Below the pieces are notes generated by a model. It was not told the DNA's origin. It made no database searches and was given only the letters and a program-made list of their open reading frames with translations. From positions 62,001 through 126,000 of IMG/VR virus record IMGVR_UViG_3300020204_000009: a DNA stretch of 64,000 nt. One strand, written 5' to 3'. The stretch comes from a virus. A program made the translations under genes and the position numbers. This document shows, piece by piece, positions 1 through 64,000 of this stretch. Position 1 is the stretch's first letter. Each line of letters begins with the position of its first letter.

Positions 1-1032
1 CGCAACGGAGGCAAGGTTGATTATATCTCTGAGATTAATGGATATTGGCCGTTTGAACGAGCTACACCATTCGTCGAAAATATGCTCAACGATCCGAACA
101 AAATTCGATCTGACGGGACACAACGTCCAGCGAGATGGATCAAGCTTGATTCCGGGCAGCTAGTCGTCCTTGGTCGAGACGCAGAAGAATTTGCGTATGC
201 AAAGAACGATACTTTATTACGCCCGATGGCAGAAGGTGGTATCAGTCCGGATGAAGAAGCATTGACGGTTCTTGCCAGTATCGTTCATGGGCTGCTTGAA
301 ACTGCTGAGCACGAACTCGGAAAATTTGAGGACGGTGTGCGTATATGCTATTGCACTACTGCCACCGCGATTAACAAGGACACGAATATTCAGTATCATG
401 AACGTGTCGTCAATATGATTCTGGAGAGTTATAAGACTAAATCCAAGTTGACTTACACGTCTGTGAAAGAGTCGCATGCGATTGTTCTGAATATGAGTGA
501 CGATGGAACCGGGATCGGTATATCGTGGGGTGCTGGAACTGTCACGGTTAGTTATGTCCGATACGGCATTGAGATCTATTCGTTTTGTTGGGTGGGGGCC
601 GGTGACTGGATTGATGAGCAGGTCGCGATGCGACACGGTTACAATGTAGAACGTTCAAAGACCAGAACCAAAGTTGCGAAAGAGACACCGACTACCGTCT
701 CTAAACGAAAAATGGATGTTGATTTGACACCTGGGAAAGAACCTGAAGACCGTGTGGGTCTCGATATCGCATTGCACTATGATGTGTTGATTAGTCAAGT
801 CATTGATGGGATTGTGTCTGGATTCAATGAACATGAATCTCAAGCACGAATCGATGGCGGTATTAATGTTTACATGGCGGGAGGCACATCATCTCCGAAG
901 GGGTTTGCCAAACGGGTGGAACGAAAATTCGATGAGAAAAACCCACCGTTCGAAATCAATCTAATCACATGTCATGAGAAGCCGTTATATTGCGTGGCCG
1001 AAGGCTGCTTGAGAGCGGCTGAGATGAGTTAG
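1..1032 (+). CDS. Actin-like (MreB/ParM-type) ATPase, 5' end cut by window
   Basis: The frame is open from base 1, so the true start lies outside; 343 residues are visible. Actin-fold landmarks appear in order: an LRPM-x-G-G-I segment with the spacing of the MreB 'IRPMKDGVI' region, a glycine-rich phosphate-2 loop (GISWGAGTVTVSY), a WVGAGDWIDE segment matching MreB 'RVGGDKMDE', and a late MAGGTSSPKGF segment matching the adenosine-binding 'LTGGGA' loop. The family polymerises into filaments that move or position DNA or shape cells; phage members are thought to position or segregate the phage genome. The middle is diverged (a Ser/Trp-containing phosphate loop instead of DIGGGT), so ATPase activity is inferred. 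It lies directly upstream of the replication genes. Confidence 0.62.
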   Translation, partial: RNGGKVDYISEINGYWPFERATPFVENMLNDPNKIRSDGTQRPARWIKLDSGQLVVLGRDAEEFAYAKNDTLLRPMAEGGISPDEEALTVLASIVHGLLETAEHELGKFEDGVRICYCTTATAINKDTNIQYHERVVNMILESYKTKSKLTYTSVKESHAIVLNMSDDGTGIGISWGAGTVTVSYVRYGIEIYSFCWVGAGDWIDEQVAMRHGYNVERSKTRTKVAKETPTTVSKRKMDVDLTPGKEPEDRVGLDIALHYDVLISQVIDGIVSGFNEHESQARIDGGINVYMAGGTSSPKGFAKRVERKFDEKNPPFEINLITCHEKPLYCVAEGCLRAAEMS

Positions 1033-1104
1033 ACCGGATTTCCCATGTGATGTCTTCGGATTTCAATACCATCGCTTTATCGGTGATTGGTAGTAACGAT
1101 TGTG

Positions 1105-1830
1105 ATGAAATCCATGTCTTCTTTACAAATCAAGTACGCTACTAAGGATGTTGTGGGATTCGTAGTCAACAGCGAGCTTTTCTATTTAAAATTCGGACCA
1201 AATATTCCACAATTGTTCGATGAATCTCTGTCTGGTCTCGTTATACCAAATCTCGATTCTTGGATTCAGTCAAAGACTCAACAGCGATATTCTTATCAAT
1301 CACTGCGAGACATGGCGTTAGCGTTCCATGCGGGAATTTCTGCGGCTTATAATCTCGACGATGTGCATACGTTGTGTGATTCAACTATTCAGTTCACAGT
1401 TCATGAAGTTAACCATAATAGTTTGATTTATGATTATTCTCTGATATATTGGATCGAAATTCTTGGTCCGGATCAAATGGAGCTATATCTGAAAAAGATT
1501 AGGGACAACTTTGTCCGTATTCGTTCGCAGATTGGTGATGATAAATTATACAATAATCTATGCCGAATGTATAAAACCTGTCTACGCCAGCAACCTCATA
1601 ACGCCAATGTGTGTGAAAAACTTATTAAGCGTTTGGGCAGGATGCCGACAGAGCCGAGCTATCCTAAGACAGACGAGACCGATCAGCAGGTATTATTAAA
1701 CACAAGAGAAGCTGTACGAAAGTCACTCGGCACGCACTATAAGAATATACCCGACCACATAGTAGAGGCTGTAAATGGTATACAAAGCGGAAGACTACCA
1801 AGGGCCGAAGGAATTCGTCCATCTTCATAA
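1105..1830 (+). CDS. Unknown 241-aa protein between actin-like and DnaE-like genes
   Basis: I do not recognise this protein. It is mostly helical by composition, with a charged C-terminal third and no clear cysteine or nucleotide motif. Several in-frame starts exist (TTG 1087, GTG 1102, ATG 1105, ATG 1114) and none has a good ribosome-binding site; ATG 1105 is a compromise. The 3' end overlaps the DnaE-like start by 56 bases, so the two are probably translated from one message. Actin-type partition systems often encode an adaptor next to the filament protein, but nothing in the sequence shows that role here. Confidence 0.6.
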   Translation: MKSMSSLQIKYATKDVVGFVVNSELFYLKFGPNIPQLFDESLSGLVIPNLDSWIQSKTQQRYSYQSLRDMALAFHAGISAAYNLDDVHTLCDSTIQFTVHEVNHNSLIYDYSLIYWIEILGPDQMELYLKKIRDNFVRIRSQIGDDKLYNNLCRMYKTCLRQQPHNANVCEKLIKRLGRMPTEPSYPKTDETDQQVLLNTREAVRKSLGTHYKNIPDHIVEAVNGIQSGRLPRAEGIRPSS

Positions 1831-3199
1831 TCATACGGTATTCTCCGCATTAGATGGCGTAGCCACTCCTGAGCAGTATGCCGAGCAATGCTATAAACGT
1901 GGATATCCGGCCATGAGTGCCACCGAGCATGGCCACATGGCATCTGTACCGGACATGTACTTGGCATTTAAGAAATATAAGTTGAAATATATTCCCGGAT
2001 GTGAGATTTATTTCAACGATTTCGAGCCAAAGAGACAAGAACTAGTCGCTCAAAAAGTGAAAATCCGCTCTCCTGAATGGCGGCAAGAAAACTTGGAGTT
2101 GGCCCAACGTATCGGTCGAAATCGACATCTCACTGTTCTATGTAAGAATGAAGTCGGTTTCCATAATCTAATAAAACTGACTACCCAGGCATATTCGACC
2201 GGACTGTTCGGACTGGGCCGAATACAATATAATCGAATCTGGTTTGATAAATTGTGTGAATTCAAAGAAGGGCTTATTATTCTGTCTGGATGCTTGAATG
2301 GCCCGGTGTGTCACGAACTGCGATATAAACAGTTGATGGACAGAGAAGGCAATGTGCTGAAAGAACGCACTAAGAACGAACGTGTTCTCGATGCTGTTCG
2401 TTGGATTAAGAAATTCAAAGAGGCATTTGGAGAAGATTATTTTATCGAACTTCAAATGCCCGGAATCGAGGGTGACGACGTAATATTTCGTAACCTCGTC
2501 GATCTTGCCGATAGGTTCAAAATTCCGCTGGTACTCGCTAATGATTGCCATTATCTGGGCCGCGAAGACTTCATTATTCAGAAAGTGATGATGGCTATTG
2601 AGCAGGAGACTACTGTTGACTCGCCTGACCTGTTTCATGTCAATAGCGACGAACAATATATGAAGACCCGCGAAGAGCTGTGGGCCAGATTTAAGAACAA
2701 TGGATATTCAAACGGGGTTGATGATCGAGTCTTTGAGCAGATGTGTGACAATACTCTGTTGGTTGCCGAGCGATGCCGTTCGCTTGATGTCGACATGTCC
2801 CCGAAGATTCCAGAAATAAACCGTGCTGACGATGAATTGAAACGAATCACTGCGGTTCGCTTGAAGCAGCTTGGATTGGATAAGAACCCTAAGCGATTTC
2901 TGATTGATGGGCGTGAAGTCACATATGTCGAGCAAGCGAAAATCGAACTTCAGCGGTTCATCGATAAGGGTTTCGCCAGTTACTTTTTAATCACACGCGA
3001 TCTGGTAAGATATGGCCGATCTAAAGGTTGGCCGTTTAGCCCTCGTGGTAGTGCTGGTGGTTCACTGGTGTGTTACCTGCTTGGTATACATGTTATAGAC
3101 CCCATGCTGTGGAATTTGTCATTCGACAGGTTTTTGTCGCCAAGTCGCGGCGGTTACATGCTAAATGTAACTATGCCGAAAGAGGAGTACATAAGTTAA
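1775..3199 (+). CDS. dnaE (N-part): DNA polymerase III alpha (DnaE-like), N-terminal part: PHP domain and palm GS motif
   Basis: 474 residues. The PHP domain opens with HLHNH (16-20), then TEHGHM (50-55), GCEIYF (75-80) and NDCHY (256-260), the usual metal-site positions. The palm begins about 380 and carries the family C nucleotide-binding motif PRGSAGGS (423-430) followed by LLGIHVIDP and FDRFLSPSR. In intact DnaE the next residues would be the catalytic MPDIDxD; here the protein runs into YMLNVTMPKEE and stops. The two catalytic aspartates are therefore missing and are found in the gene at 5045. Start ATG 1775 has AGAGG seven bases upstream. The stop is clean, without intein motifs or a frameshift that would restore the catalytic segment. 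Probably a subunit of a two-gene replicative polymerase. Confidence 0.9.
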   Translation: MVYKAEDYQGPKEFVHLHNHTVFSALDGVATPEQYAEQCYKRGYPAMSATEHGHMASVPDMYLAFKKYKLKYIPGCEIYFNDFEPKRQELVAQKVKIRSPEWRQENLELAQRIGRNRHLTVLCKNEVGFHNLIKLTTQAYSTGLFGLGRIQYNRIWFDKLCEFKEGLIILSGCLNGPVCHELRYKQLMDREGNVLKERTKNERVLDAVRWIKKFKEAFGEDYFIELQMPGIEGDDVIFRNLVDLADRFKIPLVLANDCHYLGREDFIIQKVMMAIEQETTVDSPDLFHVNSDEQYMKTREELWARFKNNGYSNGVDDRVFEQMCDNTLLVAERCRSLDVDMSPKIPEINRADDELKRITAVRLKQLGLDKNPKRFLIDGREVTYVEQAKIELQRFIDKGFASYFLITRDLVRYGRSKGWPFSPRGSAGGSLVCYLLGIHVIDPMLWNLSFDRFLSPSRGGYMLNVTMPKEEYIS

Positions 3200-3228
3200 C
3201 CCAACTGCCTTTTTAGGATGTACACTTT

Positions 3229-3771
3229 ATGAGTGCCGAATTTCCAAGATTGCCCGATGATCAGCCAAACATTTTGACAGAAGCAGAGTCTGGGCCTGAA
3301 GTCTTGGAAGTGGATTTGGGGACGTATCCGGGATTTATTAGTCAGGCGGCGTTGCAAGAATTAAAACACTCGATTCGTATGCACCTGATTCTTATGGCCG
3401 GGCCATCACAACAACTGTGTTCGTTTCTGATCAAGACCATTGACTTTTTTGAAGATTCGGACGAGGCACGCCGCGACAGGGAAATGCTCTCGCTGAGCTT
3501 CCATATCATTGAAGGTCTCGCTCTGTTCGTTCAGCAATCTGTGGACGAACGGGCAGACAAAGCGAAAGCGATGAATCAAGAATTCCCTCAGAGAATCAGG
3601 TTGGCTTCTGATAATATCCTGGTCATGGTCGGCAAGAGCCGTAATCTTGATGATCGGGTCGCAGCCAAGTACGCGGTGTTGAGAACTGTCGCGGACGCAT
3701 TACGAGAATTGGCTACATTCACGAAGGCTGTGTACCCACAAATCATTGATGCATCTGGTAATGTTTTATGA
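3229..3771 (+). CDS. Unknown helical 180-aa protein inside the split polymerase locus
   Basis: No family recognised. After an acidic, Pro-containing N-terminus the protein is almost entirely alpha-helical in character, with heptad-like hydrophobic spacing from about residue 40 to 165 and no cysteines in pairs. It follows the N-terminal DnaE part by 29 bases and ends in an ATGA overlap with the next gene, so it is probably translationally coupled and made together with the polymerase parts. A structural or accessory role in the replisome is only an inference from position. Confidence 0.7.
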   Translation: MSAEFPRLPDDQPNILTEAESGPEVLEVDLGTYPGFISQAALQELKHSIRMHLILMAGPSQQLCSFLIKTIDFFEDSDEARRDREMLSLSFHIIEGLALFVQQSVDERADKAKAMNQEFPQRIRLASDNILVMVGKSRNLDDRVAAKYAVLRTVADALRELATFTKAVYPQIIDASGNVL

Positions 3772-4232
3772 AATTCACCATCTTCTGCGATGTTGTTGTA
3801 AAGGACGAAGGTCAGGCCACTCAAATGGCGGGATGTGGTGTCGCCATTATCGCTGAAGAAGGTGCACGATCGAAAAAACGATCATACTCGTTCGGTCTTG
3901 GTGGTTCTGATACCGAACTATCTAATATCCAGGTTGTCAGGCTTGCATTAGCATCGGTGCTGCCGCCGTTTCGCAAGTCTGAAGTTCTTCTGCATGTCAC
4001 TGACAGAAGAGCGATCGATCTTTTGGCCCGGTCTGGGGCTGATTATAGTATAACGCCTGACAAATATCAAGTCGAAATCGCTGAATTGCGAAAATGGTAT
4101 AAGTATTATTCCAATATCACATTTATCCTTGATGCCAGTGCTGATAAAAATATCATTGAAGCCCATGGTTTGGCAACTGCTGCTTGCCAGACTCAGAAGA
4201 ATACTGATTCTAACACCATTGATATCTCGTAG
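3768..4232 (+). CDS. RNase H-fold protein, active site apparently degenerate
   Basis: 154 residues with the layout of RNase HI: a first strand ending in CD (FTIFCDV), a GCGVAII second strand, a helix with ELSNIQVVRLALASVL where RNase HI has NNRxELxAxxxAL, a strand ending in VTDRRAIDLL where the family has TDSxYV, a Trp-containing helix, and a terminal N-x-x-x-AHGLA where the family has N-x-x-AD-x-LA. By this alignment the first Asp and the TD Asp remain, the catalytic Glu is Val and the last Asp is His, so nuclease activity is doubtful. It could serve as a nucleic-acid binding or structural member of the fold. Overlaps the preceding gene by four bases. Confidence 0.45.
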   Translation: MKFTIFCDVVVKDEGQATQMAGCGVAIIAEEGARSKKRSYSFGLGGSDTELSNIQVVRLALASVLPPFRKSEVLLHVTDRRAIDLLARSGADYSITPDKYQVEIAELRKWYKYYSNITFILDASADKNIIEAHGLATAACQTQKNTDSNTIDIS

Positions 4233-4281
4233 TGTTGAAATAGCGACATGATTCGCTTTATCGAGATTGATTGAGGATTAA

Positions 4282-5052
4282 ATGTCTCTTGAAGTTAAAT
4301 TGACTAGCATACGAGTTAATAAAAGTCGAAAGATTAATGATGTAGATGTAAAACGAGACAGCGAAGAAATCTATAATATTGATGGAACAGAATACTCACT
4401 CGATGGTGCTGTAGAATATTTGTCATCCAAAAAATCGCATAATCCCGGCGAAATCGCCTATTCAAAGACTGCGTTTTTGTTGGTAGAACCTCCTTCACGG
4501 GTAATCTCTGCGCATCAAGCCAAGAATCGGCAGGACCACAAGGCATTAATTGCCAAAGCGAATGTAAAAGGATTATATCTATATTATGCGGACGTGAAAT
4601 GTAGAGATGGGAAATATTATGCCGTCAAACCATGGATAGTCGATTGGGAGACCGTCCCTGAACACCCAGAAGAAATTGCGAAACGCGAGGCCCAACAGGA
4701 GAAAAAGAAGGCAAAGGAAGCAACAAAAGAGGTACCTGAAACGCCAGAACAAGACTCGCTTACATGCCCGTATTGCTCCAAACGTATGTCAAGTACATCT
4801 GGCTTGACGCTTCATATAAAATCCAAACATCCGGATAAATTAAACCAGCATCAAACAAGCACGATGCCGGATGAAGACGACGTGGTAAGTCGTGCGTCTG
4901 AAGTGGAAGAAGTCGGACAATCACAGAGTCTCGATAGTCTTCAATGTCCGTTTTGTGATAAAAAGATGACCAGCACTCCTGGCAGAACTCTGCATATTAA
5001 AAGCAAGCATCCAGAGCGATTAGCGGAATATTTGGAGATGGATCGTGACTGA
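4282..5052 (+). CDS. Protein with two C2H2 zinc fingers
   Basis: 256 residues. Two near-identical C-x2-C-x12-H-x4-H fingers lie at about 161-187 (CPYC...HIKSKH) and 221-247 (CPFC...HIKSKH), separated by an acidic linker; they look like an internal duplication. Between about 129 and 155 is a Lys/Glu-rich helix. The N-terminal 130 residues are unrecognised and contain YADVKCRDGKYYAV-like strands. C2H2 fingers usually contact DNA or protein. It ends 8 bases into the catalytic DnaE-like gene, so it is coupled to it and may bind DNA for the polymerase, but that is inferred. TGAGGA precedes the ATG by five bases. Confidence 0.75.
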   Translation: MSLEVKLTSIRVNKSRKINDVDVKRDSEEIYNIDGTEYSLDGAVEYLSSKKSHNPGEIAYSKTAFLLVEPPSRVISAHQAKNRQDHKALIAKANVKGLYLYYADVKCRDGKYYAVKPWIVDWETVPEHPEEIAKREAQQEKKKAKEATKEVPETPEQDSLTCPYCSKRMSSTSGLTLHIKSKHPDKLNQHQTSTMPDEDDVVSRASEVEEVGQSQSLDSLQCPFCDKKMTSTPGRTLHIKSKHPERLAEYLEMDRD

Positions 5053-7783
5053 CACATGGGAACAGCTAGAATCACTTGCCCGATCCGCATTAGAGAAACG
5101 CGGACTGAATGGCGTGTATAGCGAACGTCTCGATTTCGAACTCAAAGAGATCGATAAGCAAGGTGCGAATGCTTATTGGCTTGCACTGGTGTCTGCTGAT
5201 AAAAAGTTTAAGTCCAATCCGAGCATGCTGGTATTGCCATGGTTGTTGGGAATGGTTCAAGATGACCCCATTGCCAATCGTAAGGAACCGATGCTGTGCA
5301 GTGTGCGTGCGTCGGTGGTCAAAGAGCATTTGCGAACGCACGGCAAAATCCCATCGGATCTGATTAAAGATCAGGACATGCCGGATATTGACCTCGATTG
5401 CTTGCCGGAAGCACGAGACCCGATTAAAGAATATGCAATGGAGCAATATGGGGTCGGATTGAATGATGATGGTTACGGTCCTGTGTGTAGTGTCGGCACG
5501 TGGCAGACATATAAATTCAAATCGGCGATCATGGACGTGTCAAAAGCTCTGGAAGCTGTTGATCCGGCAAGAGTTTTCGAACTAACCAAGAAACTACCGG
5601 AAGACGTAGACAATCTTAAAGATGGCGGATATGCTGCGTGCAAGAACCGCGTTATCGATGGAATTACTAATCAAGAAAAAGAATGTGGGACAGTTCACGA
5701 TCAAGCTGTGTGTCCGTCGTGTGGGTCATCGGACACTGATGCTCCCACTATTGGTAAGCTTTTGCAAGAACACGCTGATTTAGCTGCGTTCAATCGGCTT
5801 TTTCCAACAGTTATAGACTATGCAGTGAAACTAGTTGGGCGTATCCGAAATATGGGTATGCACGCCGGGGCGTTGATTATCGCCGATCGAACGTTGTATG
5901 GCAATATTCCACTCGCGAAGAATAGCAATCGTGGATACTGGGTGTCGATGTGGACAGAAGGCAGAAATACTCAACTGTCGAAATTTGGATATTGCAAATG
6001 GGACGTTCTTGGATTAAAGACTCTTGAATATATCTTCAGATGCTCTCAGCTTATTGAACAAAATCGCGGTATTACATTTGGTCCAAATGCCGAAGGCTGG
6101 GATGATATTGACCCTCTTCAAAATCGTGCGGGGCATTATTTTGATGGCTGTGGGAAAAAGTGCTACATCAATCTGAATGATCCACACGCTCTCAAACTTG
6201 CTAACGAGCAGAAGACTGATGCTGTTTTCCAATTTGATACCGATCTAGCCAAAAGTTTTTTGGCACACGGTGTCCGGCATTTTAATGACTTGATGTTGAT
6301 AAACGCTATGGGCCACCCTGGGCCGATGGCATCGATTCCTGAAGCAATGCAAAATCGAGATGATAAGAAGGCATTGTGGAAACAGAAGCTTCATCCGGAT
6401 ATCTTGCAAGTTCTCGAAGACACTTATGGGGTTATTGTCTATCAAGAGCAGTTGCAGGCCATATGGCAACGCTTGGCTGGGTTCACCGCGCCGGAAGCTC
6501 AGGAAGCCCGGAAAGCTGTTGCTAAAAAATGGGCACATAAATTGAAGCCGATTCGGGCTAAATGGATCGATGGTGCCTCGAAAACTCTTGGTCGTGCTGA
6601 AGCCGAATTATGGTGGACCAAGATGGAAACGTTCGGGCGATATGCATTCAATAAATCTCACTCTGTGTCATATTGTTTAGTGGCTCTTCGCTGTTTATGG
6701 TTAAAGGCCCATTTCGCTCCGGAGTTTTGGGCTGCGGTGATGAGCGATTGTCATCCGGATAAACTGGTTAGGTATATGAGTGTTGCTCGTGCCGAAGACT
6801 GGCACCCGACTGATATCACGTATTCCGGGCGTGCTCCGAAAGTGCGAGCCAAAGGCATCACATTTGGAACGTTGAACATTGATAATCTCACCGTCAATTA
6901 TACTGTTACTGATGATATTGTCAATCAGGGACTCATTGGAATTAAAAAAGTCGGTGACAAAGCTGCTGAAGTATTCGCCGGTCGTGGTAATTGGACTAGC
7001 ATCGATGAATTTGTTGAGTCGTCAGAAGGCAGACGAAATAAGACTGTTTTAGAGCGATTCATCAAACTTGGCGCGTTCGGTTCAATTAAGGGTCATGAAA
7101 ATTCTCAAGCATTGTGGCAGTGGTACCAATACCAATATTGCTCTGGTGTGACTGCATTGAGGACGGAAATTCGGCAGAAACTACTGGCCGAAGATGGTTG
7201 GAATGACAAGACCATCAATGAGGAACGGAATCGACAGATTGACGAATATAAGCGTCAATTTCCGAATCGTCGTAAAATTCCGCCTAAATTCAATAATTGG
7301 GTACCTAAGCCTGACGACACCCGCGAACGAGTAATGGCGTTGTATCGGGAAGACTTTAGCCAAGCCGAGAAACTTGCGTTTCAGAAAGAATTTTTGGGCT
7401 ATTATCTTGACTCACCTTTGGAATTGTTTGCTATTCGCGGTGGATGCACTATCAAAGATGCAAAAGCTGCGTGCATTGCTGGTGCTGAAGATGCTCATCT
7501 TGAGGTCATGGTGGTTGACCAACAGTTTGCGACTACGAAACCGCGTGACGGTCGAAGTGGGTCACAATATGTCAAACTGACTGTGACAGATGGCATTCAA
7601 CGAACCATGATATTTATATGGAATAATGAATTATCTTGTCAAGATCCTCAAAATTTGGTCGAAGGTGCAGGCATCCGCATGCGAGTACGATACGACAAGC
7701 AGCGTGGCACATTCAGTATGTGTCATGGTTCGAATATAATTAGCTTACGTCGCTATCAAGAAGACGAAAATGCAACTACCTGA
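5045..7783 (+). CDS. dnaE (C-part): DNA polymerase III alpha (DnaE-like), catalytic C-terminal part
   Basis: 912 residues without PHP. Residues 1-110 resemble the palm entry of DnaE (LARSALEKRG, FELKEIDKQG, then PWLLGMVQDDPIA in place of YLLGITDxDP) but have lost the GS motif that the 1775 gene keeps. MPDIDLD (112-118) gives the paired catalytic Asp; CKWDVLGLKT supplies the third at about 320. Downstream are HAGALIIAD, VFQFDTD, GHPGPM, YQEQLQ and AFNKSHSVSY, all standard fingers/palm segments, a tandem helix-hairpin-helix region near 640-680 and an OB-like domain near 820-900. A zinc-ribbon-like insert with C214, C223 and C226 is unusual. Template-directed DNA synthesis presumably needs the N-part for the nucleotide-binding loop. 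Confidence 0.92.
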   Translation: MTDTWEQLESLARSALEKRGLNGVYSERLDFELKEIDKQGANAYWLALVSADKKFKSNPSMLVLPWLLGMVQDDPIANRKEPMLCSVRASVVKEHLRTHGKIPSDLIKDQDMPDIDLDCLPEARDPIKEYAMEQYGVGLNDDGYGPVCSVGTWQTYKFKSAIMDVSKALEAVDPARVFELTKKLPEDVDNLKDGGYAACKNRVIDGITNQEKECGTVHDQAVCPSCGSSDTDAPTIGKLLQEHADLAAFNRLFPTVIDYAVKLVGRIRNMGMHAGALIIADRTLYGNIPLAKNSNRGYWVSMWTEGRNTQLSKFGYCKWDVLGLKTLEYIFRCSQLIEQNRGITFGPNAEGWDDIDPLQNRAGHYFDGCGKKCYINLNDPHALKLANEQKTDAVFQFDTDLAKSFLAHGVRHFNDLMLINAMGHPGPMASIPEAMQNRDDKKALWKQKLHPDILQVLEDTYGVIVYQEQLQAIWQRLAGFTAPEAQEARKAVAKKWAHKLKPIRAKWIDGASKTLGRAEAELWWTKMETFGRYAFNKSHSVSYCLVALRCLWLKAHFAPEFWAAVMSDCHPDKLVRYMSVARAEDWHPTDITYSGRAPKVRAKGITFGTLNIDNLTVNYTVTDDIVNQGLIGIKKVGDKAAEVFAGRGNWTSIDEFVESSEGRRNKTVLERFIKLGAFGSIKGHENSQALWQWYQYQYCSGVTALRTEIRQKLLAEDGWNDKTINEERNRQIDEYKRQFPNRRKIPPKFNNWVPKPDDTRERVMALYREDFSQAEKLAFQKEFLGYYLDSPLELFAIRGGCTIKDAKAACIAGAEDAHLEVMVVDQQFATTKPRDGRSGSQYVKLTVTDGIQRTMIFIWNNELSCQDPQNLVEGAGIRMRVRYDKQRGTFSMCHGSNIISLRRYQEDENATT

Positions 7784-8333
7784 TAAATCCGGAATCTCTT
7801 GTGATTCGTGTGGGATCACGTATCGCACAGATTTTTCATATTATTCGTTTGATTTTCATAATGTCGCTGTTTATAATAATCAGCGACCTCCCATAGATAC
7901 CATTATTCGATCCAATACTATATTTTCTGTTGATATTTGTACCAATTGCTTCGAAATTATAAGGAAAACGCTGATAGACAACTATTCCGAAATCATGGCT
8001 CCGAAGCGTGCAGCAAAACCGACACCGACTGTTACATGTGAGATGACCGGAAAGAAGCTTGCCGGAACATATGAATATTATTATTGTGTCGTCGCCAAAG
8101 CAAATGTCAAAATGTCTGGACAGCCAAATGTGTGCGTCAAATGCAGGACGCAGACTTTTGACAGCGATAAGCCGTGTTCGAAATGCTCTGGGAAGGAATT
8201 TATTCGGCTCGCTGCTATGGACATTGATCGTCGGCATGTCGAGATAAGTATGTGCGAGGAAGCGTACAAAGCATTTGTAATCAAAGCCGAGACGATTCGC
8301 AAGACGGCTGGGCAATGGTCAACTAAATCATGA
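7770..8333 (+). CDS. Multi-CxxC zinc-binding protein
   Basis: 187 residues with four Cys pairs: CDSC near residue 11, CTNC near 57, and a CVKC/CSKC pair near 122 and 136 separated by an acidic loop, which together suggest two treble-clef or ribbon zinc sites. A basic hinge (PKRAAKP) sits in the middle. No enzymatic motif seen. It begins 14 bases inside the catalytic DnaE gene and is probably co-translated; a nucleic-acid or protein adaptor role is plausible but unproven. Conserved family not recognised. Confidence 0.7.
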   Translation: MQLPDKSGISCDSCGITYRTDFSYYSFDFHNVAVYNNQRPPIDTIIRSNTIFSVDICTNCFEIIRKTLIDNYSEIMAPKRAAKPTPTVTCEMTGKKLAGTYEYYYCVVAKANVKMSGQPNVCVKCRTQTFDSDKPCSKCSGKEFIRLAAMDIDRRHVEISMCEEAYKAFVIKAETIRKTAGQWSTKS

Positions 8334-8372
8334 AGCGAACATGGTTGCGTGCGATCTTGGTTTACCTTATTC

Positions 8373-8386
8373 GTATAAATATATAG
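8373..8386 (+). promoter_or_regulatory. T4-late-like TATAAATA promoter candidate
   Basis: TATAAATA at 8374-8381 equals the T4 late promoter -10 box and lies in a 163-base intergenic gap upstream of the small gene at 8497. No -35 match is visible, as expected for that class. No phage sigma factor is seen in the window, so the recogniser is unknown. Confidence 0.3.
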
Positions 8387-8412
8387 ACAACACCGCAGTA
8401 ATAATTATCACA

Positions 8413-8472
8413 ATGATAGCCCACAAAGCCTGTTCGAAATGCCGGTTAATCAAACATGAAATATATCAGTAA
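8413..8472 (+). CDS. Possible 19-residue CxxC micro-ORF
   Basis: ATG 8413 opens a 19-codon frame with a CSKC pair and a TAA at 8470, just downstream of the TATAAATA box. There is no convincing ribosome-binding site. It could be a tiny zinc-binding peptide or a remnant of a CxxC gene like that at 7770; chance is equally likely. Confidence 0.2.
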   Translation: MIAHKACSKCRLIKHEIYQ

Positions 8473-8496
8473 CTGTGACTCGACAGGAATATTGAG

Positions 8497-8787
8497 ATGA
8501 GAGCTTTCACTGAAGCATATGCGGAGTTACTCGAAGGAGTGGCTAAAAAATATCAGAATCCAGAAGGCGGATTAAATTCCAAGGGTAGAGCACATTTCAA
8601 ACGCACGGAAGGGGCGAATTTAAAGCCTCCTGTAAGCTCAAAGCAAGCATCCAAGTCTCCTGCTAAAGCTAAAAGAAGACGGTCTTTCTGTTCTCGGATG
8701 GGCGGTCAGAAGAAAATGCATAATATAGACTGTAGTGCCACACCTGATAAAGATATATGTAAGGCACTTAGAAAATGGGATTGTTAA
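8497..8787 (+). CDS. Small basic phage protein of the DUF6321 type
   Basis: 96 residues. The core GGLNSKGRAHFKRTEGANLKPP is followed by a Lys/Arg-rich linker and SFCSRMGG, a pattern I associate with DUF6321-type phage proteins. Function unknown; the strong positive charge and the conserved Cys-Arg-Met-Gly segment point to nucleic-acid contact. It is preceded by a possible late-type promoter and stands alone between the polymerase operon and the next gene cluster. Confidence 0.6.
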   Translation: MRAFTEAYAELLEGVAKKYQNPEGGLNSKGRAHFKRTEGANLKPPVSSKQASKSPAKAKRRRSFCSRMGGQKKMHNIDCSATPDKDICKALRKWDC

Positions 8788-8858
8788 TCAATGAGTCGGC
8801 TTACGATAAGCTGACCAAGTATGAAGACTAGCGATGTATATATTGCGTGGAGGACACC

Positions 8859-9434
8859 ATGCAATATAATCCATACGATCTTGTGCCGCTAGTTCTAAAC
8901 GGTCAATCTACGTTCGGGCGACCAACCGCTTTCGATTCTGATGTCGTCGATCAGATGGCGATGAAGAATGCGTTTGGAAAATATGTCAAGCCGACACAAG
9001 TTACGACAACTTGCCCTGATTGCGGGCAGGGGTTTACGCTTGATGTGGAACTGTCAGAACCCCCATTTAATTCACATCAATGTTCGTGCCCGATCTGTAA
9101 GCCAGCACCGCCCCCGATGCTCGATCCGTTTACAAATCCAATAACGTCTGAGCGGATCACTGTTAACGAGCTTGATCCGATGCTTCACAATATCTCTAAA
9201 CCTGTTGTACCCACAACGACGGTTGCAGAACGGATTAAGGAGCCGAAGAAAAAGAAACGCAAAGAAGAAAAACCGAAAGAAGAAAAACCGAAAGAAATAC
9301 TCAAGCAAGCGGAACGACCTATACATTCTGATGGTGGTTTTATTGAATATCCAGAAGCATCTCATAAACTAGAGCCAGCCGAAGGAATGGAGGATGAAAT
9401 TGAATTTAATGACGATGATCTTGTGGAACCATAA
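8859..9434 (+). CDS. Zinc-ribbon protein with charged KEEKPKE repeat
   Basis: 191 residues. Start ATG 8859 was chosen over GTG 8847 because GGAGG ends five bases before it. A zinc ribbon is formed by CPDC (about 52-55) and CSCPIC (about 76-81). A long polar tail follows, containing a perfect short repeat of K-E-E-K-P and ending in a very acidic stretch. No enzyme motif. TAATG overlap with the following FAD-dependent gene shows coupling. Function unknown. Confidence 0.7.
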   Translation: MQYNPYDLVPLVLNGQSTFGRPTAFDSDVVDQMAMKNAFGKYVKPTQVTTTCPDCGQGFTLDVELSEPPFNSHQCSCPICKPAPPPMLDPFTNPITSERITVNELDPMLHNISKPVVPTTTVAERIKEPKKKKRKEEKPKEEKPKEILKQAERPIHSDGGFIEYPEASHKLEPAEGMEDEIEFNDDDLVEP

Positions 9435-10390
9435 TGAATATTATTTTCGGATCTGGAATTGTCGGGTTATTAGCTCGCTTCCTGCTTGGGCCAAGCTGGA
9501 AAATAATTCCGTTTTATCGTAGCCGATTTTTCAGCTTTAATCCCGCATTAGATGATAATTTTATAATCCGTGATGATAAATTAGATCCGTTCATCAATGA
9601 TGTGTCTAAGATGATAAACGTACCAATCTTCGTTTACCAACGAGTTTGGTCTGTGTCCGGTGAATTGACTAAGCAGTTTGACAAAGATTTATGTCACGCT
9701 TGGATGTATAAACTCTTTGGAGCCGATATTCCATCACAGTCACAAGTATACTTTGCTGACCGTATGAATTTATTCGTGTATGATATAAGAATAAATCAGT
9801 TGTATCAAGCGTTGACCAATAAATTTATTGATGAATTGAAGGCGGAGAACGTGGCGGGTCCGGTGACAGAAATTGGAGATCATTATATAATAAGGGGTGG
9901 AAAACGCCTCGATTTTGATAATGCTGTTAGCACAATTCCTCTCGACGCACTATTTGAATTGTCAAAATTTCAACATAACCTTCGTGCTAAGACCCTTCAT
10001 TATTTGCATGTTCAAACCGATGATTTGAATTTTGAGGGGGCTAATCAGGTTTTGGTTACGGACCAACTCATCGACTTTTACAAAGTCACACACATTGCAC
10101 CGAGACGATATCTATTTCATTGTCATAACAATATACCAAATCCTGGTTTGTATTTGATGCAATTTATGCGGCAATTCGACATTATTGACGGAACGTCTAT
10201 TGAAGGGGCGATTCCGATTGGTCAGATCCCAAAATTAGACGAATTAGAAAAACGCGGGATTTATTGTATTGGAAGTTCAGCACAATGGGACTGGTGCATG
10301 GATGTCGGAAGTTGTATTTTGCGTCTAATGAGGTATTCGCAACGTGGCAATAAACCCAACACCGTTACAGAATTCAAACTCAACGAATAA
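9434..10390 (+). CDS. FAD-dependent oxidoreductase / UDP-galactopyranose mutase-like
   Basis: 318 residues. The N-terminus is a dinucleotide-binding loop (IIFGSGIVGLLA, GxGxxG) and the middle has DNAVSTIPLDALF, a segment typical of the amine oxidase / protoporphyrinogen oxidase / UDP-galactopyranose mutase superfamily. The final third contains IYCIGSSAQWDW where such enzymes close the FAD site. It is shorter than usual (about 370-450 residues) and the N-terminal FAD motif lacks the ordinary downstream acidic residue. Placed directly before CMP-Kdo synthetase, it probably acts on a nucleotide sugar, but a generic flavoenzyme cannot be excluded. Confidence 0.55.
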   Translation: MNIIFGSGIVGLLARFLLGPSWKIIPFYRSRFFSFNPALDDNFIIRDDKLDPFINDVSKMINVPIFVYQRVWSVSGELTKQFDKDLCHAWMYKLFGADIPSQSQVYFADRMNLFVYDIRINQLYQALTNKFIDELKAENVAGPVTEIGDHYIIRGGKRLDFDNAVSTIPLDALFELSKFQHNLRAKTLHYLHVQTDDLNFEGANQVLVTDQLIDFYKVTHIAPRRYLFHCHNNIPNPGLYLMQFMRQFDIIDGTSIEGAIPIGQIPKLDELEKRGIYCIGSSAQWDWCMDVGSCILRLMRYSQRGNKPNTVTEFKLNE

Positions 10391-11102
10391 TTATATAATT
10401 ATTCCTGCTAGACTGGCATCGACAAGATTGCCAAGAAAATTATTACTGACCGATACAGGCCATCCACTCATTTGGCACACCATTCAACGTGCATTGGAAT
10501 CGAAACTTGCCGATAATATTATAGTCGCGACTGAAGATCCTGAGATTTACTCAGCCGTAGAGTCATATTCGATTCCTCGTGTTTCTGCTGTTATGACCCC
10601 ACCCTGTAACAATGGTACGCAACGAGTCTCTGTAGTTCAGGAACGGCTTCCAGAATCTCGAATTATTATTAATTTACAGGGTGATGAACCAGAATTACCT
10701 GGAATCTATATTGATGAATTGATTGCTGTTCTAGATAATAGTCAATCTGCGATTGCCACTATCGCTGCTCCAGCTACTGACGATGAAGTCAATTCGCCAT
10801 CTGTCGTCAAAGTCACGGTAACGCAGCCACCGCATAGAGCATTATACTTCAGTCGTTCTCGGATTCCATACGCAGGTCCGGTATTAAAGCATTTTGGATT
10901 ATATGCATATACCCCAATATTCTTTAATGCTTATCGGTCTGAAAAATTCGACACTCAGTATCCCTCCGAATCTTTAGAACAGTTATCATGGTTAGAAAAT
11001 CGTTGGACTATCGATGTGCTTGTAAAGAATCGTATTGATAACGTCGGGATTGATACCCGCGAAGAGTATGATGCTTTTGTACAACGATGGCGAGTTAGTT
11101 AG
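10344..11102 (+). CDS. kdsB: 3-deoxy-manno-octulosonate cytidylyltransferase (CMP-Kdo synthetase)
   Basis: 252 residues, the normal length of KdsB. Motifs: IIPARLASTRLPRKLL at about 18-33 (CTP loop), INLQGDEPE near 110, ALYFSRSRIPY near 167, HFGLYAYTP, LEQLSWLENRW and a terminal DTREEYD, all hallmarks of the family. The reaction charges Kdo with CTP to make CMP-Kdo, used for lipopolysaccharide core or capsule. The best start is GTG 10344, 47 bases inside the flavoenzyme gene; no later start precedes the CTP loop. A phage copy suggests modification of host surface glycan or a Kdo-containing virion decoration. Confidence 0.9.
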   Translation: MAINPTPLQNSNSTNNYIIIPARLASTRLPRKLLLTDTGHPLIWHTIQRALESKLADNIIVATEDPEIYSAVESYSIPRVSAVMTPPCNNGTQRVSVVQERLPESRIIINLQGDEPELPGIYIDELIAVLDNSQSAIATIAAPATDDEVNSPSVVKVTVTQPPHRALYFSRSRIPYAGPVLKHFGLYAYTPIFFNAYRSEKFDTQYPSESLEQLSWLENRWTIDVLVKNRIDNVGIDTREEYDAFVQRWRVS

Positions 11103-11523
11103 TCTCGTCGGTATTGGTGTCGTTAAATGGTGTAAATACATAATGCGGGACCCCATTAATTTTACTGCGTATTAATCGATATGGGTTTCCTTTCATACTT
11201 AGGATATTGTTCATCCTGAGTGTGAAAGCTGACGAATTAGGAACAAATTGTTGGACGGACGAAACGATGTCTGCGACAGGAATACCTTTCAATCCAGCGG
11301 TCTCCAGTTTCTGGTACGCTGCATCCATCGCGGTCACGATTCCGCTGCTCTGTTCTGACTTCTGCTGTGTTTTTTCGTCCTTGATGCGTTTGGCAGATTC
11401 AGCAATTGCCAAAGCACCGTCCAATGCAGTCCGGGCGTTGGTTGTGAGATCCTGGGCACTCTCGGCTATGATTCCGTCGAGATTTATTCCAAGGTCTACG
11501 TCAATTACCATTACTTTTGCCAT
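11095..11523 (-). CDS. Unknown 142-aa protein, possible winged-helix C-terminus
   Basis: Minus-strand gene. Start at 11523 chosen because GGAGG lies seven bases before that ATG; a longer frame to 11559 has no such site. The N-terminus (MAKVMVIDVDLGINLDGII) is followed by an amphipathic helix and a C-terminal segment with YRLIRSKINGVPHYVF, which resembles the wing of a winged-helix domain. The 3' end overlaps kdsB convergently by eight bases. Its start is 21 bases from the divergent gene at 11545. Function unknown. Confidence 0.65.
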   Translation of the reverse strand: MAKVMVIDVDLGINLDGIIAESAQDLTTNARTALDGALAIAESAKRIKDEKTQQKSEQSSGIVTAMDAAYQKLETAGLKGIPVADIVSSVQQFVPNSSAFTLRMNNILSMKGNPYRLIRSKINGVPHYVFTPFNDTNTDETN

Positions 11524-11544
11524 CGCTAAACCTCCGAGAACGCT

Positions 11545-12306
11545 ATGAACCTTAATCAATGTATATTCTGTGATGCGACTACAGATTTAAATACTAGCCT
11601 GACTATCACGTTAGAGGATGGTAGTAAGGTTGCTGTTCGAATCTGCGATGTTCATGCCGAAGACGCAACGGTGAAATCTGCTCGTGAGGCTTACCTTGAG
11701 AAGCGAAAAAAGATCGATGAACTGCTAGCTCAAGCAAGGTCGCTTGGATTACAATTATCTGAAAGCCCATCCGGACTTGTGGTTGCGACCCAAAAACCAG
11801 AACCGAGGGTCATGCAAGTACAACCGACTGCTGAAGCTGCGGAGGCATTGGAAGGTCCGAATGTTGTGTCTACTTCAAAGCTTGATGGTCGCAAATTTCA
11901 GTCTGTCGGTGGGACAGCCGATGGTGTGGCGGTTTCGTCTCATGCTCCGTTAGACACGTCGTCTTTGATTGACCAATTACCAGAAGGTGCACTGGATGGT
12001 CAAGCTGAAATGACTGTTGTTGAAGGTCGTGGTGGACAGCCTTTGGCGATCCCGCAACGTCGAATTGATAAAACCGGTACTACCAGAATTTCTATCAAAA
12101 AGAGCACCGATGCTGCGTTGCAAGATAGATTCAAAAAGATGGCGGCAGACACGATGGGCGACCGCACGCCGGATTTCGCCAGATCTGGGTATCAGAATAC
12201 CCAGCGGCCTTGCCCTCTATGCAAAGGTGCGTGCGTCGTGAAGCAGGGCAGGCAAGAAGTGCCGTGTCCGAAATGCAATGGAAGCGGAATTATATCGATC
12301 TATTAA
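11545..12306 (+). CDS. Protein with N-terminal Cys pair and C-terminal DnaJ-like zinc motif
   Basis: 253 residues. N-terminal CIFC with a later CDVH may form one zinc site. A helical region (about 48-72) leads into a long Ala/Gly/Pro-rich linker. The C-terminus has CPLCKGAC and CPKCNGSG, the CxxCxGxG pattern of the DnaJ cysteine-rich domain, with two of the four repeats needed for one zinc. No J-domain is present. Divergent from the 11095-11523 gene. Role unknown; a zinc-dependent protein-binding adaptor is possible. Confidence 0.65.
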   Translation: MNLNQCIFCDATTDLNTSLTITLEDGSKVAVRICDVHAEDATVKSAREAYLEKRKKIDELLAQARSLGLQLSESPSGLVVATQKPEPRVMQVQPTAEAAEALEGPNVVSTSKLDGRKFQSVGGTADGVAVSSHAPLDTSSLIDQLPEGALDGQAEMTVVEGRGGQPLAIPQRRIDKTGTTRISIKKSTDAALQDRFKKMAADTMGDRTPDFARSGYQNTQRPCPLCKGACVVKQGRQEVPCPKCNGSGIISIY

Positions 12307-12539
12307 AGGCGAATTGTGCCCGGTCGGTGTGTCAATCCAAGAAATTTTCGATGTCTTGGGCTTTTGGGGACGGTTGACAATGCTGAATATCCGGCAGTTC
12401 TACTGCCTGAATCATAGCCAGAACTGGCTTCATATGGACGATCGCTGTGAAGTATGGGCCGATTGAAGTATCCGGATGATTGCAATTGATCTCGGAGCTT
12501 GTGCAATATAAAGCTTTCACTTAATTGTCGTAGTTTCAT
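12303..12539 (-). CDS. Uncertain small minus-strand gene
   Basis: 78 codons starting with MKLRQL in an ATGA overlap with the gene upstream on the same strand (12536-13087), which argues for translation. After about 30 residues the composition becomes Ser/Arg/His-rich and unconvincing. A second minus frame, 12332-12520 from GTG, gives a more protein-like 62-residue sequence ending QDIENFLD but has no ribosome-binding site. One of the two, or a frameshifted fusion of both, is probably the real product. Confidence 0.35.
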   Translation of the reverse strand: MKLRQLSESFILHKLRDQLQSSGYFNRPILHSDRPYEASSGYDSGSRTAGYSALSTVPKSPRHRKFLGLTHRPGTIRL

Positions 12540-13087
12540 GACAATCGATTCGCAGAACCGTCTGGTGTTCGGCTTGGGCTAGCCTCTCCGAGCCGCGACA
12601 TCACGTTTTTATTGTTGTATCCCTCTCGATCATGAATCGTGAAATCGAGCGGTTGTTCTGGCTTGCTCATTTCCTTGATCTCATCGAGCTTTGGGTTGAA
12701 TCCGGAGTCTTTCTCCGCCCATTCTCTCTGGTCTTCTTTGAGTTCTTCGATGATCTTAGGTATGAAGCCAAGAGCTTTATTGCGTTCTTCTGCTGGGATT
12801 GCTTGTGCGACCATCTCTTTTTCCATGGCGGTAGAAAAAGTCGGGTCATCGAGGTATTTGTACGAGTGAACCTTTCCGAATGCTTGGCATACGCCTTCAG
12901 CATGCACCAGTTCGGCGGCTTTCACGAGAAACATCTCGTTGATATGTCCATGCAAATATTCGAGGCCACGCCAGTCTTGGCCTGCATATGGATCGTTAGC
13001 GTGGATAGATAATCCAAGCTGGGCGTCTTGGCTGAGCATTGATTTGACTGCTTCGACCAGCAGTCTTTCATTGTCATTCAGAGGCAT
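12536..13087 (-). CDS. Unknown 183-aa protein
   Basis: Minus strand. Start 13087 has GGGAGGGG directly upstream; the frame extends to 13192 without such a site. The protein is helical and charged (EERNKALGFIPKIIEELKEDQREWAEKD-like composition), with a His/Asn-rich middle (LEYLHGHINEMFLVKAAELVHAEG region) and a polar tail. No family recognised. It is divergent from the gene at 13124 across only 36 bases. Confidence 0.7.
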   Translation of the reverse strand: MPLNDNERLLVEAVKSMLSQDAQLGLSIHANDPYAGQDWRGLEYLHGHINEMFLVKAAELVHAEGVCQAFGKVHSYKYLDDPTFSTAMEKEMVAQAIPAEERNKALGFIPKIIEELKEDQREWAEKDSGFNPKLDEIKEMSKPEQPLDFTIHDREGYNNKNVMSRLGEASPSRTPDGSANRLS

Positions 13088-13123
13088 GTTCCCCTCCCGA
13101 TAGTCTAATAGTAGATTTGAGCG

Positions 13124-13456
13124 ATGGATACTCAAAGCACGAAATTCAGTAGGTTTGATCAAGTCAAAATAGTTACTGTTCGTAACGTCCATTATCTATC
13201 TGCACCACCGGGTTCTGTCGTCTCACCAAAAGGCGTTTGGCAAGTATCTGCGGCCATTGGTGATGAATTGTTGCTTGTTAAGGGGAATGCAACTATTAAG
13301 ATCCCGGTGACAGACGTTTTGAAGGTGGTTGACTATAACGTAAATGCCGTCACGGCTAAATTTGGGAGACTGAGTGAATATGGCCAAGAGCGAAAAGTCG
13401 GAGAAGAAGACGACCCCGATCCCCAAAAATCTGGAAGAACTTCAGAAGGGAATTGA
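13124..13456 (+). CDS. Small beta-rich protein upstream of recA
   Basis: 110 residues. The first 85 residues look like a small barrel: alternating strands with VRNVHYLSAPPGSVV and GDELLLVKGNATIKIPVTDVLKVV. The last 27 residues lie inside the recA start and are polar. No family recognised; a KOW/SH3-type fold is a guess. The 83-base overlap with recA is long but both frames look protein-like upstream of the overlap. Confidence 0.55.
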   Translation: MDTQSTKFSRFDQVKIVTVRNVHYLSAPPGSVVSPKGVWQVSAAIGDELLLVKGNATIKIPVTDVLKVVDYNVNAVTAKFGRLSEYGQERKVGEEDDPDPQKSGRTSEGN

Positions 13457-14513
13457 AAAGGAATTTGGCTCTGGGGCCGTTATGCGTGGTCGTGGCTCAG
13501 TAGTAAAGGTCGATGTCTTCCCAACCGATGTGGCGTCTATTGATATCGCCTTGGGATGTGGTGGATTACCACAAGGCAGGATTATTGAAGTCTACGGTGC
13601 TGAAAGCAGCGGTAAGACTACCACATGTCTACAATTCATTGCCGCGTGCCAGCAGCACGAATTTGCCGCGAAATCTCGGAAGGGTGTTGCTGCGTTTGTT
13701 GATGCCGAGCATGCACTTGATCCGACATGGGCAGGAAAGGTCGGGGTCAATATGTCCGATCTTTTAGTATCTCAACCAGATAGCGGCGAAGAAGCGTTGA
13801 TGATTGTTGAACGGATAGTCGATTCTGGGCTGATCGACCTGATCGTCGTGGATTCGGTTGCCGCTCTCACACCAAAAGCTGTTCTCGATGGAGAAGTGGG
13901 AGATTCGACAATGGCGGCTTTGGCACAATTGATGTCCAAAGCTATGAATCGCCTCAAGGGGAAATGTAACCGTACCAAAACAACGGTTATTTTTATCAAT
14001 CAAGTTCGCGAGAAGGTAGGGATTGTGTTTGGAAATCCAGAACTTACCCCAGGTGGCCGAGCACTGAAATTCTATGCTTCTGTACGAGCGGAAGTGAAGA
14101 AAGGAAGTCCTATCAAGCATGGCGATGTCATCGTTGGTTTCCGCCCGTCGATAAAGATTGTGAAGAACAAAGTTGCTCCGCCATTTATGATTGGCGAATT
14201 CGACATTTGTGTGGGGATGAAAGAACGACCGGTATTTGGCATCGATACCGTTGCATCCTTGCTGGAAGTTGCGTCGACTCAGAAAATTGTATCAAGAAAC
14301 GGGTCGTTTTATGTTTATGGCGACCAACGTCTTGGAAATGGGTTGGCAAACGCATTGAGTACTCTTAGGAGCAACCCTAAGATTGTGGACGAACTCAAAA
14401 CGAAAATATATGATGGGATTTGTTCTCATAATGTCGTCGAAGACGAGTGTGATGAGAATGATTCCTTTGATGTAACGGACGACATTTCGGATACCACAGA
14501 GGCAGAATTATGA
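13374..14513 (+). CDS. recA: RecA recombinase
   Basis: 379 residues from GTG 13374 (GGGAG five bases upstream); ATG 13380 is the alternative. Bacterial-type RecA rather than T4 UvsX: Walker A GAESSGKTT (75-83), FVDAEHALDP, LIVVDSVAAL (Walker B), loop L1 DSTMAALAQLMSKAMNRL, INQVREKVG with loop L2 GNPELTPGGRALKFYAS. It forms filaments on single-stranded DNA and drives strand exchange for recombination-dependent repair and replication. The C-terminus is acidic, as in cellular RecA. An ATGA overlap couples it to the next gene. Confidence 0.96.
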   Translation: MNMAKSEKSEKKTTPIPKNLEELQKGIEKEFGSGAVMRGRGSVVKVDVFPTDVASIDIALGCGGLPQGRIIEVYGAESSGKTTTCLQFIAACQQHEFAAKSRKGVAAFVDAEHALDPTWAGKVGVNMSDLLVSQPDSGEEALMIVERIVDSGLIDLIVVDSVAALTPKAVLDGEVGDSTMAALAQLMSKAMNRLKGKCNRTKTTVIFINQVREKVGIVFGNPELTPGGRALKFYASVRAEVKKGSPIKHGDVIVGFRPSIKIVKNKVAPPFMIGEFDICVGMKERPVFGIDTVASLLEVASTQKIVSRNGSFYVYGDQRLGNGLANALSTLRSNPKIVDELKTKIYDGICSHNVVEDECDENDSFDVTDDISDTTEAEL

Positions 14514-14845
14514 CACCTCCAAAATTTGATATCAATGATACCGTGTATCTGCGAGAATCGGCAGCTTTGGGGTTTCTCGAAGCTGTGAGGATTACGGGGG
14601 TACACAAGTATAAGGATGGTTGGGTTTATACTATCGGATCACGGGTCGCAAACCCCCGCCATCCTGCGACTTTTGGAGATCGGATTTCTCATGTACATGG
14701 TCAAACGTTGTATTTCAGTGAGGACGAGTTCGTAACACACTGCGACGCATTGTTTTTGGCAGAAGCAAACGCGACGAATATGTTGCAACGAATTCAATCT
14801 CAACGAATGGCTATCTGTCCTACTGAATTTACTGGTGCTCCTTAA
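14510..14845 (+). CDS. Unknown 111-aa protein between recA and helicase
   Basis: The N-terminal half (KFDINDTVYLRES...VRITGVHKYKDGWVYTI) has the strand-turn pattern of small SH3/KOW-like barrels. The C-terminal half is helical (EDEFVTHCDALFLAEANATNMLQRI). ATGA overlap with recA upstream and TAATG overlap with the DnaB-type helicase downstream place it in one translational unit. Whether it is a loader or regulator of either neighbour is not visible. Confidence 0.6.
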   Translation: MTPPKFDINDTVYLRESAALGFLEAVRITGVHKYKDGWVYTIGSRVANPRHPATFGDRISHVHGQTLYFSEDEFVTHCDALFLAEANATNMLQRIQSQRMAICPTEFTGAP

Positions 14846-16293
14846 TGTCGGCTACATTATCCAAATTGAAAGAAGCCGATGAGAAGTCGCAATCTAATAC
14901 AAATGGTGAAAAAACTACAGTAAAGCCATTTAAGCATTTTCAAGAAGAAGCGATAATCTCTCTTTCTCTTGATCACCCAGACTTCTTTGGCGTAGTTGCA
15001 CAATTCCTCAAGCCAGAGATGTTTTCCAGGCTTGAGACCCGTTGGGTCATCGCAGAGATTTTGAATTTATATGAGAAGTATGATACTGTCCCGACCCGCA
15101 CAATTCTAAGAGAATATCTTGAAGGCACTCTTACCGAAGATGACCCGCACGAAGAAGTGCTGAAATTAGTAGATCGGAAATCGGACTATCGCGAAGTCCC
15201 GATCATCAAAGAACTCTTATTAACATGGGCTAGGAAAAAAGCGTTCGGAATGTTGTATAAGCCTGAAGCGATCGCCGCATATCGCGAGGGCAATTATGAA
15301 TATTTGGAAACATTGTTTACGGAAGCTAACCGTATTGTTGATATCGGTGATAATACCGGTTTTTGGTTTTTCGAAAATCTAGAGTTACTATTCCAACCTA
15401 ATGTAATTGAACATCGCACAACCGGGTTCGCACGGCTTGATCGTTTATTGAATAATGGTGGTCCGTCACCTAAAGAAGTGGTCTGCTGGATGGCGGCGAC
15501 GAACGTCGGTAAATCGATTCTCCTGTGTAATAATGCAATCACTTCTCTTAAGGGTCCCGGCCTAGGAGGACAACTGGGCCAAGATGTACTGTTGGTGACT
15601 TTCGAATTGGATGCTATCAAAACGGCGATGCGGTGTTTAGCGACAGCTACCCACTTACCTATTGACCAGTTGGACCAACATCAAGAGTTGGCTCGACGCA
15701 CGATCAGATCGCTTGAAACGACATATCAGAAGAAATTCTATATTTATGAATTATCACCAGATGAATGCAGTGTTAATCATATCTATGCATTATTGGCTAA
15801 TTTGAAACGTCTGAAAGGCTGGAAGCCAGATGTTATTATTATTGACTATATGGATTTGATGGTTAGCAGGCACAAGGCGTACAACCAAAAAGAGTACGAT
15901 AGACAGAAACATGTTGCTACCGAGATTCGCGGTTTGGCAAAAAATGAGAATGTCCTTGTTTACACCGCCACGCAGACTAACCGTGGTGGCATGGACGGTG
16001 GCCTTGTCGATTTAAATAAGGTGGCAGAAAGTTTCGGAAAGCAGTTTCCGCTTGACTATATCATTAGCCTTAATCAAGGCATTGATGAACGTAAATCGAC
16101 TCCCGCTCAGTTACGATTTTTCATAGCTAAAAATCGTAATGGTCCGAAGCACGAAACTATCACCTGCGAAATCGATTATAAGACAATGGTTGTCAACGAG
16201 GCTAAGATTCAGCCCACATTGTCAGTGCCATGTAAAGATGAAGATGATGACGATGACGACAAACCAAAGAAACGCACGAAACGCAAAGGATGA
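14845..16293 (+). CDS. Replicative DNA helicase, DnaB/gp41 type
   Basis: 482 residues. An N-terminal helical domain (about 30-165) precedes a RecA-like motor. Walker A is AATNVGKS (217-224), LLVTFELD follows as motif H1a-like, DVIIIDYMDLM is Walker B, and a TQTNRGG segment matches the DnaB TQLNR sensor. A run of seven Asp near the C-terminus and a basic KKRTKRK tail follow. It would unwind duplex DNA ahead of the DnaE-like polymerase as a hexamer on the lagging strand. The lack of a helicase loader in the window is worth noting. Confidence 0.92.
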   Translation: MSATLSKLKEADEKSQSNTNGEKTTVKPFKHFQEEAIISLSLDHPDFFGVVAQFLKPEMFSRLETRWVIAEILNLYEKYDTVPTRTILREYLEGTLTEDDPHEEVLKLVDRKSDYREVPIIKELLLTWARKKAFGMLYKPEAIAAYREGNYEYLETLFTEANRIVDIGDNTGFWFFENLELLFQPNVIEHRTTGFARLDRLLNNGGPSPKEVVCWMAATNVGKSILLCNNAITSLKGPGLGGQLGQDVLLVTFELDAIKTAMRCLATATHLPIDQLDQHQELARRTIRSLETTYQKKFYIYELSPDECSVNHIYALLANLKRLKGWKPDVIIIDYMDLMVSRHKAYNQKEYDRQKHVATEIRGLAKNENVLVYTATQTNRGGMDGGLVDLNKVAESFGKQFPLDYIISLNQGIDERKSTPAQLRFFIAKNRNGPKHETITCEIDYKTMVVNEAKIQPTLSVPCKDEDDDDDDKPKKRTKRKG

Positions 16294-16604
16294 CCATGAA
16301 ATTTCGCGTATACGTTGAGGTTGATGTATCTAGAACGATCGCGGAGACTATTCAACGGAACGGATTCCAGGTGTGCCCTGACGGGTCTGCCATGCAAATC
16401 AAAGTTCCCCATGCTCCAACTATTCCACAGCGTAAAACCAAAGTTGTATTTGTTGAGAATCCAACAGACACTCTTGATGACGCCATTCACCATTGTGCTG
16501 CGCTTGAGTTGTTACGCCGTTTGGCACAGTGGAATATGCTCGATACTGCTGCTGATGGGCAATATTGGAAGGATGAGATCAAGAAAGTTACCGGTTCTGA
16601 TTGA
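16290..16604 (+). CDS. Unknown 104-aa protein
   Basis: Begins with ATGA overlap on the helicase stop, with a second ATG six bases later preceded by AAAGGA. The N-terminal half is strand-rich (FRVYVEVDVSRTIAETI, KTKVVFVENPTDTLDDAI) and the C-terminal half a Leu-rich helix (CAALELLRRLAQWNML). No recognised domain. Co-expressed with the helicase by position. Confidence 0.6.
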   Translation: MTMKFRVYVEVDVSRTIAETIQRNGFQVCPDGSAMQIKVPHAPTIPQRKTKVVFVENPTDTLDDAIHHCAALELLRRLAQWNMLDTAADGQYWKDEIKKVTGSD

Positions 16605-16663
16605 CGGTCAATGTGTAGATACTGCACTTCTCGATATTACGCATTGGAGATAACGGAGACGAT

Positions 16664-17107
16664 ATGGCGACCCCAAAGAGTGCGAAATTGTTGCGTGAAG
16701 AAGCTACCGACAGCGACAGAGGCGAGGACATATACATCCCCAGTTCATTCATGGTTGAAACCCCGGAAGATCCAAGCGGTCCAATCGAGATCCGTGAAAT
16801 TCCGTGCTTGAATGAATTTGTCGCGATATTGCTCTTCCGCATCAAGAGCGATATCGTGATGCCGGATAAGCAACAATACCGCAATGAAGGTATTGTGGTC
16901 GGGATTGGCCCAGGTCTTCCTGATGGGGTCGGTGGTCGCGTTATCACCCAATTACAATTGGGTGACGTGGTTCTGTTCCAAGACAGAAACATCGTTTTAG
17001 ACATTACTTCGGATAAGCCACCGTACAAAGGTCAAAAGGTGGTAATCATCTCCGAACGAAGCTTAATTTGTAAGCTTCCTCCCGTTGAATTCAAAATGGG
17101 GCAGTAG
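16664..17107 (+). CDS. GroES-like co-chaperonin
   Basis: 147 residues. Residues about 45-140 follow the GroES barrel: FVAILLFRIKSDIVMPDKQQYRNEGIVVGIGPG at the start and LGDVVLFQDRN...YKGQKVVIISERSLICKL at the end. The segment DIVMPDKQQYRNEG sits at the place of the mobile loop and the GIVVxIGPG hinge. Phage GroES-like proteins (T4 gp31 class) partner with host GroEL to fold capsid proteins. An N-terminal extension of about 40 residues is unlike GroES. No GroEL is encoded in the window, so it would use the host's. Confidence 0.8.
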   Translation: MATPKSAKLLREEATDSDRGEDIYIPSSFMVETPEDPSGPIEIREIPCLNEFVAILLFRIKSDIVMPDKQQYRNEGIVVGIGPGLPDGVGGRVITQLQLGDVVLFQDRNIVLDITSDKPPYKGQKVVIISERSLICKLPPVEFKMGQ

Positions 17108-17108
17108 C

Positions 17109-17585
17109 ATGCCGTTATATGATTACGCTTGTGCCGATTGCGAGAAAGCCGCATTAGATCGGCTCAAGCGAGATCTCACATCTGAAGAATATGATGAGTT
17201 GGTATTATTTGAAACATCTCATTCAATAAATCCGACCCAAGAAGAATTACTAGAGGCTATGACCTGTCCTCGATGTAATGGTATTAATTGTGAACGGTCG
17301 ATGAAAAATTCGAACGTTATCGGTTATGTCCGTGGGAACGGTTATCTTGACAAAGACGGTGCACGCCGAGATATGAACATATTTCATCTCACGCAAGACG
17401 ATCCGTACGCTGAATACCGACAGCCCGGAGAAGTTGATGAGATGAAAGCTAAATTGCAGCGTGGCGGACGGCACGATCCTAAGCGGAAACATTTCCAAGT
17501 ATCATCGTCTGAAATGCAACAGGCGGTCCGTGAATCGGTGTCTAATCAGCCGACCGAATCTAATCATCCGCCCGAATCGAATTAG
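17109..17585 (+). CDS. FmdB-type zinc-ribbon protein
   Basis: 158 residues from ATG 17109; MPLYDYACADCE matches the FmdB N-terminus (MPIYEYRCxxC), and a second pair CPRC follows at about residue 55 after an insertion. The middle has a GYLDKDGARRDM segment and the C-terminus repeats a Pro/Glu/Ser/Asn pattern. FmdB-like ribbons are common regulatory or adaptor modules. The start is one base after the GroES-like stop; the GGGGCAG ribosome-binding site is inside that gene's end. Confidence 0.65.
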   Translation: MPLYDYACADCEKAALDRLKRDLTSEEYDELVLFETSHSINPTQEELLEAMTCPRCNGINCERSMKNSNVIGYVRGNGYLDKDGARRDMNIFHLTQDDPYAEYRQPGEVDEMKAKLQRGGRHDPKRKHFQVSSSEMQQAVRESVSNQPTESNHPPESN

Positions 17586-17608
17586 ATTGTTTAATTAATG
17601 CAGAGGCG

Positions 17609-18916
17609 GTGTGTTTTGAGGATGTGAGCACTATCTATTTTTACACATTGTTTGATCCCACGTCCGGTAAGCCGCGATGTGCGGGCATACGTATTGGCGA
17701 CAAGATTACTGTTTATGATCTATTCCGCCCCGGTGCTGGTAAGAAAATTCGCACTATCAATGAGACTATAGCCAAAATCCGCGAGTTTCTTATAACATCG
17801 AATGATCGTGGCCACACGATCATAGCTTCTAACTTCAAAAAGCTCCTGCATACGTATGGTCTGCCATTAGATTCTCGACAGTATAATGTGTATGATGTTC
17901 ACATCGATAATCCGGCTAATCCGATTCGTCCGACCAACAGTCAATCAAAAGACAATTTGCTGTTGCGAAAGATTCTAGAACGAATGGCATCGGGCCATCA
18001 CTATGAATACCAGAAATTAATATCTAATGCTGCCGTAGTTTACCAAGATTTGGAAAATCGTGGCCTTTTTATTAATGACGAATTATTTAGACCAGAATGG
18101 TCTATGATTACATTCTCTGGTCGTAGCAAGACTACTGGATTCAATATTCAAGGATTTCATGAAGACCACTATGTCCGAACAGTTGATGCATCAATGAATA
18201 GTGTGCTGCTGCATTTTGACTGGATTTCGGCTGATATTCGTGCTGCGTCATTATTATCTGGGGACCCATTATTAACTAAAAGTTTCGAATCCTCTGACCC
18301 GTACACTGAAATGGTCGGGTTCTTCCAGAAGCACAGAGCCGGGGAGATAGACAGAGAGGAATGTAAAAAGTATCTGCTGCGTTCTATAAACTCGATGGAC
18401 ATTGAAAGCGATGCATTTGTCATTTATCAGCAATTGGGTGAATGGATACTGAAATGTTATAATATCACTCGTAAATCTGATGGATTCCTTGAAACATTAT
18501 TACATCGTAGGTTTAAGGTTTCTCGTGCGAAAAATGCATTGGCAGTGTTGAATGGAGCTATGCAAGGATCAGTCGCCCATGCAATGCACGCTGCTATTAG
18601 AAGGATTTGGGAGCGTCTTGGGTCATATATTTTGGTCGAGATTCATGACTCTATTATTATGTCGGTTCCAAATGATTCGGCTGTGATACGGGCTACGATA
18701 GATACTGTAGCACCGATAATGATGCATCCGTTTTCGGGATTATTAGCAGATGACCCATTGTTTCCAGTCAGAGTGAGTATTGGAAAGCGTTGGAAGAAAT
18801 GGCAATTATTAGAGACTCATCGAGCGTCTGGAATTGAACGTGTCCAAAAAACGCGACAAGCAACTCCAACGACAGCGATCGAAGGCCAAGAAACGGGAAA
18901 ACCGGCTGAAGCGTGA
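17609..18916 (+). CDS. Family A DNA polymerase-like protein, diverged
   Basis: 435 residues. SGRSKTTGFNIQG (170-182) matches the TGRxSSxxPNLQ signature; motif A is DWISADIRAASLLSGD (D204) and motif C is VEIHDSI (D347), and NGAMQGSVAHAMHAAI matches the NxPIQGSAAD helix. The O-helix motif B (RxxxKxxNFGxxYG) is not recognisable. The first 130 residues resemble a 3'-5' exonuclease fold with its acidic residues lost (ASNFKKLLHTYGLPL). Catalytic aspartates remain, so it may be a reduced gap-filling polymerase or an inactive partner. GTG 17609 is used; GTG 17624 is possible. The 5' nuclease of Pol I is encoded separately at 21065. Confidence 0.75.
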   Translation: MCFEDVSTIYFYTLFDPTSGKPRCAGIRIGDKITVYDLFRPGAGKKIRTINETIAKIREFLITSNDRGHTIIASNFKKLLHTYGLPLDSRQYNVYDVHIDNPANPIRPTNSQSKDNLLLRKILERMASGHHYEYQKLISNAAVVYQDLENRGLFINDELFRPEWSMITFSGRSKTTGFNIQGFHEDHYVRTVDASMNSVLLHFDWISADIRAASLLSGDPLLTKSFESSDPYTEMVGFFQKHRAGEIDREECKKYLLRSINSMDIESDAFVIYQQLGEWILKCYNITRKSDGFLETLLHRRFKVSRAKNALAVLNGAMQGSVAHAMHAAIRRIWERLGSYILVEIHDSIIMSVPNDSAVIRATIDTVAPIMMHPFSGLLADDPLFPVRVSIGKRWKKWQLLETHRASGIERVQKTRQATPTTAIEGQETGKPAEA

Positions 18917-19232
18917 AAAGCGTCAATTAGCGAAACAGGCGAAACGAAAACAACGTCCTCCTAAACCACGTTCGACGCAAACATTAAACGTCCAGACAAC
19001 CTTTTCCCGATCTGCGTGGCTACCTTTGGGCAATGCCCATCAAGCCGAATTAGCAGGTCGTGTATTAGGAAGGACAGCGACACCGAAAACGGGCTTCGAT
19101 AAGGAAGCCTGGCAACCAGACCCAGATACGGTAGATCGACCATCGGTCATTACGCCAGATATGGCAACTAGACCACCGGTCACAATGCCAAACGGGTTTA
19201 ATGCAGAATCATGGAAACCACATGACAGATAA
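18834..19232 (+). CDS. Basic coiled-coil small protein
   Basis: 132 residues from TTG 18834 (or GTG 18840). Residues 5-45 are nearly all Lys, Arg, Gln and Glu in helical spacing, then a Pro/Thr-rich tail with the repeated motif F-(D/N)-x-E-(A/S)-W-(Q/K)-P at about 88 and 122. Overlaps the polymerase-like gene by 83 bases and the next by 11. Looks like a nucleic-acid binding peptide; no family recognised. Confidence 0.5.
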   Translation: MNVSKKRDKQLQRQRSKAKKRENRLKREKRQLAKQAKRKQRPPKPRSTQTLNVQTTFSRSAWLPLGNAHQAELAGRVLGRTATPKTGFDKEAWQPDPDTVDRPSVITPDMATRPPVTMPNGFNAESWKPHDR

Positions 19233-19764
19233 GAAATTACCTTCATGGATAGAAGAAAATTTAATGACTGTAGCCCCAGAATTGCGGGGGACTACACTAT
19301 TCAAATTCAAGGTCAAATTACAAGTCACTGAAGGTAAAGATCCTTCCACCGGCAAATACCGGCAAAAAGAGCTTGAAGTCGATCTTCTACCAGACCTTGA
19401 TCTCGATTACGAAATTCTCGAACAACAGATGCTAGATTTCCCGGCCCAATATGCTTTTTGGGCATCGGTATACTCTGAAGTCAGGATGGGTGTTGCTGTC
19501 GCAGAACGCAGACTCAAGATGCGTTATGGGACAGCGATGGAGCGTGTGCAGCAGGAATTCGCAGACCGTAACCTTAAACCAACAGTGGAGGTGATAAAGA
19601 AAATAGTCGAGAAAGACGCAGATTTAGCCAAAGCAGATTTAGAGTACCAGAAATTGCAAATGCAAGCTGGCAAACTATATCACATGCTTGAGGCACTCAA
19701 GGCCAAGATTGACGTTGCCCGGTCTGTCGTGGGCTTCAAACGACAGGAATACGAAAAGGGCTAA
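19222..19764 (+). CDS. Coiled-coil protein upstream of the SSB
   Basis: 180 residues from ATG 19222 (GGAAA upstream). An N-terminal strand region (LFKFKVKLQVTEG...KELEVDLLPDL) is followed by a long helix with YAFWASVYSEVRMGVAVAERRLKMRYG and a heptad-rich C-terminal half ending LKAKIDVARSVVGFKR. The W-x-x-x-Y-x-E helix pattern recurs in phage recombination-associated coiled-coil proteins next to SSB, but I cannot name the family. Position directly before the gp32-like gene suggests a recombination or loading accessory. Confidence 0.6.
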   Translation: MTDKKLPSWIEENLMTVAPELRGTTLFKFKVKLQVTEGKDPSTGKYRQKELEVDLLPDLDLDYEILEQQMLDFPAQYAFWASVYSEVRMGVAVAERRLKMRYGTAMERVQQEFADRNLKPTVEVIKKIVEKDADLAKADLEYQKLQMQAGKLYHMLEALKAKIDVARSVVGFKRQEYEKG

Positions 19765-19850
19765 TACCTAGCTCTTCCTAACTTCACAAACAGTGTTTGG
19801 CACTACGACCATAGGTCACTACGCCAGATCACACAAGGAGAAAGAAACTC

Positions 19851-20999
19851 ATGCCGTACGATATTGACGCAATCCGTAAGAACATCAAGAAGGCTGTCAG
19901 TGGCAAGTTCACTGACCCTGACGAATTCAAGCCTGAAAAGGCCAAGGAAGGAACCGAGATCAAATACAGGTTCTTCGTCCTTCCTCCGATTAAGCAAGGT
20001 GATGTCCTCAAATCTGGTACTGCCACCAGATCGATGGACAACTTCTTCCTGACCCATGGCAATCACTGGATCAACGATCGTCCACATGCCTGCCCACGAA
20101 TCTGGGACGGTTCTGATTGCGAAATCTGCCAATATGGATTTGACTTGTACAAAGAGTGCAAGGAAAAGAAGCTTGGCGAGGAACGCAAGAAGGAGATCGG
20201 TAAGCAATGGATGCCCAATACCAACTACATGGTGAATATCTTCTTCACCCAGTGGAAGGGCAATCCGGAAGACCTTCGTGGAAAGGTCAAGTTCTACAAC
20301 GCTCCCAAGACCTGTCTGGACAAATGGATGGCCACCCTGATGAAGGATGACAAGGGTGACGCGGAAGATCCAGAAGCTTACGGTGTCTTTTTCGACGAGA
20401 ACTCTGCTTTCTGCTTCGAGTTGGTTGTCACGAAGGACGGTCGTACCAACGGTTATAAGACCTCTGGCTTCATAAAGAACAACGGCACTCCTGTGCCGAT
20501 GATCATGAACGAAGATCGGACGCCTAACAAGAAGAAGATCGAGCAGTTGTTGCAACTTAGAATCGACCTTTTCACCAAGGTGGAGACGCCAGATCCGGGT
20601 AAGATTGCTCGTCTCGCTAATACCATGATCAGCGGCGACGATGATGACGCTGAAGTTGGCGGCGGATTCGATGCTGATGAAACCGAACCTGAAGCACCGG
20701 CTGCGACCACTCAGGCCGCACCAGCAAAAAAGGTTGAGAAGCCCGCTGGGAAGCCTGCGGCGGCTGCGACGCAGAAGTCGTCCAAACCCGTTCAATCCCG
20801 AACGGAAACGAAGAAAACCACAGAGCAGCCCGCTCCGTCGCCGGGCGATGATGACGATGATATCGCATCGCAGATGGGCGATGCTTTCGGCGATGAGGCT
20901 CAGCTCGATAGTTCTTCAGAAGATTCTACTCCTGCCAATAATGATGATGACATCGGCGGAGAAGATATCGACGCACTTCTGAACCAGTTAGACGACTAA
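19851..20999 (+). CDS. Single-stranded DNA-binding protein, T4 gp32 type
   Basis: 382 residues. The N-terminal basic helix is followed by an OB core with a gp32-type zinc site, H72 with C81, C90 and C93 (HACPRIWDGSDC, EIC). The last 130 residues are an Ala/Pro/Lys linker and a highly acidic tail ending in DDIGGEDIDALLNQLDD, the usual protein-recruitment tail. It coats single-stranded DNA at the fork and during recombination. AGGAG is nine bases before ATG. Codons are strongly C-ending (aag, ttc, gac, acc), unlike most neighbours, which suggests very high expression. A strong hairpin follows the stop. Confidence 0.92.
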   Translation: MPYDIDAIRKNIKKAVSGKFTDPDEFKPEKAKEGTEIKYRFFVLPPIKQGDVLKSGTATRSMDNFFLTHGNHWINDRPHACPRIWDGSDCEICQYGFDLYKECKEKKLGEERKKEIGKQWMPNTNYMVNIFFTQWKGNPEDLRGKVKFYNAPKTCLDKWMATLMKDDKGDAEDPEAYGVFFDENSAFCFELVVTKDGRTNGYKTSGFIKNNGTPVPMIMNEDRTPNKKKIEQLLQLRIDLFTKVETPDPGKIARLANTMISGDDDDAEVGGGFDADETEPEAPAATTQAAPAKKVEKPAGKPAAAATQKSSKPVQSRTETKKTTEQPAPSPGDDDDDIASQMGDAFGDEAQLDSSSEDSTPANNDDDIGGEDIDALLNQLDD

Positions 21000-21018
21000 T
21001 GTCGATTGGTGTTGGTGA

Positions 21019-21049
21019 GGTCGGGGGAGACATTACGTCTCCCCCGACC
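21019..21049 (+). terminator. Perfect 13-bp hairpin after the SSB gene
   Basis: GGTCGGGGGAGAC at 21019-21031 pairs perfectly with 21037-21049 around a five-base ATTAC loop, 20 bases after the SSB stop. No T-run follows, so it may act as an RNA 3' end stabiliser or processing site as much as a terminator. It keeps the SSB message separate from the nuclease gene. Confidence 0.6.
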
Positions 21050-21064
21050 GTATATAGAGTAATT

Positions 21065-21904
21065 ATGGATAGACTCGCATTATTGGTTGACGCTCGAAAT
21101 GTGCTCTATCGAGCAATTTATGCAGTTCGTGCTGATCGTCAGCACGAAGTGAAATACCATTATATAGTGATATTATTGCGTCAGTTCACGAATTGGATGC
21201 GAACTCATAATCCATCATCTGTCCACGTCTTTTGGGATGCTCCCAGAGATACAGTATGGCGACGAGCTGCGTTGAAGACTTACAAAGATCGATCGGTAAG
21301 CCAATATGTCGAAGATATTTCTCAAGATCTTGCGACCACCACGATGGCCGCGATGGAATTATTCTCGGTTTTGAATGTCCGACAGTATTCTCGAAAGCAG
21401 ATGGAGGCGGACGACCTGATTTATGCAGCAACGACTATATTGCATCCATGTAAATCAGTGATCATATCGACAGACAGTGATTTACTGCAAATCCCTTTTC
21501 TCTATAGCAGTGCTTCCGTCTTCGATCCTAAGAAGATGGAATTTGCGGAGATTCCAGCACATCATCCTGCTTTGATGAAGTCAATTGTAGGGGATAAAGC
21601 GGACTCGATTGAAGGGTATCATGGGATTGGCCCTAAGAAGGGCACCATGCTGCTTGAAAATCCACTACATCTACAAGAATTCCTGGATTTAAAGGGTAGA
21701 GATCGTTACCACCGAAATTTGTTATTGACAGATCTTTCTTTGTGTCCGCGTCTGCTCGCGAACAAATTATATATACAGAGAGTCATGGCGGAGCCTGTGA
21801 CGTTTGATAAATCCAAGATCTCAGAATTGGTTAGGAAACATAAATTGCTGGGGTTGGATTCCGAATATGCTAATCTCATCCCACCTTTCTCCAGATTATC
21901 ATGA
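21065..21904 (+). CDS. 5'-3' exonuclease / flap endonuclease (FEN family)
   Basis: 279 residues from ATG 21065; an earlier in-frame ATG at 20999 would put the strong hairpin inside the coding sequence and is less likely. Metal-site segments: LLVDARNVLYRA (D9), VFWDAPRDTVWRRAALKTYKDR, MEADDLIYAA, ISTDSDLLQI and VGDKADSIEGYHGIGPKKG, the helix-hairpin-helix. This equals the 5' nuclease domain of DNA polymerase I or T4 RNase H: it removes RNA primers and flaps on the lagging strand. It complements the family A polymerase-like gene at 17609, which lacks this domain. Confidence 0.92.
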   Translation: MDRLALLVDARNVLYRAIYAVRADRQHEVKYHYIVILLRQFTNWMRTHNPSSVHVFWDAPRDTVWRRAALKTYKDRSVSQYVEDISQDLATTTMAAMELFSVLNVRQYSRKQMEADDLIYAATTILHPCKSVIISTDSDLLQIPFLYSSASVFDPKKMEFAEIPAHHPALMKSIVGDKADSIEGYHGIGPKKGTMLLENPLHLQEFLDLKGRDRYHRNLLLTDLSLCPRLLANKLYIQRVMAEPVTFDKSKISELVRKHKLLGLDSEYANLIPPFSRLS

Positions 21905-22682
21905 GCCTGATCAGGTTCCCATACCGTTCGTAATTCTCTCGCAACCTCGAACGGGATCTACCCTGGTGTGTTCGTTGCTGTCGAGCCATCCAAGTATACG
22001 TGCTCTCGTCGAACCAATAAATCCGCTTGGTCATTCGCACCACATGAAGCCGATCAAGGGTTCAAAATGTCTATTACCAGAAGCGATGGTGCAAACGAAT
22101 TTGCCGCGTGCCTTACGCCTCTTGTTCGATAGAAAGCCTCCTCCAGAAAAATGGGTGTTGAGTCGGAAAGAGGCACCCAAAGCCGCTGGTTTCAAGATTA
22201 TGGCACATCAATTGATGGCCTTGAAGAGTGAACCAGTTTTTTGGCAATATTTGGTCGATCACAAAATTAAAGTCATTCTTGTATTCAGATACAATACTGT
22301 AATGCAATATATCTCTGATCTTATCGTCCAAAAGACTTACCAACCGACTTGTTGGGATGGTGATATTAAAACTGCTCAGGTCAAGGTTCCAATCGAATCG
22401 TTAGAGAAAAATCTTCGAAGAATTATGATGGAGAAACGATACTTAGTCAAGAAAGTCACAGAACTTGGTCTTGAGAAACGTAGATTGAAATATGAAGATT
22501 TTAAGGACGATATTACTCCGGTAAGTCGTTTGATCCCATGGTTGATCGGTGAACGTGCCCCATTGACTACTAAGTTATCAAAGCAAAATCCCGACAGTAT
22601 GAGGGCACGGGTGAAAAATTACAATGAGTTGGTGCGTGAACTTCAACGACTGAATTTGGACCATCTGATCGTAGATAATTAG
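21867..22682 (+). CDS. Sulfotransferase-like protein
   Basis: 271 residues from ATG 21867, overlapping the nuclease by 38 bases. The 5' PAPS-binding loop SQPRTGSTLVCSLLSSHP is at about 23-40 and a second conserved part, VILVFRYNTVMQYIS, matches the 3' phosphate-binding strand-helix (RNxxxxxxS). E at VEPINPLG follows as in Stf0-type enzymes. It would transfer sulfate from PAPS to a sugar hydroxyl or other acceptor. A second, unrelated-looking sulfotransferase lies at 30522; both fit the glycan-modification set. Confidence 0.75.
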   Translation: MLISSHLSPDYHEPDQVPIPFVILSQPRTGSTLVCSLLSSHPSIRALVEPINPLGHSHHMKPIKGSKCLLPEAMVQTNLPRALRLLFDRKPPPEKWVLSRKEAPKAAGFKIMAHQLMALKSEPVFWQYLVDHKIKVILVFRYNTVMQYISDLIVQKTYQPTCWDGDIKTAQVKVPIESLEKNLRRIMMEKRYLVKKVTELGLEKRRLKYEDFKDDITPVSRLIPWLIGERAPLTTKLSKQNPDSMRARVKNYNELVRELQRLNLDHLIVDN

Positions 22683-22695
22683 TGGAGAACCTACT

Positions 22696-22971
22696 ATGGC
22701 AATAGCAGTACACGTAGCTCGCGTCGGTGTTTTCACAGTTGATCAAAACGGCCAACGTATCGACAAAGGTAGTCCGAATACTACCATCAATCAACTGAAA
22801 AACACTGGCCAAGACATATTGGTTATTCCAGACGCCGCGATTCCGGCGTCTGCGAGCTATCCAACGGTGAAGGCGTATTTAGAAGCTGAAGCAGCTTCGG
22901 ATTTCGTTTTGCATCACATGGATCAGACCTGCATCGTCACGTATAACCAATCTCAGGTAAATTCTGCATAA
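22696..22971 (+). CDS. Unknown 91-aa protein
   Basis: GTGGAGAAC precedes the ATG. The N-terminus MAIAVHVARVGVFTVDQNGQ forms strands; then LVIPDAAIPASASYPTVKAYLEAEAA and a hydrophobic C-terminus with HHMDQTCIVTYNQ. No family recognised. TAATG overlap with the next gene indicates coupled translation. Confidence 0.6.
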   Translation: MAIAVHVARVGVFTVDQNGQRIDKGSPNTTINQLKNTGQDILVIPDAAIPASASYPTVKAYLEAEAASDFVLHHMDQTCIVTYNQSQVNSA

Positions 22972-23663
22972 TGGGCCATCGTATACGATTGCATTTGGCA
23001 CCAAACTACGATAAATCGCTGGCTCCAATGCCAGCGAAAAAACTTCGTGATTGGTGGGAGGACAACAACAGAACTAAAGACCACGCCAAGCATTGCCTTC
23101 CGCTTTCTATGGCAAACAGTCTTGGCTTCTATATTCGTTCTCCAGGCACATTTCTTGTCAGATGGAATGGTGATATTCAAGCTCCGGCCAAAGTCGAAGC
23201 CGTAGAGAAATCATCACATTATGAAGTTGACGCACATGCCGCTTTCGGGTCGTTCACTATTCAGGCCAAATTTGTGCCAGTGACCGATGATCCGGGAGAT
23301 TTTGTTTATATCAAGGGCATTCCGAATGAGCGATCGATGCCCTATTCATGTATGGAGGCTTGCATTGAAGCATGGTGGAATGTCGGTAATTTCGGCTTGG
23401 TGTATCTCCTGAATCAACCAGGGGAATTTATGATTCATATGGGGCAGCCCATCGCACACATGTTTCTGTATCACGGGGCTGCTGGGTCGGCGGACTTGGA
23501 GCTTGCTGATAATTATCCAGAGCAACATGTGGGGTGGCATTATAAACGCACACGTCCAGATTATCAAAAAGATCTCGATTATATGCGAGGTCTTACTTTT
23601 GATGGTCAGAAGATTGAATCGCATATAACCAATTGGCGAGATGCTGCAAAATTTAGGAAATAG
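22971..23663 (+). CDS. DUF6065-like protein
   Basis: 230 residues. The segment CLPLSMANSLGFYIRSPG followed by VRWNGD matches the pattern I associate with DUF6065 (conserved CLPL-x3-AN-x-x-GW and W-x-G). Later GEFMIHMGQPIAHMFLY and the C-terminal helix complete the domain. The function of this family is unknown; its members often sit next to 2OG oxygenases and nucleotide-sugar genes, as here. Confidence 0.55.
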   Translation: MGHRIRLHLAPNYDKSLAPMPAKKLRDWWEDNNRTKDHAKHCLPLSMANSLGFYIRSPGTFLVRWNGDIQAPAKVEAVEKSSHYEVDAHAAFGSFTIQAKFVPVTDDPGDFVYIKGIPNERSMPYSCMEACIEAWWNVGNFGLVYLLNQPGEFMIHMGQPIAHMFLYHGAAGSADLELADNYPEQHVGWHYKRTRPDYQKDLDYMRGLTFDGQKIESHITNWRDAAKFRK

Positions 23664-23666
23664 ACC

Positions 23667-24437
23667 ATGAGTGTGCTTGATGACTGGATTAATCCGTATT
23701 ATCTAACCGACGATGCCGTCGAAGACATCCACGAATCAATACTCGCTAAACCATCTATTAGATATGCCGTTCTTGATGATTTCTTCAAGACCGACAAATT
23801 AGACCAACTAATTGCACACCATCACACATTGCAATTTAGTGAAGAGATGGATCGTCGTTCTCCTAAAAATGGCGAACTTTTGCCATACGATGGGTCCGTG
23901 TGCTTTGCCCAGCCCGGCGTTCACTTTGGATCTGAACTGTTTTTCGACGATGAATGGCATCGATATTGTTGCTATCTTACTGGTGCGAAGTTGAATTTTC
24001 CTGCCGGGACTGAAATAAAACTTCGTTATCACAGACCAAAAGCAGATGGGTTCTGGATTCATACTGATAGCACAATCAGGGCGGTGGTCGCAATCGCATA
24101 TTTCAATAAGAATTGGAGACTATCAGACGGTGGAGTGTTACAGCTATGGAGGGTTGATGAGGCCACCGACCCAGACGCTTTTACAATTGAAAGTCCAAAA
24201 GGACGTATGGATTTTCTAACTCGTCATACCAGAATTCGAACTCGAACTCCGGGTGGTGGTTTTCCTGACAAACAACCGCATGATCTGGTACTGATTGATC
24301 AGGTAGTGCCTGCGTATAATCGATTGTTTTTATGCAATTTTCAACATTCGCCAGCGTACCATAGTGTAACTCCAAGTGGTGAAAAAGCACGACTTGGATT
24401 TGTACAATGGCTTTTTGAACGTAATTCGAGATTATAA
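23667..24437 (+). CDS. 2OG-Fe(II) dioxygenase (prolyl hydroxylase-like)
   Basis: 256 residues. Iron ligands are H132 and D134 (WIHTDS) and H232 (AYHSVTPS), with R242 (EKARLGF) for 2-oxoglutarate; strands VVAIAYFNKNW and GGVLQLW between them fit the double-stranded helix fold. The enzyme would hydroxylate a substrate not identifiable from sequence: protein, sugar or modified base are all possible. TAATG overlaps with the nuclease gene downstream and 3 bases separate it from the DUF6065-like gene. Confidence 0.82.
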   Translation: MSVLDDWINPYYLTDDAVEDIHESILAKPSIRYAVLDDFFKTDKLDQLIAHHHTLQFSEEMDRRSPKNGELLPYDGSVCFAQPGVHFGSELFFDDEWHRYCCYLTGAKLNFPAGTEIKLRYHRPKADGFWIHTDSTIRAVVAIAYFNKNWRLSDGGVLQLWRVDEATDPDAFTIESPKGRMDFLTRHTRIRTRTPGGGFPDKQPHDLVLIDQVVPAYNRLFLCNFQHSPAYHSVTPSGEKARLGFVQWLFERNSRL

Positions 24438-25099
24438 TGCCAAAACCAACTTCTGAAGAAATGTCCCGGATCGGACGTTCGAATGTCCGCCGTAGCAAGA
24501 GCCACGAACGTCGTGTTGCTCACCTGTTGACCGATTGGGCCGGGGTCGAATTTCGCCGCCGCCGCGTTGAAGGCCGAGATTCAACGGTTATTGAACGGGA
24601 ATCGACAGCAGATGTTATCCCTGTCAAAGGAGACATTCTATTCTCTATTGAAGCCAAGTGCGGAGAATGCACAAGCCTGGACGGGTTATTGTCAAATCCG
24701 ATGTCGAATAAATTCACCGGATGGTGGCATCAGTGTGTCTATGATGCCGAATTGTTGTCGGCCACATTCAAACGGAAATTTTATCCTCTGTTGTTTTTCA
24801 AACCACATCCGAACTTCGATTGGATAGCCGTCGATCAAGAGGTTTTCGTATCTAAGATCTTGACCCCTACCGAAGCGGCGAAACCTTCACATGTCTTGGC
24901 ATCCGATCACAATATGCCCATTTGGATGCCGAATATAGCCTATGATGGTTATAATCTCGTTGGACCAGTCACCCACGATGTATCGCACTCGAAGAAACAT
25001 CCGGTGATGAAAACATTGACACTGCCATCTCTCTATATGATCCGTTGGAAAGACTTTGCACATACAGTTAATCCAACATCGGTGTTTGTCCAAACCTAA
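24437..25099 (+). CDS. PD-(D/E)xK nuclease, Holliday-junction-resolvase-like
   Basis: 220 residues. E24 in a basic N-terminal helix, then D66 with E72 and K74 in GDILFSIEAK form the E...D-x5-E-x-K active site of the restriction-enzyme fold. A very basic RRRRVEG stretch lies before it for DNA contact, and a Trp-rich helix (GWWHQCVYDAE) follows. Resolvase or general endonuclease; a role in genome maturation or host DNA degradation cannot be told apart from the sequence. Confidence 0.72.
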   Translation: MPKPTSEEMSRIGRSNVRRSKSHERRVAHLLTDWAGVEFRRRRVEGRDSTVIERESTADVIPVKGDILFSIEAKCGECTSLDGLLSNPMSNKFTGWWHQCVYDAELLSATFKRKFYPLLFFKPHPNFDWIAVDQEVFVSKILTPTEAAKPSHVLASDHNMPIWMPNIAYDGYNLVGPVTHDVSHSKKHPVMKTLTLPSLYMIRWKDFAHTVNPTSVFVQT

Positions 25100-25121
25100 A
25101 AATAGCTTGGAGACACAATAT

Positions 25122-25292
25122 ATGTCTTGCTGTGGAAAATCTGCAACTATTCGTGTTGAGCGAACTCATGTTGCAGCAAGTAACCGTCCGAAAATCGTGC
25201 GAACAACGAAGCACAATTTGAGTGCTAAGGTTGCAGTACCATCATCTACAGCGGTAAAACCAGCAAATGACCGTGAAAAATACAGGGTATAA
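25122..25292 (+). CDS. Small MSCCG protein
   Basis: 56 residues from ATG 25122 (GGAG ten bases upstream). It begins MSCCGK and is otherwise basic and Ala/Val/Ser-rich. The N-terminus parallels the next gene's MACCGG, so the two are probably short paralogs. Function unknown; the CC pair suggests metal or thiol chemistry. Confidence 0.55.
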   Translation: MSCCGKSATIRVERTHVAASNRPKIVRTTKHNLSAKVAVPSSTAVKPANDREKYRV

Positions 25293-25294
25293 TT

Positions 25295-25564
25295 ATGGCA
25301 TGCTGTGGCGGTGGAAGTAGTAAACGCTCTGTACGTTCGGCTTCTGTGGTGTCTGCTCATGCAGCCCCCAAACCGCCCAAGACGCCCGCTATACGGAAAA
25401 TCACACGTCAGCGGAACGCGGCGACACCGGCCTCAATTCAGAGGCAATATGTAATCCCGCGACACGTATGTCCAAAGTGCGGACATCCGACTATGTTAGT
25501 ACATATTGCTAACCGTGAAAGGCAGCAGTGTACGAACATAGATTGTAGATTTGTAATCCAATGA
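25295..25564 (+). CDS. Small MACCG protein with zinc ribbon
   Basis: 89 residues. N-terminal MACCGGGSSKRS, a basic Pro-rich linker, and a C-terminal ribbon with CPKC and QCTNIDC (C-x2-C-x17-C-x4-C). The start is two bases after the previous stop. Unknown role. Confidence 0.6.
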   Translation: MACCGGGSSKRSVRSASVVSAHAAPKPPKTPAIRKITRQRNAATPASIQRQYVIPRHVCPKCGHPTMLVHIANRERQQCTNIDCRFVIQ

Positions 25565-25998
25565 CATCAATTTTTATATGGATCATGCTGATCATCGCCA
25601 CTGAGCGGGCGACTGAACTTATCGTGGAGTCGAAGATATTCGAGCCACTTCGACTAAGAGTAAAACGATTGGTTTATCCCGGTGATGCTCCCCCGCCAGA
25701 CACGTTTTTCCAACATGTGAAAGTCATGTTCGATTACTTGTTACATTGCGGGTATTGTGTAAGCGTATGGATGGGCGGGTTCTTTGCATTGTTTGCAGAG
25801 AGGTATTTTGAACCAATATTTCTAAATTGGTTCTTGTCTGCATTATTCCTTCACGGGATGTCCAATCTTCACCATGTTGGATACGAATTGGCACGCAGAG
25901 GAAGAATCAAAACGTACGATGTTATGTTCAAGGTGGCAATAGACGAATCAATTTCAATTCCTGCCGATGAGGAGTCCGAGGGGTCCGATGCCGTTTGA
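25561..25998 (+). CDS. DUF1360-like membrane protein
   Basis: 145 residues. A first hydrophobic helix (IFIWIMLIIATERATELIV) is followed by plR, an acidic loop and LLHCGYCVSVWMGGFFALF, the CxxC-x-x-W membrane segment typical of DUF1360, and a second hydrophobic segment (LNWFLSALFLHGM). The C-terminus is acidic and cytoplasmic by inference. The family occurs in phages and Bacillus; its function is unknown. ATGA overlap with the preceding zinc-ribbon gene. Confidence 0.65.
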   Translation: MTSIFIWIMLIIATERATELIVESKIFEPLRLRVKRLVYPGDAPPPDTFFQHVKVMFDYLLHCGYCVSVWMGGFFALFAERYFEPIFLNWFLSALFLHGMSNLHHVGYELARRGRIKTYDVMFKVAIDESISIPADEESEGSDAV

Positions 25999-26506
25999 AG
26001 ATCTTGAAAAAGCGATGGCACGGCAGAGTCAAAAGCTGAACCCATCTGTGGTTCTTCAGCCGGTAGCGGTATATCAGGTAGATGATATCAAACGAGTATT
26101 GTCGGAAATCGATCCCAAGAATACTCGTCCAGCACCTGAGATTCAACTCGCTGCTCTATTGAGTGCTATGGAAGATGGGAAGAATAATACGTATCGTGTA
26201 ACGGCTGTCACCAAATCCAGAAGCAAAAGGGAAATGTTGCTTGAAGGCATGGACCTTATCAAGCGGCAAATCGAAGCCACAGATCAAATCGCTGAAAAAT
26301 TAGAACCCACTGAAGTCAATGGCGTTCTGATGCAACCACCGAAATTTGGAAAAGCCGGTAAAGGCCAAACCTGGATAGATCCGCTAATTCGCCACTGGCT
26401 TGGTGGCTATCGTGACGGATTGACGATTTGTTGGGATCTGGATGGATACCAGTACCGTTATGACATCTATGAGCATAAGCTTGGTCGAGTAAAACATGAA
26501 GCCTGA
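25988..26506 (+). CDS. Unknown 172-aa protein
   Basis: Start ATG 25988 has GAGGGG upstream. The N-terminal helix and strand (VVLQPVAVYQVDDIKRVLSEI) are followed by a Lys-rich linker and a C-terminal aromatic segment (YRDGLTICWDLDGYQYRYDIYEH). It overlaps the DUF1360-like gene by 11 bases and the next gene by 11. No family recognised. Confidence 0.6.
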   Translation: MPFEDLEKAMARQSQKLNPSVVLQPVAVYQVDDIKRVLSEIDPKNTRPAPEIQLAALLSAMEDGKNNTYRVTAVTKSRSKREMLLEGMDLIKRQIEATDQIAEKLEPTEVNGVLMQPPKFGKAGKGQTWIDPLIRHWLGGYRDGLTICWDLDGYQYRYDIYEHKLGRVKHEA

Positions 26507-26813
26507 TCAAGATTTACCACACTTGGCTCAATATCGGCAACTGGCCGACTATTCACCAGCATATGGCGATTTTGTCGTATGGTCTGGGTGGTTTATCACT
26601 TGGCACGGCGTCGTATCAAATTATGACCTGAAGACAGAGGAGTTGTACATAATTTTCGCTGGAGTTCCGTTCCTATTGTTCACGATGGACGAAGAGGAAC
26701 AGAAGCGGGAAACCAAGAAAATCAAACTATCGAAGATTAAAAATGCGTCGCAAGGGAACTGGGCAATCCAACAGCACGACCACGCCAGAAACGCGGTCAT
26801 CTGGTATATCTAA
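26496..26813 (+). CDS. Unknown 105-aa protein
   Basis: Strand-rich N-terminal half with paired Trp (YGDFVVWSGWFITWHGVV) then YIIFAGVPFLLFTM, and a Lys/Glu-rich C-terminal part. Looks like a small barrel (KOW/SH3-like) with a basic tail. Start overlaps the previous gene by 11 bases. No family recognised. Confidence 0.55.
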   Translation: MKPDQDLPHLAQYRQLADYSPAYGDFVVWSGWFITWHGVVSNYDLKTEELYIIFAGVPFLLFTMDEEEQKRETKKIKLSKIKNASQGNWAIQQHDHARNAVIWYI

Positions 26814-27396
26814 ACTACCGCAACTTCCACAAGTTTTAACTTATCCTTCATATCTGCCATTTGCTAAATTAGAAAAGACTGTCCATAGCTTATTCTGTTA
26901 TGTGATTCGGCACTACGGGAACGATGGGCTTTCTGTTCTTGTATATCGTCAACCGACTAAGGATCAAGTAGTCGTCATCTGCGGTGATTGGAAGGGCAAT
27001 AATTTAGATATAACTTACGATTCGCCGCTATCCAATATTGCGAACAAATTTCTCCAAGAGTCCGTCGCAACGTTTATTGGCACAATGCGACTGATTAAAT
27101 TGGATCAAGCACAATTCTTCTTTGGTGTCATTGACGACGAATTGGTACTTGTTGATATTCAAGTATCGCGTAATAAATTGACCGGACCCGGCATGGTTCG
27201 TGATATTTTTGGCAAAATATTCAAGACCCAGGAGATTCTAAAAGTCGAAGTTCTTGATGATCGAGCTATAGAAGGTATCCGTGATGGTGCTGGTACCTAT
27301 GCTGGAGATCTGATTATTAAGCCATCTCGATTTCGTATGTATCACGACGAGAAAATTAATTCATTCGCTCCGATGTATGTTGAGGTGGTACGCTAA
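26743..27396 (+). CDS. Unknown 217-aa protein
   Basis: A mixed alpha/beta protein: FCYVIRHYGNDGLSVLVYRQPTKDQVVVICGDW, then FFFGVIDDELVLVDIQVSRN and a C-terminal SFAPMYVEVVR. No recognised motif. The start overlaps the previous gene by 71 bases because no later start codon precedes the first conserved-looking segment. Ends in ATG overlap with the glycosyltransferase gene. Confidence 0.6.
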   Translation: MRRKGTGQSNSTTTPETRSSGISKLPQLPQVLTYPSYLPFAKLEKTVHSLFCYVIRHYGNDGLSVLVYRQPTKDQVVVICGDWKGNNLDITYDSPLSNIANKFLQESVATFIGTMRLIKLDQAQFFFGVIDDELVLVDIQVSRNKLTGPGMVRDIFGKIFKTQEILKVEVLDDRAIEGIRDGAGTYAGDLIIKPSRFRMYHDEKINSFAPMYVEVVR

Positions 27397-29363
27397 TGCC
27401 CGAATATGTCAATCCGAATGCGTTTACCGTGCACTTGGCCGGACCCGATGGGAAGATTATCAAGGTAAAGAGCCGCCAGAAAGTGGTTTTGTCTGAATTC
27501 TACGAGAGGTATCGGACCAGGGGGTTTATTAAGCTAGTATCTGAGGTTCAATCGCCGCCTGTTTCGGCTCAAATTGCTCCGACTAGGAAAATTCAGGCTA
27601 AAATCAATCTAACCACCCCAGTCAAGAGACGGCAACAACAATCGGCTACGCGACCACCAGTCGCTCAGCCACAACCCCAGCCTCAGATTCCAAGCCAAGG
27701 ACAGATAATTCAAAATCGCAAACAACGTCGAGAAGAAATCGCAAGAGCACGGAAGATTTCAAAAACTAAACCAGCAAAAACGGTAGTGAAGAGACCTCAA
27801 ATAATTGGTCGGACGATTAATACGAATCCGACAGAACTGCTAAAATCGAATTTGGCGAGAGGCAACTATCCCATCAGCAATGGTGTCGGGGTTGGTATAC
27901 TATCATTTAATCGGAAAGATGCTCTTCAACGCCTCGTCAATTCGATCATTGCCACAACCGATCTTCGTCGTACGACCATCTTTGTCAGTGATGACGGCAG
28001 TACAAATGAGGATATCAAAGCGTATCTCGACGAATTAGCACAAAATGATAATTTTGTGATAATCAGAAACGAGAACAGGATTGGTATCGCCGGAAATACT
28101 AATCGATTGCTTCGCTGCTTGTCCAGATTCGCATATGGCATAATTTTAAATGATGATATCGAAATTATGGGACAGGGGTGGGATACGTTCTATGTGGAGG
28201 CGATGGCGAAATCCGCAATGCACCATTTCATTTATCGTCAAGAAGGCGTATATGGGGCGACACTTGGCAGTTCGAGAAAGATAAACGATGTCGACATAAG
28301 TATGGTGTCTGAAAGGCCGCACGGAGCGGTGCTGGCATTTACGAATCATATGCTTGAGAAATGTGGTTATTTTGATGAGGGATATGGCTTATACGGAATG
28401 GAGCATGTGGATTGGTCTAGAAAAGCATGGGAATTTGGATTGCAGCCAGAAGGCTTTTTCGACGTGGCCGGATCAGACCAGTTTTTCTATCTGCATTCTG
28501 ATGTCTCTGCTGTTGAGAATCGGCAAACGTTGCTGAAAGATGCGAAGAAGAGATTCGAGGAACGAATCATCCAACGCTGTGCTCCAACTGATGCATCACA
28601 GGTGCCGGAAATTAGTTATATTATTCCATTCAGAAATATTGGTCGCACTGACGCAATAAGAAGTGTCGTCAACAATATTAGAAGCCAGCGGTTCCCTGTT
28701 ATTAATATCTTGCTTGTAGAACAAGATGTCGAATCACGTATCACAGCTTCAGACTTTAGTCCAGTTAATTACTATCTTGTTAGTGAGGTTAACAACCCGC
28801 TTTTTAACAAATCAATGGCGTTCAATTTTGCTGCATCGAAAGTCGCAACCCAACGAGTGATACTTCACGACGCCGATACCATTGTTCAAGGGCATTATAC
28901 TGCATCTGTGTACAAGACGCTTGATACTCATACGGCTTGTCACGTTGGTAATGCTGTGATTTATGCAGACACTGCTTCCAGCGACATCATAAACGCGACG
29001 GGTCTTGTCACTAACGAAACTCGTTGTGAACGTGTAGTCGGATATTTTGAAGGTGGGTCACTTGCTTGTCATATGAAAACCTACTGGCAATGCGGAGCCT
29101 TTAATGAAGATTTTTGGGGATATGGCTGCGAGGATTGTGATTTTTATGCTCGATTATCAGCAAATAGTGTGTGGTCGGAAGACCGCGTATTTGACTTCTT
29201 GCACTTGTGGCACGGACGAGTAGCGGGATGGAACATGCACCACGAGACTAATCGGCGTATTGAAGCAGCACTGACTAGCCGTCAGATGTATGAACGAGTT
29301 CAGCTTCAATATTCGCAACTCCATCGGTTAGGATATGGGCATTTCATCTCCAAATCTGAATGA
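27396..29363 (+). CDS. Two-domain GT2 glycosyltransferase
   Basis: 655 residues. Residues 1-50 form a small domain ending RYRTRGFIKLV that recurs in two other window proteins; 50-155 are a Gln/Pro/Lys-rich linker. The first GT-A domain (about 165-400) has VGVGILSFNRKDALQRLV, VSDDGS and ILNDDIEI (DxD-like). The second (about 405-640) has YIIPFRNIGRTDAIRSV, ILLVEQD, LHDADTIV, and GCEDCDFYARL as the catalytic acidic region. The arrangement is like bifunctional chondroitin or heparosan polymerases, which alternate two sugars. Substrates are unknown. Likely builds a repeating glycan on virion or host surface. Confidence 0.85.
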   Translation: MPEYVNPNAFTVHLAGPDGKIIKVKSRQKVVLSEFYERYRTRGFIKLVSEVQSPPVSAQIAPTRKIQAKINLTTPVKRRQQQSATRPPVAQPQPQPQIPSQGQIIQNRKQRREEIARARKISKTKPAKTVVKRPQIIGRTINTNPTELLKSNLARGNYPISNGVGVGILSFNRKDALQRLVNSIIATTDLRRTTIFVSDDGSTNEDIKAYLDELAQNDNFVIIRNENRIGIAGNTNRLLRCLSRFAYGIILNDDIEIMGQGWDTFYVEAMAKSAMHHFIYRQEGVYGATLGSSRKINDVDISMVSERPHGAVLAFTNHMLEKCGYFDEGYGLYGMEHVDWSRKAWEFGLQPEGFFDVAGSDQFFYLHSDVSAVENRQTLLKDAKKRFEERIIQRCAPTDASQVPEISYIIPFRNIGRTDAIRSVVNNIRSQRFPVINILLVEQDVESRITASDFSPVNYYLVSEVNNPLFNKSMAFNFAASKVATQRVILHDADTIVQGHYTASVYKTLDTHTACHVGNAVIYADTASSDIINATGLVTNETRCERVVGYFEGGSLACHMKTYWQCGAFNEDFWGYGCEDCDFYARLSANSVWSEDRVFDFLHLWHGRVAGWNMHHETNRRIEAALTSRQMYERVQLQYSQLHRLGYGHFISKSE

Positions 29364-29562
29364 TATTATCAAATTCGTGGTGGTTACTTCTGAAGCCGCT
29401 GAGTTCTGCATGCGCCGTGGGATAACAGGAAAAGTTGTCGGACAACATGGCCCCATGCTGGAAATAGACGTTGGGTTTGGGTATAATATTTATACCCATT
29501 TACCTGAAGTTGAAGTCGTTGCAGTGCGATCAGAGATTCCGATTCCGGAGGATGTAACATGA
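29335..29562 (+). CDS. Unknown 75-aa protein
   Basis: Overlaps the glycosyltransferase by 29 bases and ends in ATGA with the next gene. Strands GITGKVVGQHGPMLEIDVGFGYNIYTHLPEVEVV look like a small barrel. No family recognised. Confidence 0.5.
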   Translation: MGISSPNLNDIIKFVVVTSEAAEFCMRRGITGKVVGQHGPMLEIDVGFGYNIYTHLPEVEVVAVRSEIPIPEDVT

Positions 29563-30506
29563 AAGTATTAGTCTGCCATCGTCCCGGTGGTGCGTTCGGA
29601 TATATTAGTGACAGTTGGATTAATGCCCTACGAGATAAAGGGCATACGGTTCAACGCTGGGATGGGCATGACCACTCATGGCATGATTTTTCGCCGAATT
29701 TGTATATCGGGTGCTCTGGGCATAAACAGCCGATTCCACATCAACGGTCTGCGAAAATCGCTATCCATGTGAATCCCTATGGTCCGACAAAAATTCAGGG
29801 CATTGCTGAGTCCGATGAGAATATTCGTTGGACATTAAATCAAAAGCCCGATGTGGTGTTCGGGTATGGTCACGAAGACGACCGAATCTTGTGGTCTTAT
29901 TGGACTCAAAAACATGATATTCCGTGGGTTCCGATGCCGACCGCTGGAGATAAGACGCTGTTTCATCAATCTTCAGAAAATGATAAACAATATGATATTG
30001 TATATCTTGGGGGTCGATGGCAGTACAAGGGTCTAATCATTGATGCTTATCTTATTCCATTCCTACAACAATCGAATAATTATAAACTTCACGGGTGGGG
30101 AGATTGGCCATCTAATATCTGTTCTGGGATTCTTGCAGAAGACCAAGTGAACCGATTTCTTGGGAGTGGGCGTGTTGGTCCATGCATCTCGGAACGCCAT
30201 ACTCACGAATATGGCATCGATATTCCGGAGCGAGCATTCAAAGTTGCTCTATGTGGTACGTTGGTGGTCCATGATGCAGTGGTTGCTATTCGCAGAATGA
30301 TTCCATCCGCAATCATTGCAACCAATCCGGATCAATTTCGCAACTATTGTCTTCATTTCGCTAAACCGGAAAACGCTGCGGAAAGAATTGAAGTTACAAA
30401 TCGCCAACGGAACGAAGTTTTGGAGGCACATACATACCATCATAGGATGGCGACATTATTTGCCGCATTAGGGTTTCATACTGAAGCACAGCAAATGCTT
30501 TCATGA
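29559..30506 (+). CDS. Glycosyltransferase family 1, CgeB-like
   Basis: 315 residues. Two Rossmann-like halves: MKVLVCHRPGGAFGYISDSWINAL at the N-terminus, and the C-terminal half from DIVYLGGRWQYKG through RFLGSGRVGPCISERHTHEYGIDIPERAFKVALCGTLVVHD, matching the CgeB-type acceptor/donor region (E-R-x-F-x-x-x-x-x-G-x-x-x). Transfers sugar from a nucleotide donor to an unknown acceptor. ATGA coupled to the preceding small gene and followed in 15 bases by a sulfotransferase. Confidence 0.75.
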   Translation: MKVLVCHRPGGAFGYISDSWINALRDKGHTVQRWDGHDHSWHDFSPNLYIGCSGHKQPIPHQRSAKIAIHVNPYGPTKIQGIAESDENIRWTLNQKPDVVFGYGHEDDRILWSYWTQKHDIPWVPMPTAGDKTLFHQSSENDKQYDIVYLGGRWQYKGLIIDAYLIPFLQQSNNYKLHGWGDWPSNICSGILAEDQVNRFLGSGRVGPCISERHTHEYGIDIPERAFKVALCGTLVVHDAVVAIRRMIPSAIIATNPDQFRNYCLHFAKPENAAERIEVTNRQRNEVLEAHTYHHRMATLFAALGFHTEAQQMLS

Positions 30507-30521
30507 TGTCTGGGAGACACA

Positions 30522-31169
30522 ATGGCTCTGGCGACCGATAAGTGTATTTTCCTGCACATTCCGAAAACCGGTGGAATTTGGATTCGCCATGTTTTCAAAG
30601 TGTGTGGAATCCCTCATTATGAAATCGGTGAGCAACACTCTCATTTTCCTTTTCTATTCAATCTTCAGCCGCCAGAATTTTATAAAAATCACTATATCTT
30701 CACATTTGTTCGGCATCCGTTGACTTGGTATCAATCGAGATGGGCATTTCGAGTTAAGTATGGATGGCGAGCACAGCATCCTCTTGATTTTAATGCCGCA
30801 TCAAACGATTTCCATGTTTTCATAGAGAATGTACTCAACTACAAGCCGAACGGTTGGGTTACATGGGAATATCTGAATTATATTGATGAAGTTCCGAACA
30901 AGATCGATTTTGTTGGCAGGATGGAAAACCTTGTGGAAGACACCATCTTCGCTTTGCGTGCTGCGGGTGAACGCTTTAGTGAGAATGCGGTTCGTTCGAT
31001 TCCCCGTATTAATGATTCCGATATGGACGGCCACTCTTCGAAATATTGGGCAACTTATACACCGGCATTAGTGGACAGAGTTTTGGCTGTTGACGGTGAG
31101 ATCATTCGCAGATATTATCACGGATTTAATCTTGATCCCAGTATCCTTTGCAAACCCCGTCCGTATTGA
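30522..31169 (+). CDS. Sulfotransferase family 2-like protein
   Basis: 215 residues. CIFLHIPKTGGIWIRHVF is the PAPS 5' loop of the family (HIPKTGGTS), and FTFVRHPLTWYQSRW is the 3' phosphate segment (RxPxxRxxS-like). The rest is helical with DFVGRMENLVEDTIFALRAAG, a conserved segment of that family. GGGAGA lies before the ATG. Would sulfate a glycan made by neighbouring glycosyltransferases. It overlaps convergently with the minus-strand glycosyltransferase by 44 bases. Confidence 0.82.
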   Translation: MALATDKCIFLHIPKTGGIWIRHVFKVCGIPHYEIGEQHSHFPFLFNLQPPEFYKNHYIFTFVRHPLTWYQSRWAFRVKYGWRAQHPLDFNAASNDFHVFIENVLNYKPNGWVTWEYLNYIDEVPNKIDFVGRMENLVEDTIFALRAAGERFSENAVRSIPRINDSDMDGHSSKYWATYTPALVDRVLAVDGEIIRRYYHGFNLDPSILCKPRPY

Positions 31170-31851
31170 CATGCTTTAATTTCCACTCTTGATATCCAGG
31201 CCCATCGTCTTGACGAAGATGCAGGACGTGAACGTTGGCAGCAATCCCTATGAAACGGTCCTGATTCGCCGCCGCTTTGCATAATTTCCCGTCATCGCTC
31301 CCATATAACTGATTTTGAGAATACCCACCAACACTCTCGAAGAATTCTCGATCAATCAAGAATAACGGCCCCGCTGTGTGCCGATTGTAATATATCTCAT
31401 CGACTATGTGATAGAATATTTTCTGGTTATGCATCACCAGATCACTCTTCTGTGTAATGAACCATTCGCCATACTTGTTCATGATAACAGGAGCGAGAAT
31501 TCCGAATGGAACTGCTATTTTCTTTCTGGCCGCATAGAGTCTGGGCAGCCAATTCGGGTATACCTCAATATCGGCGTCAATCGAAATAAAGTAATCAGAT
31601 GATGTGGACTGCATGATTTGTGGATACCATCTCATTACACCGATACCTTTCCCCACGTTTGTTTCATTTCGATAAATAGTGACTTTTGGGTGGGACTCGT
31701 ATTTGTCGAGAAATGCGTCAAGTCCTCCATGCGAATTATCGATAATAGATAGATGGAAAGGTACAGCGGTGTTGTTGAGGACGGATTGTACTGATCGCTC
31801 GAAATCGTTCGGACGGAAGTACGATATCATAATTATTTGCACAGCATCCAT
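31126..31851 (-). CDS. GT2 glycosyltransferase (minus strand)
   Basis: 241 residues. IIMISYFRPNDFERSVQSVLNN opens the GT-A fold, LSIIDNSHGG and VTIYRNETNVGKGIGVMRW follow, and ISIDADIEV carries the DxD motif. GPLFLIDREFFESVGGYSQNQLYGSDDGKLCKAA is the usual C-terminal acceptor region with catalytic acid. Oriented against its neighbours, so transcribed from a separate promoter. Start at 31851 has no strong ribosome-binding site. Confidence 0.85.
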   Translation of the reverse strand: MDAVQIIMISYFRPNDFERSVQSVLNNTAVPFHLSIIDNSHGGLDAFLDKYESHPKVTIYRNETNVGKGIGVMRWYPQIMQSTSSDYFISIDADIEVYPNWLPRLYAARKKIAVPFGILAPVIMNKYGEWFITQKSDLVMHNQKIFYHIVDEIYYNRHTAGPLFLIDREFFESVGGYSQNQLYGSDDGKLCKAAANQDRFIGIAANVHVLHLRQDDGPGYQEWKLKHVNTDGVCKGYWDQD

Positions 31852-31866
31852 ACATTATGGTACGTC

Positions 31867-32346
31867 ATGATTGAGCAAAAAGGCGATATTTGGGAGTTTT
31901 ACTACGAAGTTCGATGGCTCGTAATAACGACGAACATTGGATGGAAGAAAGACGGAACTAACCCAATGGGCGCAGGGATTGCGAAACAAGCTGCCGATAT
32001 GTTCCCAGACATGCCTGAATGGTATGGGGCAAGATGTAAAAAATTCGGAGCGAATACCGCTGTTGCTCCCTATGATCCGGCACGATTTTTTCTGTTTCCA
32101 ACCAAGCCTCTCGATGAGGATAAACCGTGGATGTCTTGGCAGAACATGTCCACGGTTGCATTAATAACTCGGTCGGCTAAACAATTATCTGCTTTGGTTG
32201 ATATATTATCGAAGAGGAAAAATCACTTCTTCACTAAAATCGGCTTACCTATGGTCGGATGTGAGAACGGGGGCTTACGCCCCCGTGATGTGTTGCCGAT
32301 TTTACACGAGCTTCTTGATGATAGGTTCGTGCTATTTCAGAAATGA
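31867..32346 (+). CDS. Macro-domain protein
   Basis: 159 residues from ATG 31867. VITTNIGWKKDGTNPMGAGIAKQAADMFP is the ADP-ribose-binding N-T/N-x-G...GAGIA segment of phage-type macro domains, and GCENGGLRPRDVLPIL is the second conserved loop. Such domains bind ADP-ribose or Appr-1''-p and may hydrolyse it. Together with the WGR-domain protein at 57817 this may point to ADP-ribose chemistry in infection. Divergent from the glycosyltransferase at 31126. A GGGGGC/GCCCCC inverted repeat lies near the 3' end inside the gene. Confidence 0.75.
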   Translation: MIEQKGDIWEFYYEVRWLVITTNIGWKKDGTNPMGAGIAKQAADMFPDMPEWYGARCKKFGANTAVAPYDPARFFLFPTKPLDEDKPWMSWQNMSTVALITRSAKQLSALVDILSKRKNHFFTKIGLPMVGCENGGLRPRDVLPILHELLDDRFVLFQK

Positions 32347-32577
32347 CTATCTGACGACGTAGGTAAGTAGACCGAGATGACGCAACTGCTCAAGCTGCCC
32401 TTGGTCCAGGCGACGGCTCTCGATGGAGAATTCGGCTCCTGGAGCAATCGGCATCTGGGATGCTGTCGCAGATGGGATATCAGACCCACTGGCAGCATTG
32501 GCAGTTGGGATGCTGTTAACGAGAATGGGGACAACTTGCTTCGAAACATTCGTAATTGTCGTCAGGCTGGTTGCCAT
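32347..32577 (-). CDS. Small protein of the tail-associated RG family (minus strand)
   Basis: 76 residues. The ATG at 32577 has CAGGAG seven to eight bases upstream, which decides this frame over the longer + strand reading. N-x-S-x-Q-x-x-P near the start, P-G-x-x-F-x-I, and a C-terminal QLEQLRHLGLLTYVV parallel the protein at 47930 (NNSRQMIP, DPGKDVLLP, QIENLQKRGMIKVV). Probably a paralog; function unknown. Confidence 0.65.
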   Translation of the reverse strand: MATSLTTITNVSKQVVPILVNSIPTANAASGSDIPSATASQMPIAPGAEFSIESRRLDQGQLEQLRHLGLLTYVVR

Positions 32578-32614
32578 CGTATTTCTCCTGAGTATTTATT
32601 GTAATTGGGCCGCT

Positions 32615-33469
32615 ATGCCAGAAATCTCGATCATAACCTGCATTTCTCGACCAGACGTTTATAATAAATGTTTGCTTGATTCTATCAACAAAAATCGAAA
32701 AAACCACGACATTGAAATAATTCCAATTATCAACAATGATAATAAGTATTCTGCTAGCAACGCATTAAATATTGGAATCGATGTGGCGAGGTCGAATATT
32801 CTCGTTTTTGCCCATCAAGATGTTCGACTTCTCCATGGCTGGTTTGACAGACTCGTAGACGCCTTGTCTAAGTTAGATGATAATTGGGGTGTTATCGGGT
32901 CTGCTGGAATCGCGTTGCAGTATGGAAGAAATGACATCGGGCGGTGGGGCGGGTCCGTAGATGTCCAAACAGTTGCTGTGGGATCGGTGTGGGATACCGA
33001 TGAAAACCTGACACAACCACCATATTGGGATGGAATCAAAGAAATCACTCCGGTTCACTGTATCGACGAATGCGTCTTTGTACTAAATCGTCGAACCGGT
33101 CTCCGCTTCGATTCAATGTTTACCGGGTTCCATTTCTATGGCGTGGATATGTGTTTGCAAGCACGTGCCGCCGCATATTCGGTTTATGGCACACACTTAC
33201 CAATGATCCATTATGGACAATATTCCGCCAGCTTCACTGGCGATAGGAAATATTGGGTATATTTTCGATTCCTGCATCATAAATGGTCTAGGCGGTTCCC
33301 GGAACTGCTCGGTACGCACATGCATTGGGCACCGGGAGAGTTGACGAGTTACATATCGATAGGTCTCGAAGACGATGAATCTGGAACGACGGTCCAACTG
33401 AAAGCCATGGGAATAGATAAATCCAGATTCCGCAATGATAAAGACAGAGGGTTTATAGATGAGGTGTAA
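32615..33469 (+). CDS. GT2 glycosyltransferase with HQDV motif
   Basis: 284 residues from ATG 32615; the frame is open upstream to 32423 but that part overlaps the well-supported minus-strand gene. ISIITCISRPDVYNKCLLDSI starts the GT-A fold and LVFAHQDVRLLHGWFD is the metal-binding segment typical of the Glyco_tranf_2_5 type. VHCIDECVFVLNRR and FHFYGVDMCLQARA give the acceptor side. Donor and acceptor unknown. Ends two bases before the next gene. Confidence 0.82.
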   Translation: MPEISIITCISRPDVYNKCLLDSINKNRKNHDIEIIPIINNDNKYSASNALNIGIDVARSNILVFAHQDVRLLHGWFDRLVDALSKLDDNWGVIGSAGIALQYGRNDIGRWGGSVDVQTVAVGSVWDTDENLTQPPYWDGIKEITPVHCIDECVFVLNRRTGLRFDSMFTGFHFYGVDMCLQARAAAYSVYGTHLPMIHYGQYSASFTGDRKYWVYFRFLHHKWSRRFPELLGTHMHWAPGELTSYISIGLEDDESGTTVQLKAMGIDKSRFRNDKDRGFIDEV

Positions 33470-33471
33470 TC

Positions 33472-34359
33472 TTGATTAAAGCTATAATCCTGTGCCATCC
33501 ACAATCTAAAGACCTACTGTCCAAAAAGGCTTTCCACAGTTCTCTTGTGACGCCCATTCGTATTGCGTGCGGGACTACCAAACCAAAGGGTGTTGATTAC
33601 TATGAATCAAATGACTTCTTTCCAACATATGCGTCATGGAATTCCGCGCTGTTCGAAACTTCGGTTATCTTAACAACGTGGGAACATGCGGATCAATTAA
33701 TCGGCGACGATCACGTTGCGATCATGCATACTGATGTCACTCTTCACTTTAGAGCGGGAGAGACTTGGAAGAGATTGCACAAATCTTTAGAATCAGAACC
33801 AGACAGACCGATAGGGTTAACTGTTGCTTCTGCGTACCAAAACATGTGGGATGAATGGATGGTGCCAGACAATGCACCATTTACTCCAAAATTCGATCCA
33901 CAGAAAATACACGCATTTGATAATGAGATTTTTGTCTGGGATTTTATCAAGAAATATGATCAAGATATTCACGATTGGGCGATGGATACTAACCCCAAGT
34001 TAATCTATTCACATCAATTTGCGTGCACTAGGCCGATGTTCGATCAATTGGGCAACCGGCTTTATGCGGTTGCCCATCGGTTACGTCTGTCCGATATTGG
34101 CTTTTGGACGCCACACATGTTCGAGAGATTGATTGCTCTTTATTTGGCTAAACTTGGTAAGCCGATTTTGACAACGGCTTTTTGGCATTATTCATCATCA
34201 GGTACGTTCGGACCCGGTGAATTTAGTCTTTATGGTCCACGAGCATTTCGATATTATCGGGTATACACGCGATGGAATGAGCAGAAACTGCTAGGTTCTA
34301 CGGCAGACAGCCTTGAATTAGTGCCAGAAATGCCGCCTCAACCGATTCAAAGAATGTAG
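33472..34359 (+). CDS. DUF4422-like putative glycosyltransferase
   Basis: 295 residues from TTG 33472, supported by GAGGTG five bases upstream. IKAIILCHPQSKDLLS begins a Rossmann-like fold; VAIMHTDVTLHF has a metal-type T/D pair; SHQFACTRPMFDQLGNRLY and GFWTPHMFERLIALYLAK resemble the conserved C-terminal half of DUF4422. No canonical DxD. Adjacent to four glycosyltransferases, so a sugar-transfer role is likely. Its 3' end overlaps the minus gene at 34298 by 62 bases. Confidence 0.55.
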   Translation: MIKAIILCHPQSKDLLSKKAFHSSLVTPIRIACGTTKPKGVDYYESNDFFPTYASWNSALFETSVILTTWEHADQLIGDDHVAIMHTDVTLHFRAGETWKRLHKSLESEPDRPIGLTVASAYQNMWDEWMVPDNAPFTPKFDPQKIHAFDNEIFVWDFIKKYDQDIHDWAMDTNPKLIYSHQFACTRPMFDQLGNRLYAVAHRLRLSDIGFWTPHMFERLIALYLAKLGKPILTTAFWHYSSSGTFGPGEFSLYGPRAFRYYRVYTRWNEQKLLGSTADSLELVPEMPPQPIQRM

Positions 34360-34621
34360 GGTCAAGATCGTCGATTGATTCGATGCCAACATTGATATTT
34401 AATGGAATATTGATGCTGATGGTTTTCGAGACCCAATCCAGTTCGCATGGATCTAATCTAACGTCTGTCCCCCATTTGACCCCAGGAAGGTCCTTTCCGG
34501 GTTTCCGTTTGACTATTGCATAGATATACGCATCAAAGTGGTCCACGACCGGTGGTAGTGCTTGTAAAAAGGGTGTTGTGACTCTTCTTACGATTCTGAT
34601 TTCTTTGGTATTACGATCCAT
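34298..34621 (-). CDS. Unknown 107-aa protein (minus strand)
   Basis: ATG 34621 used; a GTG at 34651 is also in frame. Residues about 25-105 look folded: AYIYAIVKRKPGKDLPGVKWG, WVSKTISINIPLNINVGIESI and a C-terminal amphipathic helix FFESVEAAFLALIQG. No family recognised. Convergent overlap with the preceding gene; divergent from that at 34645 by 23 bases. Confidence 0.55.
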   Translation of the reverse strand: MDRNTKEIRIVRRVTTPFLQALPPVVDHFDAYIYAIVKRKPGKDLPGVKWGTDVRLDPCELDWVSKTISINIPLNINVGIESIDDLDPTFFESVEAAFLALIQGCLP

Positions 34622-34644
34622 ATGGTTATGTACTGGGAGATCCA

Positions 34645-34983
34645 ATGACACAACTTGATCCGCAATTGGTAGCAGCAGAAGCTCTTCAACTCCAAAAAGC
34701 CATTAATGGCCTTTTGGCTGATTTGGAAGAGAAAAAGACTCAATTACGAACTATCGCAGACGGTAATCCGCTCAAAATAGTTGTGCCGGGATCTGGAGAA
34801 GTGAGCGTGTCTCGCCCTCGAAAGGGTGGAGAGAAAACAGGTACGAGAATCAAGCTGGTCGTGGATCGTCTTAATCTTGTGCCGGAACTTAAGAATCGTC
34901 TTCTTGAAAAAGGCGTTCTTGTTGAGGAAGATACGATCTCTACACCCGCTGCTGCATCGGTCGCGATTAAACCGAACGTCTAA
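34645..34983 (+). CDS. Unknown 112-aa protein
   Basis: ATG with GGGAGA upstream. An N-terminal helix (LVAAEALQLQKAINGLLADLEEKKTQLRTI) followed by strands and a Lys/Gly-rich segment (GGEKTGTRIKLVVDRLN), then a helix and an Ala/Pro tail. Resembles small phage helix-barrel regulators but is not assigned. Confidence 0.55.
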   Translation: MTQLDPQLVAAEALQLQKAINGLLADLEEKKTQLRTIADGNPLKIVVPGSGEVSVSRPRKGGEKTGTRIKLVVDRLNLVPELKNRLLEKGVLVEEDTISTPAAASVAIKPNV

Positions 34984-35118
34984 GATATTCTTCGAAGGTA
35001 GTATTGATGGTTGGATTCGTGAACGATGTCCGCATGTCGAAATTGTTCATGTGCGTCTAACTCCGTCAAGTTAATAGATAACTGATTGGAAGTGTGCGAA
35101 CACTTTATTGTGTCGTAC
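34984..35118 (+). other. Non-coding leader with GNRA hairpin and possible leader peptide
   Basis: The first part of a 336-base gene-free stretch. ATG 35007 with AAGG upstream opens a 17-codon frame ending at 35060, which may be a leader peptide or chance. AAGTGT (35090-35095) pairs with ACACTT (35100-35105) around a GCGA tetraloop and is followed by TATTGTGT, a weak terminator-like element. Confidence 0.3.
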
Positions 35119-35236
35119 CCGGTGTAGCTCAGCCCGAAAGGGGGCTAACTGTTTGTGGTAAACCGCTTACAGTGGTAGCCCAGAGCGGACCTCTAACGGA
35201 GGTAAGGTCGCGGGTGCAAATCCTAGCCATCGGCCA
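35119..35236 (+). ncRNA. tRNA-like RNA with structured insertion in the D-loop
   Basis: CCGGTG (35119-35124) can pair with CATCGG (35228-35233), followed by CCA at 35234. TA-GCTC (35127-35130) pairs with GAGC (35183-35186) as a D-stem. ACCT/AGGT (35189-35192, 35200-35203) close a seven-base loop CTAACGG, in which the anticodon position reads AAC. AGGTCGCGGGTGCAAATCC follows as a T-arm, but its 3' strand pairs poorly. The D-loop holds about 40 extra bases with a CCC-GAAA-GGG hairpin and a longer GGCTAACTGT/ACAGT-TAGCC stem. It is not a standard tRNA (six-bp acceptor, weak T-stem). Either a decayed tRNA, a tRNA with an inserted RNA element, or a tRNA mimic. Confidence 0.4.
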
Positions 35237-35237
35237 G

Positions 35238-35293
35238 GCTTGAGAGCCGTAAGGTGAGAATGGTAAACCATTCGATCCCCAAGGCTCTCAAGC
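35238..35293 (+). ncRNA. 11-bp stem element with internal hairpin upstream of the ACP gene
   Basis: GCTTGAGAGCC (35238-35248) pairs perfectly with 35283-35293. Inside, GAATGG-TAAA-CCATTC (35258-35273) forms a second hairpin, leaving two asymmetric internal strands (GTAAGGTGA and GATCCCCAA). It starts two bases after the tRNA-like element and ends 26 bases before the ACP start, so it could be a 5' leader control element or the 3' domain of one larger RNA. Confidence 0.4.
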
Positions 35294-35319
35294 GTATTTT
35301 GATTCTTCAAGGCAGAGAT

Positions 35320-35574
35320 ATGACCCGTGATCAAGTCGAAACCAAAATTGCTGAAATATTAGATCACGCACTTGGGATTGATCGCGACGAAATAGCTTCT
35401 AATGCTTTAATCCAACGTGACCTTGGTGCCGATTCACTCGATATGTTGGAAATCAAATTCAGGCTTGGAGAGGTATTTGATCTTAATATTCGTGAAATCG
35501 AGTTCGACAATATATCCAATATGCTTACTGTGTCTGGGTTGGTCGATTTTATAAACACGAAATTAACGAAATAA
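35320..35574 (+). CDS. Acyl carrier protein
   Basis: 84 residues from ATG 35320 (AAGG eight bases upstream); the frame is open back to 35254 but that lies in the stem element. LGADSLDMLEIKFRLGEVFDL contains the DSL serine that accepts phosphopantetheine, with the usual VETKIAEIL first helix and IREIEFDNI loop. Carries acyl or other thioester intermediates. No ketosynthase or acyltransferase is seen in the window, so it may feed host enzymes or an acyl-dependent glycan or protein modification. Confidence 0.88.
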   Translation: MTRDQVETKIAEILDHALGIDRDEIASNALIQRDLGADSLDMLEIKFRLGEVFDLNIREIEFDNISNMLTVSGLVDFINTKLTK

Positions 35575-35581
35575 GAATTCG

Positions 35582-35608
35582 TTGACACAGTGATATAGAA
35601 TGTATTTT
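35582..35608 (+). promoter_or_regulatory. Weak sigma70-like promoter candidate before ligase
   Basis: TTGACA at 35582-35587 is a consensus -35; TATTTT at 35603-35608 lies after 15 bases as a poor -10. It sits between the ACP stop and the ligase start. Confidence 0.22.
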
Positions 35609-35630
35609 GATCCACCAGATGAGATCCTTC

Positions 35631-37724
35631 ATGAAAACGATTCAGAAAATGCGTGATCGTGGCTTTGCTGAAGCCGCTAACAATTTGACACTTGCTCAAC
35701 TGTCCGATCTGCTTGACAAAGCAGATATTCGATATTACCGTCCCGGCCTACAGCCAATCATGGCTGATTCTGAGTACGATCTTCTCAAGCAGAAATTGCA
35801 AGAGATTGATCCGGAAAATGAACGTCTGACTCGCGTCGGGTCTCCATACTCAATTGACGATCTCCGGACGAAAGTGACCCACAATATCCCCATGGGGTCG
35901 CTGGACAATACCGACGAAGGCATCCTTGGATTACAGGACTGGATCGACACGCTTCAAAAGAAATTGAATCATATTCCCGCGATTTTCGCATCGTTGAAAA
36001 TCGATGGTGGTAGTATCTGTGCGACGTACCAAAATGGCGAGCTGGTGCGTGTGGCTACACGAGGGAATGGCGAAGTCGGGGATGACATTACTGCCAATGG
36101 TGTGAACTTTATAGATCTGCCGACGCAGCTTCCAGAACCTCTTAATCTCGATGTTCGTGGAGAGGCTATTCTGTACAAAGCCGATTTTGACGAAATTTGC
36201 GACCGCGATCAGATCCCGGTCGCAGATCGCAGTAACCCACGGAACGTTGGTAACGGAATTTTAGGCCGCGACGACGGTCAAGACAGTGACCGATTGCGTT
36301 TTATCGCTTTCAATATGGAGGGCGAGTCGGTTCCAACCGAAATGGCGAAAATGGAGAGATTGAAGGCTCTCGGATTTCAGCCGGTTCCACACAAGCTCTG
36401 CCAAGGTCTCGACACATTCACGGCGTTCTACGATGGAGTTATTGGTAAGCGTGACCAACTGCCGTTTGAAATCGATGGTATCGTTGTTGTGGTCAACGAG
36501 ATTGCTCAACAGCAACCATTTATCACCAAGGATATCAAGACCCGCCTGCGACCGAAATATGCTCGTGCGGTCAAATTCCCGCATAAATCAAACACGACCG
36601 AACTGATCGATGTGCTGTTGACTGTCGGACACACCAGAGCCATCATCCCAACTGCCGTGCTAAAGGAAGTCCGCATTGGCGGTGTCAATGTCTCACACGC
36701 ATTGCTCAACAATTGGGACGAAATTGCTCGCCTCAACATTGCTATTGGTGACGAAGTTGAAGTCGTCTTGGCTGGTGATATCATTCCGAAGGTCATCAGA
36801 AGGGTAAAGGTCGGGACGAATCGAAAACCAATTGCAGAACCACATCGTTGCCCGGCGTGCGGGGACGTGGCAAGCCGTGAATATCGTGGGAAGAAAGGTG
36901 CGAACACATACTGTGCTAACCCCACCTGCCATGCGGCTGCTCTGGCGAAGGTCAGTCATTGGATTGGAACATCCAAAAAAGGTGTTGGTATCCTTGGGAT
37001 CGGCGATACGATTTTAAAAGTATTGTGGGATATGAACCTGATCCAAAATCCGTCTGATTTGTATACTCTAACTGTAGAGCAAATTCAGGATATGAAATTG
37101 GATGGTGATGTGCGAATTGGCAAATCGCGAGCGACCCAAATCATTGCCAATATCAACGGGAAAAAGAGACTCCCGTTGCATACGTTCCTTGGCTCGCTTG
37201 GGATTGACCTATTAGGCAGGCGGCGAGTGAAGATTCTTGCTGATGCATCTGGTGGTAGGTTGACCAAACTGAAACATTGGCTTGATCGTGAACTCTTGAC
37301 CACGATCGAATTGCCGGGGTTCGGTGATACAATTCGTGACGCAATCGTCGATGGTATTGACGAGAATCGTGCACTGATTGAAAAGCTGCTATCGGTCGGG
37401 GTTGAGATTGAAGGTGAAGGAAGTAACACTGAAGCCGCCCCCGTTGAAAATGGGAACGAGCCGAGTGCTGATAGGCTTTTTGTTGGTTATTCATTTTGTT
37501 TGACCGGTACTCGTGCTTATCAGGACGATATCGTGCGTCTCGGTGGGGAGTTGAAAAGCGGTGTATCTAAGGGTCTGACGTTTTTGGTTCAAGCAGATCC
37601 GCTCAGCACTTCGAACAAGACGAAAAAAGCTGAGGAATACGGAACAGCGATAATTTCTCTTGAGTATTTAAAGCAAGCCATTGATGGGCTTGTTGTGCTT
37701 GAACCTATGAACGCACCCGTATGA
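35631..37724 (+). CDS. ligA: NAD-dependent DNA ligase
   Basis: 697 residues, full length. After the Ia domain with YYRP and DSEYD, the adenylation lysine is in SLKIDGG (about residue 123), RGNGEVGDDIT and DVRGEAIL follow, then the OB fold (DEVEVVLAGDIIPKV). A four-Cys zinc finger (CPAC...CANPTC) is followed by helix-hairpin-helix repeats and a C-terminal BRCT domain (YSFCLTGTRAYQDDIV...). Seals nicks after Okazaki fragment processing. ATG 35631 is preferred; ATG 35619 and TTG 35607 are in frame. Most myoviruses carry ATP-dependent ligase, so the bacterial type matches the DnaE/RecA/DnaB set. Confidence 0.96.
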   Translation: MKTIQKMRDRGFAEAANNLTLAQLSDLLDKADIRYYRPGLQPIMADSEYDLLKQKLQEIDPENERLTRVGSPYSIDDLRTKVTHNIPMGSLDNTDEGILGLQDWIDTLQKKLNHIPAIFASLKIDGGSICATYQNGELVRVATRGNGEVGDDITANGVNFIDLPTQLPEPLNLDVRGEAILYKADFDEICDRDQIPVADRSNPRNVGNGILGRDDGQDSDRLRFIAFNMEGESVPTEMAKMERLKALGFQPVPHKLCQGLDTFTAFYDGVIGKRDQLPFEIDGIVVVVNEIAQQQPFITKDIKTRLRPKYARAVKFPHKSNTTELIDVLLTVGHTRAIIPTAVLKEVRIGGVNVSHALLNNWDEIARLNIAIGDEVEVVLAGDIIPKVIRRVKVGTNRKPIAEPHRCPACGDVASREYRGKKGANTYCANPTCHAAALAKVSHWIGTSKKGVGILGIGDTILKVLWDMNLIQNPSDLYTLTVEQIQDMKLDGDVRIGKSRATQIIANINGKKRLPLHTFLGSLGIDLLGRRRVKILADASGGRLTKLKHWLDRELLTTIELPGFGDTIRDAIVDGIDENRALIEKLLSVGVEIEGEGSNTEAAPVENGNEPSADRLFVGYSFCLTGTRAYQDDIVRLGGELKSGVSKGLTFLVQADPLSTSNKTKKAEEYGTAIISLEYLKQAIDGLVVLEPMNAPV

Positions 37725-38569
37725 ACGATTGGTTTCAGCCACGAAGGGTTATTGAAAAAGCAATAAATGGGGCATTGAAATCGTCAATCAATGCCCATGG
37801 CCCTATAAATCTCGATAATATATCTAGTGCCTCGAAGCGGGTATATTCAACGCTTCGGGGTATTCGTAAATCTTCAAGCCAACCAGTTGAGCGAGCGGTT
37901 CGGATTGAACTTCAATTATCGCGTGGAGCGGTATGTTCATTTACTGTTCAGCTTAAATTCTTGTATGCTCCACAGACACACGATTTTCTTGTGTTTGAAT
38001 CTAACGCACAAATTACTACAAAAATCTCACATATCTGCCATTATTTCAAGCAATCTGGGAATCTTATTCTAACAGAACCAATAATATGTGAATCGTATGA
38101 CGGGTTACTGTTAGCTCTTGATTGGTTTAAAGCGAATTTTATGCTGACTGATATTAAGTCAGACGACAATCCACAATCCTATTACATATTCTATAGATCT
38201 CTTTTACAGTTATTGAAGCGATCTAAGGAGGTTGATCCGCGTATTAATTTAGATCCTACAGCGATAAAGATATTCGCTGAATCATGTCGAGCTATTCTCT
38301 TAGCTGAAATTGGTGGTGGTAGTGACGACATTACTAATTTTAATCCTGCCATTGAGGATTTACATAGATTAATATTATTTAAAAAGTTAGAGGAACCCGA
38401 TGGGGTTAGAATGCTTCTGGTTGTTAAGGAATGGGAACAGCGATTCAATCAGACTGGCAAATTACAATGGACCGCATCGCTCCAACAATGTCAGCAAGCC
38501 GCACGGTTGGTGTTCGGGAAGATAAGATCAATTCCGACTCATGAGTTACCAGATTTCGGAGATGGGTAA
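37721..38569 (+). CDS. Unknown 282-aa protein
   Basis: ATGA overlap with ligase. Basic N-terminus, a strand block (AVRIELQLSRGAVCSFTVQLKFLY), and a helical C-terminal half with LLQLLKRSKEVDPRINLDP. No catalytic motif or zinc site. TAATG overlap with the next gene. Function unknown. Confidence 0.6.
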   Translation: MNDWFQPRRVIEKAINGALKSSINAHGPINLDNISSASKRVYSTLRGIRKSSSQPVERAVRIELQLSRGAVCSFTVQLKFLYAPQTHDFLVFESNAQITTKISHICHYFKQSGNLILTEPIICESYDGLLLALDWFKANFMLTDIKSDDNPQSYYIFYRSLLQLLKRSKEVDPRINLDPTAIKIFAESCRAILLAEIGGGSDDITNFNPAIEDLHRLILFKKLEEPDGVRMLLVVKEWEQRFNQTGKLQWTASLQQCQQAARLVFGKIRSIPTHELPDFGDG

Positions 38570-39810
38570 TGACTGTGATATATGGCACAATTGTAGATGA
38601 TGCTGTTTATAAAGGAGTCATTGAATTTGGTACAAAAATCACCAAAACATATCCATGTGAATCTTCGCCTCCACATGCTCGTGTCTATTCCGATGATTAT
38701 CTGATTTTCCCAGGATTTATTGACATCAATACCCATTGTCGAGAGGATACTAGCGGAGTCGAGACCCACAAAGAATGTTATCAGACCGCTGGCATGGCGG
38801 CATTAAATGGCGGCGTGACTTATATTGCCGATATGCCAGATAATCACATCCCTACAGTTGATGCTGAAACATATGCGGCAAAACAGGAATTAGCGAAAAA
38901 ATGCCCAATCGATGTGTTATTATATGCCGGAATTGGACCAAAAACTTCGCCATTTTCCAAACATGTGCCATATAATGTGTACATGGGGCCAAATGTCGGT
39001 AATTTGTTTTTCAGAGATCAACATGAATTAGATGTGGCTCTCGAACGTTATCGTAATATGTCTGTCAGTTTTCATTGTGAATGTCCGGTCATGTTGAATC
39101 GTTGCAAGAACGAATCGAAGCATGAAGCACGCCGCCCACAGATTTGTGAAACGGACGCGATCAATTTTGCGATTGGTTTAATAAGCAAATACCGGTTGCA
39201 AGGGAAGATTTGTCAAGTTTCCACTGTTGCTAGTTTGAATTCGATTGATAGCATTCGCAGGTCCGGTGTTCACGTATATGCTGAGATTACTCCGCATCAC
39301 CTGTTTTTCAATCTTGATATGATTAAGCCAGAGAATCGGCCATTTCTTCAGACAAACCCGCCCTTGAGAACAAAAGCGGACGCCGAAGCCCTTTTACAAG
39401 CATTGAGGCGTGGTGAGTTTGAATTCTTGGCTTCTGGTCATGCTCCGCATACCGTCGCAGAGAAGATGACAAATGTTTCCGGAATTCCACATTTAGACAC
39501 ATATGGTGGCTTTGTGTCTTGGCTGATTTCTGCAGGAAATGTCGATCCAATCAGGATATTCAGAATGTGTTGCATGCTGCCCGGTCAATGGATCAATCAA
39601 TTTACGGGCAGGAAAATCGGTCGGATTTTGCCGGATTACGAGGCTTCAATTACAATATTGAATATGACAAAATCAGTCGCAGATAGTCGTGGATTGTATA
39701 CTAGATGTAATTGGAGTCCGTTTGATTTGCGGAAACTTCCCGGTTCTGTGGAGACGGTTTATTTGAAGGGGGAGAAGGTTGTCGATGGTGCTTATATGAA
39801 AAATTTCTAG
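38569..39810 (+). CDS. Dihydroorotase-like amidohydrolase, metal ligands lost
   Basis: 413 residues with the full dihydroorotase architecture: PGFIDINTHCRED (48-60), GGVTYIADMPDN (81-92), YNVYMGPNVGN, EITPHHLF (239-246) and LASGHAPHTVAEK (287-299). In active enzymes the first is DxHxH, the third has a carboxylated Lys and the last is DHAPH. Here the first His is N54, the Lys position is Asn (about 136) and the Asp is G290, so the binuclear site cannot form in the usual way. Probably a non-catalytic homolog, perhaps a scaffold, like the inactive dihydroorotases that pair with aspartate carbamoyltransferase. Pyrimidine-pathway partners are not in the window. Confidence 0.8.
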   Translation: MTVIYGTIVDDAVYKGVIEFGTKITKTYPCESSPPHARVYSDDYLIFPGFIDINTHCREDTSGVETHKECYQTAGMAALNGGVTYIADMPDNHIPTVDAETYAAKQELAKKCPIDVLLYAGIGPKTSPFSKHVPYNVYMGPNVGNLFFRDQHELDVALERYRNMSVSFHCECPVMLNRCKNESKHEARRPQICETDAINFAIGLISKYRLQGKICQVSTVASLNSIDSIRRSGVHVYAEITPHHLFFNLDMIKPENRPFLQTNPPLRTKADAEALLQALRRGEFEFLASGHAPHTVAEKMTNVSGIPHLDTYGGFVSWLISAGNVDPIRIFRMCCMLPGQWINQFTGRKIGRILPDYEASITILNMTKSVADSRGLYTRCNWSPFDLRKLPGSVETVYLKGEKVVDGAYMKNF

Positions 39811-40346
39811 AATTTCTTTGTCGGATCGACATTTGGGAGATCTTCTTCTGCGGCTTTGATTAAGCCTTTCCCGTTTTTTGCTGTGCCTTTAAGTAAATGT
39901 TTAGCTTGGCTATTATTTACCTCTCCTCCAAGGTTTGAGAGGGAGCTAATATATCCTTCTGGTCCTAGCGACACTTTCAATTTGTCTCTTAGCGGTTTGC
40001 TCAGAGCAGTCTTTTGGAGAGGCGTTCCTTTGGCTTTTCTTGGGTCAACATCGTACAAGGACGCTGATACCGTTGGCGATGTGAGAGACTTTAAGAAGGC
40101 CCAATCCTTGGCTCTGGATGCCGTTTCTGGTGCAGCCCCAGCCTGTTTAATGGCACTATCGACAACCCACTTCGTTTGTTCCCATCCTCTGGCGGTTGGT
40201 TTTTGAAGGAATGCTTGCATCGCTTGTGCCTCTGCACTTTTGGGGTCGAAGCTGGTGTTGATATATTGTATGAGATCCCCGATCGCGTTGGCGGAATCGC
40301 GGATTGGTTCGTCTGATTTTGCTTCTGCGATAGTTCTGAGTTTCAT
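39807..40346 (-). CDS. Unknown 179-aa protein (minus strand)
   Basis: Starts MKLRTIAEAKSDEP, an opening common in T4-like phage proteins. Helical and Ala/Lys/Ser-rich (AIGDLIQYINTSFDPKSAEAQAMQAFLQ; TKWVVDSAIKQAGAAPETASRAKDWAFL) with a polar C-terminus. Convergent with the dihydroorotase-like gene by four bases, divergent from the GDP-mannose dehydratase gene. No family recognised. Confidence 0.65.
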   Translation of the reverse strand: MKLRTIAEAKSDEPIRDSANAIGDLIQYINTSFDPKSAEAQAMQAFLQKPTARGWEQTKWVVDSAIKQAGAAPETASRAKDWAFLKSLTSPTVSASLYDVDPRKAKGTPLQKTALSKPLRDKLKVSLGPEGYISSLSNLGGEVNNSQAKHLLKGTAKNGKGLIKAAEEDLPNVDPTKKF

Positions 40347-40421
40347 ACAATAGCTTTGTCGAATAAATATGCTTGTTATGTGTTAGCTACGTAGATACAA
40401 TCATTGGAGAATGAACGAATG

Positions 40422-41390
40422 TCATGTCAGAAACGAGCATTGATTAGCGGTATTACCGGGCAGGATGGGTCGTATCTGGCTGAATTGTTACTGTCGAAGG
40501 GATATGAAGTCCACGGTTTAGTTCGGAGGATCAGTTCACCGAATTTTGAGCGAATTCAGCCATTTATCAATTTGGTCACATTACATCAAGCTGATATTCT
40601 TGATCAATCATCGCTCATCCGGCTCGTCTCCGAAGTTCAACCAGATGAAATTTATAATCTGGCATCTCAATCATTTGTGCCGGAAAGCTGGAAGAGTCCT
40701 CTTGCCACTTCGGAGATGACTGGTTTAGGGGTTACTCGATTTCTAGAAGCAGTGCGGTATTCTGGAAAACCGATTAAATTTTATCAGGCAAGTTCGAGTG
40801 AAATGTTCGGTAAAGTTCAGGCGATGCCACAAACTGAACAAACGCCGTACTATCCAAGAAGCCCGTACGGTGTCTCCAAATTATATGGCCATTGGATGAC
40901 TGTTAATTATCGAGAAAGTTTCGATATTTTCGCTGCATCTGGAATATTATTCAATCATGAAAGCCCACGACGTGGCTTAGAATTTGTCACCAGAAAGATC
41001 ACGAATGCTGTTGCCAGAATCAAGCTGAAGAAACAAGAAAAATTAATGCTTGGTAATCTGGAAGCGAAGCGTGATTGGGGATTTGCGGGTGACTATGTTC
41101 GGGCTATGTGGATGATGCTCCAACAAGGTGTGCCTGATGATTACGTGATCGCTACTGGAATTGCTCATAGTGTTCGAGACTTTGTTGCAGCCGCGTTCGC
41201 TAGGGTTGATCTCGATTGGAATAAATATGTCGAGATCGATCCTAAGTTGTTTCGCCCGGCTGAAGTCCACGTATTGTGTGGAGATGCGACGAAAGCTAAG
41301 ACCCAACTCGGATGGGAACCTGAAACGAGTTTAGAGCAATTAGTCGCGATGATGGTAGATCACGATTTGGTATTGGAATCCAAGTCGTAA
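40422..41390 (+). CDS. gmd: GDP-mannose 4,6-dehydratase
   Basis: 322 residues from ATG 40422 (GGAG nine bases upstream). Short-chain dehydrogenase fold: [19 protein letters not shown] (NADP loop GxxGxDG), [22 protein letters not shown] (Ser-Thr site), [11 protein letters not shown] (Tyr-x3-Lys) and [15 protein letters not shown], the GMD-specific region. Converts GDP-mannose to GDP-4-keto-6-deoxymannose, precursor of fucose, rhamnose and perosamine. With kdsB and glycosyltransferases it supports making an altered sugar polymer. No reductase for the keto product is seen here. Confidence 0.93.
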
Positions 41391-41393
41391 ACC

Positions 41394-41424
41394 GTGTGCG
41401 GGTTGGCCATCCGCATGAGCACAC
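41394..41424 (+). terminator. Imperfect hairpin after gmd
   Basis: GTGTGC (41394-41399) pairs with GCACAC (41419-41424), with an inner GCGG/CCGC around TTGGCCAT. No T-run. It separates gmd from the secreted-protein gene and may end or stabilise the message. Confidence 0.3.
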
Positions 41425-41464
41425 TTGGTAAGTCGGCCCCTTACTTTGTTCGAGGAAAAATTTC

Positions 41465-41920
41465 ATGAAGTGCGGTCTGTTTGCTTTGGCGTTGGTCGCT
41501 ACGATGCTCGTGAGCGATTCAGCAGAAGCCTGTGGTCTTGGTGGCTTGTTCGGCGGTCGATTTTCCTGCCGCGAGCGAGTGGTCGTCCGTAACGGTTGTG
41601 GGATGTTAAATCGTGGCTGTAATCAGAGCCAATCTTGCTGTCAGCCGTTTTGTGAAGCACGAGCAGTCATTCGTAAGCGAGTAGTCGTCCGTGACGGCTT
41701 TGGGATTTTAGGCCTTTGGATTCTGAATTGCAACGGCGGTCAATGCGTTCTTCCAGCCGCACCAACAGTAGTCGCACCAGCCACAACCGTGCCTGCACCT
41801 ACACAGGTTCCTGCTCCGGTTGAGAAGAGTGTTCCGACTCCAGAACCAACGCCAGCCCCGGTTGGGCTGATTTATCAGAGTTTCGGCCCTGTGATCGGGT
41901 TCAATATCACTTCGAAGTGA
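41465..41920 (+). CDS. Secreted Cys-rich protein with signal peptide and Pro/Ala tail
   Basis: 151 residues. Residues 1-22 form a signal peptide (basic start, LFALALVATMLV core, SAEA-C cleavage region). The mature part has two repeats around RERVVVRNGCGML and RKRVVVRDGFGIL, also similar in DNA, then a Cys-rich middle (SCCQPFC) and a long Pro/Ala/Val/Thr low-complexity stretch, ending in YQSFGPVIGFNI. The layout is like small secreted proteins of planctomycetes. In a phage it may be a cell-surface or periplasmic factor, perhaps taken from the host. GAGGA precedes the ATG. Confidence 0.7.
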   Translation: MKCGLFALALVATMLVSDSAEACGLGGLFGGRFSCRERVVVRNGCGMLNRGCNQSQSCCQPFCEARAVIRKRVVVRDGFGILGLWILNCNGGQCVLPAAPTVVAPATTVPAPTQVPAPVEKSVPTPEPTPAPVGLIYQSFGPVIGFNITSK

Positions 41921-42027
41921 ATACGGAAGTTGCACGGCAACTACCTTTACCGCTCAGCGAGGCTAGGGTATTCGCAGAGCGTTTAACACTTAATTGCACT
42001 AGACCAACTTCACGCAAAAATAGATTG

Positions 42028-42073
42028 TGATAACCGAAACCTCGGTAATCAGGTAATTGGTCCCATAAGGAGG
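42028..42073 (+). promoter_or_regulatory. 5' leader hairpin and strong ribosome-binding site
   Basis: TGATAACCGA (42028-42037) pairs with 42042-42051 around AACC with one A-A mismatch, and AAGGAGG at 42067-42073 lies eight bases before ATG 42082. The layout is typical of a stable 5' end for a highly translated gene. Confidence 0.45.
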
Positions 42074-42081
42074 ATAGTGCA

Positions 42082-42480
42082 ATGGCTGCTCAACCAGCTA
42101 ACACCGAGATCAAGGTGTTCCGGACAGTTCGATCCTTCCGGCAAATGCACAGACATGAATCTGTGGCCGCTTTGATCAAGCGACTCCGGCCATTGGTCAT
42201 GAGTGTGCCTGCCGAAGAGATCCTCGTCGAGGTCAAATCTCGCGACACGAATACGATGGACATGTCGCCATACATGGGCGAAGCTCGTCACAACGCCAGT
42301 CGTGGTTTTCCAATCGTCATCGGACTCAAGAGTCAGGTGTCGTTTGCGAATGCTCAGACCAATATGGCGAGTGTGGACTTCGCATTCCAGGTTGGTCACG
42401 ACAAGTTCATCACCCACACCGAAGCCGGCCTCACTGGTGATCTTCACCAGGATGCTCGCGATCTGACGGCTGACCTGTAA
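42082..42480 (+). CDS. Unknown, probably abundant 132-aa protein
   Basis: No family recognised. The N-terminus is basic (FRTVRSFRQMHRHESVAALIKRL), the centre polar, and a C-terminal half of strands (PIVIGLKSQVSFANAQ, ASVDFAFQVGHDKFI) ends in an acidic helix. Codons are strongly C- and G-ending like those of the SSB and sheath genes, the ribosome-binding site is perfect, and hairpins lie on both sides. This points to high, separate expression, as for a virion or decoration protein or a DNA-binding protein; the product itself gives no more. Confidence 0.7.
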   Translation: MAAQPANTEIKVFRTVRSFRQMHRHESVAALIKRLRPLVMSVPAEEILVEVKSRDTNTMDMSPYMGEARHNASRGFPIVIGLKSQVSFANAQTNMASVDFAFQVGHDKFITHTEAGLTGDLHQDARDLTADL

Positions 42481-42508
42481 TCAGTCGTTTAACACCCTCG
42501 GATGTTCT

Positions 42509-42542
42509 ACACTGGCCCGGTGATACCTCACCGGGCCAGTGT
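42509..42542 (+). terminator. Perfect 15-bp hairpin after the abundant small gene
   Basis: ACACTGGCCCGGTGA (42509-42523) pairs with 42528-42542 around a TACC loop. As after the SSB gene, no T-run follows and a GTATA stretch comes next (42544). Terminator or 3' stabiliser. Confidence 0.6.
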
Positions 42543-42591
42543 CGTATACAAAGATAATATGTCTATTTTAGGCAATATTGGAGATAAATAA

Positions 42592-43140
42592 ATGCCCGCA
42601 ACAGTTGTAATATACCGGTGGACGGGATCTTCGGGATCTCCAACTAAGACGGCTATTCAGAGCGCGAACACTGTTGCAAACGCGACTGACACTCACCAAG
42701 CAACAGCCGCTGGTAGCTCGAACCCAATCAGAATTCCCGCTGCTGGTACTAAATACAGCTTCTGGGTAGTCACTCGATTGAATGCCACGGTTACACCTTC
42801 CGGCACAATCGACAATATTGGCTGGCACACCGATGGTACCAACAACTTTGGTACCGGCGTTACATGCTCTGGTAATTCGGCCACATCATATGTGCAGGCA
42901 ACCGGAACAGCCGGTGACACGGGGAACCAATTAACCACTGGTAACTATGCAACAGTGACAACGCCTGTTAGCGTCTTCACCTTTACATCCGGTTCTCCGA
43001 AAGCTGTTACCGGCTCGCTCACGAATCCGTCAACCGGCGACTTCGGTGACTTTTTCGTCTATCAGATCGAAGTTGGAACATCAGCATCGCCCGGCGTGAC
43101 TGCACAAGAAACATTTACTTGGCTCTTTGACGAAACCTAA
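42592..43140 (+). CDS. Putative virion protein, Thr/Ser/Gly-rich beta fold
   Basis: 182 residues, about a third Thr, Ser and Gly, with alternating strands (YSFWVVTRLNATVTPSG, VTTPVSVFTFTSGSPKAV). Such composition is typical of phage fibre or decoration proteins. GGAGATAAATAA precedes the ATG. First gene of the structural block after the hairpin. Confidence 0.55.
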   Translation: MPATVVIYRWTGSSGSPTKTAIQSANTVANATDTHQATAAGSSNPIRIPAAGTKYSFWVVTRLNATVTPSGTIDNIGWHTDGTNNFGTGVTCSGNSATSYVQATGTAGDTGNQLTTGNYATVTTPVSVFTFTSGSPKAVTGSLTNPSTGDFGDFFVYQIEVGTSASPGVTAQETFTWLFDET

Positions 43141-43149
43141 GAGGATGTC

Positions 43150-43446
43150 ATGACACAAGCAGATTCAATCAATAAAGGTGATAAATTCTGGTGCATCCAC
43201 CGGCGTCTGCCAAAGGCGATGCTCGGTACTGTCATCGTCATGACTGATGAACCCGGAAAGCTCGTTGGAATGGAATTCGAAGACTGCTTCGGAGGACATT
43301 CATGCGATGGTCGCGGGAAAGATGGTCATTGCTTATGGGTAGGCCCAGAGTATATGTTGACCGAAGATGAATATGCCAGCGAACAAGCTGCGAAGCAAGA
43401 AGTATCAGCTTACTCGGAATTACCAAAGGTCGTGCTGAAGTCCTAA
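43150..43446 (+). CDS. Unknown 98-aa protein
   Basis: A barrel-like N-terminus (GDKFWCIHRRLPKAMLGTVIVM) and a Cys/His/Gly loop (DCFGGHSCDGRGKDGHCLW) that could bind metal. No family recognised. GAGGATGTC precedes the ATG by a few bases. Confidence 0.55.
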   Translation: MTQADSINKGDKFWCIHRRLPKAMLGTVIVMTDEPGKLVGMEFEDCFGGHSCDGRGKDGHCLWVGPEYMLTEDEYASEQAAKQEVSAYSELPKVVLKS

Positions 43447-43448
43447 CG

Positions 43449-43458
43449 GTATATAAGA
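43449..43458 (+). promoter_or_regulatory. GTATATAAGA motif, possible -10 element
   Basis: GTATATAAGA lies 13 bases before ATG 43472 in a 25-base gap. Related GTATATAGAG copies occur at 21050 and 53062. Possible phage promoter element; distance to the start is short. Confidence 0.22.
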
Positions 43459-43471
43459 CCGGGGGATTTCA

Positions 43472-43960
43472 ATGTCTACTGCACCAAATGCACCGCGATG
43501 GCTCGATGATCCATCGGCACCAGCCACACCGCCAGCGGCTACGACCGAAGGCTACGATTATAAGCTCACATGGGCGGTCAAGTATCGAGATGGGGTCACG
43601 TTTGCTCAACGTACCAGTGAGCTAGACAATTCATCTGAATTGATCGATCACAAACGTCTCTGGATACTGCAGCTTCGGGATAAATCCGGTAAAGTCGTAA
43701 TAGCACAAGAATATCGCAAAGGCCAGATGCCGTTCTATCGCCGCCGCACAGCATTGCGTATAGGCGAAAACATCATCGAAGTGATTCACATTTTTGGATG
43801 GCGTTCCTTATCTGGTGACACCCACGTCGTTTTTGTGTATGAAAGCGATCTCCGCATTGAGATGGGTGATTTCCGGAAAGAGGGCGAGGTGACGACTCGC
43901 AACGAGGAATGGCAATATCCAATCAATTTCCGTGATATTGATGGAGTTATAGTAGAGTGA
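43472..43960 (+). CDS. Putative virion protein
   Basis: 162 residues. Pro/Ala-rich N-terminus, then strands (YKLTWAVKYRDGVTF, LWILQLRDKSGKVVIAQEY, DTHVVFVYESDLRIEMGDF). Reads as a beta-sandwich structural protein. Located before the neck genes; no family recognised. Confidence 0.55.
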   Translation: MSTAPNAPRWLDDPSAPATPPAATTEGYDYKLTWAVKYRDGVTFAQRTSELDNSSELIDHKRLWILQLRDKSGKVVIAQEYRKGQMPFYRRRTALRIGENIIEVIHIFGWRSLSGDTHVVFVYESDLRIEMGDFRKEGEVTTRNEEWQYPINFRDIDGVIVE

Positions 43961-43996
43961 TCCATCTAGCAAAAATATGCTAGGAGGACAACCGCC

Positions 43997-44530
43997 ATGA
44001 AATGGGTTCCATTCACCGTCCATATTAAGATCATTCCTGCAAATCCGAACAAGCGATTTGCTCACGTGCGAGATATGCAGAAAATCGCACATCTCGCCTA
44101 CGAGGGCTTGGAAACGCTCGTACCCGACACTATTAATATTGCTCAGCCCGGTGGTGGACAGCACCGTTCTTTCGGAGGCACCGATCGCGGAGGGAACAGC
44201 GGGCTGGTCCATGGTTGTGCTGTGAAGCCACAATTTGGTGAAACCCCAGCACAATTACAGATCACTGGGTTTTATAATTCTAGTGCCCAAAATATTCAAC
44301 CATATCCAGAACTCGAAAGAATTCACGCTGGTGAAGTTCTAAATGGTCCGAGTGCACATTCTTGGGATTCAGTCCCAGTGACGACTGTTGTGAACGAGGT
44401 CAAGGCCCTTAAGACCGCATTGGAGGGAGCCATCACAACTACTCTGCCGGGCGGCGTCACATTCAACATTTTCCGCCTCGAATATTCTGGTGTGATGTAT
44501 GGGGATCGTGGTTATCATTTCCCGATATAA
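43997..44530 (+). CDS. Putative virion protein
   Basis: 177 residues. FTVHIKIIPANPNKRFAHVRDMQKIAHLAYEGLE opens an alpha/beta domain; a Gly/His loop (GGGQHRSFGGTDRGG) follows and the C-terminus ends GVTFNIFRLEYSGVMYGDRGY. AGGAGGACAACC precedes the ATG. Unknown family; position suggests head-completion or neck region. Confidence 0.5.
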   Translation: MKWVPFTVHIKIIPANPNKRFAHVRDMQKIAHLAYEGLETLVPDTINIAQPGGGQHRSFGGTDRGGNSGLVHGCAVKPQFGETPAQLQITGFYNSSAQNIQPYPELERIHAGEVLNGPSAHSWDSVPVTTVVNEVKALKTALEGAITTTLPGGVTFNIFRLEYSGVMYGDRGYHFPI

Positions 44531-44539
44531 GAGGTCAAT

Positions 44540-44758
44540 ATGCGAATGGCACGAGAAGACGTATTACATATTCGTCAAATCGCTGCCTCTCACGGTCGTG
44601 AATTGACCCCCGATGAAGTAATAAATCTCATCAGGCTTATAAGACCAAACATAGAAATAGATAACGACCCTGGTTTGATTACATTATTGAGGCAATCGAG
44701 GCATAACGATGGCGATATTGGCCCCAGCGGATCTTCCGGCAGTTCTCAAGGTTCGTAG
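44540..44758 (+). CDS. Unknown 72-aa protein
   Basis: Short helical N-terminal part (REDVLHIRQIAASHGRELTPDEVINLIRLI) with an Asp/Gly/Ser tail. It overlaps the next gene by 50 bases. TAAGAGGTC ribosome-binding site. Function unknown. Confidence 0.45.
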   Translation: MRMAREDVLHIRQIAASHGRELTPDEVINLIRLIRPNIEIDNDPGLITLLRQSRHNDGDIGPSGSSGSSQGS

Positions 44759-45491
44759 CGAACCTATGAAGAAATTCGTCTTGTCGAAGATGGGCCATCC
44801 AATAACCGAAGTTGAAATCGCCGAAGATCAATGGGAAACAATTTTCAAGGTATCGGGCGATTTTATCGCCGGATATTTCCCAAGAGAGCAAAAGCTCGGC
44901 GTATTTTATACTACTCCACTTAGATCGACATATCCTCTACCGCAAGACGCATATTGGGTTCAATCTGTAAATTGGGACCCAGTAACGACCCGCATTGATG
45001 ATGTCTTTGGTGCGGGAAGTTTCTTATTCAATATTGGCAACATTTCTGGTGCCCAAAATGTTCTGTCTGACTATCATTTACTACAGTCATATCGCAAATT
45101 TAGCCAGAAGATTTTGGGGACTGAAGGGCATTGGGAAGTAATCGGAGAAGGCACAAGCAACGTCACAGACGATCAATTGTCGGCAAAAGATCAATTGATC
45201 CGATTATACCCAACTCCAAAAGGTGCATTCCCGGTTGTTGTGTTGTACATTCCGGTCGTGAATCATTTTCGCAGTCCACAGGCCAGAGCTATCTGTTATG
45301 ATATGATGCTGGCAGAAGCTAAGATTGCTGTTGGTAGTGCAAGAAGAAAAGTAGCCGGTATGCCGACACCAGATGGTGGCTCGATTAATTATGATGGATC
45401 GGATCTGGTTCAAGAAGGCGAAAAAATGAAAGAAGAAATCGTCAAACGAGCCATCGAATTAGGTGAACCATTAGGTCCACATATGTGGTGA
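44709..45491 (+). CDS. Neck protein, T4 gp13-like (tentative)
   Basis: 260 residues. VLSKMGHPITEVEIAEDQWETIFKVSGDFIAGYFP follows the start of gp13-type neck proteins (LGxPxxxVEL-x4-Q). The C-terminus has a helical region AICYDMMLAEAKIAVGSARRKVAG. Neck proteins close the packaged head and receive the tail. The order gp13-like, small proteins, gp14-like, terminator-like, sheath, tube supports the call. Confidence 0.55.
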   Translation: MAILAPADLPAVLKVRSEPMKKFVLSKMGHPITEVEIAEDQWETIFKVSGDFIAGYFPREQKLGVFYTTPLRSTYPLPQDAYWVQSVNWDPVTTRIDDVFGAGSFLFNIGNISGAQNVLSDYHLLQSYRKFSQKILGTEGHWEVIGEGTSNVTDDQLSAKDQLIRLYPTPKGAFPVVVLYIPVVNHFRSPQARAICYDMMLAEAKIAVGSARRKVAGMPTPDGGSINYDGSDLVQEGEKMKEEIVKRAIELGEPLGPHMW

Positions 45492-45495
45492 TCAC

Positions 45496-45987
45496 ATGGG
45501 TGCGGGTACACACCAATATCAATTAGAAATTCGCGGAAGCAACAAAGTTTTGGTTCCGGGATGCGAACCTTCATCCGCGTTGTCGTCGCGAACGTTATCC
45601 GCATACATGGCATCTAGACAAGGCTGCAAAAACGCATTAGTCGATTTAGATGATGCGTTGGCTGCTATTCCCGGTTCATCTGTTAAGATCGGATTCAATT
45701 TCAACAAAGGCGTGCGGCAGAAGTGGTTCGTGCTGCCTCCAATAGACCCAACATGCCCATGTGTACCGTATCCTGATTATTATAATATATTGCGTAATAT
45801 TCCTGGATCTGAATTGCCTGTGGAATCAGAATTCGATAGATGCGATTTAATAGGCATGGGCTACTGCCCATCTCCAGATTTCATGGACGTTGAACCACCA
45901 CCGCAAGACCCATATCAAGAAGAAGGGTCATTTCCTGCTGCTGGCGGTGTATTACCACCGGTACCACCATGGGCTGAGAAGACATGA
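45496..45987 (+). CDS. Unknown 163-aa Cys/Pro-rich protein
   Basis: Several cysteines in the middle (PTCPCVPYPDYY, RCDLIGMGYCPSP) and a Pro-rich C-terminus (PPPQDPYQEEG, PPVPPWAE). Between the two neck candidates, so probably a virion component. ATGA overlap with a 30-codon gene. Confidence 0.5.
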   Translation: MGAGTHQYQLEIRGSNKVLVPGCEPSSALSSRTLSAYMASRQGCKNALVDLDDALAAIPGSSVKIGFNFNKGVRQKWFVLPPIDPTCPCVPYPDYYNILRNIPGSELPVESEFDRCDLIGMGYCPSPDFMDVEPPPQDPYQEEGSFPAAGGVLPPVPPWAEKT

Positions 45988-46076
45988 ATCCAGAAGAAAT
46001 CGCTAGATTAATAACTGAAGACCCTGATTTGAATGTGGATATACGCGATAACAATTGGTGGGTAATAACAGTATAA
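45984..46076 (+). CDS. 30-codon gene in the neck region
   Basis: ATG 45984 overlaps the previous stop (ATGA) and opens MNPEEIARLITEDPD, ending WWVITV before TAA at 46074. Acidic helix and aromatic end look protein-like. Function unknown. Confidence 0.4.
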   Translation: MNPEEIARLITEDPDLNVDIRDNNWWVITV

Positions 46077-46120
46077 TCGGTTGGCTTGCCTTATCACAAA
46101 CATATCGTAGAGGACACGGT

Positions 46121-46741
46121 ATGATTCATAGATTTGGAATTTCACAAGGCGTTGGCGACGAGGCTTTCGACTCAGTACACGAAAGCTTTCGCTCTGATGT
46201 TGACCAACGACATACTCCTATAGCATTACATGATCCCGAATCTGCTGACATCAAATTGGCTCGGCGATTAGCCGACGAAATGATAAATGTTAGTGGGGCG
46301 GAGGTTAAGGTATATGTTCGTACTGAGAACAGTGATTATGATACGGTTTGGGATGAAGATGCGGACCCGACCTATTGGGCACCGATGCTGACTAAGGGAT
46401 TCTTTAAGCCCAAACCGATCGAGATGGAATTGAAGCGTTGGGGTGTCGATACTACCAACAAAACGGAAATTGTCTTCAGTCACCGACAGATTTATAACTT
46501 GCTTGGTGAGCGTATGCTTAGAGCCGGTGATGTTATTCAATTGCCGTTCAATGCTGTGCCAATAAGCCCAAAAAATTACCGCATCTTGAATGCGACACCC
46601 AGTGGTAATTTTAGATATATCTGGTTATATTTCACATGCCAGATAGAATTGCTCACTGCCGATGTCACCGTTCGTCCCGAGGCTGATATGCCGGATGAAG
46701 AACAGATTCAATCTGGTGGTCAATATAGGGAATCGTTATGA
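46121..46741 (+). CDS. Neck protein, T4 gp14-like (tentative)
   Basis: 206 residues from ATG 46121 (AGAGGA upstream). A helical N-terminus, then IEMELKRWGVDTTNKTEIVFS, LRAGDVIQLPFN and KNYRILNATPSGNFRYIWLYFTCQIELL, a pattern like gp14-type neck proteins (GDxIxxP, fxIxxV). Would bridge head and tail. ATGA overlap with next gene. Confidence 0.45.
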   Translation: MIHRFGISQGVGDEAFDSVHESFRSDVDQRHTPIALHDPESADIKLARRLADEMINVSGAEVKVYVRTENSDYDTVWDEDADPTYWAPMLTKGFFKPKPIEMELKRWGVDTTNKTEIVFSHRQIYNLLGERMLRAGDVIQLPFNAVPISPKNYRILNATPSGNFRYIWLYFTCQIELLTADVTVRPEADMPDEEQIQSGGQYRESL

Positions 46742-47031
46742 ACAAGACTAAATCACAATTGCAGATGGCTGACGAAGGATTTCGAGTATCAAACCATCGC
46801 TTTATGAATATGATTGCATCAGGGATCTCTGCATTGATCGCAGAAACTGTTCCTGGTCTTAAGCTGCAATATACCGGAAAATCTATTCGAGGTGACTCGA
46901 TATCGGCTGTGCTTATTGGAAAAATTCAGCTTGCTGATAAGGAGGAGCTTGATAGCACATCCGACAAAGTGCGAATAACGATGCAAGGGTTAAAAAACCC
47001 ATCAAACTTGCTCGCAACCATGAGAGAATAA
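46738..47031 (+). CDS. Unknown 97-aa protein
   Basis: A hydrophobic helix region (FMNMIASGISALIAETVPGLKLQY) and strands (ISAVLIGKIQLADKEEL). Between two neck/terminator candidates. No family recognised. Confidence 0.5.
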   Translation: MNKTKSQLQMADEGFRVSNHRFMNMIASGISALIAETVPGLKLQYTGKSIRGDSISAVLIGKIQLADKEELDSTSDKVRITMQGLKNPSNLLATMRE

Positions 47032-47032
47032 G

Positions 47033-47908
47033 ATGCCGGTTTACAATTTTGATAACGATTTCTCTGTTAAAGGCTCGGCGACGCAATCGTTGCCGTTTGG
47101 CTTAAAAGAGATACCGGCTGTACGGCAACTAAGTCATGCTGAAAGCGGACGAACCCCGCTAGACGGATCTGACCTACAGACATATCCAAATCATCTCGAA
47201 GAATTTCTACAGCCAGGATTTTGGTCTCTTGATTCTGCTATGAAGCAATATTGGTGTGGGATTCGGGTCCCGACCAAAGACTCATACCGCTTTATGCGTG
47301 TAAAGGTTGCCGGTGGTGATAAGAGCCTGCTGATCTGGGCTGATGATCTGAAGGAGGGGCGTGCCCGATTGCCTTTGGCGGCGATCAGCCGTGAAGGTCA
47401 CGAATTCAATCCAGAGAAATTTAGCCCTGCATATCATGCTATGACTGCTCGCTATCTGAGTCGTCGCGGCAATATGGCTGCTAAAATTTTTCGGCCTGTC
47501 CCGTTCTTGGTTGAGTATAAATTGATCATTTGGACGGAACGGAAGCGAGACGCTGAATATATCCTATATCAGATATTGACTCGTTTCAACCCTCTCGCTG
47601 AATTCAGGATGTTCGACGGGAAAATCGAGGGCAACGTGCAACTACGATATGGTGGATGTACGGATGCGAGTGATAAGGAAACAGGATTTGACCAGCATGC
47701 AAATGTACGTTATGAAATATCAACTACGGCAGAAGCTTGGTTGCCATTGCCGGAGAAGATTGTTCCGACCGTGCTTGGTAGAGTAGCCTTACTCAAGGAA
47801 AAATTAGGTGAGGTGCTACTTGCAGGGCTTGGGAGTTCAACAAGCAGTAATCAGTGGTTTGAACCGATTCAAGATCCGAACAAAGCACGTGAGATCGTAG
47901 CCCCATAA
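47033..47908 (+). CDS. Tail completion/terminator-like protein (gp15-type, tentative)
   Basis: 291 residues. FRPVPFLVEYKLIIWTERKRDAEYILYQILTRFNPLAEFRM resembles the core of T4 gp15-type proteins (PxxxxxxLxIwxxxxxDxxxIxxQILxxFxP). The C-terminal third is helical with a Ser-rich end. Gp15 caps the tail sheath and tube. Directly upstream of the small RG-family gene and the sheath. Confidence 0.5.
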   Translation: MPVYNFDNDFSVKGSATQSLPFGLKEIPAVRQLSHAESGRTPLDGSDLQTYPNHLEEFLQPGFWSLDSAMKQYWCGIRVPTKDSYRFMRVKVAGGDKSLLIWADDLKEGRARLPLAAISREGHEFNPEKFSPAYHAMTARYLSRRGNMAAKIFRPVPFLVEYKLIIWTERKRDAEYILYQILTRFNPLAEFRMFDGKIEGNVQLRYGGCTDASDKETGFDQHANVRYEISTTAEAWLPLPEKIVPTVLGRVALLKEKLGEVLLAGLGSSTSSNQWFEPIQDPNKAREIVAP

Positions 47909-47929
47909 GACATACACGGAGACAACCTA

Positions 47930-48178
47930 ATGGCACCTAAGAAAAAATCACATGTTGTGCGAATTTACAACAATTCGCGGCAAATGATACCGCTTCAGGC
48001 TCGTGCACCCGGTGCTGACTTTTTCACAAGTGAACAACAAGTGCGACTCGATCCTGGTAAAGATGTGCTTCTCCCAAAGAGCCATCTGCGGCGGGATCAA
48101 ATTGAAAACCTACAGAAGCGTGGGATGATCAAAGTCGTCTATGACAGCGAAGTTGCTGAAGAATTAGTAGCTTCCTGA
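47930..48178 (+). CDS. Small RG-family protein before the sheath
   Basis: 82 residues. NNSRQMIPLQARAPGADFF, RLDPGKDVLLPKSHL and QIENLQKRGMIKVVYD. Paralogous to the minus-strand protein at 32347 and related in its end to the first domain of the glycosyltransferase at 27396. Family function not known; position just upstream of the sheath suggests a virion-associated role. Confidence 0.6.
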   Translation: MAPKKKSHVVRIYNNSRQMIPLQARAPGADFFTSEQQVRLDPGKDVLLPKSHLRRDQIENLQKRGMIKVVYDSEVAEELVAS

Positions 48179-48232
48179 ACGCTCCGAGAAAAAATACGTC
48201 AAAGTCGATAAACGACAGATGGAGTATGACAG

Positions 48233-51091
48233 ATGCCAGTATACTTAAGTCCGGGCGTTTTCCCGCGAGAAATCGATCTGAGCGTGTTGCCAACGGCAGT
48301 GGGTCCACTTCGGCCAGCATTCATTGGTACTGCCAAGAAAGGGGCAATGAATCAGCCGTTGTTTATATCCAATTCTCAACAAGCCCTCGAAACATTCGGC
48401 GAACCGTTCCCCGAAAGTTATTTGATGTACGCAGTGCTTGCCTTCTTGGAAGAAGGTAATCAGTGCTACGTTATGCGGGTCGGTGTTGAATGTGAAGACG
48501 GGCAACCAGATGAACTATCTGACATCTGTATCGACACCTCTGGCGGTCGTGGGAAAGGCTGGGGACGAATTCCTCTTTTCACTGGCATTGATTACGGTCG
48601 TATCAATCTTCGCCAAATTTCTGCGGATAGCCCCGTAACGTTCCATAACGCTGACGTAGCTAATATCGAATACAACGATGTTGATGTGTCCGGCACACAC
48701 GGTCCAACTAACGCCACTCTCAACACCCTTGGGACCTATACCGGCGAGATCGATGACTCTTACGTCATGATTATCGCGTCGGCACCCGACGCTTCGGCAT
48801 TTGCATCAGTTCAAGGTGCCGCATTCCAAGTTATTCGAAATAGTGACGGTGAGGTTGTTGCCGAAGGCACGCTCGAAGACGGCAACGATGATGGAATCTC
48901 TGAATGGATTCCGATTGGTGATGGTTTGTCGGTTCGAGTGAACGTCACATCTGGCGTTTTGGACGAAAACGACACCTTCACTTTCACGGTGCAGCCAAAT
49001 AACCGTTCGTTCTCGGTGTCCGTTGAAGGTGGTTCGGCGACTGTCTACCAGATGCCGATTGCATCGTACACCACAGTTGACGACTTTGTTGCCGCGTTCA
49101 ATGCGGTGATTGTTGCTGGTGGTGAAGATTACTTGATGGTCGAATACACGCTGGAAGACGGCGATACCGTTATCCCGCAATTGCGAACGACCACCGCTGG
49201 CGAACGCATTCAAATTATAACTACCAGTGCGTGGGCGCAGGAAGTCGGAAGTCAACAATATGCATGGGATATTCCCCGCTCGTACTTGCTTGGTCTCGAT
49301 GCTGGCCTATATGCGATCACCACGCAAAATAACCGCGTCAAGATCAATGCTATTGGCCAATCCGCAACAAAGACCATCGAATTCAATGTGCCTGTTGGTC
49401 TGGGCCAGACTGCTGCTGCCATTGCGAATGTCATTGATCTGGCTGGTATCGTCGCAGGCGACGTTATTTGGGATTCGTTTGAATTGACCGTTCCGGGCGG
49501 CAACACCCACGTAGTGATTGTCACATCACCGGGGCATCAGTTTGATACACTCCATATGCAGGCCAGCTTCTCTAACCTCAAAACATTGCGGTTTGCGGAA
49601 GAATTGAACATTCCATATCCGTACAAGCGGGCCTACCGTGGCTTCAACGACAATCGGTTGACCTTACCAAATTCTGGCGAAGTTACCGCCGCAACGCCAT
49701 TGTCCTGCGAAACTGATCCATTTGGTGCTGATTGTGCGGCTGATACAGCCTACTTCCAGAATATCGTAGGATGGCTGGTCGCTCCTAGCCCCGGAACATG
49801 GGTCGAGGGTGCCTCTGCCACCTTGGAACTGTTCACCGAAGGATTGGGTGACTCCGCTGGTCGGTACAAGCTGACCATCAAAGACGCGAACAAGCAAGTT
49901 GTTGATATTGTTGAAGACCTGTCATTCGATAAACGAATCGATCGGTACATCGCCAACGTCATCAATGCAGGAACTGAATATGGCGGAACCAACGGTAACG
50001 CCTACATGAACTGGGAAGAACGTCCGGCGTTCTTGAACAACAACGTCAATGATCTCTCAACATTTGAAGTGCGGCAGCCGTCGCAACTCAATGAGAAAGA
50101 ATACCAAGGTCAGGAAAACGGTATTCCGACCGATCCAGCATTTTCTAGCGAATTGGATGCTGCGGTGATTGGTAATCCCGCCATCAGTTCTGGAATCTAC
50201 GCATTTCAGAATCCTGAAACGCTGGATATCAACCTGTTGCTCACACCCGGATTCTCAACTGGGGCTGTCATCGGAACGGCATTGCAAATGTGCGAAAGCC
50301 GTGGTGACGTGCTTTACATCGTTGACCCACCGTTCGGCCTCCGACCGCAACAAGTTGTCGATTGGCACAACGGTATGCTCCTTTCTGATCTCCAAGCAGC
50401 GATCAACAGCAGCTACGGTGCATTGTACTGGGGCTGGATTCGGGTGTTCGATCAGTTCACTGCCGATGAACTTTGGATTCCGCCGTCTGGACACATTTCG
50501 GCGGTCTTCTCGCGAACCGCTCGCGAAGCAGAGCAATGGTTCGCTCCTGCCGGTCTTCGCCGTGGTCGATTGCTCACCGCACTCGATGTCGAATACTCAC
50601 CGACACAGGGCGAACGCGACTTGCTATACGGTTCTGGCAATTCGGTTAACCCGATTGTAAAGTTCCCGCAAGACGGAATCACGGTCTGGGGTCAGAGAAC
50701 TCTCCAAAGATCTCAGTCGGCTCTAAATCGTGTAAACGTCAGAATGCTCTTGATCTATGTGAAGAAGAATTTGGTTCGCTTGCTCAGAAACTTCATCTTT
50801 GAGCCAAACGACAGAATTCTTTGGAGACAGGTCAAGGCGACGGTTGACCCATTCCTTTCTGACATCCAAGCTCGTCGTGGTCTGACGGCTTTCAATGTCG
50901 TCGTGGACGAAACGAACAACACGCCGGAAAGAATTGACCGGAACGAGTTGTGGGTTTCGGTCTTCCTGAAGCCAACGCGAGCCGTTGAATTTATCGTGCT
51001 GAACCTTGTGGTTCTCCGAACAGGAGCGAGCTTCTCTGCTGAAGAGGTCTTGGCTGCTGGCGGCATTGTGACTTCGGCAACAGCCGTATAA
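48233..51091 (+). CDS. Tail sheath protein, T4 gp18 family, long form
   Basis: 952 residues, against 659 in T4 gp18. The N-terminus MPVYLSPGVFPREIDLS and LRPAFIGTAKKGAMNQP, then YLMYAVLAFLEEGNQCYVMRVG, match the sheath family. The conserved C-terminal half includes IVKFPQDGITVWGQRTL, LNRVNVRMLLIYVKKNLVRLLRNFIFEPND and WRQVKATVDPFL. Residues about 130-480 hold long Thr/Ser/Val-rich beta insertions, which probably form extra surface domains. The protein contracts to drive the tube into the host. Codons are C-ending, suggesting high expression. GGAG is eight bases before ATG. Confidence 0.93.
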   Translation: MPVYLSPGVFPREIDLSVLPTAVGPLRPAFIGTAKKGAMNQPLFISNSQQALETFGEPFPESYLMYAVLAFLEEGNQCYVMRVGVECEDGQPDELSDICIDTSGGRGKGWGRIPLFTGIDYGRINLRQISADSPVTFHNADVANIEYNDVDVSGTHGPTNATLNTLGTYTGEIDDSYVMIIASAPDASAFASVQGAAFQVIRNSDGEVVAEGTLEDGNDDGISEWIPIGDGLSVRVNVTSGVLDENDTFTFTVQPNNRSFSVSVEGGSATVYQMPIASYTTVDDFVAAFNAVIVAGGEDYLMVEYTLEDGDTVIPQLRTTTAGERIQIITTSAWAQEVGSQQYAWDIPRSYLLGLDAGLYAITTQNNRVKINAIGQSATKTIEFNVPVGLGQTAAAIANVIDLAGIVAGDVIWDSFELTVPGGNTHVVIVTSPGHQFDTLHMQASFSNLKTLRFAEELNIPYPYKRAYRGFNDNRLTLPNSGEVTAATPLSCETDPFGADCAADTAYFQNIVGWLVAPSPGTWVEGASATLELFTEGLGDSAGRYKLTIKDANKQVVDIVEDLSFDKRIDRYIANVINAGTEYGGTNGNAYMNWEERPAFLNNNVNDLSTFEVRQPSQLNEKEYQGQENGIPTDPAFSSELDAAVIGNPAISSGIYAFQNPETLDINLLLTPGFSTGAVIGTALQMCESRGDVLYIVDPPFGLRPQQVVDWHNGMLLSDLQAAINSSYGALYWGWIRVFDQFTADELWIPPSGHISAVFSRTAREAEQWFAPAGLRRGRLLTALDVEYSPTQGERDLLYGSGNSVNPIVKFPQDGITVWGQRTLQRSQSALNRVNVRMLLIYVKKNLVRLLRNFIFEPNDRILWRQVKATVDPFLSDIQARRGLTAFNVVVDETNNTPERIDRNELWVSVFLKPTRAVEFIVLNLVVLRTGASFSAEEVLAAGGIVTSATAV

Positions 51092-51135
51092 TTTAACGGT
51101 CGATTGAAAGACTAAATCGAACGTAGGAGTAAAAG

Positions 51136-51723
51136 ATGCCAGGATTTAACGTTCAACCATTCGGCGGTGGTTATTCTGCCGAAGGACCGTCGAATACGGT
51201 TGAAGTGCGGCGTAAGCACCGTTGGGTTTTCGAAACCCTCGGTCGCGGTACGAGCACCTTCTCCCAAGCTGAACTGTTGGTGCTACAATCGGCGTCCCGG
51301 CCAAGCTTCAAGTTTGAAGAAACGGACATGCACCATAACCAAGAACAGGTATGGTTTGCTGGTAAGCAGAACTGGGACCCAGTTACCATGGTGTGGTACG
51401 ACGTTGAACAGTCACCCGATATTTCGCGTGGTATTTACCACTGGTTAGAAACCGTGGTGAACATGCAAAGCATCGCGGTAGCACACCCGCGATTCTACAA
51501 GAGAACCGCTTCGCTTATTCTGCTCGACGGTACTGGACAAACCACGGAACAATGGCAAATGTTTGGTACGTGGCCAGTAACGATCAACTGGCAGGAACTC
51601 GATTACACTTCGACGGACCTGATGACCTGCGAAACCACAATGCGATATGATCGTGCGGTCCGGACGTGCCTTCAGGCTCCAGGCCCGCAACCGATTTCGC
51701 CGAACTGCCCACAAGGGAGCTAA
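51136..51723 (+). CDS. Tail tube protein, T4 gp19 family (copy 1)
   Basis: 195 residues. MPGFNVQPFGGGYS, RRKHRWVFETLGRG, SFKFEETDMHHNQEQVWFAGKQNW and VTMVWYDVEQSPDISRGIYHWLETV fit the gp19 fold (R-R-x-x-x-F and D-P-V-T strands). Highly expressed by codon use. First of three tandem relatives at 51136, 51798 and 52409; this one is followed by a strong terminator and is most likely the major tube subunit. Confidence 0.85.
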   Translation: MPGFNVQPFGGGYSAEGPSNTVEVRRKHRWVFETLGRGTSTFSQAELLVLQSASRPSFKFEETDMHHNQEQVWFAGKQNWDPVTMVWYDVEQSPDISRGIYHWLETVVNMQSIAVAHPRFYKRTASLILLDGTGQTTEQWQMFGTWPVTINWQELDYTSTDLMTCETTMRYDRAVRTCLQAPGPQPISPNCPQGS

Positions 51724-51753
51724 GCTTCCTAATAACACGTTACGATTCTCAAT

Positions 51754-51786
51754 GGGACCTGCGATTGCATCAATGGTCCCGTTTTT
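51754..51786 (+). terminator. Rho-independent terminator after first tube gene
   Basis: GGGACC (51754-51759) pairs with GGTCCC (51775-51780), then GTTTTTG. The 15-base loop itself contains TGCGATTGCA. It lies between the first and second tube genes and would give the first tube gene its own high-level message. Confidence 0.6.
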
Positions 51787-51797
51787 GTAGGTATGTT

Positions 51798-52391
51798 ATG
51801 CCGGGCTTTTTAATTCCGAATACGCAGCCATGTAATGAAGGATTTAAGGGTCAATCTGTATATGAAGGTCCTGATCCTAACATGGAATATGCTCGTCGGA
51901 ACCGATGGATATTAGAGTTTCTCGAGCCATTTGGGGACATAAAAAACGGTATATTGCTCTATGCTCATAAATGCACGAGACCGACACCAGAAATCGAAGA
52001 AATTGAAATTCATCATGGACAAGATGTAATATATCGGCCAGGGAAGAATCGCTGGTATCCAATAGATTTCACGTTTTATGAAAAGGCTCCCGGAACTGGT
52101 GATGGCCCACCGACTGAAGACGAAACAGCCAGACGAATTTACGACTGGTGGGCTAGATCAATGATAAACCTCACTGAATCAAGACATGGAGAACTGGATG
52201 ACTATCTGAAATATGGCAACCTACAAATGCTCGATGGAAGCGGTATAGGCATTTGGGAATATCAATTATACGAATGTTGGCCGCTGAAAGTTTCTCCTTC
52301 TGATTTAGACTATGCAGATAGTAATATAGCAGAAATCACAGTAACTCTACGTTACAATAAAGCTAAAGAGTTCAATGCGCCGAAGCTATAA
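51798..52391 (+). CDS. Tail tube-like protein (copy 2)
   Basis: 197 residues from ATG 51798. It begins MPGFLIPNTQP, has YARRNRWILEFLEPFG, TPEIEEIEIHHGQDVIYRPGKNRWYPIDFTFYEKA and LYECWPLKVSPSDLDYADSNIAEITVTLRYNKA, colinear with copy 1 but diverged. Possibly a tube initiator or baseplate-proximal ring (gp48/gp54-like role). Codons are more A/T-ending than copy 1. Confidence 0.7.
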   Translation: MPGFLIPNTQPCNEGFKGQSVYEGPDPNMEYARRNRWILEFLEPFGDIKNGILLYAHKCTRPTPEIEEIEIHHGQDVIYRPGKNRWYPIDFTFYEKAPGTGDGPPTEDETARRIYDWWARSMINLTESRHGELDDYLKYGNLQMLDGSGIGIWEYQLYECWPLKVSPSDLDYADSNIAEITVTLRYNKAKEFNAPKL

Positions 52392-52408
52392 AGCTAGAGA
52401 GCAGTAAT

Positions 52409-52987
52409 ATGCCAGGATTTCAAGTCCAAACATTAGGCAAGCCAGTTCCATCAACAATTCAATATTATTACACATATACGTGGTCTCTGCCAACAATTTT
52501 CGGCATCGGTGCACAAAGTCCGCCATTAGTGCTATTAAAGGAAGCGACAACCCCGACATTCACCGCGAACAAAGAGAATTACGTTGGATCAAGTCTTGAA
52601 TACAAGTATGCGAAGAGCATTACTTGGGAAGATATCAAGTTAACATGGTATGATAGTGTTGGCTTGATAGATATTATCAGAGGCTGGCGGGAATCTGTTT
52701 GGACGCCGAAGGACGGATTAAAGCCAGCCACAGAATATAAACAAACCACTGAATTGGAATGCTTCTTGCCTACTGGTAAGAGAACATATGGATGGAAATT
52801 GAATGGTAGCTGGCCATCGCAAATTAGATGTGGTGATCTAACCTATACTAACAGTGATGTGAAACTCGTCGAAGTCACTGTTTCATATGATTGGGCGGAA
52901 GATATCTTCTTCCAGCCAGCAGCATCTCAACAGCCACCTCCGTACGTGAGCCCGGCATTGGACGGAGGCGGCGTGCCTCTTGGTTGA
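52409..52987 (+). CDS. Tail tube-like protein (copy 3)
   Basis: 192 residues. MPGFQVQTLGKPV, YTYTWSLPTIFG, TPTFTANKENYVGSSLEYKYAKSITWEDIKLTWYDS and LNGSWPSQIRCGDLTYTNSDVKLVEVTVSYDWAED parallel the tube fold, with copy-1-like WxxIxxTWYD strand. A Pro-rich tail (QQPPPYVSPALDGGG) is unique. Third paralog; role as an initiator or tip ring is inferred. Confidence 0.7.
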   Translation: MPGFQVQTLGKPVPSTIQYYYTYTWSLPTIFGIGAQSPPLVLLKEATTPTFTANKENYVGSSLEYKYAKSITWEDIKLTWYDSVGLIDIIRGWRESVWTPKDGLKPATEYKQTTELECFLPTGKRTYGWKLNGSWPSQIRCGDLTYTNSDVKLVEVTVSYDWAEDIFFQPAASQQPPPYVSPALDGGGVPLG

Positions 52988-53061
52988 CTGGCGAAAAGGT
53001 TGGACAGCCAGACCGTCCTGATCTTGTTTAACACGCAATTTCATTTCTTCGCGATTTCGAT

Positions 53062-53071
53062 GTATATAGAG
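53062..53071 (+). promoter_or_regulatory. GTATATAGAG motif, possible promoter element
   Basis: Identical to the 10-mer at 21050-21059 just after the SSB hairpin. Here it lies in a 127-base gap, 43 bases before ATG 53115, a position typical for a promoter -10. No -35 match is clear. Confidence 0.3.
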
Positions 53072-53114
53072 TCGCTGGTACTTCTATTCTATTCCGCATG
53101 GGAAGACGAACAAA

Positions 53115-54143
53115 ATGGCCAACGAAGAAGAAATTAATCTCGATCCGATTGCCCCATCGCCCAAGCCTTCTTCTGGGGACTCTACCACTCAGGAAGAAAT
53201 CAACCAGATTTACACTGCTGTTGGTGATTTATCTGGTCTAGTTGGGCCGGGTGCCACCAATGAGGAATTGCTCACACGTATTCTTCAGGCCCCTGAAGAA
53301 AAGCTCATTCCGTGGGAAGAATGCCATCTGCCGAGTCGTGGTATTTATTATGGCTGGCCAGACGGTACGATCATGGTGAAAGCCATGGGTCAGACCGCCG
53401 AAAAGGTGTTGGCGACACAGCGGCTTGCTCAATCGGGACAATCGATTGATTATTTGTTCAGAGAATGTTGCAAATTTCCAGACGGATTTGATGCAGCCGA
53501 CCTGTTGCTTGGCGATCGTGTATTCTTGCTATACTATATTCGTGGTATCACGCACGGCAACATGTACGAATTTGCGATCACATGTCCGAACCCAGATTGC
53601 GGGGCCGTTTCTACTCACACTTATGATCTGAACGAACTGGCTCGCACGGTGGTGTGGGCCAATCCTGCACTTGGTACTGAACCATTCAAGGTGAAGTTAC
53701 CCTATCTCAGCAAAGCCACGAATCGCGATTTCTACGTCGGGGTCCGCTTCCTGAGAGGTGCGGATGCCAATGACATTTTGGCGAAGCGGAAAGCTCGCAA
53801 GAAGATGTTCGCTCGCCCCGGTGGTGTTCGGACAAAGGGGACACGCGGTGGAATGCCGGTTGATCCTCGACGCCAACAACAGCAAACACAACAGATCGAT
53901 GACTCAGTGTCCGAAAACATGGGCAAGATCATCGTCAGTGTAATGGGAGTTACGGATCACTTCCAGATTCGGCAATTCATTGAAAGGATGCATGCGCAGG
54001 ATACCGCAGCCGTCCGTGAGTGGCTACGAGATAACACCCCAGGTATTGATAATACCGTAACCGTTGAATGCCCAGAGTGTTCACAAGAATTCACGATGGA
54101 GCTTCCGATTACGGAATCCTTTTTTCGACCGTCAAAAGCCTGA
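53115..54143 (+). CDS. T4-baseplate-family protein (gp26/gp51-like), zinc-ribbon containing
   Basis: 342 residues. ECHLPSRGIYYGWPDGTIMVKAMGQTAEKVL begins the T4_baseplate family; FLLYYIRGITHGNMYEF, a CPNPDC pair and a C-terminal CPECSQEFT pair make a zinc site like family members (CP-x-Cg). A basic linker at about 235-270 (KRKARKKMF, RQQQQTQQ) is inserted. Probably a hub or assembly subunit. Its stop lies 18 bases after a TTT-TTT-C stretch at 54120-54126 that may shift ribosomes into the frame of the next entry. Confidence 0.72.
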   Translation: MANEEEINLDPIAPSPKPSSGDSTTQEEINQIYTAVGDLSGLVGPGATNEELLTRILQAPEEKLIPWEECHLPSRGIYYGWPDGTIMVKAMGQTAEKVLATQRLAQSGQSIDYLFRECCKFPDGFDAADLLLGDRVFLLYYIRGITHGNMYEFAITCPNPDCGAVSTHTYDLNELARTVVWANPALGTEPFKVKLPYLSKATNRDFYVGVRFLRGADANDILAKRKARKKMFARPGGVRTKGTRGGMPVDPRRQQQQTQQIDDSVSENMGKIIVSVMGVTDHFQIRQFIERMHAQDTAAVREWLRDNTPGIDNTVTVECPECSQEFTMELPITESFFRPSKA

Positions 54144-54384
54144 GGAATACGATAGAGCATACTATAACTTAATGGAACAACAGTTCCAATTGAAGCACCA
54201 TGGAAACCTGAGTCTATTCGAACAGGCGGCTATGGTCGCTGAAGATCGTGGATGGTGGATAAAGCGTCTTGAACGCGAATTTAAAGAGAAGGCTGAACGC
54301 GAACACAAGCAAGTTGGTTCTGCACCACGGCCTCGCATGCCTTCTAAACCTACCGTTTCTCGCCCATCAATTCCGCGTCGGTAG
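54127..54384 (+). CDS. Frameshift extension or small protein after T4-baseplate gene
   Basis: In the +1 frame the segment DRQKPEEYDRAYYNLMEQQFQLKHHGNL...FEQAAMVAEDRGWWIKRLEREFKE is strongly protein-like and conserved in style with tail assembly proteins (E-D-R-x-W-W-I-x-R-L). It has no good start: the frame opens with TTG at 54064 or ATG 54172, neither with a ribosome-binding site. A +1 slip of tRNA-Phe from TTT to TTC at 54123-54126, before the CGA codon, would fuse it to the upstream 337 residues. Ends at TAG 54384. If not a fusion, it is an 85-residue gene started at an unusual codon. Confidence 0.6.
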   Translation, partial: DRQKPEEYDRAYYNLMEQQFQLKHHGNLSLFEQAAMVAEDRGWWIKRLEREFKEKAEREHKQVGSAPRPRMPSKPTVSRPSIPRR

Positions 54385-54452
54385 CGTTTAAATATACATT
54401 ATAGTCGATTGGGTGTACCAGTACAAAAATAGGTATAACGGAGAGACCATAT

Positions 54453-55319
54453 ATGAGTTCGACACAACTTGCGAATGCGTTTCCGCGAATATCAGCACGT
54501 CGCGGACAGGTTGTGGATTTAAATGTGGACTTCCTACATGCCGGAGTGCTTGCTGATCCGTTCGCGGTCCGGCATATTGAGATCTATAAGACGCAAGTCG
54601 TCCCGCACAATCTGGTCGCCACGATTCCGTTGATGTTGCCGACCGATCCGTTGTACCCTGCTCCGGTGATTCGAGAGTATGAGGATGCTGAAACTGGCGA
54701 GTGTTGCACAGAACCAACAGCAGACACAATTCCCATTGCTGGCAAATACCACTTACCATATCTGATTCCTACAGACTTCGGTGTGCCGGATGTTTACTTT
54801 GACGTCTGGTATTACTTTGCGGATAATCCGTGCGGTGAGTTAGGAACGTCCGGAACCGAATGTGATATCGATGATCCTCAATATGACGAATTCTTGTTGA
54901 AATGCTGCCACCGATTCTGGATTTATCCAGACGAGTGGATGTGCGACGATAAATTACAGACCATACGATTTGGTTTTGAGCCGCTGGATCAGAAATTCCA
55001 TCAGCCCGAATATCGTCCGTTAGAAATCGGGTTAATGCCGCTTCCGCTATATGACTATAATTTCAATTTAGTCAACCCGATGATTCCGTTCTTGCAACCG
55101 ACGATCACGATTGAAACACAACACAACGAGTTACTAGTTGATAATGACGTTTGCCGCATTGGTGTGCGACAGGGATCATATCGTTCTAATCCTTGGGTAA
55201 TTCAGTACGATCTCGATACTACCAGATTTTTGAAGGGAACGTATCGATACTACATTACCTTGAGATTACCTAACGGTGGCACTCGTGTCAGCCGTAAGTT
55301 CATCTTTACGGTTGCTTAG
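54453..55319 (+). CDS. Putative virion structural protein
   Basis: 288 residues. Strand-rich with many aromatic and Pro residues (VYFDVWYYFADNP, FWIYPDEWMCDD, YRYYITLRLPNGGTRVSRKFIFTV) and paired cysteines (ECCTEP, KCCHRFW). No recognised family. Located between baseplate genes, so probably a virion component. GGAGAG precedes the ATG. Confidence 0.6.
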   Translation: MSSTQLANAFPRISARRGQVVDLNVDFLHAGVLADPFAVRHIEIYKTQVVPHNLVATIPLMLPTDPLYPAPVIREYEDAETGECCTEPTADTIPIAGKYHLPYLIPTDFGVPDVYFDVWYYFADNPCGELGTSGTECDIDDPQYDEFLLKCCHRFWIYPDEWMCDDKLQTIRFGFEPLDQKFHQPEYRPLEIGLMPLPLYDYNFNLVNPMIPFLQPTITIETQHNELLVDNDVCRIGVRQGSYRSNPWVIQYDLDTTRFLKGTYRYYITLRLPNGGTRVSRKFIFTVA

Positions 55320-55330
55320 GGAGTAGATCA

Positions 55331-55852
55331 ATGTCAGATTCAGCGAGATCTCAGTCGCTTCAGATGGTTATTGGCGGGATACAAGAAGGACGTGCTAACC
55401 TCAGGAAAATCAAAAAACTCACGGAACGTTTGGATACTGAATGCGAGATCGGCGAAGTAGGTTTAATTAATTTCTGGAATTTATCTCCGGATATGTTCGT
55501 TGTGGCATCAACGGACGGAAGATTCCTAGAGATCAATGATTCATGGACGAGTGTACTGGGGTGGACAAAGGATGAATTATTATCAACCTCGTGGTTTGAT
55601 TTTATCCATCCAAACGACGTACGTCCGACACGAGAAGTTATCGGACATATGACGACCAACACGTTACTCCGCTTTCACAACCGGTACAGAAAGAAGTCAG
55701 GCGGATATGTCTCTTTGGAATGGAGTGCGACTCAGTGGCGTGATGGGAAATGTTACGCTGTCGCACGGCCTGTTCCATCCTTATGCCTAACCTGTCCCGA
55801 AGCGGCATCACGGTTCGGCTTTGAGGTGGAACCACATGGCGAGCACAGATAA
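55331..55852 (+). CDS. PAS-domain protein
   Basis: 173 residues. After a helical N-terminus (about 1-45) a PAS domain covers about 48-140: FWNLSPDMFVVASTDGRFLEINDSWTSVLGWTKDELL, DFIHPNDVRPT and RYRKKSGGYVSLEWSAT are the standard PAS core strands and the H-P-D helix end. A short Cys-containing tail follows. PAS domains bind ligands or partners; such a domain in a phage structural block is unusual. The next gene encodes a membrane-anchored coiled coil overlapping it by 17 bases, so the two may form one sensory or signalling pair. No kinase or cyclase domain is present. Confidence 0.85.
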   Translation: MSDSARSQSLQMVIGGIQEGRANLRKIKKLTERLDTECEIGEVGLINFWNLSPDMFVVASTDGRFLEINDSWTSVLGWTKDELLSTSWFDFIHPNDVRPTREVIGHMTTNTLLRFHNRYRKKSGGYVSLEWSATQWRDGKCYAVARPVPSLCLTCPEAASRFGFEVEPHGEHR

Positions 55853-56258
55853 ACCCGGTGATACGTGGGCAGAGTATCGTCGTCTGGTTCTCGCTGAATT
55901 AGAACGGCTTGATGTCGCTGTATGCAAACTCGCTGAAACCAATCTCGAACATGAAAGAGAACTGGTTGAGACTCTATCCGCATGCAAGACCGAACTGATT
56001 GAGAGATTACAGACTCTCAAAGAAATGATCGAAGATCGGCATAGACGAATAGTCGAAGATGTCAAAGCTGAATTAGAGACGAAAGAAAAGCATGATATTG
56101 ACGAATTGAAGACTCTGATCAAAGCAGTGGAGGATTCTTACCACAAAGCATCAGCCGAAATTAAGGTAATTAAGGCAAAAGCCGCACTCTTTGGCTTCTT
56201 GGCCGGACTTGCCATTGCGATAGCCTCACTTGTGGCGAAATTTGTGTGGGGCAAATAG
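55836..56258 (+). CDS. Coiled-coil protein with C-terminal membrane anchor
   Basis: 140 residues from ATG 55836 (GAGGTGG seven bases upstream). Residues 15-105 are heptad-type coiled coil with Leu/Lys/Glu spacing; ALFGFLAGLAIAIASLVAKFVWGK is a C-terminal transmembrane helix followed by Lys. Overlaps the PAS gene, suggesting coordinated translation. Could be a membrane partner of the PAS protein, a spanin/holin-like lysis factor or superinfection protein; the sequence does not decide. Confidence 0.65.
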   Translation: MASTDKPGDTWAEYRRLVLAELERLDVAVCKLAETNLEHERELVETLSACKTELIERLQTLKEMIEDRHRRIVEDVKAELETKEKHDIDELKTLIKAVEDSYHKASAEIKVIKAKAALFGFLAGLAIAIASLVAKFVWGK

Positions 56259-56273
56259 CTGTATTAAAGATGT

Positions 56274-57395
56274 ATGCGATATGACCTCAGTCAATTTCGT
56301 TCCAATGCTGTTGGTGGTGTGTCTATTCCACCCGCGAAGATTATTGCATGGATTACGAAACACTTCCAGTTCAAGACCCGAAAGGGTGGAGCAGAATATT
56401 GTATAAATAATCCGTTCGATGACGATACTGGGTATAATTTCAATATTAATCCGGAAAAAGCACGATGCCATGATTGGCGTGGCGATGAGTGGGCTGGCCC
56501 TATAAATCCGGAAACCAATCGTCGCAATTGCTCATTTATAAAATTTGTTAGATTATACAAGAAATGCCGATATGCAGAAGCTGTCTCGGACGTTCTCGGT
56601 ACCGCCGTTGACATTCGCTTCTATCTCAGGCCCGAAAACCGGCTTACCGATCAGACGGCCAAGAAAAAGATCGCCGTAGCCCTTCCTGCTGGCGTTGAAC
56701 AATTAGCTTCATCGACGGACCGTCAAGCGAAGCTTTTGATCCACTGGTTAGGTACAAGAGGGTATACCAAAGACGACATCACCAAGAATGATATACACCA
56801 TCTTGGAATGGATGTTTATTGGCCATACTATGAGTTCGACACACTCGTGTACTGGCAAAGCCGGTCTCGGCTTAATAAGCGGTTCAATTTTCCATCTTTG
56901 GATGTGTACAACGAATCCGGCAAAGTCGTCGGACAGGTCGATGGGACCAAAGGAGACTTTTTGTATGGGTTTGATGATGTCGAACCGGCTAGCTATGTTA
57001 TTATAACTGAAGCGATTTTTGATAAGCATACGCTTGGGGACCAAACGATAGCATCGGGTGGTGCAATTCTTACCCCGAAACAAATCGGGAAACTGAAGAT
57101 TTTGGGGCCGCGTAATGGCATTATTCTGGCTCCAGACAATGATGTCGCTGGACTGAAAAGTGTTATTTCAAATTATCAGTTGCTATCATCACACGGATTC
57201 AATACCTATTATAGCATTCCACCATCCTTAGAATACGAGCGTGATGGCGAGAAACGATATACGAAAGATTGGAATGAAATAGGACAATTTGTTACCAGCT
57301 TCGATAAGGTACGTAAACTGCATGACGATGGAATTCGGAAGATTACCGAAGAAGCCTTAGTCGAATTAGATGAACGGATCGCATGTTTAAAATAA
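56274..57395 (+). CDS. DnaG-type primase
   Basis: 373 residues. N-terminal zinc-binding area is CHC2-like but compact (C43, C65, H66, C86), followed by the TOPRIM catalytic core: ITEAIFD (E246), ILAPDNDVAG (D288, D290) and ASGGAILTPKQ. Makes RNA primers for lagging-strand synthesis by the DnaE-like polymerase, in partnership with the DnaB-type helicase. Shorter than bacterial DnaG and lacking the helicase-binding C-terminus. Located among late genes rather than with the other replication genes. Confidence 0.88.
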   Translation: MRYDLSQFRSNAVGGVSIPPAKIIAWITKHFQFKTRKGGAEYCINNPFDDDTGYNFNINPEKARCHDWRGDEWAGPINPETNRRNCSFIKFVRLYKKCRYAEAVSDVLGTAVDIRFYLRPENRLTDQTAKKKIAVALPAGVEQLASSTDRQAKLLIHWLGTRGYTKDDITKNDIHHLGMDVYWPYYEFDTLVYWQSRSRLNKRFNFPSLDVYNESGKVVGQVDGTKGDFLYGFDDVEPASYVIITEAIFDKHTLGDQTIASGGAILTPKQIGKLKILGPRNGIILAPDNDVAGLKSVISNYQLLSSHGFNTYYSIPPSLEYERDGEKRYTKDWNEIGQFVTSFDKVRKLHDDGIRKITEEALVELDERIACLK

Positions 57396-57622
57396 TTTCT
57401 GTTACTGAACATGAAGATAATCAAACGCGATCGATAATATCTGTATGTGAAATTCCTAACCTTGGGTGCATTGTTCGCACCCAGTCACAGGCTGAGGGAA
57501 GTATCAGCGAGGCACTGGTGTTTGTCCCAAATGTTAAGCTTGGGGACAAAACATTAATATCGGTTCCGCTGATACCGGACGGGCCGATAGAAGTGGAACC
57601 GAATGCCGCATACGGGGAATGA
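57383..57622 (+). CDS. Unknown 79-aa protein
   Basis: Small strand-rich protein (MFKIISVTEHEDNQTRSIISVCEIPNLGCIVRTQ...) overlapping the primase end by 13 bases. No family recognised. Confidence 0.55.
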   Translation: MFKIISVTEHEDNQTRSIISVCEIPNLGCIVRTQSQAEGSISEALVFVPNVKLGDKTLISVPLIPDGPIEVEPNAAYGE

Positions 57623-57816
57623 TGCGGCTGTTACGCAATCGATGGCTTTGAATTTTTCTCGGAATGGTGGCATCGTGCGAGTTCCGAAGTGAAGAAAAGC
57701 TGTGCTGATTGTTGGTCCTTTGGTTTTGTTAGTCCAATCTGCGGATGACAGCGATAGTGATTTAATTGCTACCTGCCATACCTGATCTAATCACTGATTT
57801 CAATATCAGAGCCGAA

Positions 57817-58407
57817 TTAATCGCCCGACATTGAACGTCCGACAGCTTCCTCCACTTTTTCGGTGAGTTCGTATAACGGATCTGTCTTTCTGATGGTAGA
57901 AAGATTCTGTGGGGTACGAACTTCGTAGGCTTGCTCGAGAGCGAAAAGAACGGTGAACTTGGTTCGTCCACCATATTCTTTACGTGTTTCGATTTCAACG
58001 ACCAATCCTGGATTGCAGGATGGGTCCATCAACCGGTCTTCGCTGATGGTACTGAATCCGTGAAGACCGATTCCGTGGGCGTCTTGGTGCAGTTCGACCC
58101 ACTTGAAGTTGTGGCACTTGTTCTGCGTACCCACAATAGCAGCCTCGATAGCCATTCTATCGAGTGTGGCTCGATCAATGGGTTTGTATCCGTCCCGCCG
58201 CTGCCCGGAGATTTTGGTTTCGACGAATCGAGCGGCTGAATAGTCGGCGGCAAATGGTTCAGTTTTCGCTTGACCCTTCGTTCCGATCCGGCCCCATCGT
58301 CGTGTGACGGTTTTGGTTGCTAAGTCGTATACAATCGTCCAAAATTTGTTGTGGCCGGTACCTTGATGGACGAACAATTGTTCGTCTTTGTACTTGTCTC
58401 CCCACAT
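57817..58407 (-). CDS. WGR-domain protein (minus strand)
   Basis: 196 residues; AGGAGG lies seven bases upstream of ATG 58407, deciding that start over 58428. NKFWTIVYDLATKTVTRRWGRIGTKGQ is the WGR domain found in PARP enzymes and in bacterial and phage proteins, with the Trp-Gly-Arg motif at about residue 40. The rest lacks a PARP catalytic domain; HNFKWVELHQDAHGIGLHGF and a beta-rich end are unassigned. WGR domains bind DNA or mediate allostery. Together with the macro-domain protein it hints at ADP-ribose-related or DNA-break functions. Confidence 0.85.
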   Translation of the reverse strand: MWGDKYKDEQLFVHQGTGHNKFWTIVYDLATKTVTRRWGRIGTKGQAKTEPFAADYSAARFVETKISGQRRDGYKPIDRATLDRMAIEAAIVGTQNKCHNFKWVELHQDAHGIGLHGFSTISEDRLMDPSCNPGLVVEIETRKEYGGRTKFTVLFALEQAYEVRTPQNLSTIRKTDPLYELTEKVEEAVGRSMSGD

Positions 58408-58556
58408 AGTAAATCCTCCTGGTAACATAGGATGGTAACGTCGATGTTATGTGACGATGACTTCTATATTGGTTAAATACAGTGATATGACATACTTAAT
58501 TATTTTCGGAATCCATATTATTTTAGCAAGCATCCGGATCTCGAATTGATCAAGAG

Positions 58557-58838
58557 TTATATCGAGTGACGTTCGACGACAGTCAGATTTGAATTGAAAA
58601 TTTCTCGGTAGCCGTTTCGGTATGCTGTTGGACAATTATCCTTGATCCATATAAGTTGTCTGTCGAGCGGCAAACTAGATAATCTATCCTTGTTGTCGAT
58701 GATCTTTTGCTTTTCTGGGTCTCCTACGGTATCTGTTACGATTCCACAAATTTTACCTTCGCGTTGGCCCAAATATAGCAATAGTAAGTACCGTGGGGTC
58801 TTACCTTTTGCGTGATAGTTAATTCGGAGTATTTCCAT
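58557..58838 (-). CDS. Unknown 93-aa protein (minus strand)
   Basis: Reads MEILRINYHAKGKTPRYLLLLYLGQREGKICGIVTDTVG then a Lys/Asp-rich middle and a C-terminal NGYREIF. The ATG lies in a CCATGG palindrome shared with the start of the + strand hub gene, so both genes start over each other. An extension to 58880 is open but overlaps the hub coding region. No family recognised. Confidence 0.5.
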   Translation of the reverse strand: MEILRINYHAKGKTPRYLLLLYLGQREGKICGIVTDTVGDPEKQKIIDNKDRLSSLPLDRQLIWIKDNCPTAYRNGYREIFNSNLTVVERHSI

Positions 58839-60135
58839 GGGTGGTATCCCAAAAGCTGAAGCCAAACCGCAAATCCGCATTAAATTTCACATGGCGGGTG
58901 GGGAGCTTGATCTTGGTAGTTACTTTTCATCGTTTGAATTCAAGGCCATGATCAATGGTGGGTATATTATTAGGGCAGAATTGTTTGATGCACACTTCAA
59001 CGTTCATGGTATGTTGATAAAAGCTGGATACTTCAAAGAGACCAGACAAGAACCGGTAGTAGTCGAATTCCAGATTAAATGGGGTCCAGAGGCAACAGCA
59101 CCTGAACGTGCTACTAAAGTCCAATATGCTATAATGCTTTCTTTGAAAGCAAGGGGTGATAGTGGTGACACTGCGAATCTTGAGTTCATTGCAATGGACC
59201 CACCATCTTGGTTTCTGAATAGGGGAGATGCGGCAGGTACGGTATGGAAAGGCCGTGTTGATCAAGTTATCAGAGATGTTGTTAAGAAATATGCTCCTGC
59301 GGTGACTGTTGAAGTATCAAAAACCACTGATTCTGACCAAAATAAGTGGTGGATGATGCGTCAAGATCCGAAGACGTTCTTGTCATCGTTCGTGGATTGG
59401 TCATCATCGATTACTCAAAAGAAGACGCAGTGGTTAGTTGCATCAGACGGATATAATCTGGCTATTAAAGAGCAAGCTCAATGGGTATCTCGTCAGAGAG
59501 CCTATTATCGATCACGATCCGATGAAGCTCGTTCGAATATTGATCAATGGGATTACTTGTCAGATAATGCATTATCAGTTGTGCAGACTAAATTACTTGC
59601 TCAAGGAGCGGCTGCATTATCGGGACACTACCTGGATAGAATCACAGACAAGCAAGAGGAAACTGTGTTCGTCAAAGACCAACGAACATCGACAAAACAA
59701 ATTGCAAGAGTTACAGACAAGCAATCGTTTACAAAACCTCCTGATGCGGGACCACCATTGGTTGGATGGTCGTCTGTTGCCAGTATTCCGGAAATTTACA
59801 CTGCTGGGGATCTTGGACTTCGATATGATGAATATATTGATGGTCGCCCGCGTGGGATGTGGTTAAATCTCACCCATGGATTATTACGGACCAAAATTGA
59901 AGTGCTTGGTCACGGTGAATGGTCTGATTGTTATGGATTAGGTGTTGACACGATATTCATACGATGGACACAAGGCCCAGGCGGACTCGATAATGATCCT
60001 CACTGGTGGATGACGGGAAATTGGATAGTATACGGATTCCATCATCACGTCACTCGAAAAGATTGGACCACCGATTTGTACTGTGCTCGATTTGACTGGA
60101 ACGCCGATGCTACAAAGGTCGGAGGAGGAAATTAA
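58837..60135 (+). CDS. Baseplate hub protein (gp27/late control D type)
   Basis: 432 residues. GGAG lies seven bases before ATG. IRIKFHMAGGELDLGSYFSSFEFKAMINGGYIIRAELFD begins a hub-type beta domain; WKGRVDQVIRDVVKKYAP and MMRQDPKTFLSSFVDW are typical hub helices; GNWIVYGFHHHVTRKDWTTDLYCAR ends the second barrel. Organisation matches phage hub proteins related to VgrG and gpD, though the assignment rests on overall pattern. Forms the central spike platform of the baseplate. Confidence 0.68.
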   Translation: MGGIPKAEAKPQIRIKFHMAGGELDLGSYFSSFEFKAMINGGYIIRAELFDAHFNVHGMLIKAGYFKETRQEPVVVEFQIKWGPEATAPERATKVQYAIMLSLKARGDSGDTANLEFIAMDPPSWFLNRGDAAGTVWKGRVDQVIRDVVKKYAPAVTVEVSKTTDSDQNKWWMMRQDPKTFLSSFVDWSSSITQKKTQWLVASDGYNLAIKEQAQWVSRQRAYYRSRSDEARSNIDQWDYLSDNALSVVQTKLLAQGAAALSGHYLDRITDKQEETVFVKDQRTSTKQIARVTDKQSFTKPPDAGPPLVGWSSVASIPEIYTAGDLGLRYDEYIDGRPRGMWLNLTHGLLRTKIEVLGHGEWSDCYGLGVDTIFIRWTQGPGGLDNDPHWWMTGNWIVYGFHHHVTRKDWTTDLYCARFDWNADATKVGGGN

Positions 60136-60179
60136 CCAATATATTGTAAGTTGAGACAATGTGGTGGAGGAGTATAACG

Positions 60180-60557
60180 ATGGTATTCAGACCTTATTTT
60201 AGCCCTGAAATCAACGACAACATCACTTCAGCCGAAGTAGATCAATGGTTTCGTGCGATTTTGTCGTCGAATTCACCTCAGTTGAATTACCACATCACTG
60301 ATTTCAATACACGATTGGAGTTGGTACCAGGTTTCAATGTATCGCATGACAGTGTGGTGATTCGAAAAGCTATTCTATACCAGCAACGCGAATTGCAAAG
60401 GATAGCGTTGGAAGCCTCACAGACTGTTAACCCTCTCCGAGAGATCTTAGGGATAGCCGGATCTATCGCTTTGGGCGCATTCATTGGTGAAAAACTTGCC
60501 AGCGGCATGCGTGTTGGGGTTGATCTGGACGAAGTCCACCGATTGCTCGGCAAGTAA
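60180..60557 (+). CDS. Small protein with a hydrophobic Gly/Ala segment
   Basis: 125 residues from ATG 60180 (GGAGGAG upstream). N-terminal MVFRPYFSPEINDNITSAEVDQWFRAIL, then REILGIAGSIALGAFIGEKLASG, which could be a membrane segment, and a polar end. Between hub and tape measure; tail-assembly role is inferred only from position. Confidence 0.5.
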   Translation: MVFRPYFSPEINDNITSAEVDQWFRAILSSNSPQLNYHITDFNTRLELVPGFNVSHDSVVIRKAILYQQRELQRIALEASQTVNPLREILGIAGSIALGAFIGEKLASGMRVGVDLDEVHRLLGK

Positions 60558-60720
60558 GCGATCAAGGATGTCCTGAAACTCAATTGTGGCAATGACAGCC
60601 AGATAACATGTTATATTAAAGAACGAACGCTGAATTAATTACTTTCCTCAGATATTGTAGATATGTTATTATGTGCTGAGCACAGGAAAACATATCCTAT
60701 AAAACCTTCTGAGGATTTGA

Positions 60721-63700
60721 ATGCCAGCAGTTGACCCGAACGTATACGCACTGAGTATTCAGTTACAATTAGACTCTCAAGAGGCTTTCTCCACTCTTGA
60801 TCGGTTTGGGGAGTCTATTACCGCTGTCGAAGAGCAGATGGCAAAGGCCGCTGATAAAGCTCTTCATAACATCAACAATATCGTTCAGCAGATCGAAACG
60901 TCTTTGATGCATGTGACCGATTTAATTGGTCAGATGGATATGAGTGCGGTCAAAGTAGCGTCTAGTCTAGATTCTATCAATCGATCGACAACGGATAGCC
61001 AAAAAACAACTGAAGAAGATCTTGATAATTTATTGAAACAACGGGATCTTTGGGAAGAAGTCGTAGACTTTTACGCTGAAGTCACAGAATCGCTTGAACA
61101 ACATTTGAAGTTGCATACTCGTGATGTTAAATTGCTGGATGATATTCATCAAGCGATTCTTACCAAGAATATAGGCCACAATGATCAAAATAAGTTTATC
61201 GATGCTGGAAACAAAGGATTACAACACGGTAATAAGTTAGCTCGTGGTCAGCGAGATGCAGTCAAGGCAATAGCGGATATGTGGCATAGTGTGTCGGCTG
61301 CCCTTGCTGGTACTGTTGCATATTACGCGAAGGTTGATCAAGGCACTGAAGCGTTCGTCCAAACAAATTATCGAGCGTATGGGTCACAGCAATTATTATT
61401 GCAGTCAACCCGACAACTTTCCACTGAGCTTGGTGTTTCCGCTGAAACTGCAATTGCGACCTATAAAGCCCTTGCGGATGTTCGTACACCGCGAGAGGAA
61501 ATTGAGAAGTATGCACAAGTAGTGGCGATGGCTAATCGCACTACGGGTGCGAATATCCAGACATTGGCGATTTATACGGCCAGAATGCGGGCACTTGGCT
61601 TGACTGCTGGACCATTGCAGCAGCATATCGCCAGATTGACGGAACAAATGAGAAAATTCGGCTTGACAGCCGATGATGTCAACCGACTGATGAATAATAC
61701 TTCTAGTAGTGCCGCAGACTTAAGAGACCTATTTGGTGGCAATACAGAAGAAGTTAAGAAATTCGAAGCGACATTTGCCGCTTTATCCGGCATGGCTAAA
61801 CAATATGGGTGGGAGGTATCACAAATTGCCCAATTCCAAAAAAATGCGACTAACCCAGAGCGGTGGATATCATTAGGTAATCAGACTGATATGGTGATTC
61901 AGGGTGCGGAGGATTACCAAGCTGCATTGCTGAAAATTGGTAGTCGATTAAGCACTATGCAGGCTGAGATGGATGCTGCTGGTGGTGCTGCGACAAATCA
62001 AGGCATGCAAATAAAAAACGAAATGGTAGGCTTGTTAGATGCTATTGGTGCTAATGAAGATTCGGGAAAAGCTTTAATTGATATGTATAGACAAGCCAGC
62101 AAGGAAGCTGGTGGAGCGGCATCTTCGGCTGCCGACTTCCAGCGTGTCATGGATACTATGTCCAATAGTATGGACAATCAATATGCAGAATCAATGGCTG
62201 CATTATATGCCGAATTTGAACGTCTAAAGAATACTTTTGGTGCTCTGTCAAGTAGTGTATTACAATTTGTTGCTGATGGATTGATGTATCTCATATCGGC
62301 ATTAAATAAAATTCTATATCCCATAAGTGTAGTTATTACCAAAGTTTTACAATTCATCAATTTACTTGAAAAAATCCCGATACTCGGACGATATATTACC
62401 TATTTAAAAATCATCGTAGCAGTATTGGTCGTCGCCGGTGCTGTCTTCTTGGCTGCTGCTGGTGGAATATCGATATTTGCACTTGCGGTGGGATCGGCTA
62501 GTGGAATAGTCACTGGTGCGATTAATATAGTGACATCGATGGCTCAAGCGATGGTGTCTGTCGCTCGTGCAGTCGGTGAATCAATTGTTATTATACTACA
62601 AAGCCTCGGTCAAGGATTGGCCGCCCTTGGGAGATCTGTCCAGCCGGTTATGCTGCCATTATTGGCACTTGGATTAGCATTAATGATGGTTGGTGCTGCG
62701 GCGTGGATGTTCGCACAAGCTGTCAAGACAATCGCTGAAGTGGGTGAGGCAGCTATTAAGGTTACCTTGGGTATGCTTGTCGCCATTGGTCTTCTAGGGC
62801 TTATGTTAGTTGGCTTGGGATACCTTGCAGGTCCTGTTGCGGGCGGTGTTTTGGCAATTGCTGGTGCAATTCTGTTGGTCGGCCTTGCTGCTATGCTGAT
62901 GGGCCTTGGGATTATGTGGGCTGCACAGGGCCTGCAAATCATGGCCCAAGTTATCAGCGTCGGACTAGTGACGCAGTTGCCGACGCTGGCTCTTGGTCTG
63001 ATAGCTCTCGGTTTGGCTGCATTGGTTGCCGCTCCTGGTTTGGTGCTTCTCGGCGTTGCGTTGTTGTTCGTTGGTCTTGGGCTAACGTTAATTGCATCAG
63101 CACTGGTATTACTTTCTACTGCTTTGGAGAATCTTTCAGGGGTTAAGCTTGTTCAAGTCGCTACGGGATTCTTACAAGCATCATTAATATTTATAGCCGC
63201 TGCTGGTATTGCGATCGTTGCTGGAGTATTATTGCTTGCAGCATCAATAATACTTGTCCCAGCAGCGTTAGCACTATTGGTCGCGTCGTTAATTTTATCG
63301 CTCGCTGGTGTTATATTCTTTATAGCAGCGAGCATGATTGCTATTGGTGCTGCATTACTGGCGGTCGGTGTGTCATTGCTGTTACCGGTAGCTGCAATGG
63401 TATTCACTGCCGGGGTCATGATCGGCGTCGGTGGCTTGATGATGTTGGCTGGTATGATCGCAATGTTAGCGGCAGTTGCTCTGATGACCGGTCTATCTTT
63501 CATATTGCTGCTCGCGTCGATTGCGTTGGGCACCGCTATTGCATTGCTAGTTCCGATCGCTGGAATGGTGATGGGCGTCGGGGTACTGATGTATGTAGGC
63601 GGTTTAATGATGGTTATGGCTGGGACACTGATGGTGATGGCTGGTATGCTGTTCACCACGGGCGGATTGATGCTAATGGCGTCGGCGGCATACTTGTACA

Positions 63701-64000
63701 TGGCCGGTACAATGATGATGATTGCCGGTAGTGTTCTTGTTGACGGATCGATGTTGTTAATTATAGCTTCGACATGGCTATTTGTAGCATCGCTTGAAAT
63801 GTTGAAGGCTGGTATGGCCATCCTGCCTGGATCATATATGATATATCTCGGTCTGTCATTGCTACAGATGGCTGTGTCAAGATTTGCTAACACCATTGAA
63901 CAAATTAAGATCGTTGGTGAGGGCATACTCAAATTAGCAACAGCCTTCAAGATGATTCAAGACATTCCTGCCAGCAAATTGAAAGATGTTGCCGCTGATG
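60721..64000 (+). CDS. Tail tape measure protein, 3' end cut by window
   Basis: At least 1093 residues from ATG 60721 (GAGG six bases upstream), open to the window end. The first 230 residues are coiled-coil and helical (MPAVDPNVYALSIQLQLDSQEAFSTLDRF...). From about residue 560 (62400) to 1040 the chain is a nearly unbroken series of hydrophobic Ala/Gly/Val/Leu/Met-rich segments with repeats of short G-x-x-M/L motifs, as in tape measure proteins that pass through the membrane. It sets tail length and helps DNA entry. It lies after the hub rather than after tube and chaperone genes, which is a T4-unlike order. Confidence 0.85.
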   Translation, partial: MPAVDPNVYALSIQLQLDSQEAFSTLDRFGESITAVEEQMAKAADKALHNINNIVQQIETSLMHVTDLIGQMDMSAVKVASSLDSINRSTTDSQKTTEEDLDNLLKQRDLWEEVVDFYAEVTESLEQHLKLHTRDVKLLDDIHQAILTKNIGHNDQNKFIDAGNKGLQHGNKLARGQRDAVKAIADMWHSVSAALAGTVAYYAKVDQGTEAFVQTNYRAYGSQQLLLQSTRQLSTELGVSAETAIATYKALADVRTPREEIEKYAQVVAMANRTTGANIQTLAIYTARMRALGLTAGPLQQHIARLTEQMRKFGLTADDVNRLMNNTSSSAADLRDLFGGNTEEVKKFEATFAALSGMAKQYGWEVSQIAQFQKNATNPERWISLGNQTDMVIQGAEDYQAALLKIGSRLSTMQAEMDAAGGAATNQGMQIKNEMVGLLDAIGANEDSGKALIDMYRQASKEAGGAASSAADFQRVMDTMSNSMDNQYAESMAALYAEFERLKNTFGALSSSVLQFVADGLMYLISALNKILYPISVVITKVLQFINLLEKIPILGRYITYLKIIVAVLVVAGAVFLAAAGGISIFALAVGSASGIVTGAINIVTSMAQAMVSVARAVGESIVIILQSLGQGLAALGRSVQPVMLPLLALGLALMMVGAAAWMFAQAVKTIAEVGEAAIKVTLGMLVAIGLLGLMLVGLGYLAGPVAGGVLAIAGAILLVGLAAMLMGLGIMWAAQGLQIMAQVISVGLVTQLPTLALGLIALGLAALVAAPGLVLLGVALLFVGLGLTLIASALVLLSTALENLSGVKLVQVATGFLQASLIFIAAAGIAIVAGVLLLAASIILVPAALALLVASLILSLAGVIFFIAASMIAIGAALLAVGVSLLLPVAAMVFTAGVMIGVGGLMMLAGMIAMLAAVALMTGLSFILLLASIALGTAIALLVPIAGMVMGVGVLMYVGGLMMVMAGTLMVMAGMLFTTGGLMLMASAAYLYMAGTMMMIAGSVLVDGSMLLIIASTWLFVASLEMLKAGMAILPGSYMIYLGLSLLQMAVSRFANTIEQIKIVGEGILKLATAFKMIQDIPASKLKDVAAD

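Follow-up and report, generated by a model that had tools for sequence, protein, structure and literature searches.

The window, a stretch of 64,000 nucleotides, comes from a 157-kb T4-like phage record (IMGVR_UViG_3300020204_000009) and encodes a family-C DNA polymerase of the DnaE type as two separate proteins, here called the N half and the C half, with three genes between them and a further gene after the second (Table 1). The N half comprises 474 residues from an ATG at 1775 and the C half 912 residues from a GTG at 5045, in agreement with the original prediction of a polymerase split into two open reading frames. Pfam and PHROG searches of the 180-residue protein and Pfam searches of the 154-residue and the 187-residue Cys-rich proteins returned no match; the 256-residue zinc-finger protein directly precedes the C half in many relatives. 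The three genes between the halves had been described as helical, RNase H-like and zinc-finger proteins; their location and the zinc fingers of the third stand, but the helical and RNase H-like labels lack Pfam support. All three may belong to the polymerase complex, a suggestion that draws on partly conserved gene order.

Table 1. Features of the split polymerase locus, in window coordinates.
Feature	Coordinates	Strand	Basis
N half: PHP domain and palm entry with GS nucleotide-binding loop	1775..3199	+	Pfam, NCBIfam, alignments, AF2, VIA-align
180-aa protein between the halves	3229..3771	+	Detected at this position in some clade members (tblastn synteny)
154-aa protein, predicted earlier as RNase H-like	3768..4232	+	Detected at this position in some clade members (synteny)
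256-aa protein with C2H2-type zinc fingers	4282..5052	+	Pfam zinc-finger families; synteny
C half: palm core (D114, D116, D320), fingers, HHH, OB fold	5045..7783	+	Pfam, NCBIfam, alignments, AF2, VIA-align
Degenerate second palm entry, C residues 1-111	5045..5377	+	hhalign, hmmsearch, motif counts
187-aa Cys-rich protein after the C half	7770..8333	+	Near C in most fetched stretches (synteny)

The N half opens with a PHP domain (Pfam, residues 16-227, E 1.9e-31) in which all nine metal ligands are present (H18, H20, D27, H52, E77, H118, C173, D257 and H259); E. coli has changes in five of these nine columns, in agreement with PMC5636811. Since these are the metal ligands of active PHP exonucleases, the domain is, judged from its sequence, a predicted nuclease. 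Pfam detects no exonuclease family in the N half, which thus lacks the DEDD exonuclease within PHP that is a trait of PolC, and among the NCBIfam models those of DnaE type outscore those of PolC. The structural match to Pol III alpha (3e0d) reaches a VIA-align Z of 34.5. In the palm entry, the GS loop reads RGSAGGS (R424-S430), and soon after VTMP the chain stops, where single-chain enzymes go on with the catalytic Asp; the prediction of a PHP and GS-motif protein that ends ahead of the Asp pair was accurate. R424 and G425 are kept in 19/19 aligned rows and S426 in the 18/18 rows that reach its column (the N row of the related contig L054 stops at an intein, which leaves gaps at S426 and S430). 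These counts, like those for the C half, take in six single-chain homologues, and clade rows with inteins were trimmed before the intein. The Arg of a Y..R..E motif is the sole conserved residue found missing from the palm entry of the N half.

The remainder of the enzyme lies in the C half. The catalytic Asp triad of family C, which we take to be D401, D403 and D555 in E. coli, corresponds to D114, D116 and D320, conserved in 20/20 rows. Pfam recognizes the finger domain and HHH_6, the VIA-align rows extend to residue 907 and include the OB folds, and the comparison with 5lew gives a Z of 21.5. The two halves tile the family models without overlap: in TIGR00594 (NCBIfam), N residues 14-458 cover model positions 1-395 and C residues 112-857 cover 398-1020, and in the Pfam model DNA_pol3_alpha (PF07733) the N half accounts for positions 16-98 and the C half for 99-260, the boundary at 98/99 being the break between the NTP-binding and Mg-binding parts. 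All polymerase motifs that were checked survive, each confined to one half.

This arrangement is shared by a clade of related viruses. The GS loop and the Asp triad lie in different ORFs, rather than in a palm on one polypeptide, in the window and in 18/20 relatives; N is a separate ORF in these 18 contigs, and the other two end before its place. Both halves were found in 13/13 related records that were searched whole. In one contig they are about 56 kb apart, so that co-expression cannot always be a matter of neighbourhood. Purifying selection acts on both halves: for the pair L005/L009, dN/dS is 0.013 for N, 0.028 for C and 0.064 for C residues 1-112. The distances of the two halves correlate with an r of 0.96 over 66 pairs that are not independent of each other. 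Searches of open-licence papers turned up no description of this split-polymerase clade.

The start of the C half resembles a palm entry for a second time. A profile of 14 clade sequences aligns with the family-C palm entry at E 9.4e-8 (hhalign; none of 150 column shuffles did as well) and with the N palm of the clade alone at E 0.0087; an earlier comparison with six C-start sequences was weak (P 0.068). As single sequences, all 14 align to one stretch of the model (hmmsearch; positions 15-33 common to all); nine of them outscore every one of 2,800 shuffled decoys and five do not. Pfam hmmscan on the C-start segments alone gives a DNA_pol3_alpha match in 1/10, at E 0.19, and in G001 and G004 the PF07733 alignment to the C frame begins at position 5 or 6. 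By these sequence comparisons the likeness is beyond chance, with weaker support from single sequences than from profiles; the argument for homology is based on hhalign with 14 sequences and, less strongly, on hmmsearch.

The extra copy retains the Y..R..E helix and the LLGM..DP element and is missing the GS loop, the helix being conserved in 14/14 and the loop present in 0/14 of the copies examined; the C row of L034 has an RGS, but downstream of DP and away from the GS position. A palm-entry-like start that has lost the GS motif, as proposed from the sequence, is therefore confirmed. Among aligned family-C palm entries, RG occurs in 175/175 and RGS in 174/175, all located by a model that itself includes the GS loop. 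They comprise 15 collected DnaE sequences and a further 160 loci, taken as the top 80 from each of two scans. Of 20 DnaE sequences or parts collected, those from SA-C12, S-CoN_Ph4, phage G, phi127 and L064 did not fit the GS pattern and are absent here, as they are from the profile comparison and the motif counts. The 'single-chain' set also holds parts of divided or interrupted polymerases (phiST gp044, Trina B, KLEB27-3, Sienna gp66 and L061). Because Gln replaces the Arg of Y..R..E in Moorella and four others, the motif pattern for single chains allowed Q at that position.

Very probably N and C assemble into a single family-C polymerase, as subunits that together form its active site. The sequences show the split and how widely it is kept, the common ancestry of the extra palm entry, the complementary losses and selection; from these we infer heterodimer formation, joint catalysis and a role for the extra copy. 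The N half would supply the PHP domain and the GS loop that binds the phosphates of the incoming nucleotide, and the C half the three catalytic Asp residues for the metals, the fingers, HHH and the OB fold. Since the Asp-pair strand of C starts at the point where the N tail stops, N should dock onto the palm of C and would thereby complete it. The extra copy, which is under selection, would probably serve as a structural or docking element that provides the helix with the conserved Arg. In AF2 monomers, the N tail (454-474) and the Asp loop of C (110-124) fall below pLDDT 50, as if each needed the other, a weak hint from models in that such values are common at ends and loops.

A more far-reaching proposal is that of an obligate two-subunit replicase with a palm built from reciprocally degenerated duplicates, which replaced the family-B replicase of other T4-like phages. 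Here the Arg helix of C would be swapped in, neither chain alone would both hold the nucleotide and catalyse, and the PHP domain of N would be the proofreader. We regard this as a nearly even matter, leaning slightly against it. A family-B polymerase (PF00136) was detected neither in the window's own record (0/1) nor in the relatives (0/13), none of these records being known to be complete. A short family-A-like match occurs in 12/13 relatives (above the family cut-off in 10/13), and the split polymerase therefore need not be the only or the main replicase. The original prediction held that an intact family-C gene elsewhere in the genome would speak against a shared site. No further family-C match was found in the own 157-kb record or in 11/13 related records, which may be incomplete, but 2/13 relatives carry an additional small, PHP-less single-chain family-C ORF, which by that test would count against an exclusive role.

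As to how the overlap arose, a tandem duplication followed by reciprocal decay had been suggested. The decay holds in part: C lacks the GS loop and N the conserved Arg, but the N copy is a full palm entry rather than a decayed one. The losses are complementary and the N segment is otherwise intact, so that reciprocal loss is real but lopsided. It is quite possible, at somewhat less than even odds, that two family-C polymerases met instead, one being truncated to N and a PHP-less other to C, in which case the overlap would be the second enzyme's own palm entry. The C copy is indeed nearer to general family-C palm entries than to the N palm of the clade (E 9.4e-8 against 0.0087), and PHP-less single-chain family-C ORFs occur in two relatives. 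However, an old duplication with subsequent divergence would look alike, and the trees do not settle the attachment, both halves being on long branches: with single chains included, clade N joins L063 and L065 at 0.94, and the long branch of clade C emerges at the midpoint root.

The C half might be a complete polymerase by itself, with its own degenerate palm entry and another solution to nucleotide binding, N being a separate PHP nuclease or regulator. The palm-entry helices are present in C itself according to the profile comparison, and residues 1-100 are modelled by AF2 as a monomer with pLDDT blocks mostly of 79-91. Yet the GS loop that 14/14 C copies lack has its RG in 175/175 family-C palm entries, it is hard to see what purpose the loop kept by N would serve in the absence of the Asp triad, and C residues 1-86 lie beyond the aligned range in every Pol III row listed by VIA-align. 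This makes a self-sufficient C half improbable.

In cyanobacterial DnaE with its split intein, as in 'fractured genes' with split inteins, the separately encoded parts are spliced into one chain. The halves of the clade are likewise two genes, and their rejoining into one chain by protein or RNA trans-splicing at the MP/D break (the slash marks the point of division) has to be considered. Bacillus phage G offers a parallel: its DnaE gene (gp329 and the next pieces) is apparently interrupted at exactly the same site, LP/DIDID, where what looks to be an intervening sequence encodes a GIY-YIG ORF. Phage G differs from the window in this apparent insertion and in an intein in the GS motif, and in the part read an overlapping copy was not seen. 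Split inteins also occur in the clade, at other sites: C is cut at FNK/SH with intein-like ends in L007, L030, L034 and L035 (TIGR01445 scores below the cut-off), and the GS motif of N, a constrained site where inteins are expected, holds an intein in L054 and a split intein in L035 (Pfam intein scores below the curated cut-off). In L035 split inteins break the polymerase further, into four genes. However, the NCBIfam and Pfam intein models, which match relatives and phage G, albeit often below curated cut-offs, give no match in the N or C half of the window, and so no intein halves of the cyanobacterial type were found at the MP/D break in the window's proteins. Intein-split sequences of cyanobacteria are mentioned in PMC3919608. 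Rfam likewise detects nothing at gathering thresholds in the whole window and nothing at E up to 1 in 3000-5450, a weak control because the phage G intervening sequence also has no Rfam match. The C half begins with a start codon of its own, and its 111 additional residues would end up within the palm of a spliced protein; rejoining is very improbable.

An artefact of assembly or annotation, or a decaying gene, can practically be dismissed, nothing having been found in its favour. Separate IMG/VR records show the split in 18 contigs, a few of them near-identical (e.g. L023/L024), and their aligned segments share about 35-88% identity with the window halves. The dN/dS values are likewise low, 0.013-0.064 for the informative pair L005/L009 and, in the C half of L034/L035, 0.021-0.107.

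Divided family-C polymerases are known from other phages. Iyer et al. 2021 (PMC7824862) describe the Pol III alpha of group 2.2 jumbo phages as two proteins, an N-terminal one that binds NTP and a C-terminal one that binds Mg and the template, and propose that the two reconstitute one enzyme; this minimal form is without PHP and other domains, is encoded by distantly located genes and occurs beside a family-B polymerase. The clade described here, in contrast, has PHP, HHH and OB domains, mostly clustered genes, a degenerate palm-entry copy in C and no family-B match (PF00136). In Atu_ph07, a member of group 2.2, an N-type piece with the GS loop (PF07733 18-98, the last few positions past its stop) ends in DFSEFLE within a few residues of the clade's break; a search with the clade C alignment found no C piece there. 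PF07733 has no match in PTm1 and PaBG, so the break of this type was seen in Atu_ph07 only. In Cellulophaga phage phiST (KC821604), the adjacent genes gp044 and gp045 encode a family-C polymerase broken at the clade's site (PF07733 4-98 and 100-260; TIGR00594 5-396 and 398-883). Unlike clade C, gp045 has just 20 residues ahead of the Asp pair and is without a palm-entry copy; the tail of gp044 carries about 50 additional residues and, unlike in the clade, no genes lie between the halves.

Other named phages with a match that looked divided, picked among the matches listed (N matches 1,331 phage records in all), proved to be different. Streptomyces phages Celeste and Wentworth have single chains, and in Gordonia phage Sienna the same chain carries both the GS loop and the Asp pair. 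The break in Rhodococcus phage Trina falls between PHP and palm and that in Bacillus phage KLEB27-3, by eye, in the fingers with an HNH gene between the pieces; neither is at MP/D. The polymerase of Pseudomonas phage jett is a single chain, so the pair of PA5 entries in the viral structure library probably reflects an ordinary gene with a simple break.

Replicative polymerases are usually thought of as single catalytic chains. The breaks at or near one place in the clade, phiST and Atu_ph07, together with the insertion in phage G, point to a recurrent seam in the fold. It is important to point out that division at this place is not new in itself, as the PHP-less split Pol III (Iyer 2021) and phiST break at or within a few residues of it. 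The clade adds a retained degenerate copy of the cut region, with the catalytic residues of both sides conserved. A lineage stably cut through its active site is a natural system for the separability of the palm domain; it illustrates how parts might once have been put together into a polymerase, and it offers a naturally split DNA polymerase in which assembly could serve as the switch.

The family-C DNA polymerase of this virus is encoded by two ORFs, N (PHP domain and palm entry, the palm stretch ahead of the catalytic Asp pair) and C (the Asp triad onward). As the original prediction had held, one polymerase is divided between the two, N covering positions 1-395 of the DnaE model TIGR00594 and C positions 398-1020. 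The end of N (..RFLSPSRGGYMLNVTMPKEEYIS) aligns to E. coli DnaE ..RFLNPERVSMPDFDVDF, and because N stops where E. coli DnaE runs on into the Asp pair, the break is placed at that pair, between MP and D. The virus record is 157,281 bp long, the window covering its bases 62001-126000, and the genes around the polymerase look like those of a T4-type myovirus, including RecA, a DnaB-type helicase, gp32, tail-sheath and gp15-type proteins; UvsY-like and primase matches and an NAD-dependent ligase are further neighbours. The window also has a Volactin-like ORF of the actin family (Pfam PF25216, E 3e-40), and a similar ORF (~60-73% identity) stands upstream of the polymerase in many fetched stretches.

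Positions of the polymerase genes and associated ORFs in the window and in related IMG/VR contigs (L numbers)
Feature	Contig	Position	Strand	Length	Remark
N	window	1775-3199	+	474 aa	PHP and Pol III alpha palm family positions 16-98 (Pfam)
C	window	5045-7783	+	912 aa	palm family positions 99-260, fingers, HHH (Pfam)
Volactin-like ORF	window	82-1032
Family-A polymerase-like ORF	window	17609-18916		435 aa
Intein-invaded polymerase region	L007	2166-12905
ORF between C parts	L007	9982-11700		572 aa
ORF between C parts	L034/L035	10913-12460
ORF between C parts	L030	10862-12400
ORF after C	L012	13451-14041		196 aa
PHP-less single-chain family-C polymerase	L068	875-2626	-	583 aa
PHP-less single-chain family-C polymerase	L069	1414-3093	-	559 aa

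Scanning IMG/VR with each half and with alignments of the halves yielded 20 contigs carrying C (one by tblastn), a set that includes near-duplicates (L023 equals L024 in both halves). Eighteen of these also carry N, as an ORF of its own; the remaining two, L027 and L029, end before N's place is reached. Both halves were present in all 13 related records searched whole. The common gene order runs from N through a 180-aa, a 154-aa and a zinc-finger gene to C; tblastn detects the first two of these in-between genes in some members of the clade (the window and its relatives) only, and similarly sized ORFs occupy their places in the L005 group. On one contig, N and C lie ~56 kb apart on opposite strands; two of the three in-between genes have matches alongside C. 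In L012, an ORF between C and the next Cys-rich gene looks, by eye, like an ATP-pyrophosphatase (QueC-like).

In C, residues 1-111 come before the Asp pair. A profile built from the start of C in 14 clade members matched 15 palm entries trimmed ahead of the Asp pair (hhalign E 9.4e-8, probability 94%), with a score of 46.2 against a maximum of 18.7 over 150 column shuffles. All 14 C starts align over one common stretch to a model of 175 palm entries; nine score higher than any of 2,800 shuffled decoys and five do not. In two relatives, the C frame aligns with PF07733 from the latter's position 5 or 6, and Pfam matched the segment alone in only one of ten cases (E 0.19). The copy keeps the Y..R..E helix and the ..LLGM..DP stretch, and the position of the GS nucleotide-binding loop (RGS) is a gap in its alignment. 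Among 175 aligned family-C sequences, Arg occurs in 169, Glu in 175 and RGS in 174. The C copies have Arg in 14/14 and the GS loop in 0/14; in N, Gln replaces Arg in 13/13 and RGS is present in the 12/12 rows reaching that position. Each copy therefore misses something present in the other, but the loss on the N side is small, since N's palm entry is complete in all other respects and 5/175 family-C sequences likewise have Gln. The C copy could stem from a duplication or from a meeting of two polymerases.

Low dN/dS over the start of C means that the extra copy is not junk. For L005/L009, values were 0.013 (N), 0.012 (N palm alone), 0.028 (C) and 0.064 (C residues 1-112); for L034/L035, 0.107 (C 1-537) and 0.021 (C 1-116); and for L030/L031, 0.082 (C 1-112), all other comparisons being saturated or between identical sequences. 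In aligned columns, N has 9/9 ligands of active PHP exonucleases; the five ligand changes of the E. coli PHP, described in PMC5636811, are seen in the same columns. AF2 monomers (mean pLDDT 85.9 for N, 84.4 for C) resemble Pol III alpha, N 12-464 matching 3e0d (Z 34.5, rmsd 8.5 over 392 residues) and C 89-700 matching 5lew (Z 21.5, rmsd 6.6 over 484 residues), with C 1-86 beyond the aligned range of the listed Pol III matches. pLDDT falls below 50 at the N tail (454-474) and the C Asp loop (110-124). The predicted monomers are consistent with N and C completing each other.

Mobile elements hit recurring sites: inteins and split inteins have densely invaded both halves in L007, L030, L034, L035, L037 and L054, several intein-model scores falling under curated cut-offs. 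L007 has two in-frame inteins in N, and its C gene is cut between FNK and SH by an apparent split intein, with a separate ORF (no Pfam match) between the parts; the same cut occurs in L030, L034 and L035. The ORFs between C parts (512-572 aa) are possible free-standing homing endonucleases. Since split inteins cut both N (inside the GS motif) and C in L035, its polymerase is encoded by four ORFs, with a 337-aa ORF between the N parts and a 515-aa ORF between the C parts; in L054, that point of the GS motif is occupied by an in-frame intein. An insertion between MP and D may have started the split itself. In phage G, exactly this site seems to be interrupted by an intervening sequence; in the window, Rfam and, on N and C, the NCBIfam intein models gave no trace of one.

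Two of the 13 related records have a second family-C gene (559-583 aa), which is PHP-less and single-chain. None has a family-B match, and 12 have a short family-A-like match (395-467-aa frames; 10 above cut-off), as does the record that contains the window.

Division of a family-C polymerase between nucleotide and metal sites is already published: Iyer et al. (PMC7824862) describe, in group 2.2 jumbo phages, a PHP-less Pol III in NTP-binding and Mg-binding proteins beside a family-B enzyme. In one of these, Atu_ph07, the N piece ends within a few residues of the clade's break, and searching that phage with the clade C alignment gave no match to its C piece. Cellulophaga phage phiST shares the break but lacks the extra palm-entry copy. 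Profile comparison, motif counts, column counts over 175 sequences and the TIGR00594 tiling together make it highly probable that N and C form a joint active site. Overall, the original observation is borne out and its interpretation supported in part. As far as our searches of the open-licence literature show, two features appear to be new: a full, PHP-bearing split enzyme conserved within one phage group, and the degenerate copy of the palm entry in C, whose losses complement those of N.
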